Shown here in pieces: positions 1 through 64,000 of a DNA stretch of 64,000 nt. Made by a program: the position numbers and the translations under genes. The notes beneath the pieces were generated by a model. The model ran no database searches. It was not told the DNA's origin and was given only the letters and a program-made list of their open reading frames with translations. Source of the stretch: Aminobacter ciceronei (lineage in GTDB: Bacteria > Pseudomonadota > Alphaproteobacteria > Rhizobiales > Rhizobiaceae); NCBI RefSeq assembly GCF_014138625.1, contig NZ_JACJHY010000002.1:1-64000 (forward strand). The letters run 5' to 3'. Numbering within the stretch: position 1 is the stretch's first letter; each line of letters starts with the position of its first letter.

Positions 1-2
1 CC

Positions 3-464
3 CGGCCAAAGCCTGGCAAGATGAGGAAGGGCGCTTTCGTCCATGAGCCGGACCTTGACGGCTATCGTTGCCCGCAGGGCCAGTTGCTCACTTACGCCAC
101 CACCGATCGCGGCGGTTATCGCCACTACAGGAGCGACCCGACGATCTGCCGCAACTGTCCGCTGCTGGCGTCTTGCACATCAAACGCCAAGGCCGAGCGC
201 ACCATCACGCGCCATGTCTGGCAGGATGTCCGCGAGCGGGTCGATGCCAACCGCTTAACCGCATGGGGCAAGGCGATCTATCGACGCCGCAAGGAGACGG
301 TCGAGCGATCCTTCGCCGATGCCAAGCAGCTCTTCGGCCATCGCTATGCCCGCTTCCGAGGGCGAACACGCGTCGCCTGCCAGTGCCTGATCGCAGCCGC
401 CGCCCAGAACATGAAAAAGATCGCAATCAGCCTCTGGCCAAAGCCAGAACCAAGCCTCGCATGA
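3..464 (+). CDS. IS1182-family transposase, C-terminal part (5' end outside window)
   Basis: The frame is open to the window edge, so the protein is cut by the window and not necessarily truncated in the genome. Numbering from the Met at 21, a Cys cluster (C17, C43, C46, C52) is followed by ERSFADAK at 95-102. Its Glu and Lys are six residues apart, as in the E-x6-K end of the DDE signature, so this would carry the third catalytic acid. Zinc-ribbon-like cysteines before the last catalytic Glu are typical of IS1182/IS5-like transposases. It catalyses cut-and-paste movement of the element. Whether it is functional depends on the missing N-terminus. Confidence 0.75.
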   Translation, partial: RPKPGKMRKGAFVHEPDLDGYRCPQGQLLTYATTDRGGYRHYRSDPTICRNCPLLASCTSNAKAERTITRHVWQDVRERVDANRLTAWGKAIYRRRKETVERSFADAKQLFGHRYARFRGRTRVACQCLIAAAAQNMKKIAISLWPKPEPSLA

Positions 465-543
465 GGCCAAAGCCGGCTCGCAACGGCCTTGGCATCTGCC
501 CCCCGACATCAATCCAAAAAAGCTCAATCAACCCACAAAACAA

Positions 544-568
544 AACCCCGCCGAAATTCGACGGGGTT
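544..568 (+). terminator. Hairpin in the IS tail, possible transposase terminator
   Basis: AACCCCGCCGAA and TTCGACGGGGTT are near-perfect inverted arms with one mismatch. No strong T-run follows, so the termination function is inferred from its position 80 bp after the transposase stop. Confidence 0.4.
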
Positions 569-630
569 CGTCAGCAGTCTGAGACGCTTATGCGTCTTTC
601 TCTGATACGCAAAATTCCGAGGATATTCCC

Positions 631-1083
631 ATGATACACGCCCATGGCGCGACGATCCGCGCCTATTGCGCCGCCGATCGCGATCGGCTGGCTCACGTCT
701 GGCTCGAGGCTTCGCGCATCGGCCATCCCTTCATGTCCGAGGCTGACCTGCTGGAGCAGCAGGGGCGGGTCCGCGACATCTATCTGCCCCAGGCCGAGAA
801 CTGGGTGATCGAACTCGACGGTGAGCCGGCCGGCTTCATCGGCCTGATCGAGGGCTTCATCGGCGGCCTGTTCGTCGATCCCGCAGCCCATGGCCATGGG
901 CTCGGCAAGGCGCTGGTGCTGCATGCCGTGGCGCTGAAGGGCGCGCTCGAGCTGGAAGTCTATGCCGAGAACGAGACGGCGGTCGGCTTCTACCGCAAGC
1001 TCGGCTTCGTCGAAACGCTGAGGCGCAACGCCGACGATGACGGGCGGTTGCAGGAGGTGATCCGGATGCGCCGCCCGGCATAG
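631..1083 (+). CDS. GNAT-family N-acetyltransferase, YjaB-like
   Basis: A 150-residue single-domain GNAT protein. The acetyl-CoA loop is visible as the GHGLGKAL segment near residues 88-95, after the beta-4 strand GLFVDP. The terminal motif NETAVGFYRKLGF is typical of the family. The pattern (HPFMSEADL, then FVDPxxxGxGxG, then FY+KLGF) recalls E. coli YjaB. The substrate is unknown. It starts about 50 bp after the end of the insertion sequence, so the element may have supplied or removed its promoter. No strong ribosome binding site is seen before the ATG. Confidence 0.8.
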   Translation: MIHAHGATIRAYCAADRDRLAHVWLEASRIGHPFMSEADLLEQQGRVRDIYLPQAENWVIELDGEPAGFIGLIEGFIGGLFVDPAAHGHGLGKALVLHAVALKGALELEVYAENETAVGFYRKLGFVETLRRNADDDGRLQEVIRMRRPA

Positions 1084-1183
1084 CCGGCTTGACCCCGCTT
1101 TGGTTCGGGCGGACAGTCCGGGTTGCTCAGGTCTTGTTGCCTAGGTCTTGGGCAACCGGACTGTGACAGGCGAGGACCAGAAG

Positions 1184-1708
1184 ATGGCTGTTTCCAGGAA
1201 GCAGGAAGAACGAGCCCTCAGCGAAGACGAGTGGAAGCTGGTGCAGAACTCGCACCACCCGGTGGTGCAGGATCTCTCGGATGCCGAACTGCGCGACCTG
1301 CTGAAGGCGGTGCGCGAACGACGCGACAGGGCGCAGGGCGAAGCCAACCGCAAGCGCCGCGAGATGCGCGGCAAGGCAGCCGCCAAAGGCGCGCAGCCGG
1401 CGACCAAGGATCACGGCACCAAGGCAAAGCTCGGCGTGCTGGCGATGAGCATGCGCCGGCTCAACGGCGAACATGAGCGGCGGCGGCAATTGGCGGCGCG
1501 CATCGATCTCGTCGAGAACGCGCGCCACGCACTGGCGCTGAGCAAGGAAAAGAAGCCGGCCCGCGCCGCCGATTTCAACACCCGACAGGCGCATCTCGGC
1601 ATGCGGGCGGTGGACAACGCCAAGGCCAAGAGCCTGGTCAGGCCGATGGAACGTGGGCGCCTGCGCAAGGCAGCGGCAGTAGCCCAGGCCAAGCGCGACT
1701 CAAAATAG
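1184..1708 (+). CDS. Conserved basic, Ala/Arg/Lys-rich protein of unknown function
   Basis: 174 residues from the ATG at 1184. This start is preferred over one at 1148 because GAGGACC lies just upstream and the extra N-terminus looks non-coding. The protein is highly charged and probably helical (stretches such as DAELRDLLKAVRERRDRAQGE and KRREMRGKAAAKG), with no membrane segment or recognised motif. Its composition suggests a nucleic-acid-binding or coiled-coil protein, but that is only inference. A palindromic repeat begins directly at its stop codon and may act on its mRNA 3' end. Confidence 0.6.
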   Translation: MAVSRKQEERALSEDEWKLVQNSHHPVVQDLSDAELRDLLKAVRERRDRAQGEANRKRREMRGKAAAKGAQPATKDHGTKAKLGVLAMSMRRLNGEHERRRQLAARIDLVENARHALALSKEKKPARAADFNTRQAHLGMRAVDNAKAKSLVRPMERGRLRKAAAVAQAKRDSK

Positions 1709-1836
1709 CGGAGATTCAGGTGGGGCCGGCCTGCAAATGCCGGACACCTGCGCTTCCGTACTCGCGTACCCGAATGTACGCTCCGTTCCGGTTCTCGGTC
1801 TCCACCATTTTCGGCTCGGCCTGACCTGAATCTCCG
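1709..1836 (+). repeat. Palindromic intergenic element, copy 1
   Basis: Outer arms CGGAGATTCAGGT (1709-1721) and ACCTGAATCTCCG (1824-1836) are perfect reverse complements. The interior contains GCTCCGTTCCGGTTCTCG and CTCGGCCTGACCTGAAT, which recur with changes at 22619-22754. Both copies begin immediately after a stop codon. This behaves like a REP/RIME-type mosaic element; the family name is not known to me. The rest of the gap to 2019 shows no other clear feature. Confidence 0.65.
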
Positions 1837-2019
1837 CGTCTTCGTTGGTCCGCTTGCAGGGACGGCGACGAATGCCGTGATGACGCGGCGCGACCGTTTT
1901 TCACGGGACAGGTTGCCGGGCGGCGTTGACGTGCTGCAGCGCACAGCCCAACATGCCACCAAATGACCACGCTCCTGCGCTTAGTCGCCTGGGACGCATG
2001 AAAGATTTGCCCAGAGGCA

Positions 2020-5000
2020 ATGCTCGCACGCCTGTTTGTCATATTCGGTGGACTTTTCGTGCTGGCGCTGTGTGCGGCGCTGGTGGGGCCGTATTTCATC
2101 GACTGGTCGGGCTACAAGGCCGATTTCGAGCGCGAGGCCAGCGCAATACTCGGCCGCAAGGTTGCGGTGCAGGGAGAGGTGACGGCGCGCATCCTGCCGT
2201 TTCCATCGGTGACCTTCTCGGACGTCACCGTCGGCGGCGGGGCCGGCGGCAACGATGCGATGACCGTCGAGACGTTTTCGATGGATGCGGAGCTCGCGCC
2301 GCTGCTGAGCGGCGAGTTCCTGATCTACGACATGCGGCTGGTGCGGCCGAAGGCGATCATCGATGTCGCCGCCGACGGCGTCGTCGACTGGGCGATCCGC
2401 CCGTCTGCGCCGTTCGACGCCAGGCAGATCTCGATCGAAAAGCTGACCATCACCGAGGGACAGGTGCGGCTGCGCCGCGCCGCCAGCGGGCGCGACCACC
2501 TGTTGTCGGAGATCAACACCGAGGTCTCGGCAAAGTCGCTCGCCGGGCCGTGGCGCGTCGACGGTTCGCTGCGCGTCGACGGGCTGAAAACCCAGCTTTC
2601 GGTGTCGACCGGCTCCGTCGATCCGGCTGGACAGATGCGGCTCAGGATACGCGCGACGCCCGATCGCTACGGCGTGGTCATCGAAGGCGACGGCAATGCC
2701 TCGATGGACAAGGGCAAGGCCCTCTATGCCGGCGGCTTCACCGTGATCGAGGCGCAGCCTGAGCCCGTGGCCACGGCCGAAGGCGAAAAGCCGAAGGCGC
2801 CAGTCAAACCAGTTGAACCCGGCTTTCGGGTAAAGGGCAAGTTCGCGCTCGACCATGCCCGACTGGGCGTGGAGGAGTTCCGCTTCGAAAGCGGGCCACT
2901 TGAGGATCCCTATACCGCCGAAGGCACGGGCGAGGTCGATCTCGGCGCCAACCCGCATTTCACCATTACGGCCAATGGCGCCCAGGTGCGTTTCGACGAA
3001 GCGGTTGGGGGTGATCAGACCGGCACCGGCTTTTCGGTTTCCGAACGGCTGACGGCGCTTGAAAAGGTACTGGTCGACTTGCCGCGGCCGACGATCCCCG
3101 GCACCGTCGACGTCGACCTGCCCGCGGTCGTCGCCGGCGACACCACGGTGCGCGACGTCAAGATGTCGGCGCAGCCGGGCGAAGGCGGCTGGGTGCTGAA
3201 GTCGCTGGCTGCGACCTTGCCCGGCCGCACGCGACTCGAGGCCGACGGTTTCCTGCGCACCGAAAACACGCTCGGCTTCGACGGCCAGATGCTCTTGGCC
3301 GTGGGCCAGCCCTCGGGCTTCGCCGCCTGGGTCGCCAAGGATGTCGATGAGGCGGTGCGCAAGCTGCCGGCGGCGGGCTTCAAGGCCAAGGTGAGGCTGA
3401 CCCGCGAGCAGCAGACATTCGATGCCGTCGAGCTGATCCTCGGCAAAGCCAAGTTCACCGGCGAGCTGGACAGCATGCTTCCCGACGATGCCAGGGCGTC
3501 GATGACGATGAAGCTCGACGGCGGCGAGCTCGATCTCGACGGGTTGCGCGCCTTTGCCTCGCTGTTCGTGACCGACCAGGGCGCCAACCGCTTCAGCGAC
3601 GCCGACCTCGATCTCGCGGTGAAGGCCGGGCCGGTGAATTTCGCCGGCCTCAGCGCCGAAACCGTCGATACCGCGCTCAGGCTGCGCGAGGGCGTGCTGG
3701 AAATCGACAAGCTGTCGGTCGGCGGACTGGCAGGCGCCTCGCTCAGTGCCACCGGGCGGATCAAGGATTTTCCCAAGGCGCCGACCGGCAATCTCGACGC
3801 CTCGGTGATATCAGTCGACCTCGCGCCGCTGGTCGCGCTGGCAGCTAAACAGACGCCCGAGAACCGGCTGCTGAACGAGCTGGCAACCCGTGCTGCGGCC
3901 TATCCCGGCCTGCTGGCTGACGCGCGCATCGACTTCGTCGCCAGTGCCGTCGACAATGGCGACAAGACGACGAGCATTGCGCTCAGCGGGCAAGGCGAGG
4001 CCGGCGGCTCCGATCTTCTGGCGACGCTGTCGGCGCAGGCGATATCGAGCGCGCTTGCCAGCTCGCAGCTGAAGCTCGAATTCTCCGCCCGCAACGAGGA
4101 TGCGACCAGCCTGCTGGCGCTGGCCGGCCTGCCGGTGCTGCCGCTCGGCGTGACCGGCCCGGGTGAGCTAGCCATTGCCGCGAAAGGTGCCGTGCAGAAT
4201 GGCCTCGACGTGACCGCAAGCCTCAAAGGTGACGATTCTTCGGCCGGCTTCACCGGCACGGTGGCGGTGCGCGACGGCCTGCCCAGCCTGACGGGCCGGG
4301 CGACGCTGCAGGCTGCCGACCTGGAGCCGTGGCTGATGACCTCGGGCGTGAGCCTGCCGGGCATGGGCACCGGCACCGAGGTGGAGCTCGCCGCAGATGC
4401 CAGCCTTGCCCAAGGCGTTCTTGCGCTCGACAGGCTCGACGGCACCGTCAACCAGGGTGCGGTGGTCGGCAATCTCAAGGCCGAGCTGAACGAGGGGCTG
4501 CCGCATCTCAGCGGTTCGCTGACGCTTGACGAACTGAATCTCCGGCCGTTCGCCGAAATGACCCTGGGCGTCGCGGCGCTGGAAAGCGGCAACGGCGGGT
4601 GGCCTACGGCGGCATTCGCGCCGAAACCGATTGCGCCCTTCAGCGCTGACCTCGAAATCATCGCCGGCACACTTTTGGCCGAACCGCTGGCGACCGCCAA
4701 TGATGCGGTGCTGGCGTTGCAGATCGACAGCCAGGCGCTCAGGCTGTCCAACATCAAGGCCAAGCTGTATGGCGGCGACCTTGGCGGACTTGTCGAACTC
4801 AAGAACAACGATGGCACGGCCTTCGTGTCGGGCCAGTTGAAGCTCGACGGCGCCGATGTCGCTGCGGTCCCGGTGGCCAGCGATATCGGCGGCAAGGGCA
4901 ATTTTTCGGCGACGCTTTCAGGCAGCGGCAAATCGGTCGAGGGCCTTGTCGCCTCGCTGGCCGGGTCGGGCACGGCCGATATTGACGGGCTCGTCCTGCC

Positions 5001-5964
5001 CGGCTTCAACCCCGACGCGTTTGCCGCGCTGATCGCCAAGGCCGACGCGCTTGGCCGAGATATCAATGCGGCGCGCGTCGCAGAATTCGCGCCTGACCTG
5101 GCCGGCGAGGGCAGTTTTGCCGCCGGGAAGGCCGACATCGCGTTTACCGTTGCCGGCGGCATCCTGCGGGCGCCGCCACTGACGTTGAAAAACCCGGCTG
5201 CGATGCTGAACGCCGATTTGCGCACCGACCTCAACGCCGGTGTGATCTCGGCCAATGGCTCGATCACATACGCGCCCGGCAAGGAGCAGCTGGTCGGCTC
5301 GGAGCCGGCGATGAACTTCCAGATCGACGGCGAGCCGGGTGCGACGGTCAAGCTGTTCGACAGCGCGCCGATGGCGCAGTTCCTGACCCAGCGCGCCCTG
5401 GAAAAGGAACAGGCCCGCGTCGAGGCGATGCAGGCGGTGTTGCTGGAAAAGCAGCGGCTACGACGCGAGACGCGGTATTTCGCAGCACTCCAGGCCGAGC
5501 GCGAGCGTATCGCCGAAGAGGCGCGGCTTGCCGAGGAGGCGCGGATCCGGGCCGAGGAAGAGGCCAAGGCGAAAGCCGAGGCCGAAAGGCTGAAAGCCGA
5601 AGAGGAAGCCAAGGCAAAGGCGGAAGCGGAACGCTTGCGCGCCGAAGAAGAAAAACGCGCCGCGGAAGCCGCCGCGAAGGCCAAAGCCGAGGCGGACAGG
5701 GAAACGGCGCGCCAGGAAGCTGAGAAGGCACGCCAGGCAGCGGAAGAAAAGTTGCGGCACGAGGCCGAGCAGAAGGCGAGGCGCGAGGCTGAGGCTGCCA
5801 AGCCCAAACCAGCGGCTGAGATCGAGCGGGCGCCGTTGCCGGAAGTCCGGCCAATGGATGCGCCAGTCGACGCCGTGCCGGCGCCACCCGCCGATGCGCC
5901 GGTGAAGAAAAAGCTCGAACCGCTCAGTCTCGACGATTTCTTCAAGTCGCTGCAGAGCCAATAG
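2020..5964 (+). CDS. AsmA-family outer-membrane/lipid-transport protein with TolA-like coiled-coil tail
   Basis: 1314 residues. A single N-terminal membrane anchor (about residues 5-27, VIFGGLFVLALCAALVGPYF) is followed by FIDWSGYKADFEREASAILGR, the AsmA signature. A very long, repetitive beta-rich domain follows to about residue 1100, consistent with the bridge-like lipid carriers of the AsmA/TamB group that span the periplasm. Residues about 1117-1265 are an extreme Ala/Glu/Lys coiled coil with repeated AEEEAKAKAEAERL units, like the TolA stalk, and a short Pro-rich end follows. The ribosome binding site AGAGG is six bases before the ATG. The coiled coil is the odd part: most AsmA proteins lack it. 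Envelope lipid homeostasis is inferred from the family. Confidence 0.85.
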   Translation: MLARLFVIFGGLFVLALCAALVGPYFIDWSGYKADFEREASAILGRKVAVQGEVTARILPFPSVTFSDVTVGGGAGGNDAMTVETFSMDAELAPLLSGEFLIYDMRLVRPKAIIDVAADGVVDWAIRPSAPFDARQISIEKLTITEGQVRLRRAASGRDHLLSEINTEVSAKSLAGPWRVDGSLRVDGLKTQLSVSTGSVDPAGQMRLRIRATPDRYGVVIEGDGNASMDKGKALYAGGFTVIEAQPEPVATAEGEKPKAPVKPVEPGFRVKGKFALDHARLGVEEFRFESGPLEDPYTAEGTGEVDLGANPHFTITANGAQVRFDEAVGGDQTGTGFSVSERLTALEKVLVDLPRPTIPGTVDVDLPAVVAGDTTVRDVKMSAQPGEGGWVLKSLAATLPGRTRLEADGFLRTENTLGFDGQMLLAVGQPSGFAAWVAKDVDEAVRKLPAAGFKAKVRLTREQQTFDAVELILGKAKFTGELDSMLPDDARASMTMKLDGGELDLDGLRAFASLFVTDQGANRFSDADLDLAVKAGPVNFAGLSAETVDTALRLREGVLEIDKLSVGGLAGASLSATGRIKDFPKAPTGNLDASVISVDLAPLVALAAKQTPENRLLNELATRAAAYPGLLADARIDFVASAVDNGDKTTSIALSGQGEAGGSDLLATLSAQAISSALASSQLKLEFSARNEDATSLLALAGLPVLPLGVTGPGELAIAAKGAVQNGLDVTASLKGDDSSAGFTGTVAVRDGLPSLTGRATLQAADLEPWLMTSGVSLPGMGTGTEVELAADASLAQGVLALDRLDGTVNQGAVVGNLKAELNEGLPHLSGSLTLDELNLRPFAEMTLGVAALESGNGGWPTAAFAPKPIAPFSADLEIIAGTLLAEPLATANDAVLALQIDSQALRLSNIKAKLYGGDLGGLVELKNNDGTAFVSGQLKLDGADVAAVPVASDIGGKGNFSATLSGSGKSVEGLVASLAGSGTADIDGLVLPGFNPDAFAALIAKADALGRDINAARVAEFAPDLAGEGSFAAGKADIAFTVAGGILRAPPLTLKNPAAMLNADLRTDLNAGVISANGSITYAPGKEQLVGSEPAMNFQIDGEPGATVKLFDSAPMAQFLTQRALEKEQARVEAMQAVLLEKQRLRRETRYFAALQAERERIAEEARLAEEARIRAEEEAKAKAEAERLKAEEEAKAKAEAERLRAEEEKRAAEAAAKAKAEADRETARQEAEKARQAAEEKLRHEAEQKARREAEAAKPKPAAEIERAPLPEVRPMDAPVDAVPAPPADAPVKKKLEPLSLDDFFKSLQSQ

Positions 5965-6118
5965 GCAGGCGATGCTGGCCCGATGTGGTGGCGCTGTCGC
6001 GCCAGCCCGCCCTCTGCCTTTTCAGAACCTCGTTGATGCCTGTGCTCCAGCCTTTGGCAGTGGCCTTTGACTGGGCAATGACATCGGGATCGAGGCGGAT
6101 GGAGACGACGCGCCTCAG
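5942..6118 (-). pseudogene. Remnant of a BrnA/DUF4415-type ribbon-helix-helix antitoxin
   Basis: The minus strand encodes RVVSIRLDPDVIAQSKATAK and then GWSTGINEVLKR, a close match to the C-terminal DNA-binding part of BrnA/DUF4415 antitoxins. The frame stays open upstream through the neighbouring RHH gene but has no ATG, GTG or TTG; only a CTG at 6118 is available. The tail runs into the 3' end of the AsmA gene. No BrnT-like toxin is next to it. I read it as a decayed orphan antitoxin; an unusual start codon is the alternative. Confidence 0.45.
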
Positions 6119-6342
6119 GTCTGTCTCACGCCGCGCTTGGCTTGCTCCAGCACGAACAGCCTGAGCGCGGAGGAAAGGTTTGCCTCGCGCGGGCGCTGGG
6201 TGTCGACTTCGGCGACGAGGGCGGCCAGCGTCATGTCGCGCGCCGCCGATATGGCCAAGAGGTCGTCGTAGAACGGCTTTTCGAGCGAATAGCTGGTGCG
6301 GTGGCCGCGGATCGTCACCGAGCGCTTTTCGACCAGGCTCAC
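6115..6342 (-). CDS. Ribbon-helix-helix domain protein (RHH_4 type)
   Basis: 75 residues. SVTIRGHRTSYSLEKPFYDDLLAISA, then MTLAALVAEVD and LSSALRLFVLEQ, fit the beta-alpha-alpha fold of the RHH_4 family common in alphaproteobacteria. It probably binds DNA as a dimer; the target is unknown. The ATG overlaps the stop of the upstream DUF4169 gene in an ATGA quadruplet, so the two are translationally coupled in an operon with sspB. Confidence 0.75.
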   Translation of the reverse strand: MSLVEKRSVTIRGHRTSYSLEKPFYDDLLAISAARDMTLAALVAEVDTQRPREANLSSALRLFVLEQAKRGVRQT

Positions 6343-6536
6343 CGGTCGGATTTCTCTGGATCGCGCTCGCGGCGATGGTCGTCGACGAATTTGTCGGCGC
6401 GCTCCGAGGTCAGTTGGTCGCGCTGTTTTTCGGCCTTGGTGCGACCGTGCAGGGCGCGGTTGCGGTCGGCAAGCGTCTCGCGCTCGGCCCGTGCCTTCTG
6501 TTTCTTGAACTGGCGAAGATTGACGATGTCGGCCAT
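6339..6536 (-). CDS. DUF4169 family protein
   Basis: 65 residues, beginning MADIVNLRQFKKQKARAERE. This N-terminal pattern defines DUF4169, a small, highly charged, helical family restricted to alphaproteobacteria. Function is unknown. It sits between sspB (15-bp gap upstream) and the RHH gene (4-bp overlap downstream), an arrangement I know from rhizobial genomes. Confidence 0.8.
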   Translation of the reverse strand: MADIVNLRQFKKQKARAERETLADRNRALHGRTKAEKQRDQLTSERADKFVDDHRRERDPEKSDR

Positions 6537-6551
6537 GCGACCTCGTCCTGG

Positions 6552-7091
6552 CTACTTCTTGCGGAACGCGTCGAGCGATACGACATCCGCGCCCTTGCCG
6601 TGAGCGGGCTCTTCGACGGCTTCCTTCTCAGTCGCGTCGGCTTTCTTTTTGGTCGCAGGCTTGCGCTCGGCAGGCTTGACCACCGCGATCGGCTCCGGCT
6701 TGGCGGCAACCTCTTCGGGGGCTGCAGCTGCTTCGGCCTTGACCTCGAATTCGAGTTCGAAGTTGACCGAGGGATCGTAGAAGCCGCGCACGGCAGAGAA
6801 GGGGATTTCGAGCTTCTCCGGAACATCCGAGAAGGACAGGCCGACCTCGAAGCCGGTATCGGTGACCTTGAGGTCCCAATACTGGAACTGGATGACGATC
6901 GTCATCTGTTCGGGATAACGTTCATGCAGGCGCGAGGAGATGCGCACGCCCGGCGCGCCGGTCATGAAGGTGATGAAGAAATGGTGGTTGCCCGGCAGGC
7001 CGGTGCGCGCGACTTCCGCCAGGACCTTGCGCATGACCCCACGCAGTGCCTCCTGGGCGAGAATGTCGTAGCGGATCTGGTCTTCGGCCAT
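6552..7091 (-). CDS. sspB: SspB-family ClpXP adaptor (alpha type)
   Basis: SspB captures ssrA-tagged peptides and delivers them to the ClpXP protease. DQIRYDILAQEALRGVMRKVLAEVARTGLPGNHHFFITF is the family hallmark, and VRISSRLHERYPEQMTIVIQ and FWDLKVTD-like strands continue the fold. The start at 7091 gives MAEDQIRYD, the usual N-terminus; an ATG at 7136 would add 15 residues. The C-terminal third is Ala/Glu/Lys-rich and disordered, ending in a short SLDAFRKK motif that in this family probably contacts ClpX. The adaptor acts on products of the tmRNA encoded at 11327-11660. Confidence 0.88.
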   Translation of the reverse strand: MAEDQIRYDILAQEALRGVMRKVLAEVARTGLPGNHHFFITFMTGAPGVRISSRLHERYPEQMTIVIQFQYWDLKVTDTGFEVGLSFSDVPEKLEIPFSAVRGFYDPSVNFELEFEVKAEAAAAPEEVAAKPEPIAVVKPAERKPATKKKADATEKEAVEEPAHGKGADVVSLDAFRKK

Positions 7092-7243
7092 ATGTAGATG
7101 CGGGTCCGATTGAATCGTCTCCCTACCTGTAATCAAGCTTTTGGCCGGCGTAAACCGGATATAACGCGGTATGGAATGTTTGGGATTCGAGCAGGCGCCA
7201 CGATGCCTGCCGCAGGTCCGGACGGCCGTCCATTCCCTAGGAA

Positions 7244-7897
7244 TCAGACCGGGCGCGGCTTGCCGTAGGCGCGCAGGAAACAGCGCACGGCATTGCTTGC
7301 TGCTGTGCGCAGTTGTTCTTCCGAGACGGTGTCGCCGAAGATCAGCGCCATCTGCAGATCGGCATTGACCAGCGCCAGGAACTGGCGCGCTGCGACATCG
7401 GGATCGTCGAGATCGAGCCAGCCTGACAAAGCGAGGCGGGCGAATCGCGCGGCAAGGGCCGCCCAGGTCTTGGCCGGGCCATGTTCACGCCAGCCGGCAA
7501 ACAATTCGGGATAACGCTCGCCTTCGGTCTGCAGCAGCTTGCGCAGGAATTTGCCGTCGCGGTTGCACATGCAGTTCTGGTTGAGCCGCACGGCGAACTC
7601 GACGAGCTCGGCCTCGAGGTCGATCGGCTTGTCGGGGAAGGTGGCCAGAGTTTCGAACACACCAGCGTTGATGCGTTCGGTGATTTCCCGGACTACCGCG
7701 ACGAGCAGGTTCTCCTTGTCGCCATGGTGGTTGTAGACGGTCTGGCGCGACACGCCGGCCTCGGCGGCGATGAGGTCGATGTTGGCGCCGGCGAATCCCT
7801 CGCGGCAGAAGACGCGTGCAGCGGCGTCGAGGATCGAGAGCCGCTTGGCGGTGTGGCTGCGGGCGACCGCAATGTCAGGAGCGATGGCAGGTGTCAT
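7244..7897 (-). CDS. TetR-family transcriptional regulator
   Basis: 217 residues. The N-terminal helix-turn-helix is clear: ILDAAARVFCREGFAGANID, then AEAGVSRQTVYNHHGDKENLL. The C-terminal ligand domain is of TetR_C type. It is divergent from a Bcr/CflA efflux pump, and the promoter region between them contains the dyad GACAAGTCTGTC. Control of its own gene and the pump is therefore the natural inference; the inducer is unknown. A double Cys pair (NCMCN, near residue 105) in the ligand domain is unusual and could make it thiol-responsive. Confidence 0.85.
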   Translation of the reverse strand: MTPAIAPDIAVARSHTAKRLSILDAAARVFCREGFAGANIDLIAAEAGVSRQTVYNHHGDKENLLVAVVREITERINAGVFETLATFPDKPIDLEAELVEFAVRLNQNCMCNRDGKFLRKLLQTEGERYPELFAGWREHGPAKTWAALAARFARLALSGWLDLDDPDVAARQFLALVNADLQMALIFGDTVSEEQLRTAASNAVRCFLRAYGKPRPV

Positions 7898-7905
7898 GGA
7901 ATTTT

Positions 7906-7947
7906 TATATACAGGTGATTGACGATTTGGACAAGTCTGTCTAAAAA
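7906..7947. promoter_or_regulatory. Overlapping divergent promoters with a dyad operator
   Basis: Towards the TetR gene (minus strand), TTGTCC (7929-7934) and TATATA (7906-7911) are separated by 17 bp. Towards the MFS gene (plus strand), TTGACG (7919-7924) and TAAAAA (7942-7947) are also separated by 17 bp. The dyad GACAAGTCTGTC lies in the spacer of the plus promoter and on the -35 of the minus promoter, so one bound dimer could block both. Confidence 0.55.
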
Positions 7948-8066
7948 ACTGGACGCAATGGCGAGATGCCGGTTCGGGAGGAGTCGGAATCTCATGTTGC
8001 CAAACGTCCTTGGATTACACGTCGCCGTGGCTTCACGGCGGAAACCCGATCCGAAAGAACCACATC

Positions 8067-9275
8067 ATGACACCCCAATTTCTCCGCGTAGCGGTCGTGC
8101 TCGGCCTTTTGTCGGCCATCGGCCCGTTCGCCATCGACATGTATCTTCCCGCTCTGCCGACGATCGGCGCCGATCTCAACGCCGGCACCGCCGCCGTGCA
8201 GATGAGCCTGCTTGTCTTCTTCCTGGCCATGGGTCTGGCGCAGATCGTCGTCGGCCCGATCTCCGACATGATAGGCCGCAAGGCGCCGCTCTATATCGGC
8301 CTGGTGCTGTTTGCCATTGGCGGCCTTGGGGCGGCGCTTGCGCCCAATATCGAATGGTTGATCTTCTTCCGCGTCATCCAGGGCCTGGGTGCCTCTGCCG
8401 GCATGGTGGTGCCGCGCGCCATCGTGCGTGACCTGCATACCGGCACCGAAGCGGCGCGGCTCATGTCATTGCTGATGCTGGTGTTTTCGGTGTCGCCTAT
8501 CCTTGCGCCGCTGACCGGTTCGCTTGTCATCGAAGGCTTTGGCTGGCGCGCCGTATTCTGGGTGGTAACTGCTGCTGCAGTACTTGCCATCGTGCTGTTG
8601 TCGACGTCGCTCAAGGAAACGCGCCCCGTCGAGCATCGCGCCGAAAGCTCGGTCGGCAGCGCGCTCAGCGGCTACCGCTTCCTGCTCGGCGACCGCAACT
8701 TCCTCGGCCTGACCTTCATCGGCGGCTTCGGCATTGCCAGCTTCTTCGTCTATCTCGCCAATTCGTCCTTCATTCTGATCGACCATTACGGCCTGTCGCC
8801 GTCGGTCTACAGCGTGTTCTTCTCGATCAACGCGGTAGCCTTCATCGGCATGTCGCAGCTGACCGGCTTGCTGACCGAGCGCTTCGGCCTGCACCGGGTG
8901 GTGCGGGTGGCAGTGGTCGGCTACGCCACGATGATGGTCATTCTGCTGGCGGTGTTTTCCGCAGGCGTCGACCGCCTCGACGTACTGGCCGTGCTTCTGT
9001 TCATCGGCTACGGCTTCCTCGGTCTCGTCATCCCGACGACCTCGGTGCTGGCGATGGAAGAGCATGGCGAAATCGCCGGAACGGCATCCGCACTGATGGG
9101 CACGCTGCACTTTGCCACCGGCGCCGTCGCCATGGCGGTGGCTGGCCTCTTCTTCGACGGAACGCCGCTGCCGATGGTGTTCGGCATCACCATCTCCGCC
9201 GTCGTCGCCTTCGCGCTGGCGCAGGTGACGCTCGGCCGCAGGCGCGAAACGGCCGTCGGCGCGCCGGCGGAGTGA
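8067..9275 (+). CDS. Bcr/CflA-type MFS drug efflux transporter
   Basis: 402 residues from the ATG at 8067; a TTG at 8010 would add an unlikely polar extension. The sequence has about 12 transmembrane helices. Motif A-like GPISDMIGRKAPLY sits between helices 2 and 3, and FRVIQGLGASAGMVVPRAIVRD, the helix 4-5 signature of the Bcr/CflA subgroup, follows. It would export a small hydrophobic compound by proton antiport at the inner membrane. Its divergent TetR neighbour probably represses it. Confidence 0.88.
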   Translation: MTPQFLRVAVVLGLLSAIGPFAIDMYLPALPTIGADLNAGTAAVQMSLLVFFLAMGLAQIVVGPISDMIGRKAPLYIGLVLFAIGGLGAALAPNIEWLIFFRVIQGLGASAGMVVPRAIVRDLHTGTEAARLMSLLMLVFSVSPILAPLTGSLVIEGFGWRAVFWVVTAAAVLAIVLLSTSLKETRPVEHRAESSVGSALSGYRFLLGDRNFLGLTFIGGFGIASFFVYLANSSFILIDHYGLSPSVYSVFFSINAVAFIGMSQLTGLLTERFGLHRVVRVAVVGYATMMVILLAVFSAGVDRLDVLAVLLFIGYGFLGLVIPTTSVLAMEEHGEIAGTASALMGTLHFATGAVAMAVAGLFFDGTPLPMVFGITISAVVAFALAQVTLGRRRETAVGAPAE

Positions 9276-9445
9276 GTTTTGTCGAGGCCGGGCATCCGCC
9301 CGGCCTCGTTTCACATCATCGTGACGCAGGTCAGGCGCTGTCGCCGTCGCCTCACAAAGCCTCGATATCGTTTGTTTACACTCGGCCGGTAAGTCGTTGC
9401 GAAGACACCGGAAGCAGAACCGAGACGTCGAGGCGACAAAAGATC

Positions 9446-10591
9446 TTGAAATTCATCCCTTCCGTCCTGTTGCTGTTGTTTGCGGCAACGTTCCTGTGCA
9501 TCTGGCTGCTCGATCGCCGAAACAGGCACTTGCTGCTGTTTGCGCTGGCGTTCCTGACGATCAGTGCCGCAACCGTCGTCCAGTTCGCGCTGTGGCCGGC
9601 CGACGTCGGCTACAACACTATTGCGTGCGCGGTGCTTTATTCGGCGGCGCCGCTCTTTCTTGTGCAGGGCGTGCTGATGCGCTCGGGCAAATCGATGGCA
9701 CGGGCCGAGCAAGCGCTGTGGTTCGACGGCATCGTCGCCATCCTGACCTTCTTCTATTACGTCCACAACGATCTCGCCGTCCGCGTCTATGCCCTCAATT
9801 TCGGCATGGGCGGCATTTTGCTGAGCGGGGCGTGGAAGCTCAGGCATCTCGTGCTCGGCAATGTCGTCGACCGGGGCATGCTGTGGCTGCTGCTGGGCCT
9901 GGGGGCGACCTTTGTCGGCCGTACCTTGCTGACGGGCGGTACGGTGCCGAGCCGCGATGTCGATGCCTTCTTCCAGTCCGCCTTCTGGGTCTGGGCGCAG
10001 TTTGCCATGTCGGTGCTGGGCGTGGCGATGGGGCTTGCGTTGGTGGTCGTCGCCTGTGCCGACGTCATTCTGGCGCTGAAGGCGGAGCGCGACAGCGATC
10101 CTATGACCGGGCTGCTCAACCGCCGCGGCTTGCAGGGCAAGACCCAGCGCCTGTTCGCCAAGGGCGTAGGCAAGCCGTTGAGCATCGTCGCCTGCGACAT
10201 CGACCGATTCAAGTCGATCAACGACAGCTTCGGCCATGCCGGCGGCGATGTCGTGCTGTCGAGCCTTGCCAGGGTCATCAAGTCGAAACTTAGGGCGGGC
10301 GACATCGCGGCACGCACCGGCGGCGAGGAATTCGTCATCGTGTTGAAGGATGCACCGGTGGACGATGCCTTCGGCCTGGTCGAGACGCTGCGCCGGGAGA
10401 TCGCGAATGTGCGATTTGCCGGCATGCCCGGCGATTTCGCGGTGACATGCAGCTTCGGCATCGCCAAGCTGCATGCCGGAGAGGGCCTCTGGGACGCCAT
10501 CGGCCGCGCCGACAAAGTGCTCTATGCCGCCAAGCGGGCAGGCCGCAACCGCACCTTCGCCGAAGGGCTGCAACTGCCGCACGCGGCGTGA
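9446..10591 (+). CDS. Membrane-bound diguanylate cyclase (GGDEF)
   Basis: Makes cyclic di-GMP from two GTP. A TTG start at 9446 gives 381 residues beginning at the first membrane helix; the open frame continues upstream but reads non-coding. About six membrane helices fill residues 1-210, then a GGDEF domain follows: DPMTGLLNRRG, DIDRFKSINDSFGHAGGD, and GGEEF at 292-296. RAGD at 283-286, five residues before GGEEF, is the RxxD inhibitory site, so product feedback is expected. No sensory domain beyond the membrane part is recognised. Confidence 0.88.
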   Translation: MKFIPSVLLLLFAATFLCIWLLDRRNRHLLLFALAFLTISAATVVQFALWPADVGYNTIACAVLYSAAPLFLVQGVLMRSGKSMARAEQALWFDGIVAILTFFYYVHNDLAVRVYALNFGMGGILLSGAWKLRHLVLGNVVDRGMLWLLLGLGATFVGRTLLTGGTVPSRDVDAFFQSAFWVWAQFAMSVLGVAMGLALVVVACADVILALKAERDSDPMTGLLNRRGLQGKTQRLFAKGVGKPLSIVACDIDRFKSINDSFGHAGGDVVLSSLARVIKSKLRAGDIAARTGGEEFVIVLKDAPVDDAFGLVETLRREIANVRFAGMPGDFAVTCSFGIAKLHAGEGLWDAIGRADKVLYAAKRAGRNRTFAEGLQLPHAA

Positions 10592-10595
10592 TTCG

Positions 10596-11147
10596 TCACG
10601 CCTGACGGACGTTTTCGAGAATGAAAGCGAGACGGTCTTCGACCGGTGCCGTGGGGACCTCGACAAGATCATAGCCGCAGGCAGCGTAGGTCGCGACCAT
10701 GCTGGCATGGGTGCGCCGCGCCTCGTCCTCGTCCTGCCTGCGCTCGTTGTCCTGGGTGAAGATCTCGGGCCAGTGCGGCAGGACGAACACCTTGCGGTTG
10801 TAGCGAAATTCCCGGGCCGCCTGTTCGATATGGATCGGTACCGGCAGGCCGACGAGCCTGAGATAACCAATGACATCAGGGACGCCCCGATCGAAGAACG
10901 CCGGGCCGGGCGTAGCCTCGGCGATGGTATGCGAGCGCATTTCCCATGACAGCATGAGCTCGGCGAACAGCGCGCGGTCATGCCAGGGCAGGGCGGTGCC
11001 GGATATTGCGGCCTGGTCGCGGATGATGCTGCGACCGGCTTCGACCGAAGTGGCGTGGCCGGCTGCGGCAAGGCGTTCGATCAAGGTCGTCTTGCCCGAT
11101 CCGGGGCCGCCGGTGAGCACGAAGAAGCGGTTGGAATTGCGAGGCAT
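10596..11147 (-). CDS. P-loop ATPase/kinase-like protein (AAA_28 type)
   Basis: 183 residues from the ATG at 11147, which has GGAG upstream. FFVLTGGPGSGKTTLIERLAAAGH is a Walker A with the layout of the AAA_28 (NadR/DUF4180-like kinase) group. FFDRGVPDVIGYL is the DRG motif often seen in these proteins, and FTQDNERRQDEDEARRTHASM resembles a lid region. It is probably a small nucleotide- or metabolite-kinase-like enzyme of unknown substrate. It faces the diguanylate cyclase gene tail to tail with four bases between. Confidence 0.7.
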   Translation of the reverse strand: MPRNSNRFFVLTGGPGSGKTTLIERLAAAGHATSVEAGRSIIRDQAAISGTALPWHDRALFAELMLSWEMRSHTIAEATPGPAFFDRGVPDVIGYLRLVGLPVPIHIEQAAREFRYNRKVFVLPHWPEIFTQDNERRQDEDEARRTHASMVATYAACGYDLVEVPTAPVEDRLAFILENVRQA

Positions 11148-11326
11148 GTAGGTCTCCGGATGGAACGGGACCGGCCATGGCAGGCCGACGCTGCAGGGGT
11201 CGGCCGGAGCGCGTCTCGGGCACCCGTCAGGACGCGCGGCGCACCGGCAAAAAAACAGGCAACGGCAAACCGGCATTGGCCGGCGATGACAATGTCTTAG
11301 GAGATTTTGATCTTGGAAGATTTTGG

Positions 11327-11660
11327 GGGGAGAGAAGTGGAGGTTTCTGTTGCCAGGTACCTCCGAACCCCGCCTAGAAGTGCGAACCTCTAGGGCTTAA
11401 TTTGAAGCTATCGCACTGCATTAAGCAGCGAGACGTGCTTCCGCATAGTTGTCGTTTGCAACTACAAGTTTAGCCCGATAACGGTGGTACAATGCCGGGC
11501 AAAAGTCCGATCTTTACACCCTCGTCGATCCTATTTCGCCCCCAGCAAAAATCGTCGTTCGACTGTGCGACGACTTTTGGTGGAGGCGCCGGGTACCGCC
11601 CCCGGGTCCGAATGGCTTATTTCATCGGCAGTTTATCGCCATAGTCAGTCAAGCTGACGA
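11327..11660 (-). ncRNA. ssrA: Two-piece (circularly permuted) transfer-messenger RNA
   Basis: Rescues stalled ribosomes. The minus strand reads GCAAACGACAACTATGCGGA and onward to TAA, encoding the tag ANDNYAEARLAA (11421-11460). The acceptor piece comes first in the transcript and ends in CGCCTCCACCA at 11578. The coding piece starts GGGGGCG at 11543, which pairs with CGCCUCC to rebuild a 7-bp acceptor stem with ACCA overhang. The segment 11544-11577 is the processed loop. The outer boundaries (3' end of the coding piece near 11327, transcription start near 11660) are approximate. Permuted ssrA is a known feature of alphaproteobacteria. Confidence 0.9.
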
Positions 11661-11664
11661 CCCC

Positions 11665-11687
11665 AATATAGGGAGGCCGGCTGCAAA
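11665..11687 (-). promoter_or_regulatory. Probable ssrA promoter
   Basis: On the minus strand TATATT (11665-11670) lies about 7 bases before GGGGTCG, a likely transcript start. The -35 is weak: TTCCAT 17 bp upstream is the best spaced candidate. Confidence 0.35.
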
Positions 11688-11880
11688 ATGGAAGGTGGGA
11701 ACGGCAAGTCCTAACAGCCATTCGCAACAGATTCATGAAGCCACGCGAATACGCAGGGTTGACTCGCGTGATGCGCGAACCGAAGCTTCGGCCCGCTGGG
11801 GATGCCCGTGAAGTACCTGAACCGGTCTAAGCCGGGCCCCTGCGGGAGATGAGATCAATTCGTCGACGAGGGGAATTCAC

Positions 11881-12192
11881 ATGACCGACTATCTTGCAGA
11901 CGTGAAGAAGTACGACGCCGGCGCCAAGGAAGAGGTGGTGACCAAGATCGTCAAGCACCTGGGCATCGCGCTCCGGAACCGCGACTCTTCGCTTGTCTCG
12001 TGCACCGACCCCAAGGAACTCGATCGCATAAAAGCCGGCTGGATTGCCAAGAAGCTCGGCGTCGAGGATGCGAAGAAGGCGGACGGCGCGCTGGAAAAGG
12101 TCTGCAAGGCGATGTCGGCCGACAACACCAAGAACCGCGTGACGTTCTATTATCTTGTGGCCAAGGAACTGGGCAAACTCGGTTCGCTCTGA
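11881..12192 (+). CDS. DUF2853 family protein
   Basis: 103 residues. MTDYLADVKKYDAGAKEEVVTKIVKHLGIAL and the ending NRVTFYYLVAKEL are characteristic of DUF2853, a small all-helical soluble family of unknown function. GAGGGG sits eight bases before the ATG. It is divergent from ssrA with a 220-bp shared upstream region. Confidence 0.85.
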   Translation: MTDYLADVKKYDAGAKEEVVTKIVKHLGIALRNRDSSLVSCTDPKELDRIKAGWIAKKLGVEDAKKADGALEKVCKAMSADNTKNRVTFYYLVAKELGKLGSL

Positions 12193-12330
12193 GCTGTCTT
12201 TCCGGCAAGTCCATCTGCTGGCCAATCATTAGCCTGACCCTGACCGGATCACCTGATTGTGTAGCGAGGCGCGCGGCAGATGGGGCCGCGGGCTGCTATG
12301 ATAACGGTGGCTTGTCGAGGGAAACCGGCG

Positions 12331-12798
12331 ATGGACAGACGCCGTCTCATTCTGACCGCAATGTTTCTGCCGCTCGCCGTGAGCGGGGCCCTCGGACCGG
12401 GCGTCGCGCGAGCGAAACAGGCTATGGTTTACACCGGTAAACCGCCCGGTGTCGGCGCGAGCGGCTATGACGTGGTCGCTTATTTCACCGCCGGCAAGGC
12501 GACCAAGGGGTTGCCTGCGCACGTCGCGGTGCATGACGGCATCACCTATCGCTTCGCCAGTGCCGCCAACCGGGGGACGTTCCTGCGGTCTCCGGCTCGA
12601 TACCTGCCGCAATATGGCGGCTATTGCGCCTATGCCGTCAGCCAGGGTGCAACCGCTTCCTCAGACCCGAATGCCTGGACAGTGGTGGGCGACAAGCTTT
12701 ACCTCAACTACTCCAAGAGCGTTCGCTCGTTGTGGCGGCAGGATGTCGAGGGCAACATTGCAAAGGCTGAGAGGAACTGGCCTGGCGTGCTGAAATAG
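12331..12798 (+). CDS. Exported YHS-domain family protein
   Basis: 155 residues from the ATG at 12331. A signal peptide (MDRRRLILTAMFLPLAVSGA, cleavage after VARA) is followed by GASGYDVVAYFTAGKATKG, TYRFASAANRGTFLRSPARYLPQYGGYCAYAVSQG and DPNAWTVVGDKLYLNYS. This is the periplasmic YHS-like family in which the usual YHS Cys pair is replaced by the GGYCAYA segment. A metal- or haem-linked role is suggested in the literature for relatives but not shown. It is probably monocistronic. Confidence 0.8.
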   Translation: MDRRRLILTAMFLPLAVSGALGPGVARAKQAMVYTGKPPGVGASGYDVVAYFTAGKATKGLPAHVAVHDGITYRFASAANRGTFLRSPARYLPQYGGYCAYAVSQGATASSDPNAWTVVGDKLYLNYSKSVRSLWRQDVEGNIAKAERNWPGVLK

Positions 12799-12900
12799 GA
12801 TCGGACGAGCGACCAGCCGCGTGTCCCGGCGTTTGCCGGGGCAGCGGAATGGGCTACGCTTGCGGCCAGCGAATCTCGCCAATCCGACCGGACGTCCTTC

Positions 12901-13695
12901 ATGCGCCAGTATCTCGACCTTCTCAGCCATGTCCTTGAAAACGGCAGCGACCGTGGCGACCGCACCGGCACCGGCACACGCTCGGTCTTCGGCCATCAGA
13001 TGCGGTTCGACCTGGGGCATGGCTTTCCTGTTGTCACCACCAAGAAGCTGCATCTGAAGTCGATCATCCACGAGCTTTTGTGGTTCCTCGCCGGCGACAC
13101 CAACATCAAGTATCTCAAGGACAACGGGGTATCGATCTGGGATGAATGGGCCGACGAGAATGGCGATCTCGGCCCGGTCTATGGCAAGCAGTGGCGGTCG
13201 TGGCCGACGCGCGACGGCGACGAGATCGACCAGATCGCACTTTTGCTCAAACAGATCCGCAAGAACCCCAATTCGCGCCGGCTGATCGTCTCGGCCTGGA
13301 ACCCGGAAGAGGTCGATGCCATGGCGCTGCCGCCGTGCCACTGCCTGTTCCAGTTCTATGTTTCCGACGGCAAACTGTCATGCCAACTCTACCAGCGCTC
13401 GGCCGACATCTTCCTCGGCGTGCCGTTCAATATCGCGTCCTATGCGCTGCTGACGATGATGGTGGCGCAGGTGACCGGGCTGAAACCGGGCGACTTCGTC
13501 CACACGCTGGGTGACGCACACATCTACCACAACCATTTCGACCAGGCGCGCGAGCAACTGACGCGCAGCCCGAAGACGCTGCCGACGATGTGGATCAATC
13601 CCGAGGTGAAGGACCTGTTTGCCTTCCGCTTCGAGGATTTCAGACTCGAGAACTACGTCGCCGACGCCACCATCCGCGCGCCGATCGCGGTGTGA
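12901..13695 (+). CDS. thyA: Thymidylate synthase
   Basis: Converts dUMP and methylene-tetrahydrofolate to dTMP and dihydrofolate. At 264 residues it has the length of E. coli Thy[13 protein letters not shown] (phosphate-binding Arg), [11 protein letters not shown] with the catalytic Cys at position 146, and [24 protein letters not shown] are intact. It opens a block that continues with DUF4424, folA and hflKC. The dihydrofolate it makes is recycled by FolA encoded 1 kb downstream. Confidence 0.97.
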
Positions 13696-13705
13696 GGGCT
13701 ACCGG

Positions 13706-14725
13706 ATGGCACGCCGTGACGGACTGATCGCCCTGAGCGTTGCCGGCATGTCGGCGATGTCTGCTCTCGCATCCGCCAACGACACGACGGCGCAGCTTGG
13801 CGCCGGCGGGTTGATCATCGGTCGCAGCGACCAGATCGCCATGGAAAGCGAGGATCTGTTCATCTCCCCGGAGAAGGTGACGGTCGACTACGTGTTCCGC
13901 AACAATTCGGACAAGGATGTCGAGACGCTGGTGGCGTTTCCGATGCCCGACATCGAGGGCAGTCCCTACGCCAATGTCGACATTCCGGTGGATGCGTCCG
14001 ACAATTTCCTCGGCTTCTCGGTATCGATCGACGGTCAGGAGGTGAAGCCTGAGTTGCAGCATTCGGCTTTTGCCGTGGGGCTGGATATCGGCAAGGAGCT
14101 GGACGCCAACGGCGTACCTTATTTTCCGTTCGGCGACGCGACGTTGAAGGCGTTGGAGAAGCTGTCGTCGGAAGTGGCGGCCGACTGGCAAAACCGCGGG
14201 CTGATCACACTCAATGAGTATGACGACGGTTCGGGCATGAAGAGCGTGCGCGAGCCTTTGTGGCAGCTAAGCTCGACTTATTGGTGGAGGGCCAGCTTTC
14301 CGGCGGGCAAGCCGGTGAAGGTCGCGCACAGCTACAAGCCGAGTGTTGGCGGCACGGCTGGTGTCAGCTTCTACACGGACGGAAAGTTTCAGGGGCAATA
14401 CGACGACTACAAGCGCAAATACTGCCTCGACGAAAGTTTTGAACGCGCTGTCGAGAAGGCGACCAAGAATTCCGGTGACGGCTTCCCACCCTATACAGAA
14501 ACCTGGCTGTCCTATGTGCTCACCACGGGCGGCAACTGGGCATTGGGCACGATAGGCAAGTTCAGGCTGACCATCGACAAGGGCGATCCAGCCAACATTG
14601 TCAGCTTCTGTGGCGCTGGCGTGAAGAAAGTGGGGTTGACCACCTTCGAGATGACTGCCACCGATTTTTATCCCGATCGCGATATCGAAATTCTGATCCT
14701 GCAGCCCTACGATAGCCCACGATAA
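13706..14725 (+). CDS. Exported DUF4424 domain protein
   Basis: 339 residues from the ATG at 13706, ten bases after thyA ends. An N-terminal signal peptide (ALSVAGMSAMSALASA) is followed by NDTTAQLGAGGLIIGRSDQIAMESEDLFISPEKVTVDYVF, the opening of DUF4424. The rest is beta-rich, with WWRASFPAGKPVKVAHSYKPSVGG and a C-terminal DFYPDRDIEILIL. It is a periplasmic protein of unknown role. Its insertion between thyA and folA is known to me from other Mesorhizobium-like genomes and is probably incidental to folate metabolism. Confidence 0.8.
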   Translation: MARRDGLIALSVAGMSAMSALASANDTTAQLGAGGLIIGRSDQIAMESEDLFISPEKVTVDYVFRNNSDKDVETLVAFPMPDIEGSPYANVDIPVDASDNFLGFSVSIDGQEVKPELQHSAFAVGLDIGKELDANGVPYFPFGDATLKALEKLSSEVAADWQNRGLITLNEYDDGSGMKSVREPLWQLSSTYWWRASFPAGKPVKVAHSYKPSVGGTAGVSFYTDGKFQGQYDDYKRKYCLDESFERAVEKATKNSGDGFPPYTETWLSYVLTTGGNWALGTIGKFRLTIDKGDPANIVSFCGAGVKKVGLTTFEMTATDFYPDRDIEILILQPYDSPR

Positions 14726-14765
14726 GCGACCGGGCGCAGATTCGCCTGGGTGGGAAGGGCGTCCG

Positions 14766-15287
14766 ATGGAAGTTGCGATCTACGTGGCGATAGCCGAAAA
14801 CGGTGTCATCGGCCGCGACAGCGGCTTGCCGTGGCGGCTGTCGAGCGATCTCAAGCGCTTCAAAGCAGACACGATGGGCAAGCCGATCATCATGGGGCGC
14901 AAGACCTGGGAGAGTTTCCCCAAGCGCCCTCTGCCGGGACGGCTGAACATCATCGTTACCCGTGACAAGGCGTTTCGCGCCGAGGGTGCGGAGGTGGTGC
15001 ATTCGCTGGAAGACGCCATCACGCTTGGCACTGCCAAGGGTCGCTGCATGCCTGGCGTCACCGAAATCTGCGTCATCGGTGGGGGCGAGATCTACCGCCA
15101 GGCGCTGCCGCTCGCCGACCGGCTGCATGTTACCCATGTCATGGCGTCTCCCGACGGCGACACGCGCTTTCCCGATATCGATCCGGAGATCTGGGCGGTT
15201 GCACACGCCGAAGATTTTGCCGCCGGCGAAAAAGACAGCCATGCGACACGCTATACCGTTTACGAAAAGCGCCAGGACGTGCATTGA
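14766..15287 (+). CDS. folA: Dihydrofolate reductase
   Basis: Reduces dihydrofolate with NADPH. 173 residues. IAENGVIGRDSGLPWRLSSDLKRFKADTMGKPIIMGRKTWESF is the full family signature. The catalytic acid is replaced in the usual bacterial way by the aspartate of SSDLKRFK. GGGEIYRQALPLADRLHVTHV and DTRFPDID complete the fold. It is separated from the DUF4424 gene by 40 bp and probably shares the thyA transcript. Confidence 0.96.
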   Translation: MEVAIYVAIAENGVIGRDSGLPWRLSSDLKRFKADTMGKPIIMGRKTWESFPKRPLPGRLNIIVTRDKAFRAEGAEVVHSLEDAITLGTAKGRCMPGVTEICVIGGGEIYRQALPLADRLHVTHVMASPDGDTRFPDIDPEIWAVAHAEDFAAGEKDSHATRYTVYEKRQDVH

Positions 15288-15341
15288 TGGTGTGAATTCA
15301 TACATTTGTAGTGGAATCCGAGGCACTTCAAGGGCATCGCG

Positions 15342-15370
15342 TTGAAAGCGCTTGCCCGCATCCCTATAGA
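15342..15370 (+). promoter_or_regulatory. Probable hflK promoter, heat-shock-like
   Basis: TTGAAA (15342-15347) and TATAGA (15365-15370) are 17 bp apart, and the -10 is preceded by CCC. This resembles both a housekeeping promoter and the alphaproteobacterial RpoH pattern CTTGAA / CCCTATNT, which would fit a protease-regulator operon. Confidence 0.45.
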
Positions 15371-15436
15371 TGGTGTCAGTAATTGTGCGGCCGTCTCAGG
15401 CGTGGCTGCCATGGTTTCGTAGTCGAAAGGACATTC

Positions 15437-16540
15437 ATGCCCTGGAACAATCAAAGTGGAGGCGGCGGCGGTGGCCCTTGGGGTGGCGGCGGCGGCAATA
15501 ATGGCGGCGGCGGCCCCTGGGGGCAGGGACCACGTCCAAGCGGGCCGCAAGGTTCGCCTCCCGATCTCGAGGACATCATTCGCCGGGGCCAGGACAAGCT
15601 GAAGCGCGCGCTGCCCGGTGGCGGTGGCTCGACCGGCGTGCTGTTCGGCCTTATCGGCGCTGGCCTTGTCGCTTTCCTGGCGTTTCAGTCGGTCTACACC
15701 GTGCAGCCGGATGAACTGGCGGTTGAACTGCGTTTCGGCAAGCCCAAGCAGGAATTGTCGCAGCCCGGCCTGCATTTCCACTGGTGGCCGATCGAGACTG
15801 TCGAGAAGGTCAACACGGCTGAAAAGCTGGTCAATATCGGCGAAGTCCGCGGCAGCACGTCTTCCGGCCTGATGCTTTCGGGCGACCAGAACATCGTCGA
15901 CGTCAAGTTCTCCGTCGCCTACCAGGTTTCGGATCCCCAGGCCTATCTGTTCAAGGTTTCCGAGCCCGACATCATGGTTCGCCAGATTGCCGAGAGCGCG
16001 ATGCGCGAAGTCGTCGGCCGCCGTCCGGCGCAGGACATCTTCCGCGACGACCGCCAGGGCATTGCCGCTGGCGTGCGCGACATCATCCAGTCGACCCTCG
16101 ACCAGTATGGCGCCGGCCTTGCCGTCAACGCGATCTCGATCGAGGACGCCGCACCGCCACGCGAAGTGGCCGACGCGTTCGACGAGGTGCAGCGCGCCGA
16201 GCAGGACGAAGACCGCTTCGTCGAGGAATCCAACCAGTACTCGAACCAGAAGCTCGGCCAGGCGCGAGGCGAGGCGGCGCAGATCCGCGAAGACGCCGCC
16301 GCCTACAAGAACCGCGTCGTTCAGGAAGCCCAGGGTGAGGCGCAGCGCTTCATCTCGGTCTATGACGAATATGCCAAGGCGCCCGACGTGACCCGCCAGC
16401 GCCTCTATCTCGAAACGATGGAAAAGGTGCTTCAGGGCTCGAGCAAGGTGATCGTCGAGCAAGGCAACGGCCAGGGCGTTGTGCCCTATCTGCCGCTGCC
16501 TGAATTGCAGAAGCGCGCTCCGGCGGCGGGAGGCAACTAA
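15437..16540 (+). CDS. hflK: HflK, FtsH protease modulator subunit
   Basis: Forms with HflC a large membrane ring around the FtsH protease, controlling its access to membrane proteins. 367 residues from the ATG at 15437 (AAAGG upstream). The N-terminus is a Gly/Asn/Pro-rich tail. One membrane helix (about residues 65-85) precedes an SPFH/band-7 domain: TVQPDELAVELRFGKPKQELSQPGLHFHWW and IVDVKFSVAYQVSDPQAYLF. It ends in a coiled coil. The stop overlaps the hflC start (TAATG). Confidence 0.95.
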   Translation: MPWNNQSGGGGGGPWGGGGGNNGGGGPWGQGPRPSGPQGSPPDLEDIIRRGQDKLKRALPGGGGSTGVLFGLIGAGLVAFLAFQSVYTVQPDELAVELRFGKPKQELSQPGLHFHWWPIETVEKVNTAEKLVNIGEVRGSTSSGLMLSGDQNIVDVKFSVAYQVSDPQAYLFKVSEPDIMVRQIAESAMREVVGRRPAQDIFRDDRQGIAAGVRDIIQSTLDQYGAGLAVNAISIEDAAPPREVADAFDEVQRAEQDEDRFVEESNQYSNQKLGQARGEAAQIREDAAAYKNRVVQEAQGEAQRFISVYDEYAKAPDVTRQRLYLETMEKVLQGSSKVIVEQGNGQGVVPYLPLPELQKRAPAAGGN

Positions 16541-17478
16541 TGTCCAATCGTCTTCCCATCATCGGCGTTCTCGCCGCTATCATCCTGTTCCTGATCTGGT
16601 CGTCGATCTTCGTCGTCAACGAACGCCAGCAGGCCATCGTGCTGCGCTTCGGCGAGATCGTCGACGTCAAGACCGAGCCGGGCATCTACTTCAAGGCGCC
16701 GTTCTCGATGTTCGAGGCCGACAACGTGCAGGTCATCGAGGACCGCGTGCTGCGCCTCGACCTCGACGACATCCGCGTCCAGGTTTCTGGCGGCAAGTTC
16801 TACGACGTCGATGCTTTCATCGCCTATCGCATCAACGACGCCCGCAAGTTCCGCTCGACGGTGTCGGGCAGCGTGGAACTGGCCGAGCAGCGCCTGCGCA
16901 CCCGCTTCGACGCGGCCCTGCGCCGGGTCTACGGTGTGCGTGGTTTCGAATCCGCGCTCTCGGAAGAGCGCGCGGCGATGATGCGCGAGGTCCGCGATCA
17001 GCTGCAGCCTGACGCCACGTCGCTCGGCCTGGAAATCCAGGACGTCCGCATTCGCCGTACGGATCTCACCCAGGAAGTGTCGCAGCAGACCTTCGACCGC
17101 ATGAAGGCGGAACGTCTGGCCGAGGCCGAAAGGCTGAGGGCACGCGGCCGCGAAGCTGCGCAGCGCATCCGCGCCCGCGCCGACCGCGAAGTGGTCGAGA
17201 TCGTCGCCGAGGCGCAGAAGGAATCGGAAATCCTGCGCGGTGAAGGCGAAGCTGAACGCTCGGCGGTGTTTGCCGACGCCTACAACCGCGATCCCGAGTT
17301 CTTCGACTTCTACCGGTCGATGAGCGCCTACGGCACGGCCCTGAATGCCGATGGCACGACCATGGTGCTGTCGCCGGAATCGGAGTTCTTCCGCTACTTC
17401 CGCGGCCCCGAGGGCGGTGCCGCAAAGGCTGCGCCGGCGCCTGCCGCCGGTGCTGCCGCTCCCGCCGCCAGCAACTAA
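16540..17478 (+). CDS. hflC: HflC, FtsH protease modulator subunit
   Basis: Partner of HflK. 312 residues with an N-terminal membrane anchor (IIGVLAAIILFLIWSSIFVV). A band-7 domain follows: VNERQQAIVLRFGEIVDVKTEPGIYFKAPF, IEDRVLRLDLDD, and LGLEIQDVRIRRTDL. A long helical region has AERLRARGREAAQRIRARADRE. The Ala/Pro-rich C-terminal tail is longer than in enterics. Start and hflK stop overlap, so translation is coupled. Confidence 0.95.
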   Translation: MSNRLPIIGVLAAIILFLIWSSIFVVNERQQAIVLRFGEIVDVKTEPGIYFKAPFSMFEADNVQVIEDRVLRLDLDDIRVQVSGGKFYDVDAFIAYRINDARKFRSTVSGSVELAEQRLRTRFDAALRRVYGVRGFESALSEERAAMMREVRDQLQPDATSLGLEIQDVRIRRTDLTQEVSQQTFDRMKAERLAEAERLRARGREAAQRIRARADREVVEIVAEAQKESEILRGEGEAERSAVFADAYNRDPEFFDFYRSMSAYGTALNADGTTMVLSPESEFFRYFRGPEGGAAKAAPAPAAGAAAPAASN

Positions 17479-17481
17479 GCA

Positions 17482-17667
17482 GTGCGGGACTTTATCGTCG
17501 CCATCGGCCTGGTCCTCGTCATCGAGGGCCTGGTCTATGGCGGCTTTCCAGCCGCGGCCAAGAGGATGGCCGCGCAGGCGGCCGAAATGCCCGAGGCAGT
17601 GCTCCGGACAGTCGGCCTTGCCGCCCTTGCCATGGGCGTCGGCATCGTCTGGCTCGTCAGGGGATAA
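17482..17667 (+). CDS. DUF2065 family small membrane protein (YjeT-like)
   Basis: 61 residues with a GTG start three bases after the hflC stop. It has two predicted membrane helices: FIVAIGLVLVIEGLVYGGFP, and LRTVGLAALAMGVGIVWLVRG. This is the DUF2065 pattern. The gene follows hflC in many alpha- and gammaproteobacteria, suggesting a link with the HflKC complex, though function is not established. Confidence 0.85.
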   Translation: MRDFIVAIGLVLVIEGLVYGGFPAAAKRMAAQAAEMPEAVLRTVGLAALAMGVGIVWLVRG

Positions 17668-17791
17668 CGGACGATTTATCCCGTGCCCGTAGCAATGGTC
17701 GCAAACAGGCCTTATTTGTTTCCATCATGACGCTTCGCGTCCGGACGGCCCGGGCGCGATCTATGCCATGACAGCCCCGGGAGGCTTCCCT

Positions 17792-19309
17792 ATGATTTCC
17801 ACGCCCCTTTTGCGCGCCATGCGAAAGGCCTCTCTGGCCGCCACCACGGCGCTGATGATCGGCGCCTCCGTCGCCCCGTCCTTCGTGACGCCGGCGCTGG
17901 CGCAAGGACCGGAGTCGGTCGCCAACCTCGCCGAGGGCCTGCTGGGCGCGGTTGTCAACATCTCGACGTCGCAGACCGTCAAGGGCAGCGAGGGCGGTGA
18001 GGACGAGAACGCGGTTCCGATGCCGCAGCTTCCCGAGGGCTCGCCGTTCCAGGATTTCTTCGACGAGTTCTTCAAGAACCGCGAAGGCCAGAATAATGGC
18101 GGCTCGCAGAAGGTGCAGTCGCTCGGCTCCGGCTTCGTCATCGATGCCGAAAAAGGCATCGTCGTCACCAACAACCACGTCATCGCCGACGCCGACGAGA
18201 TCGAGGTCAATTTCTCCGACGGCTCGAAGCTGAAGGCCGAGCTGGTCGGCACCGACACCAAGACCGACATTGCGGTGCTGAAGATCGACCCGAAGGCCAA
18301 GAAGCTGACCGCGGTGAAGTTCGGCGATTCCGACAAGATGCGCATCGGCGACTGGGTGATGGCGATCGGCAACCCGTTCGGGCTTGGCGGCACGGTCACC
18401 GTCGGCATCATTTCGGCGCGTAACCGCGACATCAATTCCGGCCCCTATGACGACTTCATCCAGACCGACGCTGCGATCAACCGCGGCAATTCGGGCGGGC
18501 CGCTGTTCAACATGGATGGCGAGGTCATCGGCATCAACACGGCGATCATCTCGCCCTCGGGCGGTTCGATCGGCATTGGTTTCTCGATCCCGGCCGAGAT
18601 CGCGGTCGGCGTTGTCAACCAACTCGCCGAGTTCGGCGAAACCCGTCGCGGCTGGCTCGGCGTGCGCATCCAGCCTGTCACCGACGACATTGCCGAGAGC
18701 CTGGGCATGGCCACCGCCAAGGGCGCGCTGATTGCCGGCATCATCAAGGGCGGACCGGTCGACAAGGGCCAGATCCTGCCCGGCGACGTGGTGATCAAGT
18801 TCGACGGCAGGGACGTCGTCGAAATGCGCGACCTGCCGCGCGTCGTCGCCGAAAGCCCCGTCGGCAAGGCCGTTGACGTGGTGATCGTGCGCAAGGGCGT
18901 CGAGCAGACCGTCAAGGTGACGCTCGGTCGGCTCGAGGACGGCGAGAAGCTGGCTGAAGGCGAGGCCGCCAAGCCGGAAGAGGGCGCCGACAAGGGTGCC
19001 GAGGTCGCCACGGCAAGCGTGCTCGGCATGACCATCGGCGAACTCGACAGCGACGCGCGTGCCAAGTTCGGCATCGCTGCCGAGGTGTCAGGCGCGGTGG
19101 TCACTGCCGTTGCCAAGGATTCAGCTGCCGCAGAGCGCGGAATCGTCGCCGGCGAGGTGATCACCGAGATCGCCCAGGAATCGGTGTCGACGCCGAAGGA
19201 AGTGACCGACCGGATCGCCGCGCTCAAGGAGCAGGGTCGCAAGAACGCGCTGCTGATGCTGGCGTCGAAGACGGGTGAACTGCGCTTCGTGACGATCCGG
19301 ATGGATTGA
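17792..19309 (+). CDS. degP: Do-family periplasmic serine protease/chaperone (DegP/DegQ)
   Basis: Degrades or refolds damaged envelope proteins. 505 residues from the ATG at 17792, chosen because GGGAGG lies eight bases upstream. The signal peptide ends ALA (residues 35-37). Trypsin-like catalytic triad: H129 in TNNHVI, D159 in KTDIAVLK, S234 in RGNSGGPL. Two PDZ domains follow (RRGWLGVRIQPV onwards and from about residue 410), separated by an acidic linker. It lies directly after hflKC, giving a contiguous membrane/periplasm quality-control block. Confidence 0.94.
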   Translation: MISTPLLRAMRKASLAATTALMIGASVAPSFVTPALAQGPESVANLAEGLLGAVVNISTSQTVKGSEGGEDENAVPMPQLPEGSPFQDFFDEFFKNREGQNNGGSQKVQSLGSGFVIDAEKGIVVTNNHVIADADEIEVNFSDGSKLKAELVGTDTKTDIAVLKIDPKAKKLTAVKFGDSDKMRIGDWVMAIGNPFGLGGTVTVGIISARNRDINSGPYDDFIQTDAAINRGNSGGPLFNMDGEVIGINTAIISPSGGSIGIGFSIPAEIAVGVVNQLAEFGETRRGWLGVRIQPVTDDIAESLGMATAKGALIAGIIKGGPVDKGQILPGDVVIKFDGRDVVEMRDLPRVVAESPVGKAVDVVIVRKGVEQTVKVTLGRLEDGEKLAEGEAAKPEEGADKGAEVATASVLGMTIGELDSDARAKFGIAAEVSGAVVTAVAKDSAAAERGIVAGEVITEIAQESVSTPKEVTDRIAALKEQGRKNALLMLASKTGELRFVTIRMD

Positions 19310-19344
19310 GTCAGGAGATTCAGGCAAACCCCTGAAAGACAAGG

Positions 19345-19373
19345 AAAAGGCGGCTAGTTGGCCGCCTTTTTCC
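19345..19373. terminator. Bidirectional terminator between degP and the GNAT gene
   Basis: AAAAGGCGGC and GCCGCCTTTT form a perfect 10-bp stem with a 6-base loop and T/A runs on both sides. It serves degP on the plus strand and overlaps the last codons of the convergent acetyltransferase gene on the minus strand. Confidence 0.85.
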
Positions 19374-19926
19374 GTTCTTGCCACTGGTTCCGCTTGAGGC
19401 TGTAGAAGACGTGGCGCTTGAGCTCTGGATGGGCGTCGGGAACGCGCGGGTGGTCGAAATTGCGCGACGGCTCCGCCCGCATTCCGAGGCGCTGCATGAC
19501 CGCCGTCGAGCGATTATTGTTCCAGACGGCGAACGAGACGACTTCATCGTCGCCGATCGCCTCGAAAGCAAAATCGAGCCAGGCATCCGCCGCCTCGGTG
19601 ACATAGCCCTTGCCCCAGAACTCTGGTGCAAGACGCCAGCCGATTTCGAGCGTGCCCTTGGGGATGAACGGTTCGAGGTCGGTGCGCAGCAGGCCGACGA
19701 AGCCGATGCATTCGCCTGTTCCGGCAATTTCGGCGGCGGCGAAGCCAAAGCCGTCGCTGTCGATGCCGGCGCGCAGCTTGTCCAGCAACCCGTCGCTCTC
19801 TGCGCGGCTGCGGCGCATGCCGAAGAACTCCATCACCAAGTCGTCTGAGTTGATGCGGTGGAAGAGGGCACGGTCGCGCTCTTCCCAGTTGCGCAGGATC
19901 AAACGCTCAGTACGAATCTCCTTCAT
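19354..19926 (-). CDS. GNAT-family acetyltransferase, RimJ/RimL type
   Basis: 190 residues. It opens TERLILRNWEERDRALFHRIN, the RimJ/RimL-like (Acetyltransf_3) start, and has WRLAPEFWGKGYVTEAADAWLDFAF (acetyl-CoA site) and VWNNNRSTAVMQRLGMRAE. These enzymes acetylate protein N-termini or small amines; the substrate here is unknown. Its start overlaps the serB stop as ATGA, so it is translated from the serB mRNA. Confidence 0.85.
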   Translation of the reverse strand: MKEIRTERLILRNWEERDRALFHRINSDDLVMEFFGMRRSRAESDGLLDKLRAGIDSDGFGFAAAEIAGTGECIGFVGLLRTDLEPFIPKGTLEIGWRLAPEFWGKGYVTEAADAWLDFAFEAIGDDEVVSFAVWNNNRSTAVMQRLGMRAEPSRNFDHPRVPDAHPELKRHVFYSLKRNQWQERKKAAN

Positions 19927-20810
19927 CGCGCGAATTCGCGCGCGCTGTAGCCCTGGAGGTAGAGCAGGGCGGTAAGATCGGAATTGTCGATGCGGATCTT
20001 GGCTTGGGCGGCCACCGACGGCTTGGCATGAAGAGCAACGCCCGAGCCGGCGAGGCGGATCATGTCGAGATCGTTGGCGCCATCACCGACGGCCATCGCG
20101 TCGGTCGGGGTGAGGCTGAGGCGGGTAGAAATCTCGTTGAGCGCAGCGGCCTTGGCGGCGCGGCCGAGGATCGGCTCGGAAACCTTTCCGGTGAGCTTGC
20201 CGTCGGCCTCGATCAGGTGGTTGGCGCGGTTTTCGTCGAAGCCGAGCTTGGCGGCGATGCGCGAGGTGAAGACGTCGAAGCCGCCGGAGACGAGGGCGGT
20301 ATAGGCACCATGCGCCTTCATGGTGGCGACCAGCGTCTTGCCGCCGGAGGTGAGTGTCAGCCTGGTGTCGATGATGCGGTCGATGACTGCGGCGTCGAGA
20401 CCGGCAAGCAGCGCGACACGCTCGCGCAGCGCCGGCTCGAAGGCGATCTCGCCATTCATCGAGCGCGCGGTGATGTCGGCGACACGATCCTTGACGCCGA
20501 TCTCGTCGGCGAGCTCGTCGATGCATTCCTGGTCGATCATCGTCGAATCCATGTCGGCGATGAGGATCTTTTTCCTACGTGTCGCGTTGTCCTGGATGGC
20601 AAAATCGATGGCTTCGCCGGAGAGGGCGGCGGCAAGCGACGCATGGGCATCGTCGGCCGAAAGTCCCGCTGGCAGGGCGATGTCGCAGGCAACGGCCTCG
20701 GCCAGCCACACAATGGCGCTTGCGCCCAGGGCGCGAGAGGCCTTATCGGCAAGGGACGGAGCCAGCAGAGCGCGGTCCGGATGGGAAATCAGCGTGGCGA
20801 TCAGCGGCAT
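19923..20810 (-). CDS. serB: Phosphoserine phosphatase
   Basis: Last step of serine synthesis. 295 residues from the ATG at 20810 (MPLIATLISHPDRALL); a longer frame upstream overlaps miaA and is unlikely. The HAD motif is ILIADMDSTMI, with nucleophile D86 and acid D88. Motif II is ALVSGGFDVFTS, and motif III/IV is AVGDGANDLDMI. The N-terminal region of about 75 residues resembles the regulatory half seen in proteobacterial SerB. It is divergent from miaA with overlapping 5' ends. Confidence 0.94.
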   Translation of the reverse strand: MPLIATLISHPDRALLAPSLADKASRALGASAIVWLAEAVACDIALPAGLSADDAHASLAAALSGEAIDFAIQDNATRRKKILIADMDSTMIDQECIDELADEIGVKDRVADITARSMNGEIAFEPALRERVALLAGLDAAVIDRIIDTRLTLTSGGKTLVATMKAHGAYTALVSGGFDVFTSRIAAKLGFDENRANHLIEADGKLTGKVSEPILGRAAKAAALNEISTRLSLTPTDAMAVGDGANDLDMIRLAGSGVALHAKPSVAAQAKIRIDNSDLTALLYLQGYSAREFAR

Positions 20811-21777
20811 CAAAAATTCCGGGACTAGCGAGGGGCGCATCAAGAACGCGACCCTGATAGCCGGGCCGACCGCCAGCGGCAAGTCGGCGTTGGCGCTCGA
20901 ACTCGCCGAGCGTGACGGCGGCATCATCGTCAATGCCGATTCGATGCAGGTCTATGGCGTGCTCGACGTGCTGACGGCGCGCCCGAGCGCCGACGATCTG
21001 ACACGCGTGCGCCACTTCCTCTACGGCCATGTCTCGCCGGCGACGGCCTATTCGACCGGCAACTGGCTGCGCGACGTCGCCGTGCTGGCCGACAGCGGAC
21101 TGTTTGCCGAAAAGCCGCCTGTGTTCGTCGGCGGCACCGGGCTTTATTTTCGGGGGCTCGCCGAGGGTATTTCGGAGATGCCCGAAATCCCAGCCGAGAT
21201 CAGGGATCGCTGGCGCTGGCGTCTCAACGAGGAAGGCGCGCCGCGGCTGCATCGCGTGCTGATGCACGTCGACAGCGAGGTGGCGATGCGGCTGAAAGCC
21301 AGCGACGGCCAGCGGATCGTGCGCGCGCTGGAGGTGCTGGAGGCGTCGGGCCGCTCGATCCTGAAATGGCAGGCCGACAAGGGCCATCCGCTGATCGACT
21401 TCGCCACGGCGCGCTTCATCGTCATCGCGCCGGAACGGGACCTTCTGATCAAGCGCATCGACCAGCGTTTCGACAGGATGATCGAGGGCGGCGCGCTGGA
21501 CGAGGTCAAGGAAATCATGGCGATGCGGCTTGCGCCCGAATTGCCGGCGATGAAGGCGATCGGTGTGCGCGAACTGGCGGCGGCCATAGCCGGCGAGATG
21601 AGCTTCGACGAGGCGATCGAACGTGCCAAGATCGCCACGCGCCAATATTCGAAGCGGCAATCGACGTGGTTCCGCAACCAGTTCGGGCCGGAGTGGCAAC
21701 GCATCGGCGGCGAGGCCGGACGGACGTCCGGAGGCGCCGATGCATCGGAAGTGGCGGCAGGGATTAACCGTCCGTAA
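20794..21777 (+). CDS. miaA: tRNA dimethylallyltransferase
   Basis: Adds the isopentenyl group to A37 of tRNAs reading UNN codons. P-loop LIAGPTASGKSALALELAER; IVNADSMQVYGVLDVLTARPS; GGTGLYFRGL; FDRMIEGGALDEVKEIM; and RQYSKRQSTWFRNQF are diagnostic. The start is uncertain. The nearest usual codon in frame is GTG at 20794, giving 327 residues and a 17-bp divergent overlap with serB. A rarer ATT/ATC start nearer the P-loop is possible. Confidence 0.93.
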   Translation: MAISGIKNSGTSEGRIKNATLIAGPTASGKSALALELAERDGGIIVNADSMQVYGVLDVLTARPSADDLTRVRHFLYGHVSPATAYSTGNWLRDVAVLADSGLFAEKPPVFVGGTGLYFRGLAEGISEMPEIPAEIRDRWRWRLNEEGAPRLHRVLMHVDSEVAMRLKASDGQRIVRALEVLEASGRSILKWQADKGHPLIDFATARFIVIAPERDLLIKRIDQRFDRMIEGGALDEVKEIMAMRLAPELPAMKAIGVRELAAAIAGEMSFDEAIERAKIATRQYSKRQSTWFRNQFGPEWQRIGGEAGRTSGGADASEVAAGINRP

Positions 21778-21823
21778 GGCGCAGCCATGACATAACCCGC
21801 GCAGGGGTTCCACTAGGATCATC

Positions 21824-22615
21824 ATGCGCTTTCACCGGGCTGAAACCGCGTTTTTCATCTTCAGTGCGCTGATTTTGTCGGCAGCGCTGGGGATTTTCTA
21901 CGCCTGGGGCCAGGTGCAGGGGGCCGCGGAGGCGCTTTACACGCCCGGCTGGGTGCAGAGCGTCGAGGCCGTCGAGCGGCTGCTGTTCATGATCGCACTG
22001 CTTTTGAGCGGTACGCTTGTCTACGGCGTGTTCTTCATTTTTCCGCAGATCCGCACGCAGGTGAAGGAAGGCGGCGAGCTGCGCCAGATGACGGCGTCGC
22101 TGAGCGAGCGGTCGCGCACGCTTGAACAGGCGGCACTCACCGACGGTCTGACAGGCATGCAGAACCGGCGCTATTTCGACGATGCATTGCGGGAATATCT
22201 CGGCGAGTTTGGCCGCATCGACAGGCCTGTCGGGCTGATGATCCTTGATCTCGACCACTTCAAGCAGGTCAACGACACCTATGGGCACGACGCCGGCGAC
22301 GAGGTTCTGCGCTCTGTCGCCAAGTGCCTCAAGAGCATGACGAGATATCACGACGTGGTGGCGCGGCTGGGCGGCGAGGAATTCGCCATCGTCGCGCCCA
22401 ACATGGACATCGAGCTTCTGCAGCGCTTCGCCGAGCGCATGCGCAAGGCGATCGCCGGCATGGCGATCGAGGCTGGCGGCGCGCACCTCAACGTCACCTC
22501 GAGCTTCGGCCTCGCCTTGTGGGACCGCGAGGAAACGGCCGAAGAGTTCTATCGCCGCGCCGACAAACAACTCTACGAAGCCAAGCGGCAGGGCCGCAAC
22601 CGCGTCTGCGCGTGA
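21824..22615 (+). CDS. Diguanylate cyclase with two membrane helices
   Basis: 263 residues. Helices at about 8-28 and 52-74 flank a short periplasmic loop, followed by a GGDEF domain: LTDGLTGMQNRRYFDDAL, LDLDHFKQVNDTYGHDAGD, and GGEEF at 183-187. RYHD at 174-177 is an intact RxxD inhibitory site. It should make c-di-GMP in response to an unknown envelope signal. The gene is followed at once by palindromic element copy 2. Confidence 0.9.
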   Translation: MRFHRAETAFFIFSALILSAALGIFYAWGQVQGAAEALYTPGWVQSVEAVERLLFMIALLLSGTLVYGVFFIFPQIRTQVKEGGELRQMTASLSERSRTLEQAALTDGLTGMQNRRYFDDALREYLGEFGRIDRPVGLMILDLDHFKQVNDTYGHDAGDEVLRSVAKCLKSMTRYHDVVARLGGEEFAIVAPNMDIELLQRFAERMRKAIAGMAIEAGGAHLNVTSSFGLALWDREETAEEFYRRADKQLYEAKRQGRNRVCA

Positions 22616-22618
22616 ATT

Positions 22619-22754
22619 CCTATCGCTGAATTCGTGATGCCGGCCGCCTGACGCGGTTTTCTCCGCTTCCCGTGCTCACGGACTTGGTGTCCGCTCCGCT
22701 CCGGTTCTCGAAACCCACGCCATTCGGCACGACCTGACGAATTCCCCGATAGCA
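22619..22754 (+). repeat. Palindromic intergenic element, copy 2
   Basis: Imperfect inverted arms TATCGCTGAATTCGTGATGCCG and the complement of CGGCACGACCTGACGAATTC...CGATA enclose GCTCCGCTCCGGTTCTCG. That core and the CGACCTGACGAAT end match copy 1 at 1709-1836. As there, it starts just after a stop codon. Confidence 0.6.
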
Positions 22755-22772
22755 ATAGGCACTGCGGAGCCG

Positions 22773-23588
22773 TTAGAGAAAGCCCTCCAGGCTGGCCAAG
22801 AAACGTTTGGGCGCTTCCAGCTGTGGCATGTGGCCAATATAGGGAATCGTTTCGAAACCTGCCTGCGGCATAAGCGCGTGAAGGGCCGTCGCCCGCTCAA
22901 GCGGGATCCAGGGATCGTCTTCTCCCCAGATGATCTGCACCGGGCAGCGCACATTTCCAAACAGGGGCTCGACCTCTGCCGTGTAACGCTCGTCGGCCTG
23001 GGCAAACTGCCTGTAAAAGCTGGCAGATCCGTCGTCCGTCAGCCATGGCTCGACCAGGCCGCGGATGTCGTCATCGGCGACCGTGCCGACCAGGGCGCCC
23101 CTGATATAGGCCTCCACAAGCGCCCGGTGGATGTGGGTCGGCAGACCCTGGAAGGCCTCGACGTGCTTGCCCATGTGATCGAAGAATGCCGAGCCCCAGG
23201 GGCGCATCGCCACAACGTTCATCAGGACGTAGCGGTCGTAGTCGCAGCCAAGCAGAAGGTGCGCTCGCAAGGTGGTGGCACCACCGAAGTCGTGGGCAAT
23301 GACCGAGGGGCGCACGAGTTGCCAGTGGGCAAGCATCTCGGCGAAAATCTCACCCTGGACATCGAGTGAAGTCCGCTGCGTGGCGACCTTGTCCGATTGC
23401 CCGTAGCCTGGCATGTCGTACCAGTGCACCCGGTATCGCCGCGCCAGATCAGGGATGACCCGGTGCCAGGAGAAGGACGACCAAGGCCAGCCATGCGCGA
23501 GCACGAGGTCGGGGCCATCGCCGGCGCGGCCGGCGCTGATACGGCCGGCGCTGGTCGAGACCGATTCGGAAAGCGTCCATTCGGCCAT
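22773..23588 (-). CDS. Alpha/beta hydrolase, haloacetate-dehalogenase/epoxide-hydrolase-like
   Basis: 271 residues. HGWPW (32-36) is the oxyanion-hole motif. The nucleophile position carries Asp (D100 in AHDFGG) rather than Ser, as in dehalogenases and epoxide hydrolases. The acid is within WGEDDPW (223-225) and the base is H253 in YIGHMPQLEAP. It should therefore form an aspartyl ester with a halogenated or epoxide substrate; the true substrate is unknown. It is not in an obvious operon. Confidence 0.82.
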   Translation of the reverse strand: MAEWTLSESVSTSAGRISAGRAGDGPDLVLAHGWPWSSFSWHRVIPDLARRYRVHWYDMPGYGQSDKVATQRTSLDVQGEIFAEMLAHWQLVRPSVIAHDFGGATTLRAHLLLGCDYDRYVLMNVVAMRPWGSAFFDHMGKHVEAFQGLPTHIHRALVEAYIRGALVGTVADDDIRGLVEPWLTDDGSASFYRQFAQADERYTAEVEPLFGNVRCPVQIIWGEDDPWIPLERATALHALMPQAGFETIPYIGHMPQLEAPKRFLASLEGFL

Positions 23589-23804
23589 GCGCTTTTCTCC
23601 ACGGTATGCCGGCTCTCATGGTCGCGGCTGCGGCGGCAGATGTCATGGCTCAGCGCCGGATGGCGACTGCGCCAGGGCGACGGAATTCATCTGCCATAGA
23701 CCTTGGCTCTAACTTGCCGCTGGACGTCCTCGTCGAACGACGCAACACTGATCCTGCCGCCGTCTGAATGGCTGCGGCCGCATCAGGGCAGAGGAGGACG
23801 ACGA

Positions 23805-24116
23805 ATGGACGATTCAGACCGGTGGCGGAACATGGCGAGCGCGCCAAAGGACGGCAGCCGGATTCTGGTCACCGTGCGGCCTTCCGAACAGGGACCGGCG
23901 GAGGTCGACGTGGCCTACTGGGCGCGGCCCGACGCATTCGGCATCGAAGGCTGGCGCGCCGGCGATTCCTACCCGGGCTGCATCATCGGCTATGCTGATC
24001 CGGAACTGAAATGCTGGATGCCGCTTCCTACAGCCAATCTGAGCAAGAATTCCCCTGAAATGCCGACGCCCTGGGAAGGCGATGACGAGGAACAGCTGGA
24101 CGGTTCGGGAATCTGA
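23805..24116 (+). CDS. Small soluble protein resembling DUF551
   Basis: 103 residues from the ATG at 23805, which has a strong GAGGAGG eight bases upstream. DRWRNMASAPKDGSRILVTVR, then VDVAYWARPD, GWRAGDSYPG and CWMPLPTANL, follow the W-x-M-x-S-A-P-KDG-x-x-IL pattern of DUF551-like proteins. These are often found in phages and in rhizobial chromosomes; function is unknown. No phage genes surround it. Confidence 0.6.
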   Translation: MDDSDRWRNMASAPKDGSRILVTVRPSEQGPAEVDVAYWARPDAFGIEGWRAGDSYPGCIIGYADPELKCWMPLPTANLSKNSPEMPTPWEGDDEEQLDGSGI

Positions 24117-24142
24117 ACTTGAACAGCCATTCTTGTGCCCGT

Positions 24143-25969
24143 TCAGTCCTGTGGCGGACGGCCGCCGAAGGTCGAGGGGCGCAGGCCGAAGCGGGTATCG
24201 AAATCGTCGTCCGGCTGCGGCCTCGGCGCTGCCGGTTTGCGGTAGTCGCTGTCGCCTGCCTGGCGCTGGACGTCGACGACTTCGGCGAAGCCGAGTGCCG
24301 TTGCTTGCGGTTTTGGCACGTTGCGCAGGCGCTCGACGACGGCGGCCAGATCGACGTCGTCGCCGCTGCTCGTCGGCGCCTCGGCGGCACGCTTGCCGGT
24401 GCCGGGGATAAGTTCGTCCGAAAGCTTTTCGAACTTCAGGCGCATTGTGGTGGCGACGCCTTCGCCAAAGGCGATGGCCTCACGCTGGCCCATCGACGAC
24501 AGGAAGGAGAGTGTCGAGGCGGAGGAATCGGCGATGGCCGAGCGGATGATCGCCTGGTCCTGTTCGTTGGCGAGGCGCATGGCGAAAACGGTCGAGCATT
24601 GCGACAGGATTGTGGGGTCAAGTTCGCCCGGGCGCTGGGTGACGACGCCGAGGTAGCAGCCATATTTGCGGCCCTCCTTGGCGATGCGCGATAGCGCGTG
24701 GCGCGTCGGCGCAAAGCCGAGCCTGTGGTCGGCGGGCATGTAGCGATGGGCTTCTTCGCACAGCAGCAGCAGCTTGAGGCGCCCTTCGCTCCACAGCGCA
24801 AGGTCGAAAGCGAGGCGGGCGAGCACCGAACAGACCGAATTGACGACTTCCGACGGCATGCCTGCCATTTCGAAGCAGGTGACCGGACGGCCATGCGTCG
24901 GCACGCGGAAGATGTTGCCGATGGTCTCGTGGATGGTGTCCTCGATCAGCCTGGAATGGAACATGAAGCGGTAGCGCGGATCGGCCAGCGCCGACTCGAT
25001 GCGGGTGCGCAGCGACTTCAGGATCGGGCGCTCGTTCTTCGATTCGAGCAGCCCCATGCGTTCGTCGATCTGCTTGATCAGGTCTGCGATGCGGTAGGGC
25101 ACGGGCGTGTCCGCGGTCAGCGCGTCGACGCCACGGCGCAGGAAGGCGCCGCCTTGGGGACTGCGGTAGAGGTTCTTGGCGACGGGAATGAGGTCGCGCA
25201 GCACGTCGATCTCGTCGGCGTCGGTCTCGCGGCCGCGAAACAGCACTTCCGAGAACTCCTCGAGGCGGAACAGCCAGAAGGGCAGGTCGAGCGAATTGGT
25301 GTCGACCTTGACGCAGTGCTCCGGCAGCGATGCAGCGAACTCGTTGTGCGGGTCCATGATTAGGACGCGCAAATCGGGCCGTGCCGAAATCGCCTTGCGC
25401 AGCAGGAGCGAGACGGCAGTCGATTTGCCGACGCCTGTCGTGCCGACGACGGCGAAATGGCGGGCAAGGGTCTCGTCGATCGCGATACAGGCGTCGATAG
25501 CATCGTCCTGGGAAAGCTGACCGATGGTGACGGTGCGGCGTCCGGCAAGGTCGTAGACCGCCTGCAGGTCGCGGCTGCGTATGCGATGGGCGATGGCGCC
25601 GATATAGGGATAGGCGGTGATGCCGCGGTCGAACACCGGGTACTTGTCGGTGCCCACGTCACGAACCTCTCCGATCAGCTCGACATTGACCTCGATGGGG
25701 TTGTCGCCTTCGCTGCTCCACGAGCGGTCGGACTTGGCGATGGAATAGACCAGGCCGATGGTGCGGGTTTCGCCGAGATTGATGCAGATCATGCGGCCGA
25801 CGGTCCACAGGCCGACTGCGGCCGAGGCTCCCTCTGCATAGGCGCTGATGACCGCGCGGGCACCATCGCACTGCACGACATGGCCAAGGATGCGGGCGTC
25901 GTCCTGTTTCGGGTCGCGCCGCTCTTGCGAGGTGGTTTCTCCGCCCTCGGCCTGACGTTCGAAGTACAT
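24143..25969 (-). CDS. HerA-like P-loop ATPase/translocase (DUF87)
   Basis: 608 residues from the ATG at 25969 (GGGGG upstream); a TTG at 25996 is less likely. Walker A is FAVVGTTGVGKSTAVSLLL (176-183 core), MDPHNEFAASL follows, and LLLLCEEAHRYMP is Walker B. A sensor-like VVTQRPGELDPTILSQC and a C-terminal Pro/Asp-rich tail complete it. Archaeal-type HerA makes hexameric DNA translocases that work with a NurA nuclease in end resection. No NurA is adjacent, as usual for the stand-alone alphaproteobacterial version. A DNA-pumping role is inferred. Confidence 0.82.
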   Translation of the reverse strand: MYFERQAEGGETTSQERRDPKQDDARILGHVVQCDGARAVISAYAEGASAAVGLWTVGRMICINLGETRTIGLVYSIAKSDRSWSSEGDNPIEVNVELIGEVRDVGTDKYPVFDRGITAYPYIGAIAHRIRSRDLQAVYDLAGRRTVTIGQLSQDDAIDACIAIDETLARHFAVVGTTGVGKSTAVSLLLRKAISARPDLRVLIMDPHNEFAASLPEHCVKVDTNSLDLPFWLFRLEEFSEVLFRGRETDADEIDVLRDLIPVAKNLYRSPQGGAFLRRGVDALTADTPVPYRIADLIKQIDERMGLLESKNERPILKSLRTRIESALADPRYRFMFHSRLIEDTIHETIGNIFRVPTHGRPVTCFEMAGMPSEVVNSVCSVLARLAFDLALWSEGRLKLLLLCEEAHRYMPADHRLGFAPTRHALSRIAKEGRKYGCYLGVVTQRPGELDPTILSQCSTVFAMRLANEQDQAIIRSAIADSSASTLSFLSSMGQREAIAFGEGVATTMRLKFEKLSDELIPGTGKRAAEAPTSSGDDVDLAAVVERLRNVPKPQATALGFAEVVDVQRQAGDSDYRKPAAPRPQPDDDFDTRFGLRPSTFGGRPPQD

Positions 25970-26119
25970 CGCAGTAATTCCCCCAAATCTGGCCAAGAGA
26001 ATAGCGCTGCGCAGTTAAGGTGGGGTGATGGTTGATGGTGTAGCGATCGTTAAACGAAACGGTCGAATTGGAGTTTCCGAGGGGGCGGGTGACGCTGCGG
26101 AAAAAGTTGTCCCGCCCGG

Positions 26120-26148
26120 TTGACAGGGCGCGGTGTCGCGCACTAACG
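26120..26148 (+). promoter_or_regulatory. Promoter of the ilvBH operon
   Basis: Consensus TTGACA (26120-26125), a 17-bp spacer, and CTAACG (26143-26148). The predicted transcript start near 26155 is only about three bases before the leader ATG. Confidence 0.7.
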
Positions 26149-26157
26149 TCCGCGCCC

Positions 26158-26211
26158 ATGAACAAGACACTCATTCTCGTAGTAGGAAGGCGCGTGGGCA
26201 AGGCGGTGTGA
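26158..26211 (+). CDS. Branched-chain amino acid leader peptide
   Basis: A 17-residue reading frame, MNKTLILVVGRRVGKAV, with Leu-Ile-Leu-Val-Val at positions 5-9, the three end products of the pathway it precedes. There is no ribosome binding site, and the predicted promoter places the transcript start almost at the ATG, so it would be a leaderless upstream frame. It lies before a terminator-like hairpin and the ilvB gene, exactly as an attenuation control peptide should. This is too short for standard gene callers. Confidence 0.75.
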   Translation: MNKTLILVVGRRVGKAV

Positions 26212-26268
26212 CCGCCGGGCGAAATCCCCCCATGCGCAAATGTGAAGGCTCCCTCGGGGGCCTTTTTT
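26190..26268 (+). terminator. ilv attenuator: upstream pairing region plus intrinsic terminator
   Basis: The terminator is AAGGCTCC (26245-26252), loop CTCG, GGGGCCTT (26257-26264), then a run of T to 26268. Upstream, GCGCGTGGG (26190-26198) can pair with CCCATGCGC (26229-26237), enclosing the small hairpin GGCGGT/ACCGCC at the leader stop codon. Freed C residues at 26226-26231 could instead pair with GGGGG of the terminator, acting as antiterminator. A ribosome stalled on the Val codons would mask 26190-26198. Confidence 0.7.
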
Positions 26269-26336
26269 ATTGCCCGAAACAGGACTAAACGAGCAGCAAC
26301 CGCCGAAAAACGGCGAAGGAAAGACGGGACGGACCG

Positions 26337-28121
26337 ATGAGCGGACATAGTGACAGCGGACGACGCGAAATGACCGGCGCCGAGATGGTGGTGCAGGCGC
26401 TGAAGGACAATGGCGTCAAGCACCTCTTCGGCTATCCCGGCGGCGCCGTCCTTCCGATCTATGACGAGCTGTTCCAGCAGGACGATGTCCAGCATATATT
26501 GGTGCGCCACGAGCAAGGCGCGGGCCATGCCGCCGAAGGTTATGCGCGCTCGACCGGCAAGGCCGGGGTGATGCTGGTGACCTCGGGGCCGGGCGCCACC
26601 AATGCAGTGACGCCGCTGCAGGACGCGCTGATGGATTCGATCCCGCTGGTCTGCATCACCGGCCAGGTGCCGACCTCGCTGATCGGCTCCGACGCCTTCC
26701 AGGAATGCGACACCGTCGGCATTACCCGGCCGTGCACCAAGCACAATTGGCTGGTGAAGGACGTCAACGAACTGGCCCGCATCCTGCACGAGGCCTTCCA
26801 TGTCGCCACCACCGGCCGTCCCGGCCCGGTCGTCGTCGACATCCCCAAGGACGTGCAGTTTGCCCGGGGCACCTACACACCGCCGCAGACTGCGCCGCGC
26901 ACCTCCTACCAGCCCAAGGTCCAGGGTGACCTGGAGAAGGTCAAGGAAGCCGTTGCCCTGATGGCCACCGCCAAGCGGCCGATCATCTATTCCGGCGGCG
27001 GCGTGGTGAATTCCGGCGCGGAAGCCAGCCACCTGCTGCGCGAGCTGGTCGATCTGACCGGCTTCCCGATCACCTCGACGCTGATGGGCCTGGGCGCCTA
27101 TCCGGCATCGGGCAAGAACTGGCTCGGCATGCTGGGCATGCACGGCAGCTACGAAGCCAACATGGCGATGCATGACTGCGACGTCATGGTCTGCATCGGT
27201 GCGCGTTTCGACGATCGCATCACCGGTCGCCTCAATGCGTTCTCGCCGAACTCGAAGAAGATCCACATCGATATCGACCCGTCGTCGATCAACAAGAACG
27301 TGCGTGCCGACGTGCCGATCCTGGGCGATGTCGGCCGCGTGCTGGAAGACATGGTGCGGCTGTGGCGGGCGACCGCCAAGGCGGACAAGAAGACGCTGTA
27401 TCCGTGGTGGGAGCAGATCGCCAAATGGCGCGCCCGCGACAGCTACGCATACAAGCACAACAGCGACGTGATCATGCCGCAATACGCGATCCAGCGGCTC
27501 TACGAGAACACCAAGCACCTCGACACCTACATCACGACAGAGGTCGGCCAGCACCAGATGTGGGCGGCCCAGCATTACGGCTTCGAAAAGCCGAACCGCT
27601 GGATGACGTCGGGCGGCCTGGGCACGATGGGTTACGGCCTGCCGGCTGCGCTCGGCGTGCAGATCGCGCATCCTGAATCGCTTGTCATCGACATCGCCGG
27701 CGACGCGTCGGTGCAGATGTGCATCCAGGAGATGAGCGCCGCCCTTCAGTACAATGCGCCGATCAAGGTGTTCATCCTCAACAATTCCTACATGGGCATG
27801 GTGCGCCAGTGGCAACAGCTGCTGCACGGCAATCGTCTGTCGCACTCCTACACCGAGGCGATGCCCGACTTCGTCAAGCTGGCGGAAGCCTATGGCGGCC
27901 ACGGCATTCGTTGCGACAAGCCGGACGAGCTCGACGACGCGATCAAGGAGATGATCTCGGTGAAGAAGGCGGTGATCTTCGATTGCCGCGTGGCAACGCT
28001 CGCCAACTGCTTCCCGATGATCCCGTCGGGCAAGGCGCATAACGAGATGCTGCTGCCGGACGAGGCGACCGACGAGGCTGTGGCCAACGCCATCGACGCC
28101 AAGGGCCGCGAACTGGTGTGA
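26337..28121 (+). CDS. ilvB: Acetolactate synthase, large catalytic subunit
   Basis: Condenses pyruvate with pyruvate or 2-oxobutyrate, the first step to valine, leucine and isoleucine. 594 residues: MTGAEMVVQALKDNGVKHLFGYPGGAVLPIYDEL (ThDP domain), HEQGAGHAAEGYARSTGKAGV with the catalytic Glu, a central domain, and GDASVQMCIQEMSAALQYNAPIKVFILNNSYMGMVRQWQ (ThDP/Mg motif). GGACGGACC precedes the ATG. It is controlled by the leader and attenuator upstream and cotranscribed with the regulatory subunit. Confidence 0.96.
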   Translation: MSGHSDSGRREMTGAEMVVQALKDNGVKHLFGYPGGAVLPIYDELFQQDDVQHILVRHEQGAGHAAEGYARSTGKAGVMLVTSGPGATNAVTPLQDALMDSIPLVCITGQVPTSLIGSDAFQECDTVGITRPCTKHNWLVKDVNELARILHEAFHVATTGRPGPVVVDIPKDVQFARGTYTPPQTAPRTSYQPKVQGDLEKVKEAVALMATAKRPIIYSGGGVVNSGAEASHLLRELVDLTGFPITSTLMGLGAYPASGKNWLGMLGMHGSYEANMAMHDCDVMVCIGARFDDRITGRLNAFSPNSKKIHIDIDPSSINKNVRADVPILGDVGRVLEDMVRLWRATAKADKKTLYPWWEQIAKWRARDSYAYKHNSDVIMPQYAIQRLYENTKHLDTYITTEVGQHQMWAAQHYGFEKPNRWMTSGGLGTMGYGLPAALGVQIAHPESLVIDIAGDASVQMCIQEMSAALQYNAPIKVFILNNSYMGMVRQWQQLLHGNRLSHSYTEAMPDFVKLAEAYGGHGIRCDKPDELDDAIKEMISVKKAVIFDCRVATLANCFPMIPSGKAHNEMLLPDEATDEAVANAIDAKGRELV

Positions 28122-28129
28122 CGGACCGC

Positions 28130-28154
28130 GTGCGGCCTTCGGGGAGGGCCGCAC
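28130..28154 (+). promoter_or_regulatory. Intercistronic hairpin between ilvB and ilvH
   Basis: GTGCGGCC and GGCCGCAC form a perfect 8-bp stem with a 9-base loop. There is no T-run, so it is more likely an mRNA-stability element than a terminator. Confidence 0.5.
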
Positions 28155-28197
28155 AATCAACGAGTTGGCGCAAACGCCTGAGATCGAGATTCATCTT

Positions 28198-28770
28198 ATG
28201 AACGCACAGCTACAGCCCACCGGTTCGGCCTATTTCATCGCCAAGGAAACCGAGAAGCCGGAAACCCACACGCTATCGGTGCTGGTCGACAACGAACCGG
28301 GCGTGCTTGCCCGGGTCATCGGCCTGTTTTCCGGCCGCGGCTACAACATCGAAAGCCTCACTGTCTCCGAAACCGAACATGAGAAGCACCTGTCGCGCAT
28401 CACCATCGTCACGCGCGGCACGCCGCATGTGCTCGAGCAGATCAAGCACCAGCTCGAGCGCATCGTGCCGGTGCACCGCGTCGTCGACCTGACGGTTACG
28501 GCGCAGGAACTGGGCACCGGCGGCGCATTGGAACGCGAGCTGGCGCTGGTCAAGGTGTCGGGCACCGGTGACGCCCGCGTCGAGGCGCTGCGCCTGGCCG
28601 ACGCCTTCCGCGCCAAGGTGATCGACGCCAACACCGAGCATTTCATCTTCGAACTGACCGGCAAGGTATCGAAGATCGAGCAGTTCATCGCCATCATGAA
28701 GCCGCTCGGCCTGGTCGAGGTCTGCCGTACCGGCGTGGCGGCAATGAACCGCGGCCCGCAGGGGATGTGA
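28198..28770 (+). CDS. ilvH: Acetolactate synthase, small regulatory subunit
   Basis: 190 residues. HTLSVLVDNEPGVLARVIGLFSGRGYNIESLTV is the ACT domain, which binds valine for feedback inhibition. RITIVTRGTPHVLEQIKHQLERIVPVHRVVDLT and FELTGKVSKIEQFIAIMKPLGLVEVCRTGVAAMNRG complete the family. It activates and regulates IlvB. The start at 28198 is preferred to a TTG at 28165. The gap to ilvB is 76 bp and contains a hairpin, so the two could be expressed in unequal amounts. Confidence 0.94.
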   Translation: MNAQLQPTGSAYFIAKETEKPETHTLSVLVDNEPGVLARVIGLFSGRGYNIESLTVSETEHEKHLSRITIVTRGTPHVLEQIKHQLERIVPVHRVVDLTVTAQELGTGGALERELALVKVSGTGDARVEALRLADAFRAKVIDANTEHFIFELTGKVSKIEQFIAIMKPLGLVEVCRTGVAAMNRGPQGM

Positions 28771-28927
28771 GGGCAGGGCGCGGTTCCGGCCGACGCCCTA
28801 CCTGCCCTGGCCAAGCGATCGTTGTGGCGGGGCCAGTCGTTGGCAGCCTCCGGTTGCTGAGGGTGATTGCAGCAACGTCCGGGCAGTGTGGGGTCCGGAC
28901 GTTCAAGCTCAACTTCGCGGCCTCAAG

Positions 28928-29575
28928 ATGAACGACCTGACCGACAACGACCTCTGGAACAAGATAGCCGGCTTCGACTTCGACGATCCGCAAGCCGAAG
29001 CTCCGTTTTCGGTGCGGCTGGCACGGGAGAATGGCTGGACGCCCGAGCGGACGAAGGCGGCCATCGATCAGTACCGCCGCTTCATCTATATGGTCTGCAT
29101 TTCCGATGACATGCTCAGCCCGTCGCCCGACGTCGACAAGGTCTGGCACCTGCATCTGATCTACACCAAGGACTACTGGAAACGCTTCTGCGACGAGACG
29201 CTAGGGCAGGAGGTGCATCATTTTCCGAGCAGAGGAGCGGACGAGAGCCAGGGGCCGCTGCGCGAAGCCTATGCCAGGACCCTCGAATTGCTGACCGAGG
29301 AGTTTGGCGAGACCCCTGATGCGGCTTTGTGGCCTGGAGTGGATGCTGCGCGGCCGCTTGTTGCCGGGGCGCTTGGCCTCGGATCCGCAGTCCTGCCTGC
29401 GGCGGAGATTACCTTCGGGATCGCCTTGGCACTGATCGTGATTACGGTTTCACTGCTCTGGAGCACCGGGCTGATCGGCGGTGCGCTGGCCGTGGGGCTC
29501 TGCGTGGTCGGCGTGATCGGCTCGATTTCGCTCCTGCCCGGAAAAGCGACGCCGGAGACGCTCCAAAGCCGGTGA
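28928..29575 (+). CDS. Glycine-rich-domain-like membrane protein, apparently frameshifted at its C-terminus
   Basis: 215 residues as read. The N-terminal half has WNKIAGFDFDDPQAEAPFSVRLARENGW, then VDKVWHLHLIYTKDYWKRFC and LGQEVHHFPSRG, a His/Asp/Trp pattern seen in bacterial glycine-rich-domain proteins (TIGR04222-like). Two membrane helices follow (about 145-195). The frame stops at 29573. The downstream +1 frame encodes a Gly/Cys-rich tail that normally ends such proteins, so I suspect a frameshift between the last helix and 29571. The family function is unknown. Confidence 0.65.
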   Translation: MNDLTDNDLWNKIAGFDFDDPQAEAPFSVRLARENGWTPERTKAAIDQYRRFIYMVCISDDMLSPSPDVDKVWHLHLIYTKDYWKRFCDETLGQEVHHFPSRGADESQGPLREAYARTLELLTEEFGETPDAALWPGVDAARPLVAGALGLGSAVLPAAEITFGIALALIVITVSLLWSTGLIGGALAVGLCVVGVIGSISLLPGKATPETLQSR

Positions 29576-29642
29576 CAGTGGCTGCGGCGGCGGTGCCAGC
29601 GCCGGAGATGGCGACGGTGGCGGCTGTGGTGGCGGCGATTGA
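29571..29642 (+). pseudogene. Displaced Gly/Cys-rich tail of the preceding gene
   Basis: Read one base out of frame with the upstream gene, this segment gives GDSGCGGGASAGDGDGGGCG followed by GGD and a stop. The same frame upstream is Arg-rich (KRRRRR from about 29541), as expected just inside a membrane helix. The composition is too specific to be chance in a simple shadow frame. It has no start codon or ribosome site of its own. Confidence 0.55.
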
Positions 29643-29721
29643 GCCAGCAGCCATTGAGGCGTTTATGCATCTGGCTTAGCGCTTGAGCGTCGCTGGTTCG
29701 TTGTCGAATCTTTCAAATAAG

Positions 29722-29736
29722 GTCAGTAATACTGAC
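29722..29736. promoter_or_regulatory. Perfect dyad upstream of the LysE-type exporter
   Basis: GTCAGT-AAT-ACTGAC, a 6-bp perfect inverted repeat with a 3-bp centre, 27 bp before the ATG at 29763. It is the size of an operator for a small dimeric regulator; no regulator gene is adjacent. Confidence 0.45.
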
Positions 29737-29762
29737 ATAAAATTGCCCGACGGGAGGGATCG

Positions 29763-30359
29763 ATGACCTACGACGCATTCCTTGCACTGCTGGTCTATGC
29801 GTTCGTGACCTCGATCACGCCGGGACCGAACAATTTCATGCTTTTGGCCTCGGGCGTTAATTTTGGTTTCGTGCGCACGATCCCGCATATGCTGGGCATT
29901 GGCTTCGGTTTCCTGTCGCTGCTGCTTGGCGTCGGCTTCGGGCTGGGCGCGGTGCTGACGGCATTTCCGGCGCTGCACCTGGTGCTCAAGATCGCCGGCG
30001 GGGCCTATCTGCTCTATCTCGCCTGGCGCATCGCCATGTCGCGCTCGCTCGGCAAGGATGGCGAAAGCAAGGGCCAGCCGATGACCTTTCTCGAAGCGTC
30101 CGCCTTCCAGTGGATCAACCCGAAGGCCTGGGTGATGGCCGTCACCGCGATGGCGCTTTACACCAGCACCGAAGCGCCGTTCCTGTCGGTGCTGATCATT
30201 TCGGGCGCCTTTGCCGTGGTCAACGTGCCGAGCGTGTCGTGCTGGGCCGGATTCGGCATGGCGCTGCGCGGTTTCCTTGCTGACCCGGTGCGGCTGAAAT
30301 GGTTCAACATCGCCATGGGCGTGCTGTTGGCAGCCACGCTGTGGCCGATGCTGAAATAG
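29763..30359 (+). CDS. LysE/RhtB-family amino acid exporter
   Basis: 198 residues, about six membrane helices. FVTSITPGPNNFMLLASGVNFG is the N-terminal signature of the LysE/RhtB superfamily, and LKIAGGAYLLYLAWRIA and FQWINPKAWVMAVTAMALY are its second and third motifs. It exports an amino acid or analogue by proton antiport. GGGAGGG precedes the ATG. The substrate is not predictable. Confidence 0.88.
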   Translation: MTYDAFLALLVYAFVTSITPGPNNFMLLASGVNFGFVRTIPHMLGIGFGFLSLLLGVGFGLGAVLTAFPALHLVLKIAGGAYLLYLAWRIAMSRSLGKDGESKGQPMTFLEASAFQWINPKAWVMAVTAMALYTSTEAPFLSVLIISGAFAVVNVPSVSCWAGFGMALRGFLADPVRLKWFNIAMGVLLAATLWPMLK

Positions 30360-30833
30360 TCAGAACAGCTCGATCGCCGGCCGGGTCAGCATCAGCCAGA
30401 AGATGGCGATGACACTGAAGAAGGCCGGGAAACCGCAGGCGAACCAGAAGCGGTAGAGCCTGAAGTAGCTGTCGGGCAGGCGCTTGCCCCTGGCGGCGGC
30501 ATCGCGCGCGAGGTTGCGCAGCTTGATCTGGATGAACACCACAGGCAACCAGAACAGACCGGTGAGGGCGTAGAGCGCAAGCGACAGGGCTATCCAGCTC
30601 TCTGTCAGCGGCCAGCCGACCTCGTGTGCGAGCCAGGCGCCAGTGATCGGCTGCAGGATGACCGCAGTGGCGGTGAACACCGTGTCGGCGACGACCACCG
30701 TGCCGGCGACATGGGCGATGGTCGCGGGATCGCGGGTGCGGTGGGCCACGGCCATGAAAAAGGCGATGCCGGCTCCCGTGCCGAACAGCACCGCGGCACC
30801 AAGGACGTGGGCGAGACGGAGGATTTCTTCCAT
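30360..30833 (-). CDS. DUF2269 family integral membrane protein
   Basis: 157 residues with four membrane helices. LRLAHVLGAAVLFGTGAGIAFFM and PITGAWLAHEVGWPLTESWI match DUF2269. His in the first helix and ITG/W patterns recall haem- or quinone-linked membrane proteins, but no function is assigned. It lies three bases after the SDR-DoxX gene in the same direction, so the two are probably one operon. Confidence 0.75.
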   Translation of the reverse strand: MEEILRLAHVLGAAVLFGTGAGIAFFMAVAHRTRDPATIAHVAGTVVVADTVFTATAVILQPITGAWLAHEVGWPLTESWIALSLALYALTGLFWLPVVFIQIKLRNLARDAAARGKRLPDSYFRLYRFWFACGFPAFFSVIAIFWLMLTRPAIELF

Positions 30834-30836
30834 GGT

Positions 30837-32111
30837 TCAACGCTCGTCCAGTATGGCAAGCGCCACAAGCGCCAGCACGATCGATGGCAGCACCTTGACC
30901 AGCGGACCGAGTGGATCAGCCCAGAGGCCTGAAACAAGCACCGTGGCTGAGGCGAGATAGGCGACAGATAGTCCGACCATGCCGATCAGGGCCGGTTTGG
31001 CGTAACGGCGGATAGCAACGCCCAGGCCGAGCGCGATGTCGGCGAGGCTGGTGACCAGGGTGATGGCATATGCAAATCCCACTGGCGCGCCGGCAGCGGC
31101 AAGATGCGCCGCCGAGGTCTCGAAACGCAGCAGGGCGACGAGACCGGAGAGCAGCCAGAACAGGCAAAGCGTGCCGAGCACCAGCGGCTTCAGCAGATAG
31201 AGCCGGGCGAACCACAATTCCTGAACGCCGGCGGGACTTGCGGCAAGCGTCTGGTCGAGGGAGTGGAGCTTGCGGCCGGAGCCGGTAGCATGGCCGCTTA
31301 TGCCGCCGGCCGCGACCTCAAGTGCTGTCGAGCGCAGGGGCGAGCGCCAGCCGAGCCGGCCAAGCAGGTCGGCAGCACCGGCGGCAATGCCGGCGAAGCT
31401 GCCGGGAAGGGCAAGCACGCGTGCCGGCGGCAGGCCGAGCCATTGGCGGTGGCGGGCGACGGCTTCAGCGAGCGTCATCGTCTCGGGCGCTGCCAGGTCG
31501 AGGTCGGTGCCCGCGGGGATTGAGCCTGACAAGGCATCGACGACGGCACAAGCGACGTCGTCAAGCGCAACGAACTGCATGTGGCTGTCGCCGAAGATCA
31601 GCGGCGTGATCAGCGGAGAGGCTGCCAGTGCCCGCAGCAATGCCGAGCCGCCATGGGCCGCACGGCCGATGACGATGGCAGGGCGCAGGATGACGAAGGC
31701 CAGGCCGGAGGCGCGGAGGGCAGCATCGGCCCGCCGCTTGGTGGCGAAGAAGGGGCTGTTTGCCGCGACGTCGTCGGTACGCGCCGAAATCTGGACGATG
31801 AGGCGCGGCGCCGCGACCTGGTAAAGCGCGTTCATGGCGCCGAACTGGACAGCAGCGACATCGTCGCGCGGACCATCCTGCAGCGCGCCGGCGCAATTGA
31901 CCACGGCATCAATGCCTTGAAGCAGCGGGCGCCAGTCAGCGGGCTGAGACAGCTGTGCAATGTCGGCCTTGACCCAGTCGAAGTCGGGATAGCGGCGGGC
32001 GGCAGTTTCGGTGTCTCGTGCCAGCGCAACGACCGAATGCCCGCGCGCGGCAAGCGACCTTGCCACCGCTGCACCGATGAAGCCGTTGCCGCCGAGAATC
32101 AGAACCCGCAT
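30837..32111 (-). CDS. SDR-type NAD(P)-binding protein fused to a DoxX-like membrane domain
   Basis: 424 residues from the ATG at 32111. Residues 1-290: extended/atypical SDR with MRVLILGGNGFIGAAVARSLAARGHSVVALARD (Rossmann), DAVVNCAGALQDG, ILRPAIVIGRAAHGG, and FVALDDVACAVVDAL. Residues about 300-424: four membrane helices (LLKPLVLGTLCLFWLLSGL, then AYAITLVTSLADIALGLGVAI) of DoxX_3 type. This fusion is known in proteobacteria. It places a nucleotide-sugar- or quinone-like reductase at the membrane, but the substrate is unknown. It is divergent from nthA. Confidence 0.82.
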   Translation of the reverse strand: MRVLILGGNGFIGAAVARSLAARGHSVVALARDTETAARRYPDFDWVKADIAQLSQPADWRPLLQGIDAVVNCAGALQDGPRDDVAAVQFGAMNALYQVAAPRLIVQISARTDDVAANSPFFATKRRADAALRASGLAFVILRPAIVIGRAAHGGSALLRALAASPLITPLIFGDSHMQFVALDDVACAVVDALSGSIPAGTDLDLAAPETMTLAEAVARHRQWLGLPPARVLALPGSFAGIAAGAADLLGRLGWRSPLRSTALEVAAGGISGHATGSGRKLHSLDQTLAASPAGVQELWFARLYLLKPLVLGTLCLFWLLSGLVALLRFETSAAHLAAAGAPVGFAYAITLVTSLADIALGLGVAIRRYAKPALIGMVGLSVAYLASATVLVSGLWADPLGPLVKVLPSIVLALVALAILDER

Positions 32112-32209
32112 GGCGCGACGATAGCGAGCTTCGGGGCGACACGGCAAACGTCGGCTGGCCCAAGGCGAGGATGCTTGCGTGGCGCCGTGCAGGCGCTTAG
32201 CCTCCTGCC

Positions 32210-32827
32210 ATGTCACACGATCATGACCACGACCACCATCACGACAACGAGCTTGATCCAATGGCCGCCCGCGTGCGGGCGCTGGAGACCATCCTGACCA
32301 GGAAGGGCCTGATCGACCCCGAGGCGATCGACGTCATCGTCGATACCTACGAGACCAAGGTCGGCCCGCGCAACGGTGCGCGCGTCGTGGCTAGGGCGTG
32401 GTCCGATCCCGAATTCGCCGACTGGCTGAAGCGCGACGCGACTGCCGCTATCGCCTCGCTCGGCTATAGCGGGCGGCAGGGGGAGCATATGCAGGCGGTG
32501 TTCAACACTGCCGAGACGCACAACCTCGTCGTCTGTACTTTGTGCTCCTGTTACCCGTGGTCGGTGCTGGGCCTGCCGCCGGTCTGGTACAAGGCGCCGC
32601 CCTATCGCAGCCGGGCGGTGATCGACCCGCGTGGTGTGCTTCAGGAATTCGGGCTCACCTTGGCGGCGAACAAGAAGATTCGCGTCTGGGATTCGACCGC
32701 CGAGCTGCGCTATCTCGTCGTCCCGCAGCGACCCGCAGATACCGACGGCTGGAGCGAAGACAAGCTCGCTGAGCTGGTGACGCGGGATTCGATGATCGGC
32801 ACGGCGCTCGCGCGGGAGGCCGCATGA
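32210..32827 (+). CDS. nthA: Nitrile hydratase alpha subunit, cobalt type
   Basis: Hydrates nitriles to amides. 205 residues. [10 protein letters not shown] (C109, C112, S113, C114) is the metal claw; Thr at position 110 marks the Co(III) class, whereas Fe enzymes have Ser. The two outer ligands should be oxidised to sulfinate/sulfenate. [21 protein letters not shown] and [19 protein letters not shown] complete the family. The N-terminus is a His/Asp run, [10 protein letters not shown] (3-12), that could bind cobalt. It opens a three-gene overlapping operon. Confidence 0.94.
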
Positions 32828-33483
32828 ACGGACCGCATGATCTCGGCGGGCAGATGGGTTTCGGGCCTGTCGCGCCGGAAAAGGACGAGCCCTATTTCCA
32901 CGCCGAATGGGAAAAGCGTGCGCTGGGCGTCACGCTGACGGCGGGCGCCATGGGCGCCTGGAATATCGATGAGAGCCGGCACGCGCGGGAGAGCCTGCAC
33001 CCGGCCGACTATTATGCGTCGAGCTACTACGAGATCTGGATCAAGGCGCTGGAAACGCTGCTCAAGCGACACAACTTTGTCACTGAGAATGATTTCAAAG
33101 CTGGTGATGCGGTCGACCCGGCCGCGACGCCCAAGCGGGTGCTGAGAGCAGAAAATGTGCCGGCGACCCTTGCCAAAGGCGGACCCTGCGATCGGCCGGT
33201 GGAGGGGCCGGCGCGGTTTTCGCTTGGTCAGCGCGTGCGGACGAAGAATTTTCATCCGACCGGTCACACCCGCCTGCCGCGTTATGCCCGCGGCAAGGAG
33301 GGGGTGATCGACGCGGTGCGCGACGGATTTGTCTTCCCCGACAGCAACGCGCCCGGCCAGGGCGAAAACCCGCAACGGGTCTACACCGTGGTGTTTTCCG
33401 GCGGCGAATTGTGGGGCGAGGGCGCGGATTCGGCGCTTGAAGTCAGCATCGACGCCTGGGAGAGCTACCTTGAGCCGGCATGA
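32824..33483 (+). CDS. nthB: Nitrile hydratase beta subunit
   Basis: 219 residues, overlapping nthA by [20 protein letters not shown] is the invariant N-terminus. [16 protein letters not shown] (helical half) and [32 protein letters not shown] (SH3-like half) follow, and then [14 protein letters not shown]. It forms the heterodimer active-site lid with the alpha subunit; the Arg residues that contact the oxidised cysteines are present in the family positions as far as I can see. Confidence 0.94.
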
Positions 33484-33850
33484 GGCGGGGATTCCGGCAG
33501 GAACAGGGGCGCCCGATGCGCCTGTTTTCGCCGAGCCCTGGCAGGCCGAGGCCTTTGCCATGGTGGTGGCGCTGCACGAGCGCGGTCTGTTCGGCTGGGC
33601 GGAGTGGGCCGAGCGGCTGTCGGCTGAGGTTAAGCGGCCGGAGGCCGCAGCCGATGGAAGCGACTATTACGAGCGCTGGCTGGCGGCGCTTGAGAGGCTG
33701 TTGGCGGAAAAGGGGCTTGCAGGCCATGACGAGGTCGATGCTGTCGCCGCCGCATGGGCGCGGGCCGCGCACGCCACGCCGCACGGCCAGCCGATCGTGC
33801 TGGAGAACGATCCGGAAAGCGCACCTTCGCTGAGTGCAGCTACGCCTTAG
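33470..33850 (+). CDS. Nitrile hydratase accessory/activator protein
   Basis: 126 residues with a TTG start at 33470 that overlaps the nthB stop by 14 bp. FAEPWQAEAFAMVVALHERGLFGWAEWAERL and [18 protein letters not shown] resemble the N-terminal half of the beta subunit, the hallmark of the activator family (TIGR03889/P14K/NhlE-like). In cobalt enzymes this chaperone carries metallated alpha subunit into the heterodimer by subunit swapping. No cobalt permease gene is nearby. Confidence 0.85.
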   Translation: MSRHEAGIPAGTGAPDAPVFAEPWQAEAFAMVVALHERGLFGWAEWAERLSAEVKRPEAAADGSDYYERWLAALERLLAEKGLAGHDEVDAVAAAWARAAHATPHGQPIVLENDPESAPSLSAATP

Positions 33851-34359
33851 AGTGGCCGCCACATGCGGTGCACGACATGTGTTTTCAGGCCGATCTTGAA
33901 GTTCGGGATGCTCTGGACCAGCCAAAAGCCTTCGCGCTCCCAGAAGGCGCGGCCGCGGGTGTTTTCGTCGAGCACGGCAATCAGAAGCCGTGTCCCGTTG
34001 CGCGCCTGTGCTGTGGCGGTCAGGTGGTCGAGGAAAGTGCGACCGAGGCCCACACCACGGCAGTTCTGATCGATCAGCAGCAGCCCGACATAGGCGTCGT
34101 CGGTTTCAGGATAGCCGAAGGCCATGTCGGCTATGGCGACAAGCGTTCCGCCGGGCAAGAACATGCCAAGTTTGCAAGACGCCGCGAGATCGCTGCCGGG
34201 CGGATGGTCGGTGAAGAAGTCCGCCACCATCTGATCGGTGGGTTCCGTGCCGGATTCCAGCAAGACGAAGTCGGCGGCGCGATTATAGAGGTCGCGCACG
34301 GCGGAAGCGTCGGCTGGGATCAGCGGTCGGATTCCAAGGGGCTCTGGATCTGTCTTCAA
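33847..34359 (-). CDS. GNAT-family acetyltransferase
   Basis: 170 residues. IRPLIPADASAVRDLYNRAADFVLLESGTEP at the start, VGLLLIDQNCRGVGLGRTFLDHLTA (acetyl-CoA pyrophosphate loop) and LDENTRGRAFWEREGFWLVQ. The substrate is unknown. It is convergent with the nitrile hydratase operon, the last codons overlapping by four bases. Confidence 0.82.
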   Translation of the reverse strand: MKTDPEPLGIRPLIPADASAVRDLYNRAADFVLLESGTEPTDQMVADFFTDHPPGSDLAASCKLGMFLPGGTLVAIADMAFGYPETDDAYVGLLLIDQNCRGVGLGRTFLDHLTATAQARNGTRLLIAVLDENTRGRAFWEREGFWLVQSIPNFKIGLKTHVVHRMWRPL

Positions 34360-34542
34360 GGCAGGCGCTTTCTCCGATCCTGAGCGGCGTAAAGGCAGCT
34401 TTATGGAAACTCAATGGCAGAGCCGGGCAAATTTACAGGCCAGCCGATCAGGCTCGGGACAAGTCATCTCGTGGGCGCGAAGAGCTCATTTGGGGAGCTG
34501 TCGTTGATGCGCTTGCCGGCCCGAGCCGAGCGTGACAGGGGC

Positions 34543-35193
34543 TCAATCGCCGTCGAAGAACCTGCGGATCGCCGCCTCCAGCCTTTCGATGAACGGGTGG
34601 TCGTGCCCGCTTCCGGCCCAGATCAGGGCGTTCAGCCTGACGTCCTTGTTGAGGAAGTTCAGTTTGCCTGTGGCCAGCAGATACTCCGCGATCGCGTAGT
34701 GACGTCCCTTGATGGCCTCGATGAGGGCGTTGTTTCGACCGCTCTTGTCGGTGGAGTTGACGTCGGCGCCGCGCTCCACAAGCAGCCTGACGGCATCAAG
34801 ATGGCCGTTCTTCGCGGCTTCGATCAGGGCCGTCCTGCCGTAATATTCCGCCTTCGCGTCGATGTCCGTTTGCGGGTGCCCGACGATGGCGAGAATACAG
34901 GCGTAGTGGCCCTTGGCCGAGGCCAGGCTAAGCGGCGTACTTTTCCATCTGTTCCTGCAGTTCGCGTCGACTTCCGGATGCCCGACCAAAGCTTCGACTA
35001 CCGAGGCGTGGGCATTGAGAGCTGAGAGGTGAAGCGCCGTCCAGCCGTCGTCGTCCGATTGATTGACGTCGGCGCCGGCGGCAAGCTCTGCGTTTGCGGC
35101 GTCCACGTCGCCACGCTCTGCCGCCACCAGCAGGGCAGGCCAAGCACTGGCCTCATTGATTTGCAGGCTTCTGGTCACGTCAGTCGCCTTCAT
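34543..35193 (-). CDS. Ankyrin-repeat protein
   Basis: 216 residues from the ATG at 35193; a TTG at 35220 would add nine. Five or so ankyrin repeats are visible: ALLVAAERGDVDAANAELAAGADVN, DGWTALHLSALNAHASVVEALV, STPLSLASAKGHYACILAIV, GRTALIEAAKNGHLDAVRLLVERGADVN, and NNALIEAIKGRHYAIAEYLL. There is no signal peptide. It is a protein-interaction scaffold; the partner is unknown. The 160 bp between this gene and the GNAT gene show nothing recognisable. Confidence 0.85.
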   Translation of the reverse strand: MKATDVTRSLQINEASAWPALLVAAERGDVDAANAELAAGADVNQSDDDGWTALHLSALNAHASVVEALVGHPEVDANCRNRWKSTPLSLASAKGHYACILAIVGHPQTDIDAKAEYYGRTALIEAAKNGHLDAVRLLVERGADVNSTDKSGRNNALIEAIKGRHYAIAEYLLATGKLNFLNKDVRLNALIWAGSGHDHPFIERLEAAIRRFFDGD

Positions 35194-35365
35194 GGAGATG
35201 CACGCCCCACGATACCACAATTTGCCAGGTTCCTCGCGGTCGGCTGATGAGCGAGGGTTCCCTTTCCGAGGAAGACTGCACCATATTGGGCCAACTTGTC
35301 AGCTTATGTGGCGCTTCGGGACGCAAACTCTTGCCCTTGGCCGCCGAATCCTGTCAGTCGAAACG

Positions 35366-36493
35366 ATGGATTTTTCACCTCAGCAAGACGAAGCGCTGCA
35401 GGCAGTGGCGCGCTGGCTTAAATCAGGAAGGCCGCAGATATTCCGGTTGTTCGGTTATGCCGGCACCGGCAAGACGACGCTTGCGCGTTATTTCGCCGAG
35501 CATGTCGACGGCCAGGTGCAGTTCGCGGCCTTCACCGGCAAGGCAGCGCAGGTGCTGCGTTCGAAGGGTGCCACCAATGCGCGCACCATCCATTCGCTGA
35601 TCTACCGGCCGAAGGGCGAGGAGGCGATTGCCGACGAGGCGACCGGCAAGACCTCGATGTCGCCGACATTCTCGCTCAACCGGCAGAGCCCGATCGCCAA
35701 GGCCAAGCTCGTCGTCATCGACGAATGCTCTATGGTCGACGAGCAGCTCGGGCGTGACCTTCTGACCTTCGGCACGCCGGTTCTCGTCCTGGGCGACCCG
35801 GCACAGTTGCCGCCGATTTCGGGCGGTGGTTTCTTCACCGAACACGAGCCGGATTTCCTGCTGACCGAAATCCATCGCCAGGCGCGCGACAACCCGATTC
35901 TGAGGCTGGCGCTTGACGTGCGCGAGGGCCGTGAATTCATGCGCGGCGACTATGGCACGGCGCAGGTGATCGGCAAGGAGGACGTCACCCAGGATCTGGT
36001 GCTCGAAGCCGACCAGGTGCTTGTCGGTACCAACCGGACACGGCGGCGCTACAACCAGCGGCTGCGCGAGCTCAAGGGTTTTACGGCAGGATACCCACAG
36101 GCGGGTGACAAGCTTGTCTGCCTGCGCAACGACCCGGCCAAGGGTCTGCTCAACGGCTCGTTGTGGAAGGTGATGACCTCGTCGCGCGAGACGGTGAAGC
36201 CCGGCATTAACCTGCTGGTCGCGCCCGAGGAGGACGATCCCGACCGTGGCGTCGCCAAGATCAAGCTATTGAAACAGACTTTTGAGAGCCCCGACGAGGA
36301 GATCCCGTGGGGCACCAAGAAGCGCTACGACGATTTCGACTACGGTTACGCGCTGACGGTGCACAAGGCGCAAGGCTCGCAGTGGAACAATGTCGTGCTG
36401 TTCGACGAGAGTTGGGCATTCAAGGACACGCGCCAGCGCTGGCTCTACACGGCGATCACGCGTGCGGCCGAACGGCTGACGATCGTCCGCTAG
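35366..36493 (+). CDS. RecD-like superfamily 1B DNA helicase
   Basis: 375 residues. Walker A is RLFGYAGTGKTTLARYFAEH; AAFTGKAAQVLRSKGATNARTIHSLIY is motif Ia; VVIDECSMVDEQLGRDLL is Walker B; LVLGDPAQLPPI is motif III; TEIHRQARDNPILRLA and ALTVHKAQGSQWNNVVLFDESWAF are motifs IV-VI. This is a compact helicase without the RecBC-interacting N-terminus, probably a 5'-3' DNA helicase in repair or replication. A short UvrD_C_2 end (LYTAITRAAERLTIVR) is intact. Confidence 0.85.
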   Translation: MDFSPQQDEALQAVARWLKSGRPQIFRLFGYAGTGKTTLARYFAEHVDGQVQFAAFTGKAAQVLRSKGATNARTIHSLIYRPKGEEAIADEATGKTSMSPTFSLNRQSPIAKAKLVVIDECSMVDEQLGRDLLTFGTPVLVLGDPAQLPPISGGGFFTEHEPDFLLTEIHRQARDNPILRLALDVREGREFMRGDYGTAQVIGKEDVTQDLVLEADQVLVGTNRTRRRYNQRLRELKGFTAGYPQAGDKLVCLRNDPAKGLLNGSLWKVMTSSRETVKPGINLLVAPEEDDPDRGVAKIKLLKQTFESPDEEIPWGTKKRYDDFDYGYALTVHKAQGSQWNNVVLFDESWAFKDTRQRWLYTAITRAAERLTIVR

Positions 36494-36616
36494 AGCATTG
36501 GGCCGGCTGGCAACCCGCCGATGCGCGCGTTCTCGAGCGCGAGGATGCGCATCGAGACGGTTCTGCAATAATTTGCCGCAGTTGGCTTTACGTGAGCCGA
36601 GCCGCCTTGCTTGCCG

Positions 36617-37489
36617 TCAGGCGACGATCTCGAACAGCACTGCCGTGGCGTCGTCCGAGATCTTGAAGCGCGGGAATTGCTGGCCGTCGGGGTCGTCGAC
36701 CCGTTCGATATGCCGAAGCTCCTGCAGGAGCGGGGCAAGGCCTGTGCTGGCAGCGGCGCGGACCAGGTCGGAGACGCCATAGCGGCCATACTGGTCGGCA
36801 AGGGCGGCGAAGCCGTCGGAGCACAGCAAGCCCCTGGCCGGCAGGGCAACGTCGAGCTGCTCGGAGGCGAGATGATCGGCGGCGGCGGGCTCGATGCCGA
36901 GGGTCCAGACCGATCCGCCAGGCTGGTTGTAAGCGGCGCGGCGGCGGCGCAACTCGTCGCGCACAACGGGCTCGTCGGCGAGCGCCTGATGCGTCGCGAA
37001 TCCACCAGACTGTGCAATCGCCCGCCGGGCGCCGTCGCGCTCATTGGCGTAGGCGGCCTTGATGGCAGAGGTTTCGACGACCTTGCCATCGGCGTCGACC
37101 AGGAACAGGCGGCAATCGCCCAGGCCGTGCGTGACCAGCCGGTCGCCTTCGACATGAACCATCTGGAAGCTCGCGATCGGCAGATTCCAGGCCTCGATCG
37201 GCAAGGCGTGGGCCGCCTCGTGCACGACATTGGCGGCGCGCTGGTTGAGCTCGCGCACGACCTCGGCGACCTTGCGGCCATTACGGACGAGTTCCTCGAA
37301 GGTGCTCTGGGCAAAACGCGCGAGCCAGGCGGCATCCGAACCGTGCAGGCCGACGATGCTGGTGCCGCCGAGGCCGGTGGCGCCGTCGATGACAAAGGCG
37401 CAGCTGGCATTGCCACCGGCGCTGTCTTCGTTGGGACGCGAGGCAGAGCCCGGGTCAGTGATCGAATCGATAATGCGGATGTTTGGCAT
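36617..37489 (-). CDS. PP2C-like protein phosphatase
   Basis: 290 residues. The metal-binding motifs are recognisable: SASRPNEDSAGG, AFVIDGATGLGG, THGLGDCRLFLVD, LLCSDGFAALAD, and ISDDATAVLFE. Aspartates of DGATG, GDCR, SDG and DD would hold the two catalytic metals. It should remove phosphate from Ser/Thr of an unknown partner. No kinase or anti-sigma factor is adjacent. Confidence 0.8.
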   Translation of the reverse strand: MPNIRIIDSITDPGSASRPNEDSAGGNASCAFVIDGATGLGGTSIVGLHGSDAAWLARFAQSTFEELVRNGRKVAEVVRELNQRAANVVHEAAHALPIEAWNLPIASFQMVHVEGDRLVTHGLGDCRLFLVDADGKVVETSAIKAAYANERDGARRAIAQSGGFATHQALADEPVVRDELRRRRAAYNQPGGSVWTLGIEPAAADHLASEQLDVALPARGLLCSDGFAALADQYGRYGVSDLVRAAASTGLAPLLQELRHIERVDDPDGQQFPRFKISDDATAVLFEIVA

Positions 37490-37610
37490 GATGATCGCTG
37501 TGTGGCGCGCGCCGATGACCGGAGTGTGACCGCGGCAAGGTGTGTGAAGGTTGCAGTTTGCACAGTCCGTGGCAGATTGTCAGGTCAGGCAACCGAACCT
37601 TTGTTGGTCC

Positions 37611-38231
37611 ATGGCAGTCTTTCAACAGATCGTCAGTCTCGGCCCGAATTGCCGCGCAAAGTTCCATATCCGGAAGATTTTCGGCGAGCGCATCTCGAGG
37701 CGGGGTGTGTTCGACTGGCAGGTGACGCCTGTTCCAGCCGTTGCCGAATACATCAGGCGCGACTTCAACGGCTTGTTCGAGCGGGACGATCTCCATGTCG
37801 TCGACGGCGTCGTCTTCAACAAGCGCTTCGGCACCAGCCACATGCACGAGTTTCCCAAAGACATCGCCGAGAATACGCTCGACGCGCTCTATGCCAAGGC
37901 ACGCGAAGGCCATGACATCTGGTGCGCGGTCAGCAGGATGGCTCTGAACAACGATCTCTCGACATTGTTCGTACTGGCCCGTCCGGTGTCGGCGGGCGAT
38001 ATGGCCGAGATTTCCGGTCTCATCGAAAAGGCGCGTCCCGGGCGACGTTTCCTGCTTCTTGCAGCGCCTGAGGGCGATCATGACAACCACTGGAGCGGCG
38101 ATCACGAGGTCTGGAAAGCGCATCTGTCGTCGTTTCAGATCAGGTGGCCGCTGTCGGCCATCATGGCCGAGCAGATGCGGCGCCTGCGCAAGAATGTCCG
38201 CTATCTGAGGCCACGCTCGATGAGAGCCTAG
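37611..38231 (+). CDS. DUF1796 family putative papain-like cysteine peptidase
   Basis: 206 residues from the ATG at 37611. QIVSLGPNCRAKFHIRKIFG contains the candidate catalytic Cys, SRRGVFDWQVTPV is the second conserved block, and FGTSHMHEFPKD, with its His residues, the third. This is the DUF1796 pattern, which occurs next to glycosyltransferases or in capsule clusters in some bacteria. Here it stands alone. Enzyme activity has not been shown for the family as far as I know. Confidence 0.7.
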   Translation: MAVFQQIVSLGPNCRAKFHIRKIFGERISRRGVFDWQVTPVPAVAEYIRRDFNGLFERDDLHVVDGVVFNKRFGTSHMHEFPKDIAENTLDALYAKAREGHDIWCAVSRMALNNDLSTLFVLARPVSAGDMAEISGLIEKARPGRRFLLLAAPEGDHDNHWSGDHEVWKAHLSSFQIRWPLSAIMAEQMRRLRKNVRYLRPRSMRA

Positions 38232-38632
38232 CCGGCGTCGGCCGGCTTTGCGCCGAGCCATTCCCACGCCTTGATTTCGTCGGCATCGGTGAAGTGTTTT
38301 GTTTCGATCGAGGTGAGTGGCGCAAACAGGCCGACGACCGGGCCCATCCAGACAGGGCCACCGACGAGCGCATAGCGCCTGATGTGATGCAATGCCTTCC
38401 ACTTGCCCCTGAAGGTCATGGGATCGAACAAGGCCGACCAGTCGAACCCGTCATATCCGCTCGCGCGCAGCAGGACGTCGATCTTGTCATGGCCTTCATA
38501 GGCGGCATCGAGCAGGCCATAGGCGTTTTCGATGTCGGCCTGGGTGAAATGGCCGACGATCTCAAAGGCAAAGACCTCCGCATTGTCGGTGTCGATGCGC
38601 CGGAAGGGCGGTGGAGCATCCATGGAGCTCAT
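38228..38632 (-). CDS. SpoIIAA-like/STAS-fold protein
   Basis: 134 residues. AEVFAFEIVGHFTQADIENAYGLLDAAYEGHDKIDVLLRA and a C-terminal SIETKHFTDADEIKAWEWLG match the SpoIIAA-like family (PF11964), with a STAS/CRAL-TRIO-like fold. The ending around HFTDADEIKAWEWL is very typical. Function is unknown. It is convergent with the DUF1796 gene, overlapping by four bases. Confidence 0.8.
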   Translation of the reverse strand: MSSMDAPPPFRRIDTDNAEVFAFEIVGHFTQADIENAYGLLDAAYEGHDKIDVLLRASGYDGFDWSALFDPMTFRGKWKALHHIRRYALVGGPVWMGPVVGLFAPLTSIETKHFTDADEIKAWEWLGAKPADAG

Positions 38633-38664
38633 CGGGTTGTCCTCGTCGATGCGGCTTCAAGCTG

Positions 38665-38710
38665 TGCATGATCCTTTCCGACAATCGATTCCGATTGTCG
38701 GGGTCATGCA
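38665..38710. repeat. Rhizobial GCATGATC-type palindrome, copy A
   Basis: TGCATGATCC and GGGTCATGCA bracket CCGACAATCG-ATTC-CGATTGTCGG, making a 46-bp near-perfect palindrome. The ends match copy B at 55849-55893 and an element I recognise as dispersed in Rhizobiales intergenic regions. It lies between a minus-strand gene start and pdxJ, so a terminator role is unlikely. Confidence 0.65.
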
Positions 38711-38803
38711 TCCCGTATCGTCACTGGAACACATAAAAGCGCTCTCTGTTCCCGACCAAGCCGTGATAGGTGGCGTGGGTGTCGCTTTTGCTGAGAGTTG
38801 CCG

Positions 38804-39544
38804 ATGCCTGCCAAGCTGTCCGTGAACGTCAATGCCGTCGCTATGCTGCGCAACCGCCGCGATCTGCCGTGGCCGAGCGTCACCGGCCTGGGGCGCATCG
38901 CACTCGCCGCCGGCGCACACGGACTGACCGTGCATCCGCGCCCCGACCAACGCCATATCCGCTTTTCCGACGTGCCTGAAATCCGGGCGCTGATCGACGA
39001 CGAGTTTCCCAAGGCCGAATTCAACATCGAGGGCTATCCGACGGAAGATTTCCTCGAACTGGTCGAGAAGCACCAGCCGGAGCAGGTGACGCTGGTGCCG
39101 GACGATCCGTCGCAAGCAACCTCCGACCATGGCTGGGATTTCGCTGGACAGGCGAGCCTGCTCAAGCCGGTGGTGGCGCGGCTCAAGAAGGGCGGTTTCC
39201 GGGTTTCACTTTTCTCGGATGCGGACCCGGCCGGAATGACGGCCGCCCGCGACACCGGCGCCGACCGGATCGAGCTGTTCACCGGGCCCTATGGCGCTTG
39301 CTTCGATGACAAGGCAAAGGCCGCCAGGGAACTGGAAAAGCTGGCAAGAACCGCCGAGGCGGCTCTGGCGGCGGGCCTCGCCGTCAATGCGGGACACGAC
39401 CTCGTCGTCGACAACCTGCCGCAGTTGATGAAACACATTCCCACTTTGGCTGAAGTTTCGATCGGCCATGGGCTGACAGCCGATGCACTGGAGCATGGCA
39501 TGGCCGGCACGATCAGGCGCTATCTCAAGGCTTGCGGGTGGTAA
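38804..39544 (+). CDS. pdxJ: Pyridoxine 5'-phosphate synthase
   Basis: Condenses 3-amino-1-phosphohydroxyacetone with deoxyxylulose 5-phosphate to pyridoxine phosphate, the last ring-forming step of the DXP-dependent vitamin B6 route. 246 residues. [69 protein letters not shown], and [13 protein letters not shown] with [13 protein letters not shown] are all diagnostic. Start at ATG 38804 with GAGAG upstream; a TTG two codons earlier is possible. Confidence 0.95.
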
Positions 39545-39658
39545 TATCCAGGCGAGCCATGCGTCGCCCGCATGAGCTCAACATTAGCTGTCGCAAAACA
39601 ACTGTTGCTTTTGCAACACAGCGAGCGTAGAGCCCCGCGGCTTCACGGAGAGTCGTTC

Positions 39659-41575
39659 ATGACCGATGCCGGCGCTGACAAGGCGGCAAATAGCGGGCAG
39701 GCGGTCCAGGCGGACGGCCATTCCCACGACATCAGACTGCTCGTCATCGGCGCGCTGGGTGTCGTTTTCGGCGACATCGGCACCAGTCCGATCTACGCCT
39801 TCCGCGAGGCGCTGGTGGCGTCGGCTGGTGGCCAGGTGGCATCGCGCGAGGACATCCTCGGCGTGCTCTCGCTGATCATCTGGGCGCTGACGATCATCGT
39901 CACCGTCAAATATGTCATGTTCGTGCTTCGGGCGCACAACCGGGGCGAGGGCGGTACGCTGTCGCTGATGGCGCTGGCACGGCGCAGCCTGCCCAAGCGC
40001 TCCGGCATCATCCTGGCGCTCGGCATGGTCGGTGCTTCGCTGTTTTATGGCGACGCGGTGATCACCCCGGCGATCTCGGTGCTGTCGGCAGTCGAGGGCA
40101 TGAATGTCGTGACACCGGCGTTCCAGCCTTACGTGGTGCCGCTGACCCTAGTAATCCTGGCAGCGCTGTTTTCGGTGCAGCGCTTCGGCACCAGCGGCGT
40201 GGCGATCGTCTTCGGTCCGATCACGCTCGTCTGGTTCATCGCCATCGGCTATTCGGGAGTCGTCCATATCCTCGACGACCCGGAAATCCTCTGGGCGGTC
40301 AATCCGATCTACATCGTCAACTTCCTCACCAACCAGCCGGAAGTGTCGTTCGTCACCATCGGCGCCATCTTCCTGGCGGTGACGGGTGCCGAGGCGCTTT
40401 ATGCCGACCTCGGACATTTCGGCCGCAGGCCGATCGTTCTGGCCTGGCTGTGCATCGTCTTTCCGTGCCTGCTGCTGAACTATGTCGGTCAGGGTGCTTT
40501 CGTGCTCAGCCACAACGGTACCGTCGGCCATCCGTTCTTCGAGATGAACGAAGGCTGGATGCTGATCCCGATGGTGGTGCTGGCGACGGCCGCGACCGTC
40601 ATTGCCAGCCAGGCGGTCATAACAGGCGCCTATTCGCTGACGCGCCAGGCGGTCCAGCTCAACATGCTGCCGCGCCTTGAGATCCAGCACACCTCCGAGA
40701 CGACACTGGGGCAGATATACATGCCGCGGGTCAACCTGATCCTCGCGCTGGTGGTGATGCTGCTGGTTGTCGGCTTCGGCGAGTCGAGCGCTTTGGCTTC
40801 AGCCTATGGCATCTCTGTCACCGGCAATATGCTGGTGACGACGCTGCTGCTTTCGGTGGTGATGCTGCGCATCTGGCGCTGGAAGGCGGCTGTGGCGATT
40901 GTTGCGACCGCGATATTCGGCCTGATCGACATCGGCTTCTTCGCCTCCAACATCGTCAAGGTGTTCGAGGGCGGCTGGGCCTCGCTGGCGGTGGCCTTCA
41001 CCAGCGCCTTGATCATGTGGACCTGGGTACGCGGCAGCCGCTATTTGTTCGACAAGACGCGCAAGAACGAGATTCCGCTCAATTTCCTGGCGGAGAATCT
41101 GGGCAAGAAGAAACCGCATCTTGTGCAGGGCACTGCCGTGTTCCTGACCAGCGATCCCGACAGCGCGCCGACTGCGCTGATGCACAGCCTCAAGCACTAC
41201 AAGGTGCTGCACGAGCAGAACGTCATCTTGTCGGTGGTAACGGCCCAACAGCCGGTGGTGCCCGACAGCGAGCGGGTCAAGATGGAGCAGGTCAACGAGC
41301 TGTTCATGCGGGTGAAGCTGAAATTCGGCTACATGGAGCAGCCGAACATCCCCAAGGCGCTGGCCATCTGCCGCAAGCAGGGCTGGAAGTTCGACATCAT
41401 GACGACGTCGTTCTTCCTGTCGCGGCGCTCGCTGAAGGCGTCGCCCAACTCGGGCATGCCCTTGTGGCAGGACAGGCTGTTCATCGGCCTGGCACGCACG
41501 GCGGCGGATGCGACCGAATATTTCCAGATCCCGACCGGCCGCGTGGTCGAGGTTGGCACGCAGGTGTCGATCTGA
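39659..41575 (+). CDS. kup: Kup-family potassium uptake transporter
   Basis: 638 residues from the ATG at 39659 (GGAG upstream). About 12 helices fill residues 25-450: [24 protein letters not shown] is the Kup signature, and [41 protein letters not shown], and [13 protein letters not shown] follow. The C-terminal cytoplasmic domain runs from about residue 460 to the end. It brings in potassium with protons. The gene has no partner genes here; alphaproteobacteria often carry several kup copies. Confidence 0.95.
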
Positions 41576-41650
41576 GACCGGCGCGGGGCAAAAAGTAGCA
41601 TGGCCAGTACATGTTCCGTCCGTGAACCATGCGTCATGGACGGAAGGCAG

Positions 41651-42913
41651 ATGGGCACTCGAAAACTTCACATCGCAATCGCCGGAGCCGGGCCTGCTGG
41701 ACTGGCAGCGGCACTCTATCTCAAGCGCGACGGGCACCGGGTCACTGTCCATGATCGCTTCGTCGAGCCGAAGCCGCTGGGCTCCGGGCTGATCCTGCAG
41801 CCGACCGGACTTTCGGTGCTGGCCGATCTCGGCCTGTTGGGCGAAATCTCACAACTTGGAAGTCGGATCGACCGGTTGCACGGCACCGATGCCGTGAGCG
41901 GGCGCACGGTGCTCGACGTGCGTTACGATGCGCGGCCGGGTGGGCGGTTTGGCCTGGCCGTCCACCGTGCGGCGTTGTTCGGCGTGCTGTACCGGGCAGT
42001 GTTGGGCGAAGGCATCGACATCGTCACCGCTGCCGAGCTGGAGGCCGTGGTTCCGGGCGAGCAGACACGGCTTGTCGACGCCGCAGGGCGGGAGCTTGGA
42101 TCGTTCGACCTCGTTGTCGATGCCACCGGCGCAAGGTCGAAGATCCGGCGTAGCGCCGGCCTCGCGGGCGAGCCGAAACCGCTGGCCTATGGCGCGTTCT
42201 GGGCTTCGTTGGACTGGCAGGGCGAAGGCTTCGACAAACACTCGCTAACCCAGCGCTATCGCCGTGCCAGCATCATGATCGGGGTGCTGCCGATCGGCCG
42301 CGCCGAGCCAGGCGGGCGCAAGATGGCGGCGTTCTTCTGGAGCCTGAAGCCGGCGCATGCCGAGCGCGTGCAGGCCCTTGGGCTGGACGCCTGGAAGGCC
42401 GAGGTGGCAGGGCATTGGCCTGAAAGCCAGTCCTATCTCGACCAGATTGAGGATTTCGACCAGTTGACACTGGCCCGCTATGGCCATCACACGCTACTGC
42501 CGCCGGCGGCGCGGGGCCTTGCCGTCATCGGCGATGCCGCGCATTCGACCAGCCCACAACTGGGTCAAGGTGCCAACATGGCCTTGCTGGACGCTGCTGC
42601 ACTTGCGCACGCCTTGCGGCAGGCAAGCAACACGGAGGCAGCGCTTACGGCCTATGTTCGCACCCGGCGCCGGCACCTTAGGCTGTTCCAGGCGCTGTCG
42701 CTGGCTTTTACGCCATTCTACCAGTCCGACTCGGTGCTGCTGCCATTTCTGCGCGACCGGCTGGTGGCGACGGTCGCCAAGCTGCCGCCGGCGCCGCAAC
42801 TGCTGGCCTCGATTGTCGCCGGCACGCTGATCGATCCGTTCGCGTCGGCCGGACTCAAGGAAGCGGACTGGACGGAGCGCAGCGAAGAAAAGCAAGTTCG
42901 CATCCTTGCTTGA
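41651..42913 (+). CDS. FAD-dependent aromatic-type monooxygenase
   Basis: 420 residues from the ATG at 41651, chosen for GGAAGG seven bases upstream; ATGs at 41600 and 41636 lack one. FAD motifs: HIAIAGAGPAGLAAALYLKRDGHRVTVHDR (GxGxxG), SFDLVVDATGARSKIRR (DG-like), and GLAVIGDAAHSTSPQLGQGANMALLDAAALAHAL (GD motif). This is the PHBH/UbiH fold of group A hydroxylases. The substrate is unknown, and no aromatic-degradation genes surround it. Confidence 0.88.
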   Translation: MGTRKLHIAIAGAGPAGLAAALYLKRDGHRVTVHDRFVEPKPLGSGLILQPTGLSVLADLGLLGEISQLGSRIDRLHGTDAVSGRTVLDVRYDARPGGRFGLAVHRAALFGVLYRAVLGEGIDIVTAAELEAVVPGEQTRLVDAAGRELGSFDLVVDATGARSKIRRSAGLAGEPKPLAYGAFWASLDWQGEGFDKHSLTQRYRRASIMIGVLPIGRAEPGGRKMAAFFWSLKPAHAERVQALGLDAWKAEVAGHWPESQSYLDQIEDFDQLTLARYGHHTLLPPAARGLAVIGDAAHSTSPQLGQGANMALLDAAALAHALRQASNTEAALTAYVRTRRRHLRLFQALSLAFTPFYQSDSVLLPFLRDRLVATVAKLPPAPQLLASIVAGTLIDPFASAGLKEADWTERSEEKQVRILA

Positions 42914-42965
42914 GCCATGCTGCGGTTGTGGCTACCTTGCGTCACATTCAACCGGGGGGCGTGCG

Positions 42966-44069
42966 ATGCGGGGACTTATGGTGCGTGGATTTCGAAAGGC
43001 AGCGGCAGGCTTGGCATTGCTCGCCGTCAGCTGCATGCCAGCGCTTGCCGATGCGACGGTGCCCTCCGCCGACATCGAAGGTTCCGCCGACAACGCGCTT
43101 GCCAAGCGCTACGAAGGCTCGTTCATCGTCTACCACCAGAAGCTCGACTACACTGATTTCAGCGTGCCGCTTTCGCCGCTTAAGGCCGATCCCGATCCGG
43201 ACAAGCGCGACAAGAACAACAACAGGGTGTTCAAGCCGGAGAAGGCTGACGAGATTGAAGGCACGCTCACCCGGCTGTTCTATGTGCTGCCGGACGGCCG
43301 TTCGCCGCTCGAAGTGCTGCGCAACTACCAGGACGTGGTGCAGGCGGCCGGCGGCGAGGTCGTGTTCGAATGCAAGAAGGAGGAATGCGGTGGCGACGCT
43401 TCGCGCTCGGCCTCGAGCGGCGGCGGCGACATGAGCCTGATGATGAACTTCTTCTACGACAGCGCCCTCGGCGTCGAGGCGTTCTCCAATGCCGCCTGCG
43501 TGGCCTCGTCTGGGGTTGCCGACCAGCGCTATCTCAGCGCCAAGGTGCCGCGTGACGGCGGCGACGCCTATGTCACGGTGCAGACCTTCCAACTGCTCGA
43601 CGACCTCTACTGCAAGGCGCTGAATGCGCGCACCATCGCCATCGTGCACGTGGTGGAGCCCAAGGCGCGCGACAAGAAGATGGTTGTGGTGGAGGCAGCC
43701 AAGATGGCTGATACACTGTCGACCAGCGGCGGCATCTCGCTCTACGGCATCTTTTTCGGCACCGACAAGGCCGACATCAAGCCGGAGTCAGGACCGACGC
43801 TGAAGGAGATCGCCAAGCTTCTGGGTGACAACCCGGCGCTGGCGGTGGCCGTTGTCGGGCATACCGACAGCCAGGGCAAGTTCGACTACAATATCGACCT
43901 GTCCAATCGCCGGGCGGCTGCGGTGAAAGCAGCGCTTGTCTCGCAATTCGGCATCGACGGCGGACGGCTGACTGCAGCGGGTGCCGGCATGATGGCGCCG
44001 GTCGCCAGCAACGACAATGACGAAGGCCGGGCCAAGAACCGGCGCGTGGCCCTGGTCAAGCTGAACTGA
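42966..44069 (+). CDS. OmpA-family outer-membrane protein with DUF4892-like N-terminus
   Basis: 367 residues from the ATG at 42966. The signal peptide ends PALA-D. An N-terminal domain of about 230 residues (YEGSFIVYHQKLDYTDFSVPL, RLFYVLPDGRSPLEVLRNYQDVV) resembles DUF4892. The C-terminal OmpA/MotB peptidoglycan-binding domain is clear: GIFFGTDKADIKPESGPTLKEIAKLL, VVGHTDSQGKFDYNIDLSNRRAAAV and GAGMMAPVASNDNDEGRAKNRRVALV. It probably tethers the outer membrane to peptidoglycan. Confidence 0.85.
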   Translation: MRGLMVRGFRKAAAGLALLAVSCMPALADATVPSADIEGSADNALAKRYEGSFIVYHQKLDYTDFSVPLSPLKADPDPDKRDKNNNRVFKPEKADEIEGTLTRLFYVLPDGRSPLEVLRNYQDVVQAAGGEVVFECKKEECGGDASRSASSGGGDMSLMMNFFYDSALGVEAFSNAACVASSGVADQRYLSAKVPRDGGDAYVTVQTFQLLDDLYCKALNARTIAIVHVVEPKARDKKMVVVEAAKMADTLSTSGGISLYGIFFGTDKADIKPESGPTLKEIAKLLGDNPALAVAVVGHTDSQGKFDYNIDLSNRRAAAVKAALVSQFGIDGGRLTAAGAGMMAPVASNDNDEGRAKNRRVALVKLN

Positions 44070-44124
44070 TCAGGCATTCTGCAGCATTGCGGCCGACGAT
44101 GCGGCGGCCGACTGAGGGGGATGA

Positions 44125-44760
44125 ATGGAAGATCTACCGGCGCGCCCGAGGCTGCGCGGCCTGCATCGCGCGTCGGCGCTGTTCATCGGCCTGTTCGTGC
44201 TGCTGCACATGGCCAATCATCTTGCCGGCCTGAGCGGGCAGGAGACCCACATCGCCTTCATGGCCGAAGCACGGCAGCTCTATCGACAGCCCTTCGTCGA
44301 GGTGGCGCTGGTCTGCCTCATCCTGTGGCAGGTCGGCAGCGGGCTCACCATGCTGGTGCGCGGTTGGGCGAGGCGAACGGGAACCGTCGCCTGGCTACAG
44401 TCGGCGTCGGGTGGCTATCTCGCCTTCTTCCTGGTCAACCATATCGGGGCCGTCATCGCCGGACGCACAGTCTTTGGTCTCGACACTGACTTTCGCTTTG
44501 CCGCCGCTGGCTTCTTTGCGCCGCCCTGGCACTGGTTCTTCGCGCCCTACTATTTTCTCGGGGTTCTCTCGCTATTCGTCCATGTCGGTTGCGCGGCATA
44601 CTGGAGCTCCCTGGCCAGCCGTCCCGCGCTGGGGACGGCCTTGCTTGGAGGTGCTGCCGGAGTGGGCGCGCTGCTGGCGGCGCTGATTGTCATGGCGTTG
44701 TCCGGCGCCTTGTATCCGGTAGCCATTCCTCCGCACTATCTCGCAACCTACGGACAGTAG
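44125..44760 (+). CDS. Five- to six-helix membrane protein, cytochrome-b-like
   Basis: 211 residues. Histidines lie in or near helices: LHMANHLAG (first helix), FFLVNHIGAVIAG and SLFVHVGCAAYWSSLA. This spacing recalls succinate-dehydrogenase/fumarate-reductase membrane anchors and small b-type cytochromes. No flavoprotein or iron-sulfur partner is adjacent, so haem binding is only a suggestion. GGGGG precedes the ATG. Confidence 0.6.
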   Translation: MEDLPARPRLRGLHRASALFIGLFVLLHMANHLAGLSGQETHIAFMAEARQLYRQPFVEVALVCLILWQVGSGLTMLVRGWARRTGTVAWLQSASGGYLAFFLVNHIGAVIAGRTVFGLDTDFRFAAAGFFAPPWHWFFAPYYFLGVLSLFVHVGCAAYWSSLASRPALGTALLGGAAGVGALLAALIVMALSGALYPVAIPPHYLATYGQ

Positions 44761-44776
44761 GCGGCGGCCCGTCGGA

Positions 44777-45829
44777 TCAGGGGATGATCCGGCGCTGGCG
44801 CAACTCACTGAAGGTGCGCATGAACATCTCCTCGGTGTCGACGAAGTCGTGGAAGCCGAAGCGCCGCGCCTTGGTGCCGTCGGCGAAGAAATCGTAGTCC
44901 CAACCAAAAACGAAGTCAGCGAAGCGCCATGACGACACATCGGCATAGGGTGTGTCGGCGAGGCCGTGGCGGGCCTTCATCTTGTCCCACAGCGGCTGCT
45001 TGTCGGCCATGATGGTGTCGAGCGACATCGGCAAGGGCGGGGCTGTCTCGATGCCGAAGCTCGAGGCGATCTTCGGCCACATCTCGTTCCAGCGGAACAG
45101 GTCGCCATTGGTGATGTTGAACGCCTGGTTGGCGCAGCGTTCGTCTGTCGCGGCCCAGACGGTGGCCCGCGCCAGCAGGCCGGCGTCGGTCATCTCGATG
45201 ATCTTGTCATAGGCGCCTGCCTTGCCGGGAAAGCGCAGCGGCAGGCCAAGCTCCTTCGACATCGAAGCATAGACGGCAATGGCAATGGCGAGATTCATCG
45301 GGTTGCCAAGCGCCTGGCCGATGACCACCGAAGGACGCAGCGCCGACCAGCCCCAGCTCTTGCCCATCTGCCGGTCTTCGAGAAGATCCTGCTGGTCAGC
45401 GTTGAACTCCGGCGGCATGTGGTTGGCGTCGGTCTCGCGTGCCGGCGTCTTGAACGGCCCAAGATGCGCACCATAGACCTTGTAACCCTGCATCAGGCTG
45501 ATGTGGCGCAAGTTCCTGGCGATCGGTTCGACCGTGTCGACGACATTGCGCAGCATGGCGACGTTGGGCTCGACGAGCTCGGCCCAGCTCGGCCGATCCT
45601 GATAGGCGGCGTAGAAGATGTGAGTGACGTCGTGGAGGCCGCCGAGCGTTTCCCTGGCGTCCCTGATATCGAGCAGATCGACAGCGATGTGACGGACTGA
45701 GCCTTGGCTCGAACCGCCGCGCCGAGACAGTCCGACAATGTCCCAGTTGCCGAGTGCTGCCAGGTGGCTGGCGAGATTGCTGCCGATGACGCCATGGGCG
45801 CCGACGATCAGTGCAGTGTTCTGTTTCAT
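44777..45829 (-). CDS. PRISE-type SDR (progesterone 5-beta-reductase/iridoid-synthase-like)
   Basis: 350 residues from the ATG at 45829 (GGAG upstream). ALIVGAHGVIGSNLASHLAALGNWDIVGLSRR is the NADPH Rossmann motif. ISLMQGYKVYGAH contains the Tyr/Lys pair in the PRISE arrangement, and SWGWSALRPSVVIGQALGNPMNLAIAIAVYASMSKE and FNITNGDLFRWNEMWP complete the family. PRISE enzymes reduce activated C=C bonds of enones. It is divergent from a LysR gene that probably controls it. Confidence 0.85.
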   Translation of the reverse strand: MKQNTALIVGAHGVIGSNLASHLAALGNWDIVGLSRRGGSSQGSVRHIAVDLLDIRDARETLGGLHDVTHIFYAAYQDRPSWAELVEPNVAMLRNVVDTVEPIARNLRHISLMQGYKVYGAHLGPFKTPARETDANHMPPEFNADQQDLLEDRQMGKSWGWSALRPSVVIGQALGNPMNLAIAIAVYASMSKELGLPLRFPGKAGAYDKIIEMTDAGLLARATVWAATDERCANQAFNITNGDLFRWNEMWPKIASSFGIETAPPLPMSLDTIMADKQPLWDKMKARHGLADTPYADVSSWRFADFVFGWDYDFFADGTKARRFGFHDFVDTEEMFMRTFSELRQRRIIP

Positions 45830-45911
45830 CGTCCAAGTCTCCGGTGAGAGCCTTGATATGGACGCGGCCAACTAGATGAAGTAGACGTCGCTCTGGCGAA
45901 GGATCTGTGAC

Positions 45912-45921
45912 GTGAATTCAC
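45912..45921. promoter_or_regulatory. GTGAATTCAC dyad in the LysR/SDR intergenic region
   Basis: A perfect 10-bp palindrome two bases before the LysR ATG, in the 93-bp shared upstream region of the divergent SDR gene. It is a candidate autoregulatory site; if the gene starts at 45923, bound protein would also cover the start. Confidence 0.4.
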
Positions 45922-45922
45922 A

Positions 45923-46834
45923 ATGATGCGCGTGGACGTCAACCGCTTCGGCGAAATGGAAGTGTTTGTCCGGGCTGTGGAGAGCGGTGGCTTTTCGGCT
46001 GGGGCACGCGCGCTTGATATGTCGCCTTCGGCGGTGAGCAAGCTGGTGTCGCGGCTGGAGAACCGGCTCGGCACGCGGCTGGTCAACCGCTCGACGCGGC
46101 GGCTGCAACTGACGCCTGAGGGCTGTGCGTTCTATGAGCGCAGCGTCGTCATCCTTGCCGACCTCAAGGAGGCGGAACAATGCGCGGCAGCCGGCGAGGC
46201 GCCGCGCGGGCGCCTGCGCGTCAACGCCAACGTGCCGTTCGGCAAACATTTCCTGCTGCCGCTGTTGCCGCAGTTCCTGGCACGATATCCCGAGATCTCC
46301 GTCGATATCGCCCTGTCCGACATTGTCGTCGATCTTCTGGAAGCACGCGCCGATGTGGCGATCAGAGCCGGACCGATGAAAAGCTCGAGCCTTGTCGCAC
46401 GCAAGCTTGGCGCGACGCGGATGATGATCGTCGGAGCGCCCGCCTATTTCGCAATGCGAGGCATGCCGCGTAGCGCCGACGAACTGAAGCGGCACAATCT
46501 GCTCGGGCCGTCCTATGCCCGAACCATGCCGGCATGGCCGGTGCTGCAGGGCGGCGCTGTCGTGGACGTCACGCCCACAGGCAACGTCCAGGCCAGCGAC
46601 GGCGAGGCGTTGCGCGAACTGGCGCTGGCCGGAATCGGACTGGCGCGCATTGCCGCGTTCCAGGTGCGCGACGATCTGGCGGCAGGCAGATTGGCCAACG
46701 TTCTCGAAGAGGCCAATCCCGGCGATCTCGAGGATGTGCACGCGGTGTTTCTTGGCAATGGCGGCCCGGTGCCGGCGCGGGTGAGGGCGCTGCTCGATTT
46801 CCTGGCCGAGACCGTCGATCTCGGTGGTTCCTGA
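45923..46834 (+). CDS. LysR-family transcriptional regulator
   Basis: 303 residues. N-terminal helix-turn-helix: FGEMEVFVRAVESGGFSAGARALDMSPSAVSKLVSRLENRLGTRLVNRSTRRLQLTPEG. The effector domain RGRLRVNANVPFGKHFLLPLLPQFLARYPEISVDI onwards belongs to the subgroup that controls divergent oxidoreductases. No ribosome binding site is close to the ATG pair at 45923/45926. Its probable target is the PRISE-type SDR on the other strand. Confidence 0.9.
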   Translation: MMRVDVNRFGEMEVFVRAVESGGFSAGARALDMSPSAVSKLVSRLENRLGTRLVNRSTRRLQLTPEGCAFYERSVVILADLKEAEQCAAAGEAPRGRLRVNANVPFGKHFLLPLLPQFLARYPEISVDIALSDIVVDLLEARADVAIRAGPMKSSSLVARKLGATRMMIVGAPAYFAMRGMPRSADELKRHNLLGPSYARTMPAWPVLQGGAVVDVTPTGNVQASDGEALRELALAGIGLARIAAFQVRDDLAAGRLANVLEEANPGDLEDVHAVFLGNGGPVPARVRALLDFLAETVDLGGS

Positions 46835-46951
46835 GGCGGCCAGACGGCAAGTTTCCGCAGGGGCGGCTTCCGTCAAGGCGGTCACCAGATAATTGCAAGC
46901 GATGCGAAGAATCCGATTGCAGGGCTGCCTTCAATTGCGCTATCAACCGAA

Positions 46952-46968
46952 CCGTAACGTACGGTACG
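46952..46968. promoter_or_regulatory. Overlapping dyads upstream of the TetR gene
   Basis: CCGTA-ACG-TACGG (46952-46964) and CGTAC-G-GTACG (46958-46968) interlock about 45 bp before the TetR ATG. This is the position and size of a TetR self-operator. Confidence 0.45.
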
Positions 46969-47011
46969 GCTTGTTCGAAGCGAGCCGGCGTGACGTGGCA
47001 GGCTTGGAACG

Positions 47012-47665
47012 ATGTTGCAGACGACAACTGAGATGATGGAAGGCGAGGGACCGACGGCACGTCAGCAGGACGTGCTCGACGCGGTGCTGCGCCTGCTCGT
47101 CGAGGAGGGCGACAGGTTGACGATGACGGCCGTTGCGCGCCGCGCCAGCTGCTCCAAGGAAACGCTGTACAAGTGGTTCGGCGACCGTGACGGGCTTTTG
47201 ACCGCGACCGTGCAGTGGCAGGCTTCGAAGGTGCGTGTGCCGCCGGTCGACCGCAAGGGACTGGACCTGGCGTCGCTGACGTCGAGCCTCGAACGTTTCG
47301 CTTCCGACTGGCTGCGGGTGATTTCGAGCGACACTTCGATCGCGCTCAATAGGGTTGGCGTTGTGCATGCCGGATCGGACAAGCGCGACCTTGGCGCCAT
47401 CGTGCTGGAGCGCGGCCGCTTTGCGCTGGGGCGCAGGCTGAAGCCGGTGCTGGAAGCGGGGCGCGAGGCGGGCCTGCTCGAATTCGATGATGCCGAGACG
47501 GCATTCCGGACATTCTTTGGGCTGGTCGCCCGCGACGTGCAGATCCGTCTGCTGCTCGGCGACCGGCTGGAATTGACTGAGGCGGGGATCGACGGCGACG
47601 CCGTGCGCGCAACGCAGCAGTTTCTTGCTCTTCATGGAGCGAAAACCGGGCCCAAGGCCCTCTGA
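47012..47665 (+). CDS. TetR-family regulator upstream of ilvC
   Basis: 217 residues. Helix-turn-helix: QQDVLDAVLRLLVEEGDRLTMTAVARRASCSKETLYKWFGDRDGLL. The C-terminal domain is of the TetR_C_11/AefR-like kind, with FFGLVARDVQIRLLLGDRLELTEAGI. It lies 26 bp before ilvC in the same direction, an arrangement known to me from other rhizobial genomes, so it may be cotranscribed with or control ilvC. The ligand is unknown. Confidence 0.85.
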   Translation: MLQTTTEMMEGEGPTARQQDVLDAVLRLLVEEGDRLTMTAVARRASCSKETLYKWFGDRDGLLTATVQWQASKVRVPPVDRKGLDLASLTSSLERFASDWLRVISSDTSIALNRVGVVHAGSDKRDLGAIVLERGRFALGRRLKPVLEAGREAGLLEFDDAETAFRTFFGLVARDVQIRLLLGDRLELTEAGIDGDAVRATQQFLALHGAKTGPKAL

Positions 47666-47670
47666 CTTAA

Positions 47671-48905
<1,235 letters not shown>

Positions 48906-48965
48906 GAAGTCCGCGTCACCCTGCCGGCCCCAGGCTCGGCAGGGCGATTGGCTCGAAAATCAAAA

Positions 48966-48998
48966 AGAGGCTGGTGGAGCAATCTGCCGGCCTTTTTT
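48966..48998 (+). terminator. Terminator after ilvC and its repeats
   Basis: AGGCTGG (48968-48974) and CCGGCCT (48987-48993) form a stem with one wobble, followed by a run of six T. It also lies just after the convergent PilZ gene. Confidence 0.65.
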
Positions 48999-49018
48999 AT
49001 CGACTGGGAATCGGGGGT

Positions 49019-49324
49019 TCAGCCGTAATGCCAGTGCGGCTTGGGTTCGGTGCCTTCGAACTGGACGCCGAGGCGGTCGGCCTTGCGCCAGCGCACGATG
49101 CAGCGATAAGCGATGCCGTCGACGGGGACATAGAGCAGGAACTGGTCGGGGACGCGGCTTTCCGCGGGGATTTTGATCTCGGCGCCGTTCGTATGCATGT
49201 TGCGGATGGTGCAGCGGGTTTCCGAATTGGTGATGCCGGTCAGAATCGCAGCGCCCTTGAGGACGCGGTTGCGTCGCTCCCGGCGCAGTTCGTTTTCGGC
49301 AATCTCGGCGTTGTCTGCCGTCAT
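49019..49324 (-). CDS. PilZ-domain protein
   Basis: 101 residues. RRERRNRVLKGAAI holds the RxxxR-type c-di-GMP motif, followed by CTIRNMHTNGAEIKIPAESRVPDQFLLYV (the N-x-(S/T)-x-x-G position is degenerate: NMHTNGAEI) and RWRKADRLGVQFEG. It is a single-domain PilZ of the short rhizobial type and may be a c-di-GMP effector for the cyclases elsewhere in the window. The degenerate second motif makes nucleotide binding uncertain. Confidence 0.78.
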   Translation of the reverse strand: MTADNAEIAENELRRERRNRVLKGAAILTGITNSETRCTIRNMHTNGAEIKIPAESRVPDQFLLYVPVDGIAYRCIVRWRKADRLGVQFEGTEPKPHWHYG

Positions 49325-49381
49325 GTAATTTCAACCCAGAATAGAAATCCTCCCGGTATTCTTGGTTCTACACATGATACG

Positions 49382-49408
49382 TAAACAACAGCTTGTAGCT
49401 GTTGTTTA
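49382..49408. promoter_or_regulatory. Perfect inverted repeat between the PilZ and BA14K genes
   Basis: TAAACAACAGC-TTGTA-GCTGTTGTTTA, 11-bp perfect arms with a 5-base centre, 58 bp before the PilZ start. It could be an operator for the PilZ gene or a distal terminator for the BA14K transcript. Confidence 0.5.
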
Positions 49409-49435
49409 TTAGCCTGAAGTCATATTTGAAGCAAA

Positions 49436-49459
49436 ACGGCGCCGCAGGTGCGACGCCGT
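49436..49459 (-). terminator. Terminator of the BA14K gene
   Basis: ACGGCG and CGCCGT arms (49436-49441, 49454-49459) with T residues following on the minus strand, 20 bp after the stop codon. Confidence 0.55.
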
Positions 49460-49479
49460 CTCCGTTGTTTCGGCTTCGC

Positions 49480-49998
49480 CTAGCTATAGGGCGACCAGCA
49501 CTGCCGGCGCGGACCGTTATAAGGCTGGAAGGTGTTGTCCCAGGCCCGATACGAACGATAGCGGTCGTAGCACCACTGGACGTGCGGCGAGCCGCCGCCA
49601 CGATAGACGCGGCGCGGCTGGACATAGCGTGGCTGGTAGTAGCGCGGCTCGTAGTAGCGGTAAGCAGGGATGCCGAAGTTCAGATAGATGCCGCTCCTGA
49701 AATGGCGGCGGTGCGGGCGGTGGCGCCAGCGCCAGTCGTCACGCCAACGGTCGCCGCTCCAGTTTTTGTGGCGCCAACCGTCGCCACGCCAACCATCGCG
49801 CCGGCCATCACGGCGGCCATAGCATCCGCTTCCGGGCGGGCAGAAATGGCTCTGGGCGAGGATGATATTCTGCGGCGCCTGCGGAACAATTGAGGGCATC
49901 TGGCCCAGGCTGGCTGGCGAAGCCGACGCAGCCAGCGGCAGGCCGGTGACGAGACCGAGCGCGACGAGCCCGGAACGTGCAAGGGATGAGAGGTTCAT
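49480..49998 (-). CDS. BA14K-family exported protein
   Basis: 172 residues. The signal peptide ([20 protein letters not shown]-type) is followed by a low-complexity Trp/Arg/Asp/His region ([21 protein letters not shown]) and a Tyr/Arg/Pro stretch. The C-terminal BA14K motif is [20 protein letters not shown], then [15 protein letters not shown]14K is a small lectin-like immunogenic protein of Brucella and relatives. A surface or periplasmic role is likely, with exact function unknown. Confidence 0.85.
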
Positions 49999-50162
49999 GA
50001 TCGTCTCCTGAGTCCGAATCCCAAAGGCTCCATGCCCCCAAATTTCGATGGAGATCAGGCATATTCCGCCTTTCAGCCTGAACGGGAAATGAACGCCGAG
50101 TTCCCGTGGGCTTGTGGGCTGGGCTCTTGTGTTTGGGCCAACATGAAGGCAATGCTCGGCGC

Positions 50163-51275
50163 ATGTCGCTGCGCCTTGCCACCTTCAATGTCGAGAACCT
50201 GATGAACAGGTTCGACTATTCCGGCTACCGCAATCAGCTCAACGAGGACCGGACACTTGCCCTGTTCGAAATCCATAGCGAGGCTGAGTATCGGCTGCTT
50301 GAGCAGGCGCGAGCGATCGCGCACGCCGACGACATGCGCCAGCTGACGGCCTTGGCCATCGCCGAGACCCGCGCCGACATCATCTGCCTGCAGGAAGTCG
50401 ACAACATCGAAGCGCTGAAGGCCTTCGAATACGGCTATCTGTTCAAGATGGTGGGGCAAGGCTACCAGCACAAATACACCACCTCTGGGAATGATTCGCG
50501 CGGCATCGACGTTGCGGTGATGATGCGGGCTGAGACTGCGCATGGCGAACCGATCGAGTTCGTGCGCATGACCAGCCATGCCCATGTCACCTTCGAGGAG
50601 CTCGGGCTGCATACGCCGGAACTCGCCAGTCTCGGCCAGGAGCCGTTCGAGCGCATCTTCCGGCGCGACTGCCTGGAGATCGACGTCAAGATCGGCGGCA
50701 AGCCGCTGACCATCTATTCGGTGCACTTCAAGTCGATGGGCTCGCCGCGCAACGGGCTGAACGGCCGTGACGCGACGATGCCGATCCGTGTCGCCGAGGC
50801 TAAGGCCGTCCGGCGGATCATCGAGGACCGTTTCGGCAAGGACCATGCAGCCGACAAGCGCTGGGTGATCTGCGGCGACATGAACGACTATCGCGAGCGG
50901 CTGGTGATCTCGGGCGATGCCTATCAGGGCTACGGCTTCACGCCGGTTCAGGAGACGGCGTCCTGCCTCGACGTGTTCCTCGCCGATGGTTTTGCCGAAA
51001 ACGTTGTCGCGCGGCGACAGGAGATGGACCGCTGGACACTCTATCACACGCGTGGACCGCTGGAACGGCATCTGTGCCAGCTCGACTACATCCTGCTTTC
51101 GCCGTCGCTGGCACGGACGAACGAGCAGGCGGTGCCCGACATCGTGCGGCGCGGCCAGCCCTGGCGCACCATCTTCCCGCCTGGGCAAGAGGTGGACCGT
51201 TATCCGCGCGCCGGCTGGGACCGGCCGAAGGCCTCCGACCACTGCCCGGTTGCGGTGACGTTGAGCATTACCTGA
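50163..51275 (+). CDS. Endonuclease/exonuclease/phosphatase-family protein
   Basis: 370 residues from the ATG at 50163. [17 protein letters not shown] (metal Asn), [19 protein letters not shown] (Glu), [30 protein letters not shown] (Asp/Asn) and [12 protein letters not shown] (Asp-His) are the complete set of catalytic motifs of the EEP fold. It probably cleaves phosphodiesters in nucleic acids or lipids. No signal peptide is visible, so it is probably cytoplasmic. NUDIX gene follows nine bases later. Confidence 0.87.
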
Positions 51276-51284
51276 GAGATTTCC

Positions 51285-51998
51285 TTGGCATTCGACATTC
51301 CACGCAACCAGATCCTGCCGGTCGACGTCGTCGACGTGCGCCTCGATGCCGAGCCGCACCCGTTCGAGCGCGACAATGCCGAGGCGATCTTGGCCAACTG
51401 GGCGGCTGAAAAGGCACTGACGCCGGCGATGTTCGACGGCACGGTGGTGCTCCTGTCGGAGCTTGCCTATGGCGACAACCGGCTCGTGGGACGCTGCCAC
51501 GCCGTCCGCTTCTCGACCTTCATGCTGTGGCGAAAGCTGAAACCGCTCACCAGTGCCGAACATTCCTTCGCGCACGCCATGCTGATCTCAAGCGACAATG
51601 CGCTGGTGGCGATCCGCATGGGCGCGCATACGGTCAATGCGGGAAAGGTCTATTTCGCCGCCGGCTCGTTCGAGCCGGAAGACTTTTGTGATGGGCTCGT
51701 CGACCTCGACTACAACATGGCGCGCGAGGTTCGCGAGGAGACCGGGCTCGAGCTTGGCGAGGCTCGCGGCGAAGAACGCTGTTATGCGCTGTCTGGGGAC
51801 ACCGGCACGGCGATCGTGCGCTGCTACCATCTCACTGAGACCGCCGACGAGGTGGCCGCGCGCATCGAGCGCTTTGTGGCGGCCGATGCGGAGCCCGAGA
51901 TCGAAGGGCCTGTCATCATCCGCGGCATGGACGATCTGCCCGACAATTTGATGCCGCATATGCCCGCGCTGGTGGAATGGCATTTTTCACGCGGCTGA
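51285..51998 (+). CDS. NUDIX-fold hydrolase-like protein
   Basis: 237 residues with a TTG start. GSFEPEDFCDGLVDLDYNMAREVREETGLEL (127-157) is a Nudix box with a longer than usual insert: REVREETGL carries the metal-binding Glu residues, but the spacing before it is G-x18-20-R rather than the canonical length. It may hydrolyse a nucleotide diphosphate derivative, or be a Nudix-like variant. Probably cotranscribed with the EEP-fold gene. Confidence 0.75.
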   Translation: MAFDIPRNQILPVDVVDVRLDAEPHPFERDNAEAILANWAAEKALTPAMFDGTVVLLSELAYGDNRLVGRCHAVRFSTFMLWRKLKPLTSAEHSFAHAMLISSDNALVAIRMGAHTVNAGKVYFAAGSFEPEDFCDGLVDLDYNMAREVREETGLELGEARGEERCYALSGDTGTAIVRCYHLTETADEVAARIERFVAADAEPEIEGPVIIRGMDDLPDNLMPHMPALVEWHFSRG

Positions 51999-52096
51999 CG
52001 CCACCAGCCGTCGCCGACCTGCCGAAGCCCTTGCGGGCCGCATGCCGCTGGGTCACAAGTTGCCGCAGACCTTGTGCGGCATTTCGGGGGGATTCG

Positions 52097-52540
52097 ATGG
52101 CCAGCTTTCCAGCACGTGCAAGTTTTTTCGCTGGCGCCATTGCGCTGGCTCTGAGCGCCAGTGCCCATGCTCTCGACAACACGCCTGCTGCCAAGGTTGT
52201 CGTGACGCCGCTGGCGTCGACGACGGTGACCGCGAACGGACAGCCGATCGTGCTGCCGCAGAAGAACGTGCAGGTGCTGGTCTCCTCCTTCGAGATCCCG
52301 CCCGGGGCGTCGCTGCCGGTGCACATGCACCCGTCGGCGCGCTACGCCTATGTGCTCGAGGGCCAACTGCAGGTGACCAATGCCGAAACCGGCAAGAGCA
52401 CCAGCTACAAGACGGGCGACTTCATCGTCGAGATGCTCGGCACGTGGCATCAGGGCGCCAATGTCGGTGCCGAGCCGGTCAAGCTGCTTGTCATCGACCA
52501 GGTCGAGGAAGGCACGGCAAACACGCTGCTGAAGAAGTAG
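52097..52540 (+). CDS. Exported cupin-domain protein
   Basis: 147 residues from the ATG at 52097 (GGGGG upstream). A signal peptide ending SAHA-L is followed by one cupin: SSFEIPPGASLPVHMHPSARYAYVLEGQLQV (G-x5-H-x-H-x3,4-E variant: HMHPSARYAYVLEG) and GDFIVEMLGTWHQGANVG (second motif with His). It should bind one divalent metal in the periplasm. The reaction is unknown. Confidence 0.85.
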   Translation: MASFPARASFFAGAIALALSASAHALDNTPAAKVVVTPLASTTVTANGQPIVLPQKNVQVLVSSFEIPPGASLPVHMHPSARYAYVLEGQLQVTNAETGKSTSYKTGDFIVEMLGTWHQGANVGAEPVKLLVIDQVEEGTANTLLKK

Positions 52541-52546
52541 CTTCGG

Positions 52547-53758
<1,212 letters not shown>

Positions 53759-53761
53759 GAC

Positions 53762-54469
53762 TTATGCTGCCTCCAGCTTTCTGGTGTCGGAGGCGACGTG
53801 GCCATCGCGGAAGGCGATGGTGCGTCCGGCATAGGCGGCGATATCGGCCTCGTGGGTGACCATGACGATGGTGAGCCCGGCCTCCTCGTTGAGGCGGGTC
53901 AGCAGCTCCATGATCTCGTGGCTGCGGGCAGTGTCGAGATTGCCCGTCGGCTCGTCGGCGACAAGAAGGGTGGGCCGAGTGACAATGGCGCGCGCGATCG
54001 CCACGCGCTGCTGCTGACCGCCGGAGAGTTCGGCCGGCGTGTGGTGCTCACGGCCCTCGAGGCCAACCTCGGCAAGGGCCTGCATGGCCAGCGCGCGGCG
54101 CTCATGCGCGGCTGCGCCGCGATAGATCAACGGCAGTTCGACGTTCTCCACAGCCGTGGTGCGCGGCAGCAGGTTGTAGCCCTGGAAGACGAAGCCGATG
54201 TAGAGATTGCGCAAGACGGCGCGGCGGTTGCGGTCGAGCCGGCCGGCGTCTGTGCCCATGAAGGCGTAGCGCCCTGAGGTGGGCGTATCGAGGCAGCCGA
54301 TAATGTTCATCGCTGTCGACTTGCCGGAACCGGACGGGCCCATGATGGCGACGAACTCGCCTTGCGCGATGGCGATATCGATGCCGGCGAGGGCACGCAC
54401 CTCGGCTTCGCCCTGGCCGTAGGTCTTCCAGACCTTGTCGAAGAGGATGAGCGGCGCGGTGGTCATCAC
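53762..54469 (-). CDS. ABC transporter ATPase, MacB/LolD type
   Basis: 235 residues. Walker [20 protein letters not shown]-loop [26 protein letters not shown], signature [16 protein letters not shown], Walker [13 protein letters not shown], and switch His MVTHEADIA are intact. This subgroup powers mechanotransmission pumps rather than classical import. It lies between the adaptor (18-bp gap) and the permease genes. Confidence 0.94.
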
Positions 54470-54487
54470 AGGGTTTCCACGACCAGC

Positions 54488-55786
54488 TCAATTGGCCCTT
54501 GCGGACGACGAGGCGGTGATGACCGCATCACCGACCGCAAGCCCGGAGACGATCTCGGTGCGATCGCCGTCGGTGGAGCCGGTCTTGACCCTGACCGCGA
54601 CCGGCGCGCCGTTCTTGAGCACATAGAGCGTGCGCAGGCCATCTGTAGGCGTCGAGGCTGGACGGCTGCGATCGGTCGGGCCGCGATTGGAACGGCCGAG
54701 GAACAGGTTCTGCAGGCTGAATCCGCTGCTGCGGGCAACAGGTGCCGGGCGGTAACGGAAGGCGGTGGCTGGCACTGTCAGCACATCCTTGGCCTCCCGG
54801 GTGACGATCGACACCGTCGCCGTCATGCCCGGGCGCAGCAGCAGCTCGTCATTGGCGACTTCGAGCCAGGCGTTGTAGGTGACCACGCCGTCTGTGGTAA
54901 CAGCGGCATAGGCTATGTCGCGGATCGTCGCCTTGAAGCTGCGGTCGGGAAAGGCATCGACGGTAAAGCGGGCGTTCTGACCCTTCGCCACCGAACCGAT
55001 GTCGGCCTCGTCGACCGCCGCCTTGAGCTCCATCTGGGACAGGTCAGCGGCGAGCACGAACAGCACCGGCGCCTGCATGGAGGACGCCACCGTCTGGCCC
55101 GGATTGACCGAGCGCGTCAGCACGACGCCGTCGATGGGGGCATAAATCGTGCTCTTGGCGAGGTCGGCCTGCTGCAGCTTGAGATCGGCCTCCGAGATAG
55201 CGAGGTTGGCTTCGGCCATGTCGAGCGCGCTCTGCGCCCGATCGCGCTCGGCGGTGGCTGCTTCCAGCGCCTGGGTGGTGGCCATGCCGCGTCTTGCCAG
55301 TTCCTGCGCGCGGGTGAGCGCCTGGGCATTCTGCGACAAGGTGGTGCGCGTGTCTTCGACCTTGGCGGCGGCAGCCTTGGCGGACGCCTGGGCACGCTCG
55401 ATCTGGGCGGAAAGCCGCGTCGTGTCGAGGGAGGCGAGCACGTCGCCTTTCTTGACCTGCTGGTTTTCGACTACCGCGACCGAGCGGACGACACCCGACA
55501 ATTCGCTCGAAATGTCGACCTGGGTGAGTGGCTGCAGATTGCCCGTCGCCGACACCTCGATGGTCAGGTCGCCTGTCTCGGCGGCCTGGGTGGTGTAGAC
55601 AAGCTTCTGGGAAGGCGTTGCGAACCAGGAATAGCCGGCATAGGCGCAAGCCGCAGCGACCAGCGCCACCAGCAGCCACAGCCAGCCACGGCGGCGGCGC
55701 GTGGCGCGGCCGTTGCCGTCGAGGCCGAGGGCTGCCTCTATCGATGGCGTGCTCGCCGATTGCGGGCGATTTGTCAGCTGGTCCAA
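54488..55786 (-). CDS. MacA-like periplasmic adaptor (HlyD/RND family)
   Basis: 432 residues with a TTG start at 55786 (AAGGG upstream). One N-terminal membrane helix (GWLWLLVALVAAACAYAGY), then the lipoyl half-motif TGNLQPLTQVDISSELSGVVRSVAVVENQQVKKGDVLASLD. A long alpha-hairpin (about 120-200) follows, then IYAPIDGVVLTRSVNPGQTV and beta-barrel regions. It links the inner-membrane pump to an outer-membrane channel. It is the first gene of the operon adaptor-ATPase-permease. Confidence 0.9.
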   Translation of the reverse strand: MDQLTNRPQSASTPSIEAALGLDGNGRATRRRRGWLWLLVALVAAACAYAGYSWFATPSQKLVYTTQAAETGDLTIEVSATGNLQPLTQVDISSELSGVVRSVAVVENQQVKKGDVLASLDTTRLSAQIERAQASAKAAAAKVEDTRTTLSQNAQALTRAQELARRGMATTQALEAATAERDRAQSALDMAEANLAISEADLKLQQADLAKSTIYAPIDGVVLTRSVNPGQTVASSMQAPVLFVLAADLSQMELKAAVDEADIGSVAKGQNARFTVDAFPDRSFKATIRDIAYAAVTTDGVVTYNAWLEVANDELLLRPGMTATVSIVTREAKDVLTVPATAFRYRPAPVARSSGFSLQNLFLGRSNRGPTDRSRPASTPTDGLRTLYVLKNGAPVAVRVKTGSTDGDRTEIVSGLAVGDAVITASSSARAN

Positions 55787-55848
55787 GCCAGACCCTTTCG
55801 ATGGTCCCAGAAAATCCGCCTAGAGCCTGCTCTAAGCTGGTTCGATCG

Positions 55849-55893
55849 AGCATGATCTTGTCTGAAACCGGGATGCCAGTTTGACGATCATGC
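55849..55893. repeat. Rhizobial GCATGATC-type palindrome, copy B
   Basis: GAGCATGATCTTGTC and GACGATCATGC are inverted ends around AAACCGGGATGCCAGTTT. It shares the end sequence with copy A at 38665-38710 and lies in the divergent region between the adaptor gene and phzF. Confidence 0.6.
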
Positions 55894-55972
55894 TTTAAAA
55901 TCACAGATCGGCTGAGTGGTCCCGAAATTCAAATTAAATTTCGCTCATGTTGCCGGCGCAGAAGGAGCAAAC

Positions 55973-56887
55973 ATGACGGGCGGACGCAAGTATTTTGTCT
56001 ATGACGTCTTCACCGAAAACAGGCTTGCCGGCAACCCACTCGCTGTGGTCGTCGATGCCAAGGGGTTGAGCACGGCGCAGATGCAGGCCATCGCCAGGGA
56101 GTTCAACCTGTCGGAGACCTCATTCGTGCTGCCGCCCGAAAACCCGAAGCACAAGGCACGGGTCCGCATATTCACGCCTGACTACGAGATGCCGTTTGCC
56201 GGTCACCCGACCGTCGGCACGGCGATCGCGCTGACCGAGATGGCGCAAGGTAATGATCTTGCCGGCATTTTTGTCCTCGAAGAGAATATCGGCCTGGTGC
56301 GCTGTGCCGTGAACAAGGTCGGCGACAGCCTGTTTGCCGAATTCGACCTGCCGAAACTGCCCGAGCCGATGCCGCTGGCCGCCAGCACCGATGCGGTTGC
56401 CGCAGCCCTTGGACTGGCGCCACACGAGATCGGCTTTGAAAACCATCGTGTATCGCTGTGGTCTGCGGGCGTTCCCTACATCACCGTGCCGGTGGCGGAC
56501 ACCAAGGTTGCGGCGAGAATTCGATTCGACAACGAGGCCTGGTTCACCTTTTCGCCACGCAAGAACGACTCGGCGGTGGCCAGCGCCTATGTCTATTGTC
56601 GCGAGACTGTGGGGCACGAAAACGCATTCCACGCGAGGATGATCGTTCCCGGCAGCCCATCCTACGAAGATCCGGCGACAGGTTCGGCGGCTGCCGCCTT
56701 TGCGGGGGCGATCATGGAGTTCGACAGGCCGACCGATGGGGCGCAGCGATTCTGGATCGAACAGGGCATCGAGATGGGGCGACCGTCCAGGATCAGGCTG
56801 GAGCTCGAGATCTCGGGCGGCAAGCTGGCTTCCGCGCGCATCGGCGGACACGCGGTGAGGGTGGCCGAGGGCGTTCTGCTGGTTTGA
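55973..56887 (+). CDS. PhzF-family isomerase-like protein
   Basis: 304 residues from the ATG at 55973, with GAAGGAG upstream. FVYDVFTENRLAGNPLAVV, REFNLSETSFVLPP (catalytic Glu), RIFTPDYEMPFAGHPTVGTAIAL and YEDPATGSAAAAFAGAIMEF are the family motifs of this diaminopimelate-epimerase fold. PhzF itself isomerises a phenazine precursor. No phenazine genes are here, so this is one of the many PhzF-like proteins of unknown substrate. Confidence 0.88.
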   Translation: MTGGRKYFVYDVFTENRLAGNPLAVVVDAKGLSTAQMQAIAREFNLSETSFVLPPENPKHKARVRIFTPDYEMPFAGHPTVGTAIALTEMAQGNDLAGIFVLEENIGLVRCAVNKVGDSLFAEFDLPKLPEPMPLAASTDAVAAALGLAPHEIGFENHRVSLWSAGVPYITVPVADTKVAARIRFDNEAWFTFSPRKNDSAVASAYVYCRETVGHENAFHARMIVPGSPSYEDPATGSAAAAFAGAIMEFDRPTDGAQRFWIEQGIEMGRPSRIRLELEISGGKLASARIGGHAVRVAEGVLLV

Positions 56888-56930
56888 CCCAGCTATTTTT
56901 GCCGACTGAAAGAAAAAGCGGCCGGTGGGG

Positions 56931-56958
56931 TGGACAGGCGAAAATGCCTTGGCTATAT
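56931..56958 (+). promoter_or_regulatory. Promoter of the first tRNA-Lys
   Basis: TGGACA (56931-56936), 16-bp spacer, CTATAT (56953-56958), about 31 bp before the mature tRNA. The same pair is repeated at 57218-57245. Confidence 0.6.
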
Positions 56959-56989
56959 GCCGGCCACGGTCGGTTCACCGGTCGCGAGT

Positions 56990-57065
<76 letters not shown>

Positions 57066-57217
57066 CTTCTTTCCCTTAGCCGCCGAATACTGGAACGCCG
57101 CGCATATAATTGCGCGGGCGGATGGTCGATCTCCTTGTCCGGATGCAATGCCGCCAGGCTTTGCACAGGCAATCGCGTACCACTGCCGATTGCTGCATCT
57201 TTCTTGGCGATCATGGG

Positions 57218-57245
57218 TGGACAGCAACGGATGGTGTGGCTATAT
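57218..57245 (+). promoter_or_regulatory. Promoter of the second tRNA-Lys
   Basis: TGGACA (57218-57223), 16-bp spacer, CTATAT (57240-57245). The spacer sequence differs from copy 1 while the two hexamers are identical. Confidence 0.6.
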
Positions 57246-57275
57246 GCGGCCACGGTCGGTTCACCGGTCGCGAGT

Positions 57276-57351
<76 letters not shown>

Positions 57352-57443
57352 CTTCTTCTCCAAAGATTTCAAACCGCTGTGACTGTTGCTTCAATTGGGT
57401 TGAAGTCGCTTGGAGTTCTATTTCTGGTCGGCCCTGCGCTGCC

Positions 57444-57929
57444 TCAAATTCGGAACGACCAGAACAGGCAGGCAAGCGTTGCCACGCCGAAGAGGGCGAA
57501 GAAGAGGCTGCGCAGCAGGACGTTGCGGCGCAGTTCGTTCATTGCGAGATGGCAGCCGACAATGATGGCGACGAACAGGTAGCGCCAGTCGAGCAGGGCC
57601 CAAGGCGCACTGGCCTGGCCGAATACCCAGCGCGCCGCAAGGCAGCCGACGATGGTGGCGAACAGGGCGATGACGATCCAGTGGATGGTGTCGGCGGCAT
57701 TGACCAGGACGATACTCGCCGCCTTGAGCGGCAGGATCATCATCAGCATCGCGGCAAGGAAGTAGATCGCCGCCAGCGGAATGAAGCTATCGGCGCTGGC
57801 GATGCCGTCGAGGCGCTGCACGCCGATGACGCCGAAGGGATAGCCGTGCCGCGCAACGGCGAGGCTGAGTGCCGTCAGTGCGGCCGCCAGCACGGCAACG
57901 AGGGCAAATGAGGCTGCGGCCTTGTTCAT
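57444..57929 (-). CDS. Four- to five-helix membrane protein of unknown function
   Basis: 161 residues. Hydrophobic segments at about 5-25, 50-72, 75-100, 115-130 and 138-158 (SFALVAVLAAALTALSLAVA, YFLAAMLMMILPLKAASIVL, IALFATIVGCLAARWVFG, LRSLFFALFGVATLACLFW). No motif is recognised. It is convergent with the second tRNA-Lys gene. Confidence 0.6.
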   Translation of the reverse strand: MNKAAASFALVAVLAAALTALSLAVARHGYPFGVIGVQRLDGIASADSFIPLAAIYFLAAMLMMILPLKAASIVLVNAADTIHWIVIALFATIVGCLAARWVFGQASAPWALLDWRYLFVAIIVGCHLAMNELRRNVLLRSLFFALFGVATLACLFWSFRI

Positions 57930-58212
57930 GGCGGACCTGTCGATAGCGAATCGGACTGCATCTTGCCTAGCGTGCCTGATTCAGCATTGCCAATGCGCAA
58001 ATGTCCGTCGGGCGCGGGGCAGCCAGTTGGCAAGCACGTTTCGCTCCGACCTGAGCATTTGCCCCGGCGATCCGAGCTCCGCCCCTCGCAGGCACTTGCG
58101 CCCTTGGCATGCACGTTCCGCTGATGGCCGGCGCTTCTTCTGGCGGCAGACTTGCGGGCCATTGCAAATGCGGCCCATCTGCCGCGACTATGCGGCACGA
58201 CATGACAGCGTG

Positions 58213-58235
58213 TTCGTGACGTCTCCTGTCACGAA
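58213..58235. promoter_or_regulatory. Perfect dyad upstream of the AI-2E-family gene
   Basis: TTCGTGAC-GTCTCCT-GTCACGAA, 8-bp perfect arms, 49 bp before the GTG start. The 354-bp gap 57930-58283 shows no other clear signal and no supported gene. Confidence 0.45.
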
Positions 58236-58283
58236 TGGTTGCTCGTCATCAGCGCGAAGCGGTTCAGGGCCAGGAGGTTGCAG

Positions 58284-60221
58284 GTGGTGGAGGCAATTCC
58301 GAAAACTCGAGGCCTCGGTTCTGGACAGCCACCGTTGCTTCAGCCGCAGTCCAGGACGGCGCTGCCGCCGTTCGCGGCCACAGCAGCTGTCGTTGCGATC
58401 CTGTATTTTGCCCGCGATGTGTTCCTGCCGCTTGCGATCGCGGTGCTGTTGACCTTCGCGCTTGCGCCGATCGTCAGCTGGCTCAGGCGGTTCGGTGTTC
58501 CCAGGCTGGTTTCGGTGATTGCCTGCGTGCTGGCCGCCTTCGGCGTGGTCGCGGTGTTCAGCTTCGTGGTGGTTTCGCAGATCGGCGAGGTCGCGCAGAA
58601 CGTACCGACCTATCAGTCGAACATCCTCAACAAGGTGCGCGCGCTCAAGGAAAGCGGCAGCGGAGAGGGGATCATCGACAGGCTGAGCGGAGTCATCGAG
58701 CGCGTTGGCCAGGAGATCGATAAGCCGGAAGACAATCTCGCGCCTGCGGCCCATCCATCCCGGCCGGACCCGCTGCTGGTCGAGATCTTCACACCGCAAA
58801 AGCCGATCGAAACGCTGATGAACCTGATCACGCCGCTGATCGGACCGCTGGCGACGGCTGGCCTCGTCATCGTCGTCGTCATCTTCATGCTGCTGGAGCG
58901 CGAGGATTTGCGCGACCGGTTCATTCGCCTCGTCGGTTATGGCGACCTGCACCGGACGACCGAAGCGCTGCAGGATGCCGGGCGAAGGGTCGGTCAGTAC
59001 CTTTTGATGCAGCTGGTGGTGAATGTCGCCTATGGCGTTCCGATAGGCATGGGCCTCTGGCTGCTCGGCATTCCGAATGCGATTCTGTGGGGCCTGCTCG
59101 CCATCGTGCTGCGCTTCGTGCCCTATATTGGGCCGGCGATCGCAATGATCCTGCCGCTGTTCCTGGCGATTGCGGTTGCCCCCGGTTGGTCGCTCGTGCT
59201 GTGGGCTGCGGCACTGTTCATCGCCATGGAACTGGTCATCAACAATGTGCTCGAGCCCTGGCTGTATGGCTCGAGAACCGGCCTTTCGCCGCTCGCCATC
59301 ATCGTCGCCGCGATCTTCTGGACCTGGTTGTGGGGACCGGTCGGACTGGTCCTGTCGACGCCGCTGACCGTCTGCCTGGTGGTGCTCGGAAAACACGTGC
59401 CACAGTTCGAATTCCTTGAAGTTCTGTTCGGCAACGAACCGGTGCTCGACCCCAAGGAGCGGCTATACCAGCGCCTTCTGGCAGGAGATCCTGATGAGGC
59501 GACCGATCACGCGGAAGAGATGCTCGAGACCGAATATCTCGTCGACTTCTACGGCAATGTCGCCATTCCGGCCCTGCTGCTTGGCGAATTCGACCGGGCG
59601 CGCGGTGCCCTGACCGACGAGCAGCGGACGCGCGTCGCCGCCAGTGCCGTGGTGCTGGTGGCCAACTTGAACGAAATCGCCGGCGAAGAAGCGGATGAAG
59701 AGGACGACGCGCCCGAGGATGTGACGCAGGACGATGGCGAGCCGGCCGACGAACTGCCCGACGGTGCGGGGAAGGCGGTGCTGTGCATTGGCGGGCGCGG
59801 CGAGCTCGACAACGCGGCCGCGGCCATGCTGGCGCAGGTGCTGACGGTGCAGGGCGCGACTGTTGCCACGGCGAACCATGCCGATGTCGAACCGTCCAGC
59901 ATCAGAAGCCTGCCGCTCGAAGGCGTGCATACAGCCGTGATCGGCTTCCTGAATGCCGATTCGCTTCACCATGGCCGCTTTCTGGTGCGGCGTCTGAAAC
60001 GTGCCAAGCCATCGCTCAGGGTAGGGGTGGTGCTGTGGACCGACGGTGCTGCCGGGGATGCCGACAAGCTTGCCGGCGACCTCAACGCCGACTTTGCGGC
60101 GTTCAACATGGCCGGCGCCACCATCGGCGCCCTGACTGACGCGCCCGCGGTACCGCTCAAGGCGGCCAAACGGAAGGTCCGGCGTCCGTCACAGGCGGGG
60201 CGGAAGAGCAAGACGGCATAG
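58284..60221 (+). CDS. AI-2E-family (TqsA/PerM-like) permease with a long soluble C-terminal domain
   Basis: 645 residues with a GTG start at 58284, six bases after a perfect AGGAGG. Residues about 30-370 are the AI-2E transporter domain: PLAIAVLLTFALAPIVSWLRRFGVPRLVSV, LQDAGRRVGQYLLMQLVVNVAYGVPIGMGLWLLGIPNAILWGLLAIVLRFVPYIGP. The last 270 residues are soluble: a helical part, an acidic Glu/Asp linker (EEADEEDDAPEDVTQDD), then VLCIGGRGELDNAAAAMLAQVLTVQGATV, a Rossmann-like strand-helix segment. Most family members end soon after the helices. Substrate unknown. Confidence 0.85.
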   Translation: MVEAIPKTRGLGSGQPPLLQPQSRTALPPFAATAAVVAILYFARDVFLPLAIAVLLTFALAPIVSWLRRFGVPRLVSVIACVLAAFGVVAVFSFVVVSQIGEVAQNVPTYQSNILNKVRALKESGSGEGIIDRLSGVIERVGQEIDKPEDNLAPAAHPSRPDPLLVEIFTPQKPIETLMNLITPLIGPLATAGLVIVVVIFMLLEREDLRDRFIRLVGYGDLHRTTEALQDAGRRVGQYLLMQLVVNVAYGVPIGMGLWLLGIPNAILWGLLAIVLRFVPYIGPAIAMILPLFLAIAVAPGWSLVLWAAALFIAMELVINNVLEPWLYGSRTGLSPLAIIVAAIFWTWLWGPVGLVLSTPLTVCLVVLGKHVPQFEFLEVLFGNEPVLDPKERLYQRLLAGDPDEATDHAEEMLETEYLVDFYGNVAIPALLLGEFDRARGALTDEQRTRVAASAVVLVANLNEIAGEEADEEDDAPEDVTQDDGEPADELPDGAGKAVLCIGGRGELDNAAAAMLAQVLTVQGATVATANHADVEPSSIRSLPLEGVHTAVIGFLNADSLHHGRFLVRRLKRAKPSLRVGVVLWTDGAAGDADKLAGDLNADFAAFNMAGATIGALTDAPAVPLKAAKRKVRRPSQAGRKSKTA

Positions 60222-60435
60222 GTCAGCGTAATTCGACGGGCTGGAAGCGGCTCGTTTCGAAGCCGGTTCATCGCGGCAGTTGCGGATCGGAGCTGCCCGA
60301 ATGCTGCCCGATTGCCTTGGCATGCCTTGGGTTGAAGGGACTTAGTGGTCCACGCGCTGGAGAGGCGCGATGGATCGTTTTTCGCCGCCGCGCATTGTAG
60401 GCGAGGTGGGGACACATTTTCGGGAGTTATTGGTG

Positions 60436-60708
60436 ATGATGAAACTCGTATTGAGTCTTGCACTTCTGGTGCCGCTGGCAGCCTGCTCGCAGACCGAACA
60501 GGGTGCAGCCATTGGCGGTCTTGGCGGCGCGGCGATCGGCAGTGCCGTTGCCGCACCCGGAAACCGGGCTGAAGGCGCGCTCGTCGGTGGCGCCGTCGGT
60601 GCCGTTGCTGGCGCCCTGATCGGCCGGGCCAACGAGCCGAACCGCTGCCGCTATCGCGACCGCTATGGTCGCACCTATCTGGCAGAATGCCCGCGCGGCT
60701 ATTACTGA
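60436..60708 (+). CDS. Small glycine-zipper lipoprotein
   Basis: 90 residues from the ATG at 60436. The lipobox LAAC at residues 16-19 predicts lipidation. GAAIGGLGGAAIGSAVAAPG and GALVGGAVGAVAGALIGRA are glycine zippers that probably insert in a membrane. The C-terminus (RCRYRDRYGRTYLAECPRGYY) is a short Tyr/Arg-rich tail. It resembles small 17-kDa-antigen-like/YMGG proteins of the rhizobial envelope. Confidence 0.75.
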   Translation: MMKLVLSLALLVPLAACSQTEQGAAIGGLGGAAIGSAVAAPGNRAEGALVGGAVGAVAGALIGRANEPNRCRYRDRYGRTYLAECPRGYY

Positions 60709-60731
60709 GCCGGCTAGCCGTATTTCGTCCG

Positions 60732-60770
60732 GTCCCGAAGGCGCCAACAGTGCCTTCGGGACATTTTTTT
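60732..60770 (+). terminator. Intrinsic terminator after the lipoprotein gene
   Basis: GTCCCGAAGGC and GCCTTCGGGAC form a perfect 11-bp stem (60732-60742, 60752-60762), followed by seven T. Confidence 0.92.
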
Positions 60771-61000
60771 GCCTCCCTCCTGTCGTCGAATTCGGCCCAA
60801 AACTGTAATCTTTTGGCGACTGGATTTCGGCTATCCATCTGTTATGTAATGACTTTTTTGAGTTCATGCGTCCTGCCGCAGCGGCGCTTCAGCGCTCAAC
60901 CGGTAGTCGGCAGATCATTCTCGCAAGAGAAAAATTGCTCCCGCCCAGCTGTGGCAGGGCAAAGCCGTTCCACAATCTCGCCAAAATTAGCAATCGACAA

Positions 61001-61021
61001 AGTCTATTAATTTTATAGACT
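61001..61021. promoter_or_regulatory. AT-rich dyad before the 50-residue peptide gene
   Basis: AGTCTAT-TAATTTT-ATAGACT: 7-bp perfect arms, strikingly AT-rich against this genome, 21 bp before the ATG at 61043. It is a likely operator, perhaps overlapping the promoter. The remainder of 60771-61000 has no recognised signal. Confidence 0.6.
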
Positions 61022-61042
61022 AACGGCATGATGGAGATTGCG

Positions 61043-61195
61043 ATGGCACAGACCCAGTATCTCTCGAACAGCCGCGTCGGCGAGACGGCAGCTGCGGCCG
61101 GCAGGCCTGCCAGCATTGCGCAGATCGCGTCGTATCTGTTCTTCACGGTGTCGTTCGGCTTTACCGCGGCCGTCGTCGTCGGTCTGGTCCACTAG
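61043..61195 (+). CDS. 50-residue single-helix membrane peptide
   Basis: MAQTQYLSNSRVGETAAAAG leads into one membrane helix, IASYLFFTVSFGFTAAVVVGLVH, at the C-terminus. GGAG lies seven bases before the ATG. A start at 61028 would add five residues. The strong ribosome site, AT-rich dyad upstream and clean helix support a real small gene. Its neighbours to the right are a flavin monooxygenase and sulfate-uptake genes, so a sulfur-linked role is possible but unproved. Confidence 0.65.
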   Translation: MAQTQYLSNSRVGETAAAAGRPASIAQIASYLFFTVSFGFTAAVVVGLVH

Positions 61196-61324
61196 GGCCA
61201 CCCCGTGCCCGGAGGCGGGCGCGCCATATCATCTCAACCCAACTGAAGAAGGTTTTCCAGAGTAGCGCGTGAACCGGCGCGGGCGGCGCCAATAACTGTT
61301 CCTGACAAGATGAAGGAGTTTGCG

Positions 61325-62260
61325 ATGCAGATCGACTTCACCCATTGCCCGGGCGGCGTTGCCGACAAGGACGAACTTCACTCTTCCTTCTTTTCAGACA
61401 CGGCGGTTGCCGTGCAGAGGCTGCGCCAGCTCGAAAGGGCGGGCTTCGACTGCGTTCTCATCGACGACATGGGCGGCCTGCTTGCCAATATGGACCTGGC
61501 GTCGCTTGCGCTACGCAGCACGCAGTCGATCGGTGTGCTCGTCTCGCATTGGCCTGGAATCGTGGCGCCGGTGGTGGCTGCCCGGCAGTTTGCGGCCTTC
61601 GACCAGATCGGCTCTGGCCGGCTGGCATTGCGGGTGCCGCCAAGCCGCGACCTGCGCGAGATCAATGACGACAGCGGTCTCGTCGCCACGCTGGGGCGCA
61701 CCGACGAATATCTGATGCTGCTCAAGCGGCTGTGGAGCAATGCGCAGCCCTTCGACCATGAGGGCCTGTTCTACCGCATCCATGGCGGTTTCGTGCCGAT
61801 GAAGGCAGCCGAAGGCGCAATGATCCGGCTGCAACTCGGCGGATTGTCTGGCACGGCGCTCAAGATCGCGGGCCGGCACGCCGACAGGTTCGAGCTGCCG
61901 GTGGGTGGCTTCGACGACACGTTGCGGCTGATCGAACGCGTGAGGGTTGCTGCCGAACCGTTCGGTCGGGCCCAGCGCATCCGCTTCTCCTTGCCGGTGC
62001 ATGTCGGGCATGTGCAAGCTGGCGAGGGCGGGCAGCAGGATTGGCAGCTGACGGGTGAACCGGAGCACGTCGTTTCTGTGCTGGCTGGCTTTGTCGAACT
62101 CGGAGTGAGCGATTTCATCGTCCACGGGCTCGACGATGCCGATGCGGTTGAGGCCTTCGGGCGTCAGGTCATACCGGCATTGCGCAAGGCATTTCGCCGC
62201 CATGATCCCGCGCCGACCCATTTGCGCAAGCGGCCGGTGATGCTGCGCCGCATTGTCTGA
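61325..62260 (+). CDS. Luciferase-like (LLM) flavin-dependent oxidoreductase, SsuD-like
   Basis: 311 residues from the ATG at 61325 (GAAGGAG upstream). FDCVLIDDMGG, LALRSTQSIGVLVSHWPGIVAPVVAARQFAAFDQIGSGRLALRV, TDEYLMLLKRLWSNAQPFDHEGLFYRI, and LQLGGLSGTALKIAGRHADRFEL follow alkanesulfonate monooxygenase SsuD. SsuD-like enzymes release sulfite from organosulfonates with FMNH2. The fit with nearby cysA supports a sulfur-scavenging role, but the exact substrate is unknown and no flavin reductase is adjacent. Confidence 0.8.
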   Translation: MQIDFTHCPGGVADKDELHSSFFSDTAVAVQRLRQLERAGFDCVLIDDMGGLLANMDLASLALRSTQSIGVLVSHWPGIVAPVVAARQFAAFDQIGSGRLALRVPPSRDLREINDDSGLVATLGRTDEYLMLLKRLWSNAQPFDHEGLFYRIHGGFVPMKAAEGAMIRLQLGGLSGTALKIAGRHADRFELPVGGFDDTLRLIERVRVAAEPFGRAQRIRFSLPVHVGHVQAGEGGQQDWQLTGEPEHVVSVLAGFVELGVSDFIVHGLDDADAVEAFGRQVIPALRKAFRRHDPAPTHLRKRPVMLRRIV

Positions 62261-62269
62261 CCGGCACGG

Positions 62270-62719
62270 TCAGGCGTGGTTCAGGGCGTCGCTCAGAATG
62301 TCGTCATTGGCAGCGTCGCGCACCTGCGCGAGGCTGCGATTGTCGAGCACGCCGGCAATCGCCTGGCGAACTTCGAGCATCATGTGCCTGATCTGGCAGG
62401 TCGCCTCGTCGCAGTCGTCGCAGGGCTGGTACTGGGTCCGGCTGGCGCAAGGGATCGGTGCCAGCGGGCCGTCGAGCACGCGCACGACATGGCCGATCTT
62501 GATCTCGGCGGCAGGCTTGGCGAGGCGGTAGCCGCCGTCCTTGCCCTTGCGGCTCTGGACGAAACCGGCATTGCGGAGTTCGCCTAGGATCGCGTCGAGG
62601 AATTTTTTCGGAATCTTGTTGGTGGTCGCGATGTCGCCGACGAAAGCGAGCTGGCCGGCAGGCAGTTGGGATAGGTGAACGAGGGCCTTGAGGCCGTATT
62701 TGCCTTTTTTAGTCAGCAT
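62270..62719 (-). CDS. Rrf2-family transcriptional regulator
   Basis: 149 residues. N-terminal winged helix: MLTKKGKYGLKALVHLSQLP, then IPKKFLDAILGELRNAGFVQSRKGKDGGYRLAKP. Cysteines C91, C100, C103 and C108 could hold an iron-sulfur cluster, although the spacing differs from IscR. Members of this family include CymR, a regulator of sulfur metabolism in Firmicutes. Its position after cysW-cysA on the same strand and beside an SsuD-like gene suggests sulfur control here. Confidence 0.85.
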   Translation of the reverse strand: MLTKKGKYGLKALVHLSQLPAGQLAFVGDIATTNKIPKKFLDAILGELRNAGFVQSRKGKDGGYRLAKPAAEIKIGHVVRVLDGPLAPIPCASRTQYQPCDDCDEATCQIRHMMLEVRQAIAGVLDNRSLAQVRDAANDDILSDALNHA

Positions 62720-62902
62720 GGCGAACGCGTGTCATCGGCTTCCTGCTGCCAGTCGCAGCGTGAGGTTGCTTGCCGAGGATAACGATTCGTCCCCATCGCA
62801 TTCCGGCCTTCACCAGAGATAAATTCCACAGACTTGATATACAAGCCGAAACGCGTTGATTTTCCGTAAGTTTTGCGGGTTTTGACCCTATTCGCGGCAG
62901 AA

Positions 62903-63925
62903 TCAGCCTGCCGCATAGACCCTGGCGCGTTCGATGGTGATGATGCCCTGCTCGCGGGCACTGACCTGGGTTTCAGGCGCGACGTCGAGTTCGACGGCTT
63001 CGCCCGTTGCCGTCAGCGCCAGAATGCGCCGTCCGGCAGGCCGGTCGATGACGCGGGCGACGGTTGCGGGGATGCCGGCGCCGCTGCTGCTCCAGCCGAG
63101 ATCGCTCGGGCGCAGGAAGATTTCGACCGGGCCGTCAGCAAAGCCGGGGGCGGGGATCTGTGCCTCGCCAAGGCGGGCTATGCCGCCGGCCACGGCTGCA
63201 GAAATGCGGTTGGTGTCGCCGAGGAAATTCATGACGAAGGCGGATGCGGGGTTGCGGCAGACCTCTTCGGGCGTGCCCTGCTGGACGATCTGGCCCTTGT
63301 CGAGGATGACGACGCGGTCGGCGAGGTCGAGCGCTTCCTCCTGGTCGTGGGTGACGAACAAAGTGGTGATGCCGAGCTCCTGATGGATCTCGCGCAGCCA
63401 GCGGCGCAGGTCGCGGCGGACATTGGCGTCAAGCGCACCGAAAGGCTCGTCGAGCAAGAGTACCTTGGGATCGACGGCGAGCGCTCGCGCAAGGGCGACG
63501 CGCTGGCGCTGTCCGCCTGAAATCTGGCCGGGGAAACGTTCGGCCAGGCCTTCGAGCTGGACGAGGCGCAGCAGGTCGGCGACGCGAGCATCGATGGCAG
63601 TCTTGTCGCGGCGCTGCTTCGAGACCTTCATGCCGAAGGCGATATTCTCGGCGACCGTCATATGCGGGAACAGCGCATAGTGCTGGAAGACGAAACCGAC
63701 GCCACGGTCGCGCACCGGAATGTCGGTGGCATCCTCGGCGCCGAAATAGATGTGGCCGGCGTCGGCATATTCGAGGCCGGCGACCATGCGCAGGATGGTG
63801 GTCTTGCCCGAGCCGGAAGGTCCGAGCAGGGCCACCAGTTCGCCGCTCTCGATTTCAAGCGAGACGCCATGGACGGCGCGGAAGGTCTCGAAGGTCTTCA
63901 CGACGTTGTCGAGGCGGATTTTCAT
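62903..63925 (-). CDS. cysA: Sulfate/thiosulfate ABC importer ATPase
   Basis: 340 residues. Walker A GPSGSGKT (35-42), Q-loop [21 protein letters not shown], signature [16 protein letters not shown] (135-150), Walker B LLLDE (156-160), switch H193. The C-terminal TOBE-like domain is of CysA type ([12 protein letters not shown]). It powers uptake of sulfate and thiosulfate with CysT/CysW. Its ATG overlaps the upstream cysW stop as ATGA. Downstream, 183 bp separate it from the Rrf2 gene and hold the dyad CTTG-ATATA-CAAG near 62833-62845. Confidence 0.92.
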
Positions 63926-64000
63926 GACGGAACCTCAGCGGAAGCGGTCTTGGGTGCGGCTACGGGGGCTGCAAGCGCGGGGCGACGACGGGCGCGGCCG
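63922..64000 (-). CDS. cysW: Sulfate ABC importer permease CysW, C-terminal tail (5' part outside window)
   Basis: Only the last 25 codons are present, reading [20 protein letters not shown] and AEVPS. The stop TGA overlaps the cysA ATG (ATGA), the normal cysW-cysA junction. Assignment rests on gene order, not on recognisable permease sequence. Confidence 0.55.

Follow-up and report, generated by a model that had tools for sequence, protein, structure and literature searches.

The Rfam family Atu_C8 (RF02502), a probable branched-chain amino acid attenuator ahead of ilvB in Rhizobiales

Described ilv attenuators and the Atu_C8 family

Branched-chain amino acid (BCAA) attenuation of ilvIH and ilvBN is already in print for the Alphaproteobacteria, as are a leaderless trpL (PMC10117765) and a near-leaderless ilv leader in Corynebacterium glutamicum. 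For Sinorhizobium meliloti, an ilvIH cis element appears in Table 3 of PMC2573895, which cites Vitreschak 2004, and in Caulobacter the attenuation of ilvBN has been described together with its leader frame (PMC4117421). The element presented below shares with these systems a BCAA leader peptide and a terminator ahead of the acetolactate synthase genes and differs from them in that no antiterminator was found in its family; the likeness is drawn from the published descriptions. In the account of C. glutamicum ilvBNC (PMC11857589), the transcript start is given one nucleotide from the leader start codon, the BCAA leader, as here, carries control codons, namely Leu CUU and Val GUA, and the antiterminator shares three nucleotides, GCC, with the base of the terminator. 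The ilvB1NC leader of Mycobacterium tuberculosis (PMC13236596) resembles the present one by its LVVI control codons, its short terminated RNA and its terminator before ilvB, whereas both anti-terminator and terminator folds are drawn in that source; again the resemblance is one of description. Finally, the S. meliloti trpL leader combines, according to PMC10117765 and PMC7298713, a leaderless leader frame with a terminated RNA, rnTrpL, that is itself a small RNA.

In the present work, a stretch of 64,000 nucleotides from Aminobacter ciceronei (the window; positions 1 to 64,000 of contig NZ_JACJHY010000002.1) was analysed. It contains, on the plus strand, an ilvB/ilvI gene for the acetolactate synthase large subunit, the regulated gene (26337..28121; NF006581, 1211.4 bits, cut-off 974), and ilvH for the small subunit (28165..28770; NF008864, 227.6 bits, cut-off 119), given as the longest frame with a provisional start codon. 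By IlvB, the closest named genomes are Aminobacter species, at 98% identity. The region upstream of ilvB (26160..26278, plus strand) matches Rfam RF02502 (Atu_C8) with 93.1 bits, above the gathering cut-off of 50, over model positions 1-122 and with an E-value of 8e-19 over the window, and it is thus the same element. Rfam files RF02502 as Gene; sRNA, a Rhizobiales small RNA, whereas a BCAA leader frame before ilvB/I is found here. No paper linking Atu_C8 to ilv was found in the open-licence literature. Elsewhere in the window, an Alphaproteobacterial tmRNA gene, of the two-piece type by its Rfam family, lies at 11336-11697 on the minus strand (306.9 bits), and two tRNA genes (56990-57062 and 57276-57348), both of 74.1 bits and with starts 286 bases apart, are perhaps a duplication.

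At E<=1e-3, RF02502 was found in 161 of 297 genomes sampled across the order, with 49 exceeding the Rfam cut-off; under strict filters at this E-value it was not detected in the other 136 sampled genomes, and none of 14 control genomes matched. The 150 sequences analysed below are the matches listed in this 297-genome search, weaker ones falling outside the list, and they include the window (L013), some near relatives and several second copies. In 146 of these 150 fetched matches, ilvB/ilvI lies downstream on the same strand within about 200 bases, and the remaining four precede a gene for a Bcr/CflA-family MFS transporter. The window's own genome holds no second copy above the cut-off, the next best hit reaching 21.6 bits. 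In some Rhizobium genomes a second copy (L032, L290) stands ahead of another ilvB homologue.

Leader frame, transcript start and hairpins

The preliminary description of this locus, made from the letters of the sequence, had placed there a 17-codon Leu/Ile/Val leader frame, and this frame is present: MNKTLILVVGRRVGKAV runs on the plus strand from the ATG at 26158-26160 to the stop codon TGA at 26209-26211 (26158..26211), with the control codons CTC ATT CTC GTA GTA at 26170-26184. It is recognised by sequence reading, by its conservation and by its codon bias. A run of at least three Ile/Leu/Val codons in a short frame at the 5' end was found in 149 of the 150 fetched matches, window included, as compared to 9.7% of shuffled sequences, and a run of at least four in 130 of 150 as compared to 1.8%, the frame being chosen for its run in real and shuffled sequences alike. 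In the longest Ile/Leu/Val run of every leader, GTA makes up 65% of the Val codons (1.8% in ilvB), CTT 54% of the Leu codons (7% in ilvB) and ATT 60% of the Ile codons (14.5% in ilvB). Furthermore, an alignment of the window with seven named relatives revealed that the run of Mesorhizobium erdmanii and M. sangaii is exactly one codon shorter than that of the window, in frame. Taken together, the run lengths, the codon bias and this in-frame loss of one codon fit the expectation for control codons.

Upstream of the frame, a promoter-like element is read directly from the letters at 26120..26148 on the plus strand, with TTGACA at 26120-26125, a 17-nt spacer and the -10-like CTAACG at 26143-26148, exactly as first described. 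These elements predict a transcript start at about 26155-26158. All eight aligned rows have TTGAC, the -10 TA and the ATG unchanged. A locus was counted as near-leaderless when its predicted start lay no more than about 7 nt from the start codon, with a -10 ending 6-10 nt upstream of that codon; the scan took TTGAC or five of the six bases of TTGACA at the set distance (test window 6-14 nt). This spacing is common to 40 of the 150 loci as compared to 2.9% of shuffled upstream sequences, and an SD-like (Shine-Dalgarno) site was found in 2 of these 40 loci as compared to 62 of the 110 others (shuffles 8.7%). On a tree of the 146 IlvB proteins (36 rows labelled near-leaderless, 62 SD-led and 48 unlabelled), six changes between the two labels are needed, as compared to 29 for shuffled labels, so that near-leaderless starts form blocks inside a single attenuator family, with the window in one of these blocks. 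Moreover, the first position of the RF02502 model falls on the G of the window's ATG, as it does for 12 of the 15 rows in the window's own family (f1), which agrees with a transcript start at or near the ATG. The near-leaderless spacing of the preliminary description is in this way supported by comparison, and the start itself is predicted from it.

It could be argued that the window's leader is not near-leaderless, that its true start is further upstream and that TTGACA occurs by chance. A strict sigma-70 scan indeed found no promoter at 26120..26148, CTAACG being a poor -10 with a weak fit to TATAAT, and the spacing scan of the 150 loci required no match to a -10. Such a start is nevertheless very improbable in view of the invariance of TTGAC and of the -10 TA in eight rows, of the excess of the spacing over shuffles together with the scarcity of SD-like sites at the loci that have it, and of the position at which the RF02502 model begins.

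Downstream of the control codons, the preliminary description had paired 26190-26198 with 26229-26237. Both arms, GCGCGTGGG and CCCATGCGC respectively, are present and are paired in the minimum-energy fold, forming the outer helix of a hairpin P (26190..26237, plus strand), whose inner hairpin holds the leader stop codon. Arm 1 of P begins 4-5 nt past the Ile/Leu/Val run in 112 of the 150 sequences. A terminator had also been proposed before ilvB, at 26245-26268; the terminator scan places an intrinsic hairpin T of nine pairs close by, at 26244-26265, with the tail TTTATT (26244..26273 with its T-run, plus strand), and the T-run is kept in 93 aligned rows. About ten bases past the T-run (ATTGCCCGAA, 26268-26278) are conserved in distant relatives despite lying beyond the terminator; judged by eye, the ATTGCCC downstream of the T-run might pair with P or with T.

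The covariation across the order that had been suggested as a check was sought in two alignments: the 150 sequences thinned at 80% identity to 93 rows and aligned by sequence only, and a subset of 59 rows hand-picked earlier. These alignments are independent tests, whereas P pairing scores taken from each sequence's own fold are circular; a count of sequences with a P-to-T gap of 0-9 nt is no evidence, since overlap is excluded by construction. The outer helix of P covaries in both. In all 93 rows 94.4% of its cells are paired, with two-sided changes in seven of the nine pairs, and P and T together score 0.362 for covariation; shuffling gives 0.191, with 0 of 500 shuffles attaining the observed value, and sliding never gives more than 0.141. 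In the 59-row subset, P is 97.9% paired and the score is 0.499 as compared to 0.240. T fits a common register less well, with 71.3% of its pairs in the 93 rows, because the terminator stem shifts between sequences. One measure of covariation, the tally of pairs changed on both sides, counts against the attenuator reading: the 12 such pairs of P and T in the 93 rows were equalled by 28 of 500 shuffles, and the count for the 59 rows was matched by 63 of 500.

Given the position before ilvB/ilvI, the Ile/Leu/Val runs, the codon bias and the covarying hairpin, a branched-chain amino acid attenuator is the best reading of the RF02502 family. The Rfam typing as Gene; sRNA could instead mean that the main product is a trans-acting small RNA, perhaps with a peptide as well, cis attenuation being secondary; in the leaderless trp attenuator of S. 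meliloti, according to PMC7298713 and PMC10117765, rnTrpL and its peptide do act in trans. A free small-RNA gene would need neither ilvB/I on the same strand behind 146 of 150 matches nor one kind of pump behind the other four, and the two-sided changes preserve the pairing of P and not its sequence. We therefore hold a mainly trans-acting product to be decidedly unlikely and retain the attenuator.

Ribosome position and the antiterminator question

With good confidence, the element before ilvB is read as a transcription attenuator that depends on the ribosome and responds to branched-chain amino acids. As suggested by the spacing, RNA polymerase would start 0-3 nt upstream of the leader AUG, so that a ribosome could initiate at the 5' end, no Shine-Dalgarno site being required. 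This ribosome would translate the Leu, Ile and Val codons, whose rarity is shown by the codon bias. With ample charged tRNA, it would reach the stop codon within P and transcription would stop at T, the terminated product being an RNA of about 115 nt, presumably the one filed as Atu_C8. When Ile/Leu/Val-tRNA is scarce, the ribosome would stall just upstream of P, leaving P whole or partly whole, and more polymerases would continue into ilvBH, as expected from the geometry and from known ilv attenuators. In this working model, P would survive most stalls, would be destroyed by the ribosome at the stop codon and would represent the read-through state.

The fate of P was computed for each ribosome position, the ribosome-free RNA being assumed to begin at the 13th base past the first base of the A codon. 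Over the family, the mean fraction of P outer pairs left was 0.98 for a ribosome on the first Ile/Leu/Val codon, 0.92 on the second, 0.68 on the penultimate, 0.40 on the last and 0.00 at the stop codon; in the window, the same four positions within the run left 100, 100, 78 and 44%. The availability of P thus separates starved from fed ribosomes, which argues, on the assumed footprint, for P as the starvation state. This is the opposite of the initial idea that a stalled ribosome masks the first arm, an idea that holds in part in the window, where the helix falls to 44% at the last codon and is intact at the first and second codons. Two results weigh against this model. Only 40% of P is left at the last Val codon and, by folding energies, T stays formed in every ribosome state (mean local pairing 0.96-0.98; 0-3 of 150 sequences below 0.5), so that the model appears to have no on-switch in folding.

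A classical four-segment attenuator would supply such a switch: arm 1 would be masked, and the freed C-run or arm 2 would pair with a terminator arm as an antiterminator. The preliminary description had proposed the C-run for this role and had called the attenuator complete. In the window, the C-run is indeed complementary to the terminator G-run. When the T 3' arm is absent, the T 5' arm pairs upstream with a mean probability of 0.48 for a ribosome at the last Ile/Leu/Val codon as compared to 0.14 at the first, and in the fold of the window P then grows outward by 3 bp (GGA/TCC) that reach into the T 5' arm. This extension would be of the C. glutamicum sort, as given in the cited account of that system.

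The question was addressed by comparing, for each ribosome position, the best duplex of the free RNA with the terminator 5' arm and loop to that of shuffled sequences. Over the 150 sequences, z averaged +0.58 for a ribosome on the first Ile/Leu/Val codon and +0.53 for one on the last, with 9 and 11 of 150, respectively, below -1. The controls behaved otherwise: at the first control codon, z ranged from -1.3 to -4.9 in seven E. coli leaders (thr, leu, trp, his, ilvL, ivbL and phe) and, at the first Trp codon, from -1.1 to -3.0 in eight trpE leaders of the order, so that all 15 lay below -1. At the last control codon, the values were +0.9 for ilvL, +0.8 for ivbL, -0.8 for thr and -0.3 to -3.4 for the trpE leaders. 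The latter, one of them from the window's genome, had been located via TIGR01815 and were scored with a near-identical script; among the nine trpE loci read, eight have a WW frame and L315 has none, three weaker loci (L316-L318) being left out. A separate trpL pattern search of the window's own genome and 20 relatives gave no convincing match. In this respect the RF02502 family differs from the S. meliloti trpL type, negative z being found in 8 of 8 trpE leaders of the order and not in the RF02502 family.

The other tests pointed in the same direction. No helix is conserved (best cell 0.10), and pairing reaches 0.49 as compared to 0.56-0.61 in shuffled sequences. The 70 column pairs that covary best include none that links arm 2 to a T column with an excess of standard pairs. 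The pairing of the T 5' arm again reaches 0.47 with the ribosome at the stop codon and is therefore non-discriminating, the corresponding value being 0-0.02 in six of the seven E. coli leaders and 0.6 in hisL. The outward extension of P into the T 5' arm, possible in the window, is below chance in the family, where it was found in 102 of 150 sequences as compared to 119-135 in ten shuffles of the 12 upstream bases, and it was set aside. The pairing between the C-run and the G-run was likewise rejected: five or more C are kept in four of the eight aligned rows, T pairing stays at 0.97-0.98 on the Ile/Leu/Val codons, and the 150 sequences gave no signal.

The RF02502 family thus lacks the signal seen in the controls, and the C-run pairing is neither conserved nor favoured; the attenuator cannot be called complete in the proposed sense, complementarity to the T 5' arm being no better than that of shuffled RNA. 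An antiterminator was not detected in the 150 sequences by this energy-based test, either as duplex enrichment or as a conserved helix, and a short or protein-aided one could escape it. A classical four-segment mechanism is in our view unlikely, and the element is filed as a variant, not a classical member, of the BCAA attenuators, one that lacks a detectable antiterminator and for which P is kept as the proposed read-through state.

Efflux-pump leaders and meaning of the family

The gene that follows the element where ilvB is not downstream encodes a Bcr/CflA-family MFS transporter (L014, 217.1 bits for a cut-off of 200.9; the truncated L033, at 147.7 bits, is below it). In the genus Rhizobium, RF02502 is present in 120 of 120 genomes, with two or three copies in 95, and 19 of 20 fetched second copies precede the transporter, the last one preceding an ilvB homologue. 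In family f6, where 108 of 121 genomes carry RF02502, 17 of 26 further loci stand before the transporter and 9 before ilvB. Of 22 plasmid records, 12 were fetched. Named plasmids, those of Rhizobium sp. BG4, Phyllobacterium sp. A18/5-2, R. gallicum and two R. etli, carry RF02502 above the cut-off before the pump. In all, the element was found before this pump clade at L014, L015, L033, L034, 17 of L245-L270, L271-L289, L350-L352, L355, L357, L381 and L390; at L352 and L390, both on R. etli plasmids, no short leader frame was seen at the usual place. In the window's genome, no orthologue of the leader-bearing pump was seen, the best match having 29% identity.

A second, shorter leader type precedes the same pump clade at L323, L326-L330, L336, L353 and L386-L388. 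Its plan is similar to that of the first: in these 11 aligned sequences, it consists of a Val-rich frame and a GCATGG/CCATGC stem that directly abuts CCCCCGA...TCGGGGG and a T-run, and its hosts include Burkholderia, Roseobacter and Leisingera. None of the four tested sequences of this type reached the RF02502 cut-off.

The pump scan covered 100 loci, and the tree 91 proteins, nine being omitted (six repeats of one gene and the cut-off L273, L334 and L336). Six rows were labelled by eye: L263, L352 and L390, which match RF02502, and L323, L327 and L330, leader frames being seen in the last three and in L263. A branch with an SH-aLRT support of 100 parts 67 rows, 56 of them labelled leader-bearing and 11 not, from 24 rows without a leader; it was the attenuator itself that led to many of the 67. 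Among the rows of the leader clade obtained by protein search, a leader and terminator were found by scan in 12 of 28 as compared to 0 of 24 sister rows (Fisher p 1.6e-4, with near-copies kept, L350 chosen after its attenuator showed, and two sister rows being one gene). Of the same 28 rows, L352 and L390 further match RF02502, and L323, L327 and L330 belong to the second type by eye. More distant pumps (L337-L348) have a leader in 0 of 12 cases, and the false-positive rate of the leader scan was 1 in 2000 shuffled upstream sequences.

These data provide a lead: in Alpha- and Betaproteobacteria, the genes of one Bcr/CflA-type MFS transporter clade appear often to lie downstream of Val-rich leader-terminator elements of two types. 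It is conceivable, and we propose it tentatively as something short of probable, that Val-rich attenuators with adjoining hairpins and no conserved antiterminator are a recurring efflux-pump switch, sensing a compound's harm and not the compound. In the open-licence literature, no paper was found on leader peptides before Bcr/CflA pumps. As a separate observation, in E. coli K-12 (L296) the emrD efflux pump gene lies near the ivbL-ilvBN attenuator operon on the opposite strand, which may be a coincidence.

If this proposal is true, any compound that leaves the cell short of Val/Ile/Leu-tRNA, for example valine itself or an agent that blocks BCAA synthesis or a tRNA synthetase, would raise enzyme and pump alike, and the pump clade would link drug-type efflux to amino acid starvation. 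For the family as a whole, the present reading would re-file a public "sRNA" family as a leader switch that governs BCAA synthesis throughout a large order of bacteria from soil and plants. The mixture of near-leaderless and Shine-Dalgarno-led frames in one family would make the role of the leaderless start testable by swapping, and the roughly 150 natural variants would offer material for studying how a leader-peptide switch can operate when no antiterminator is visible.
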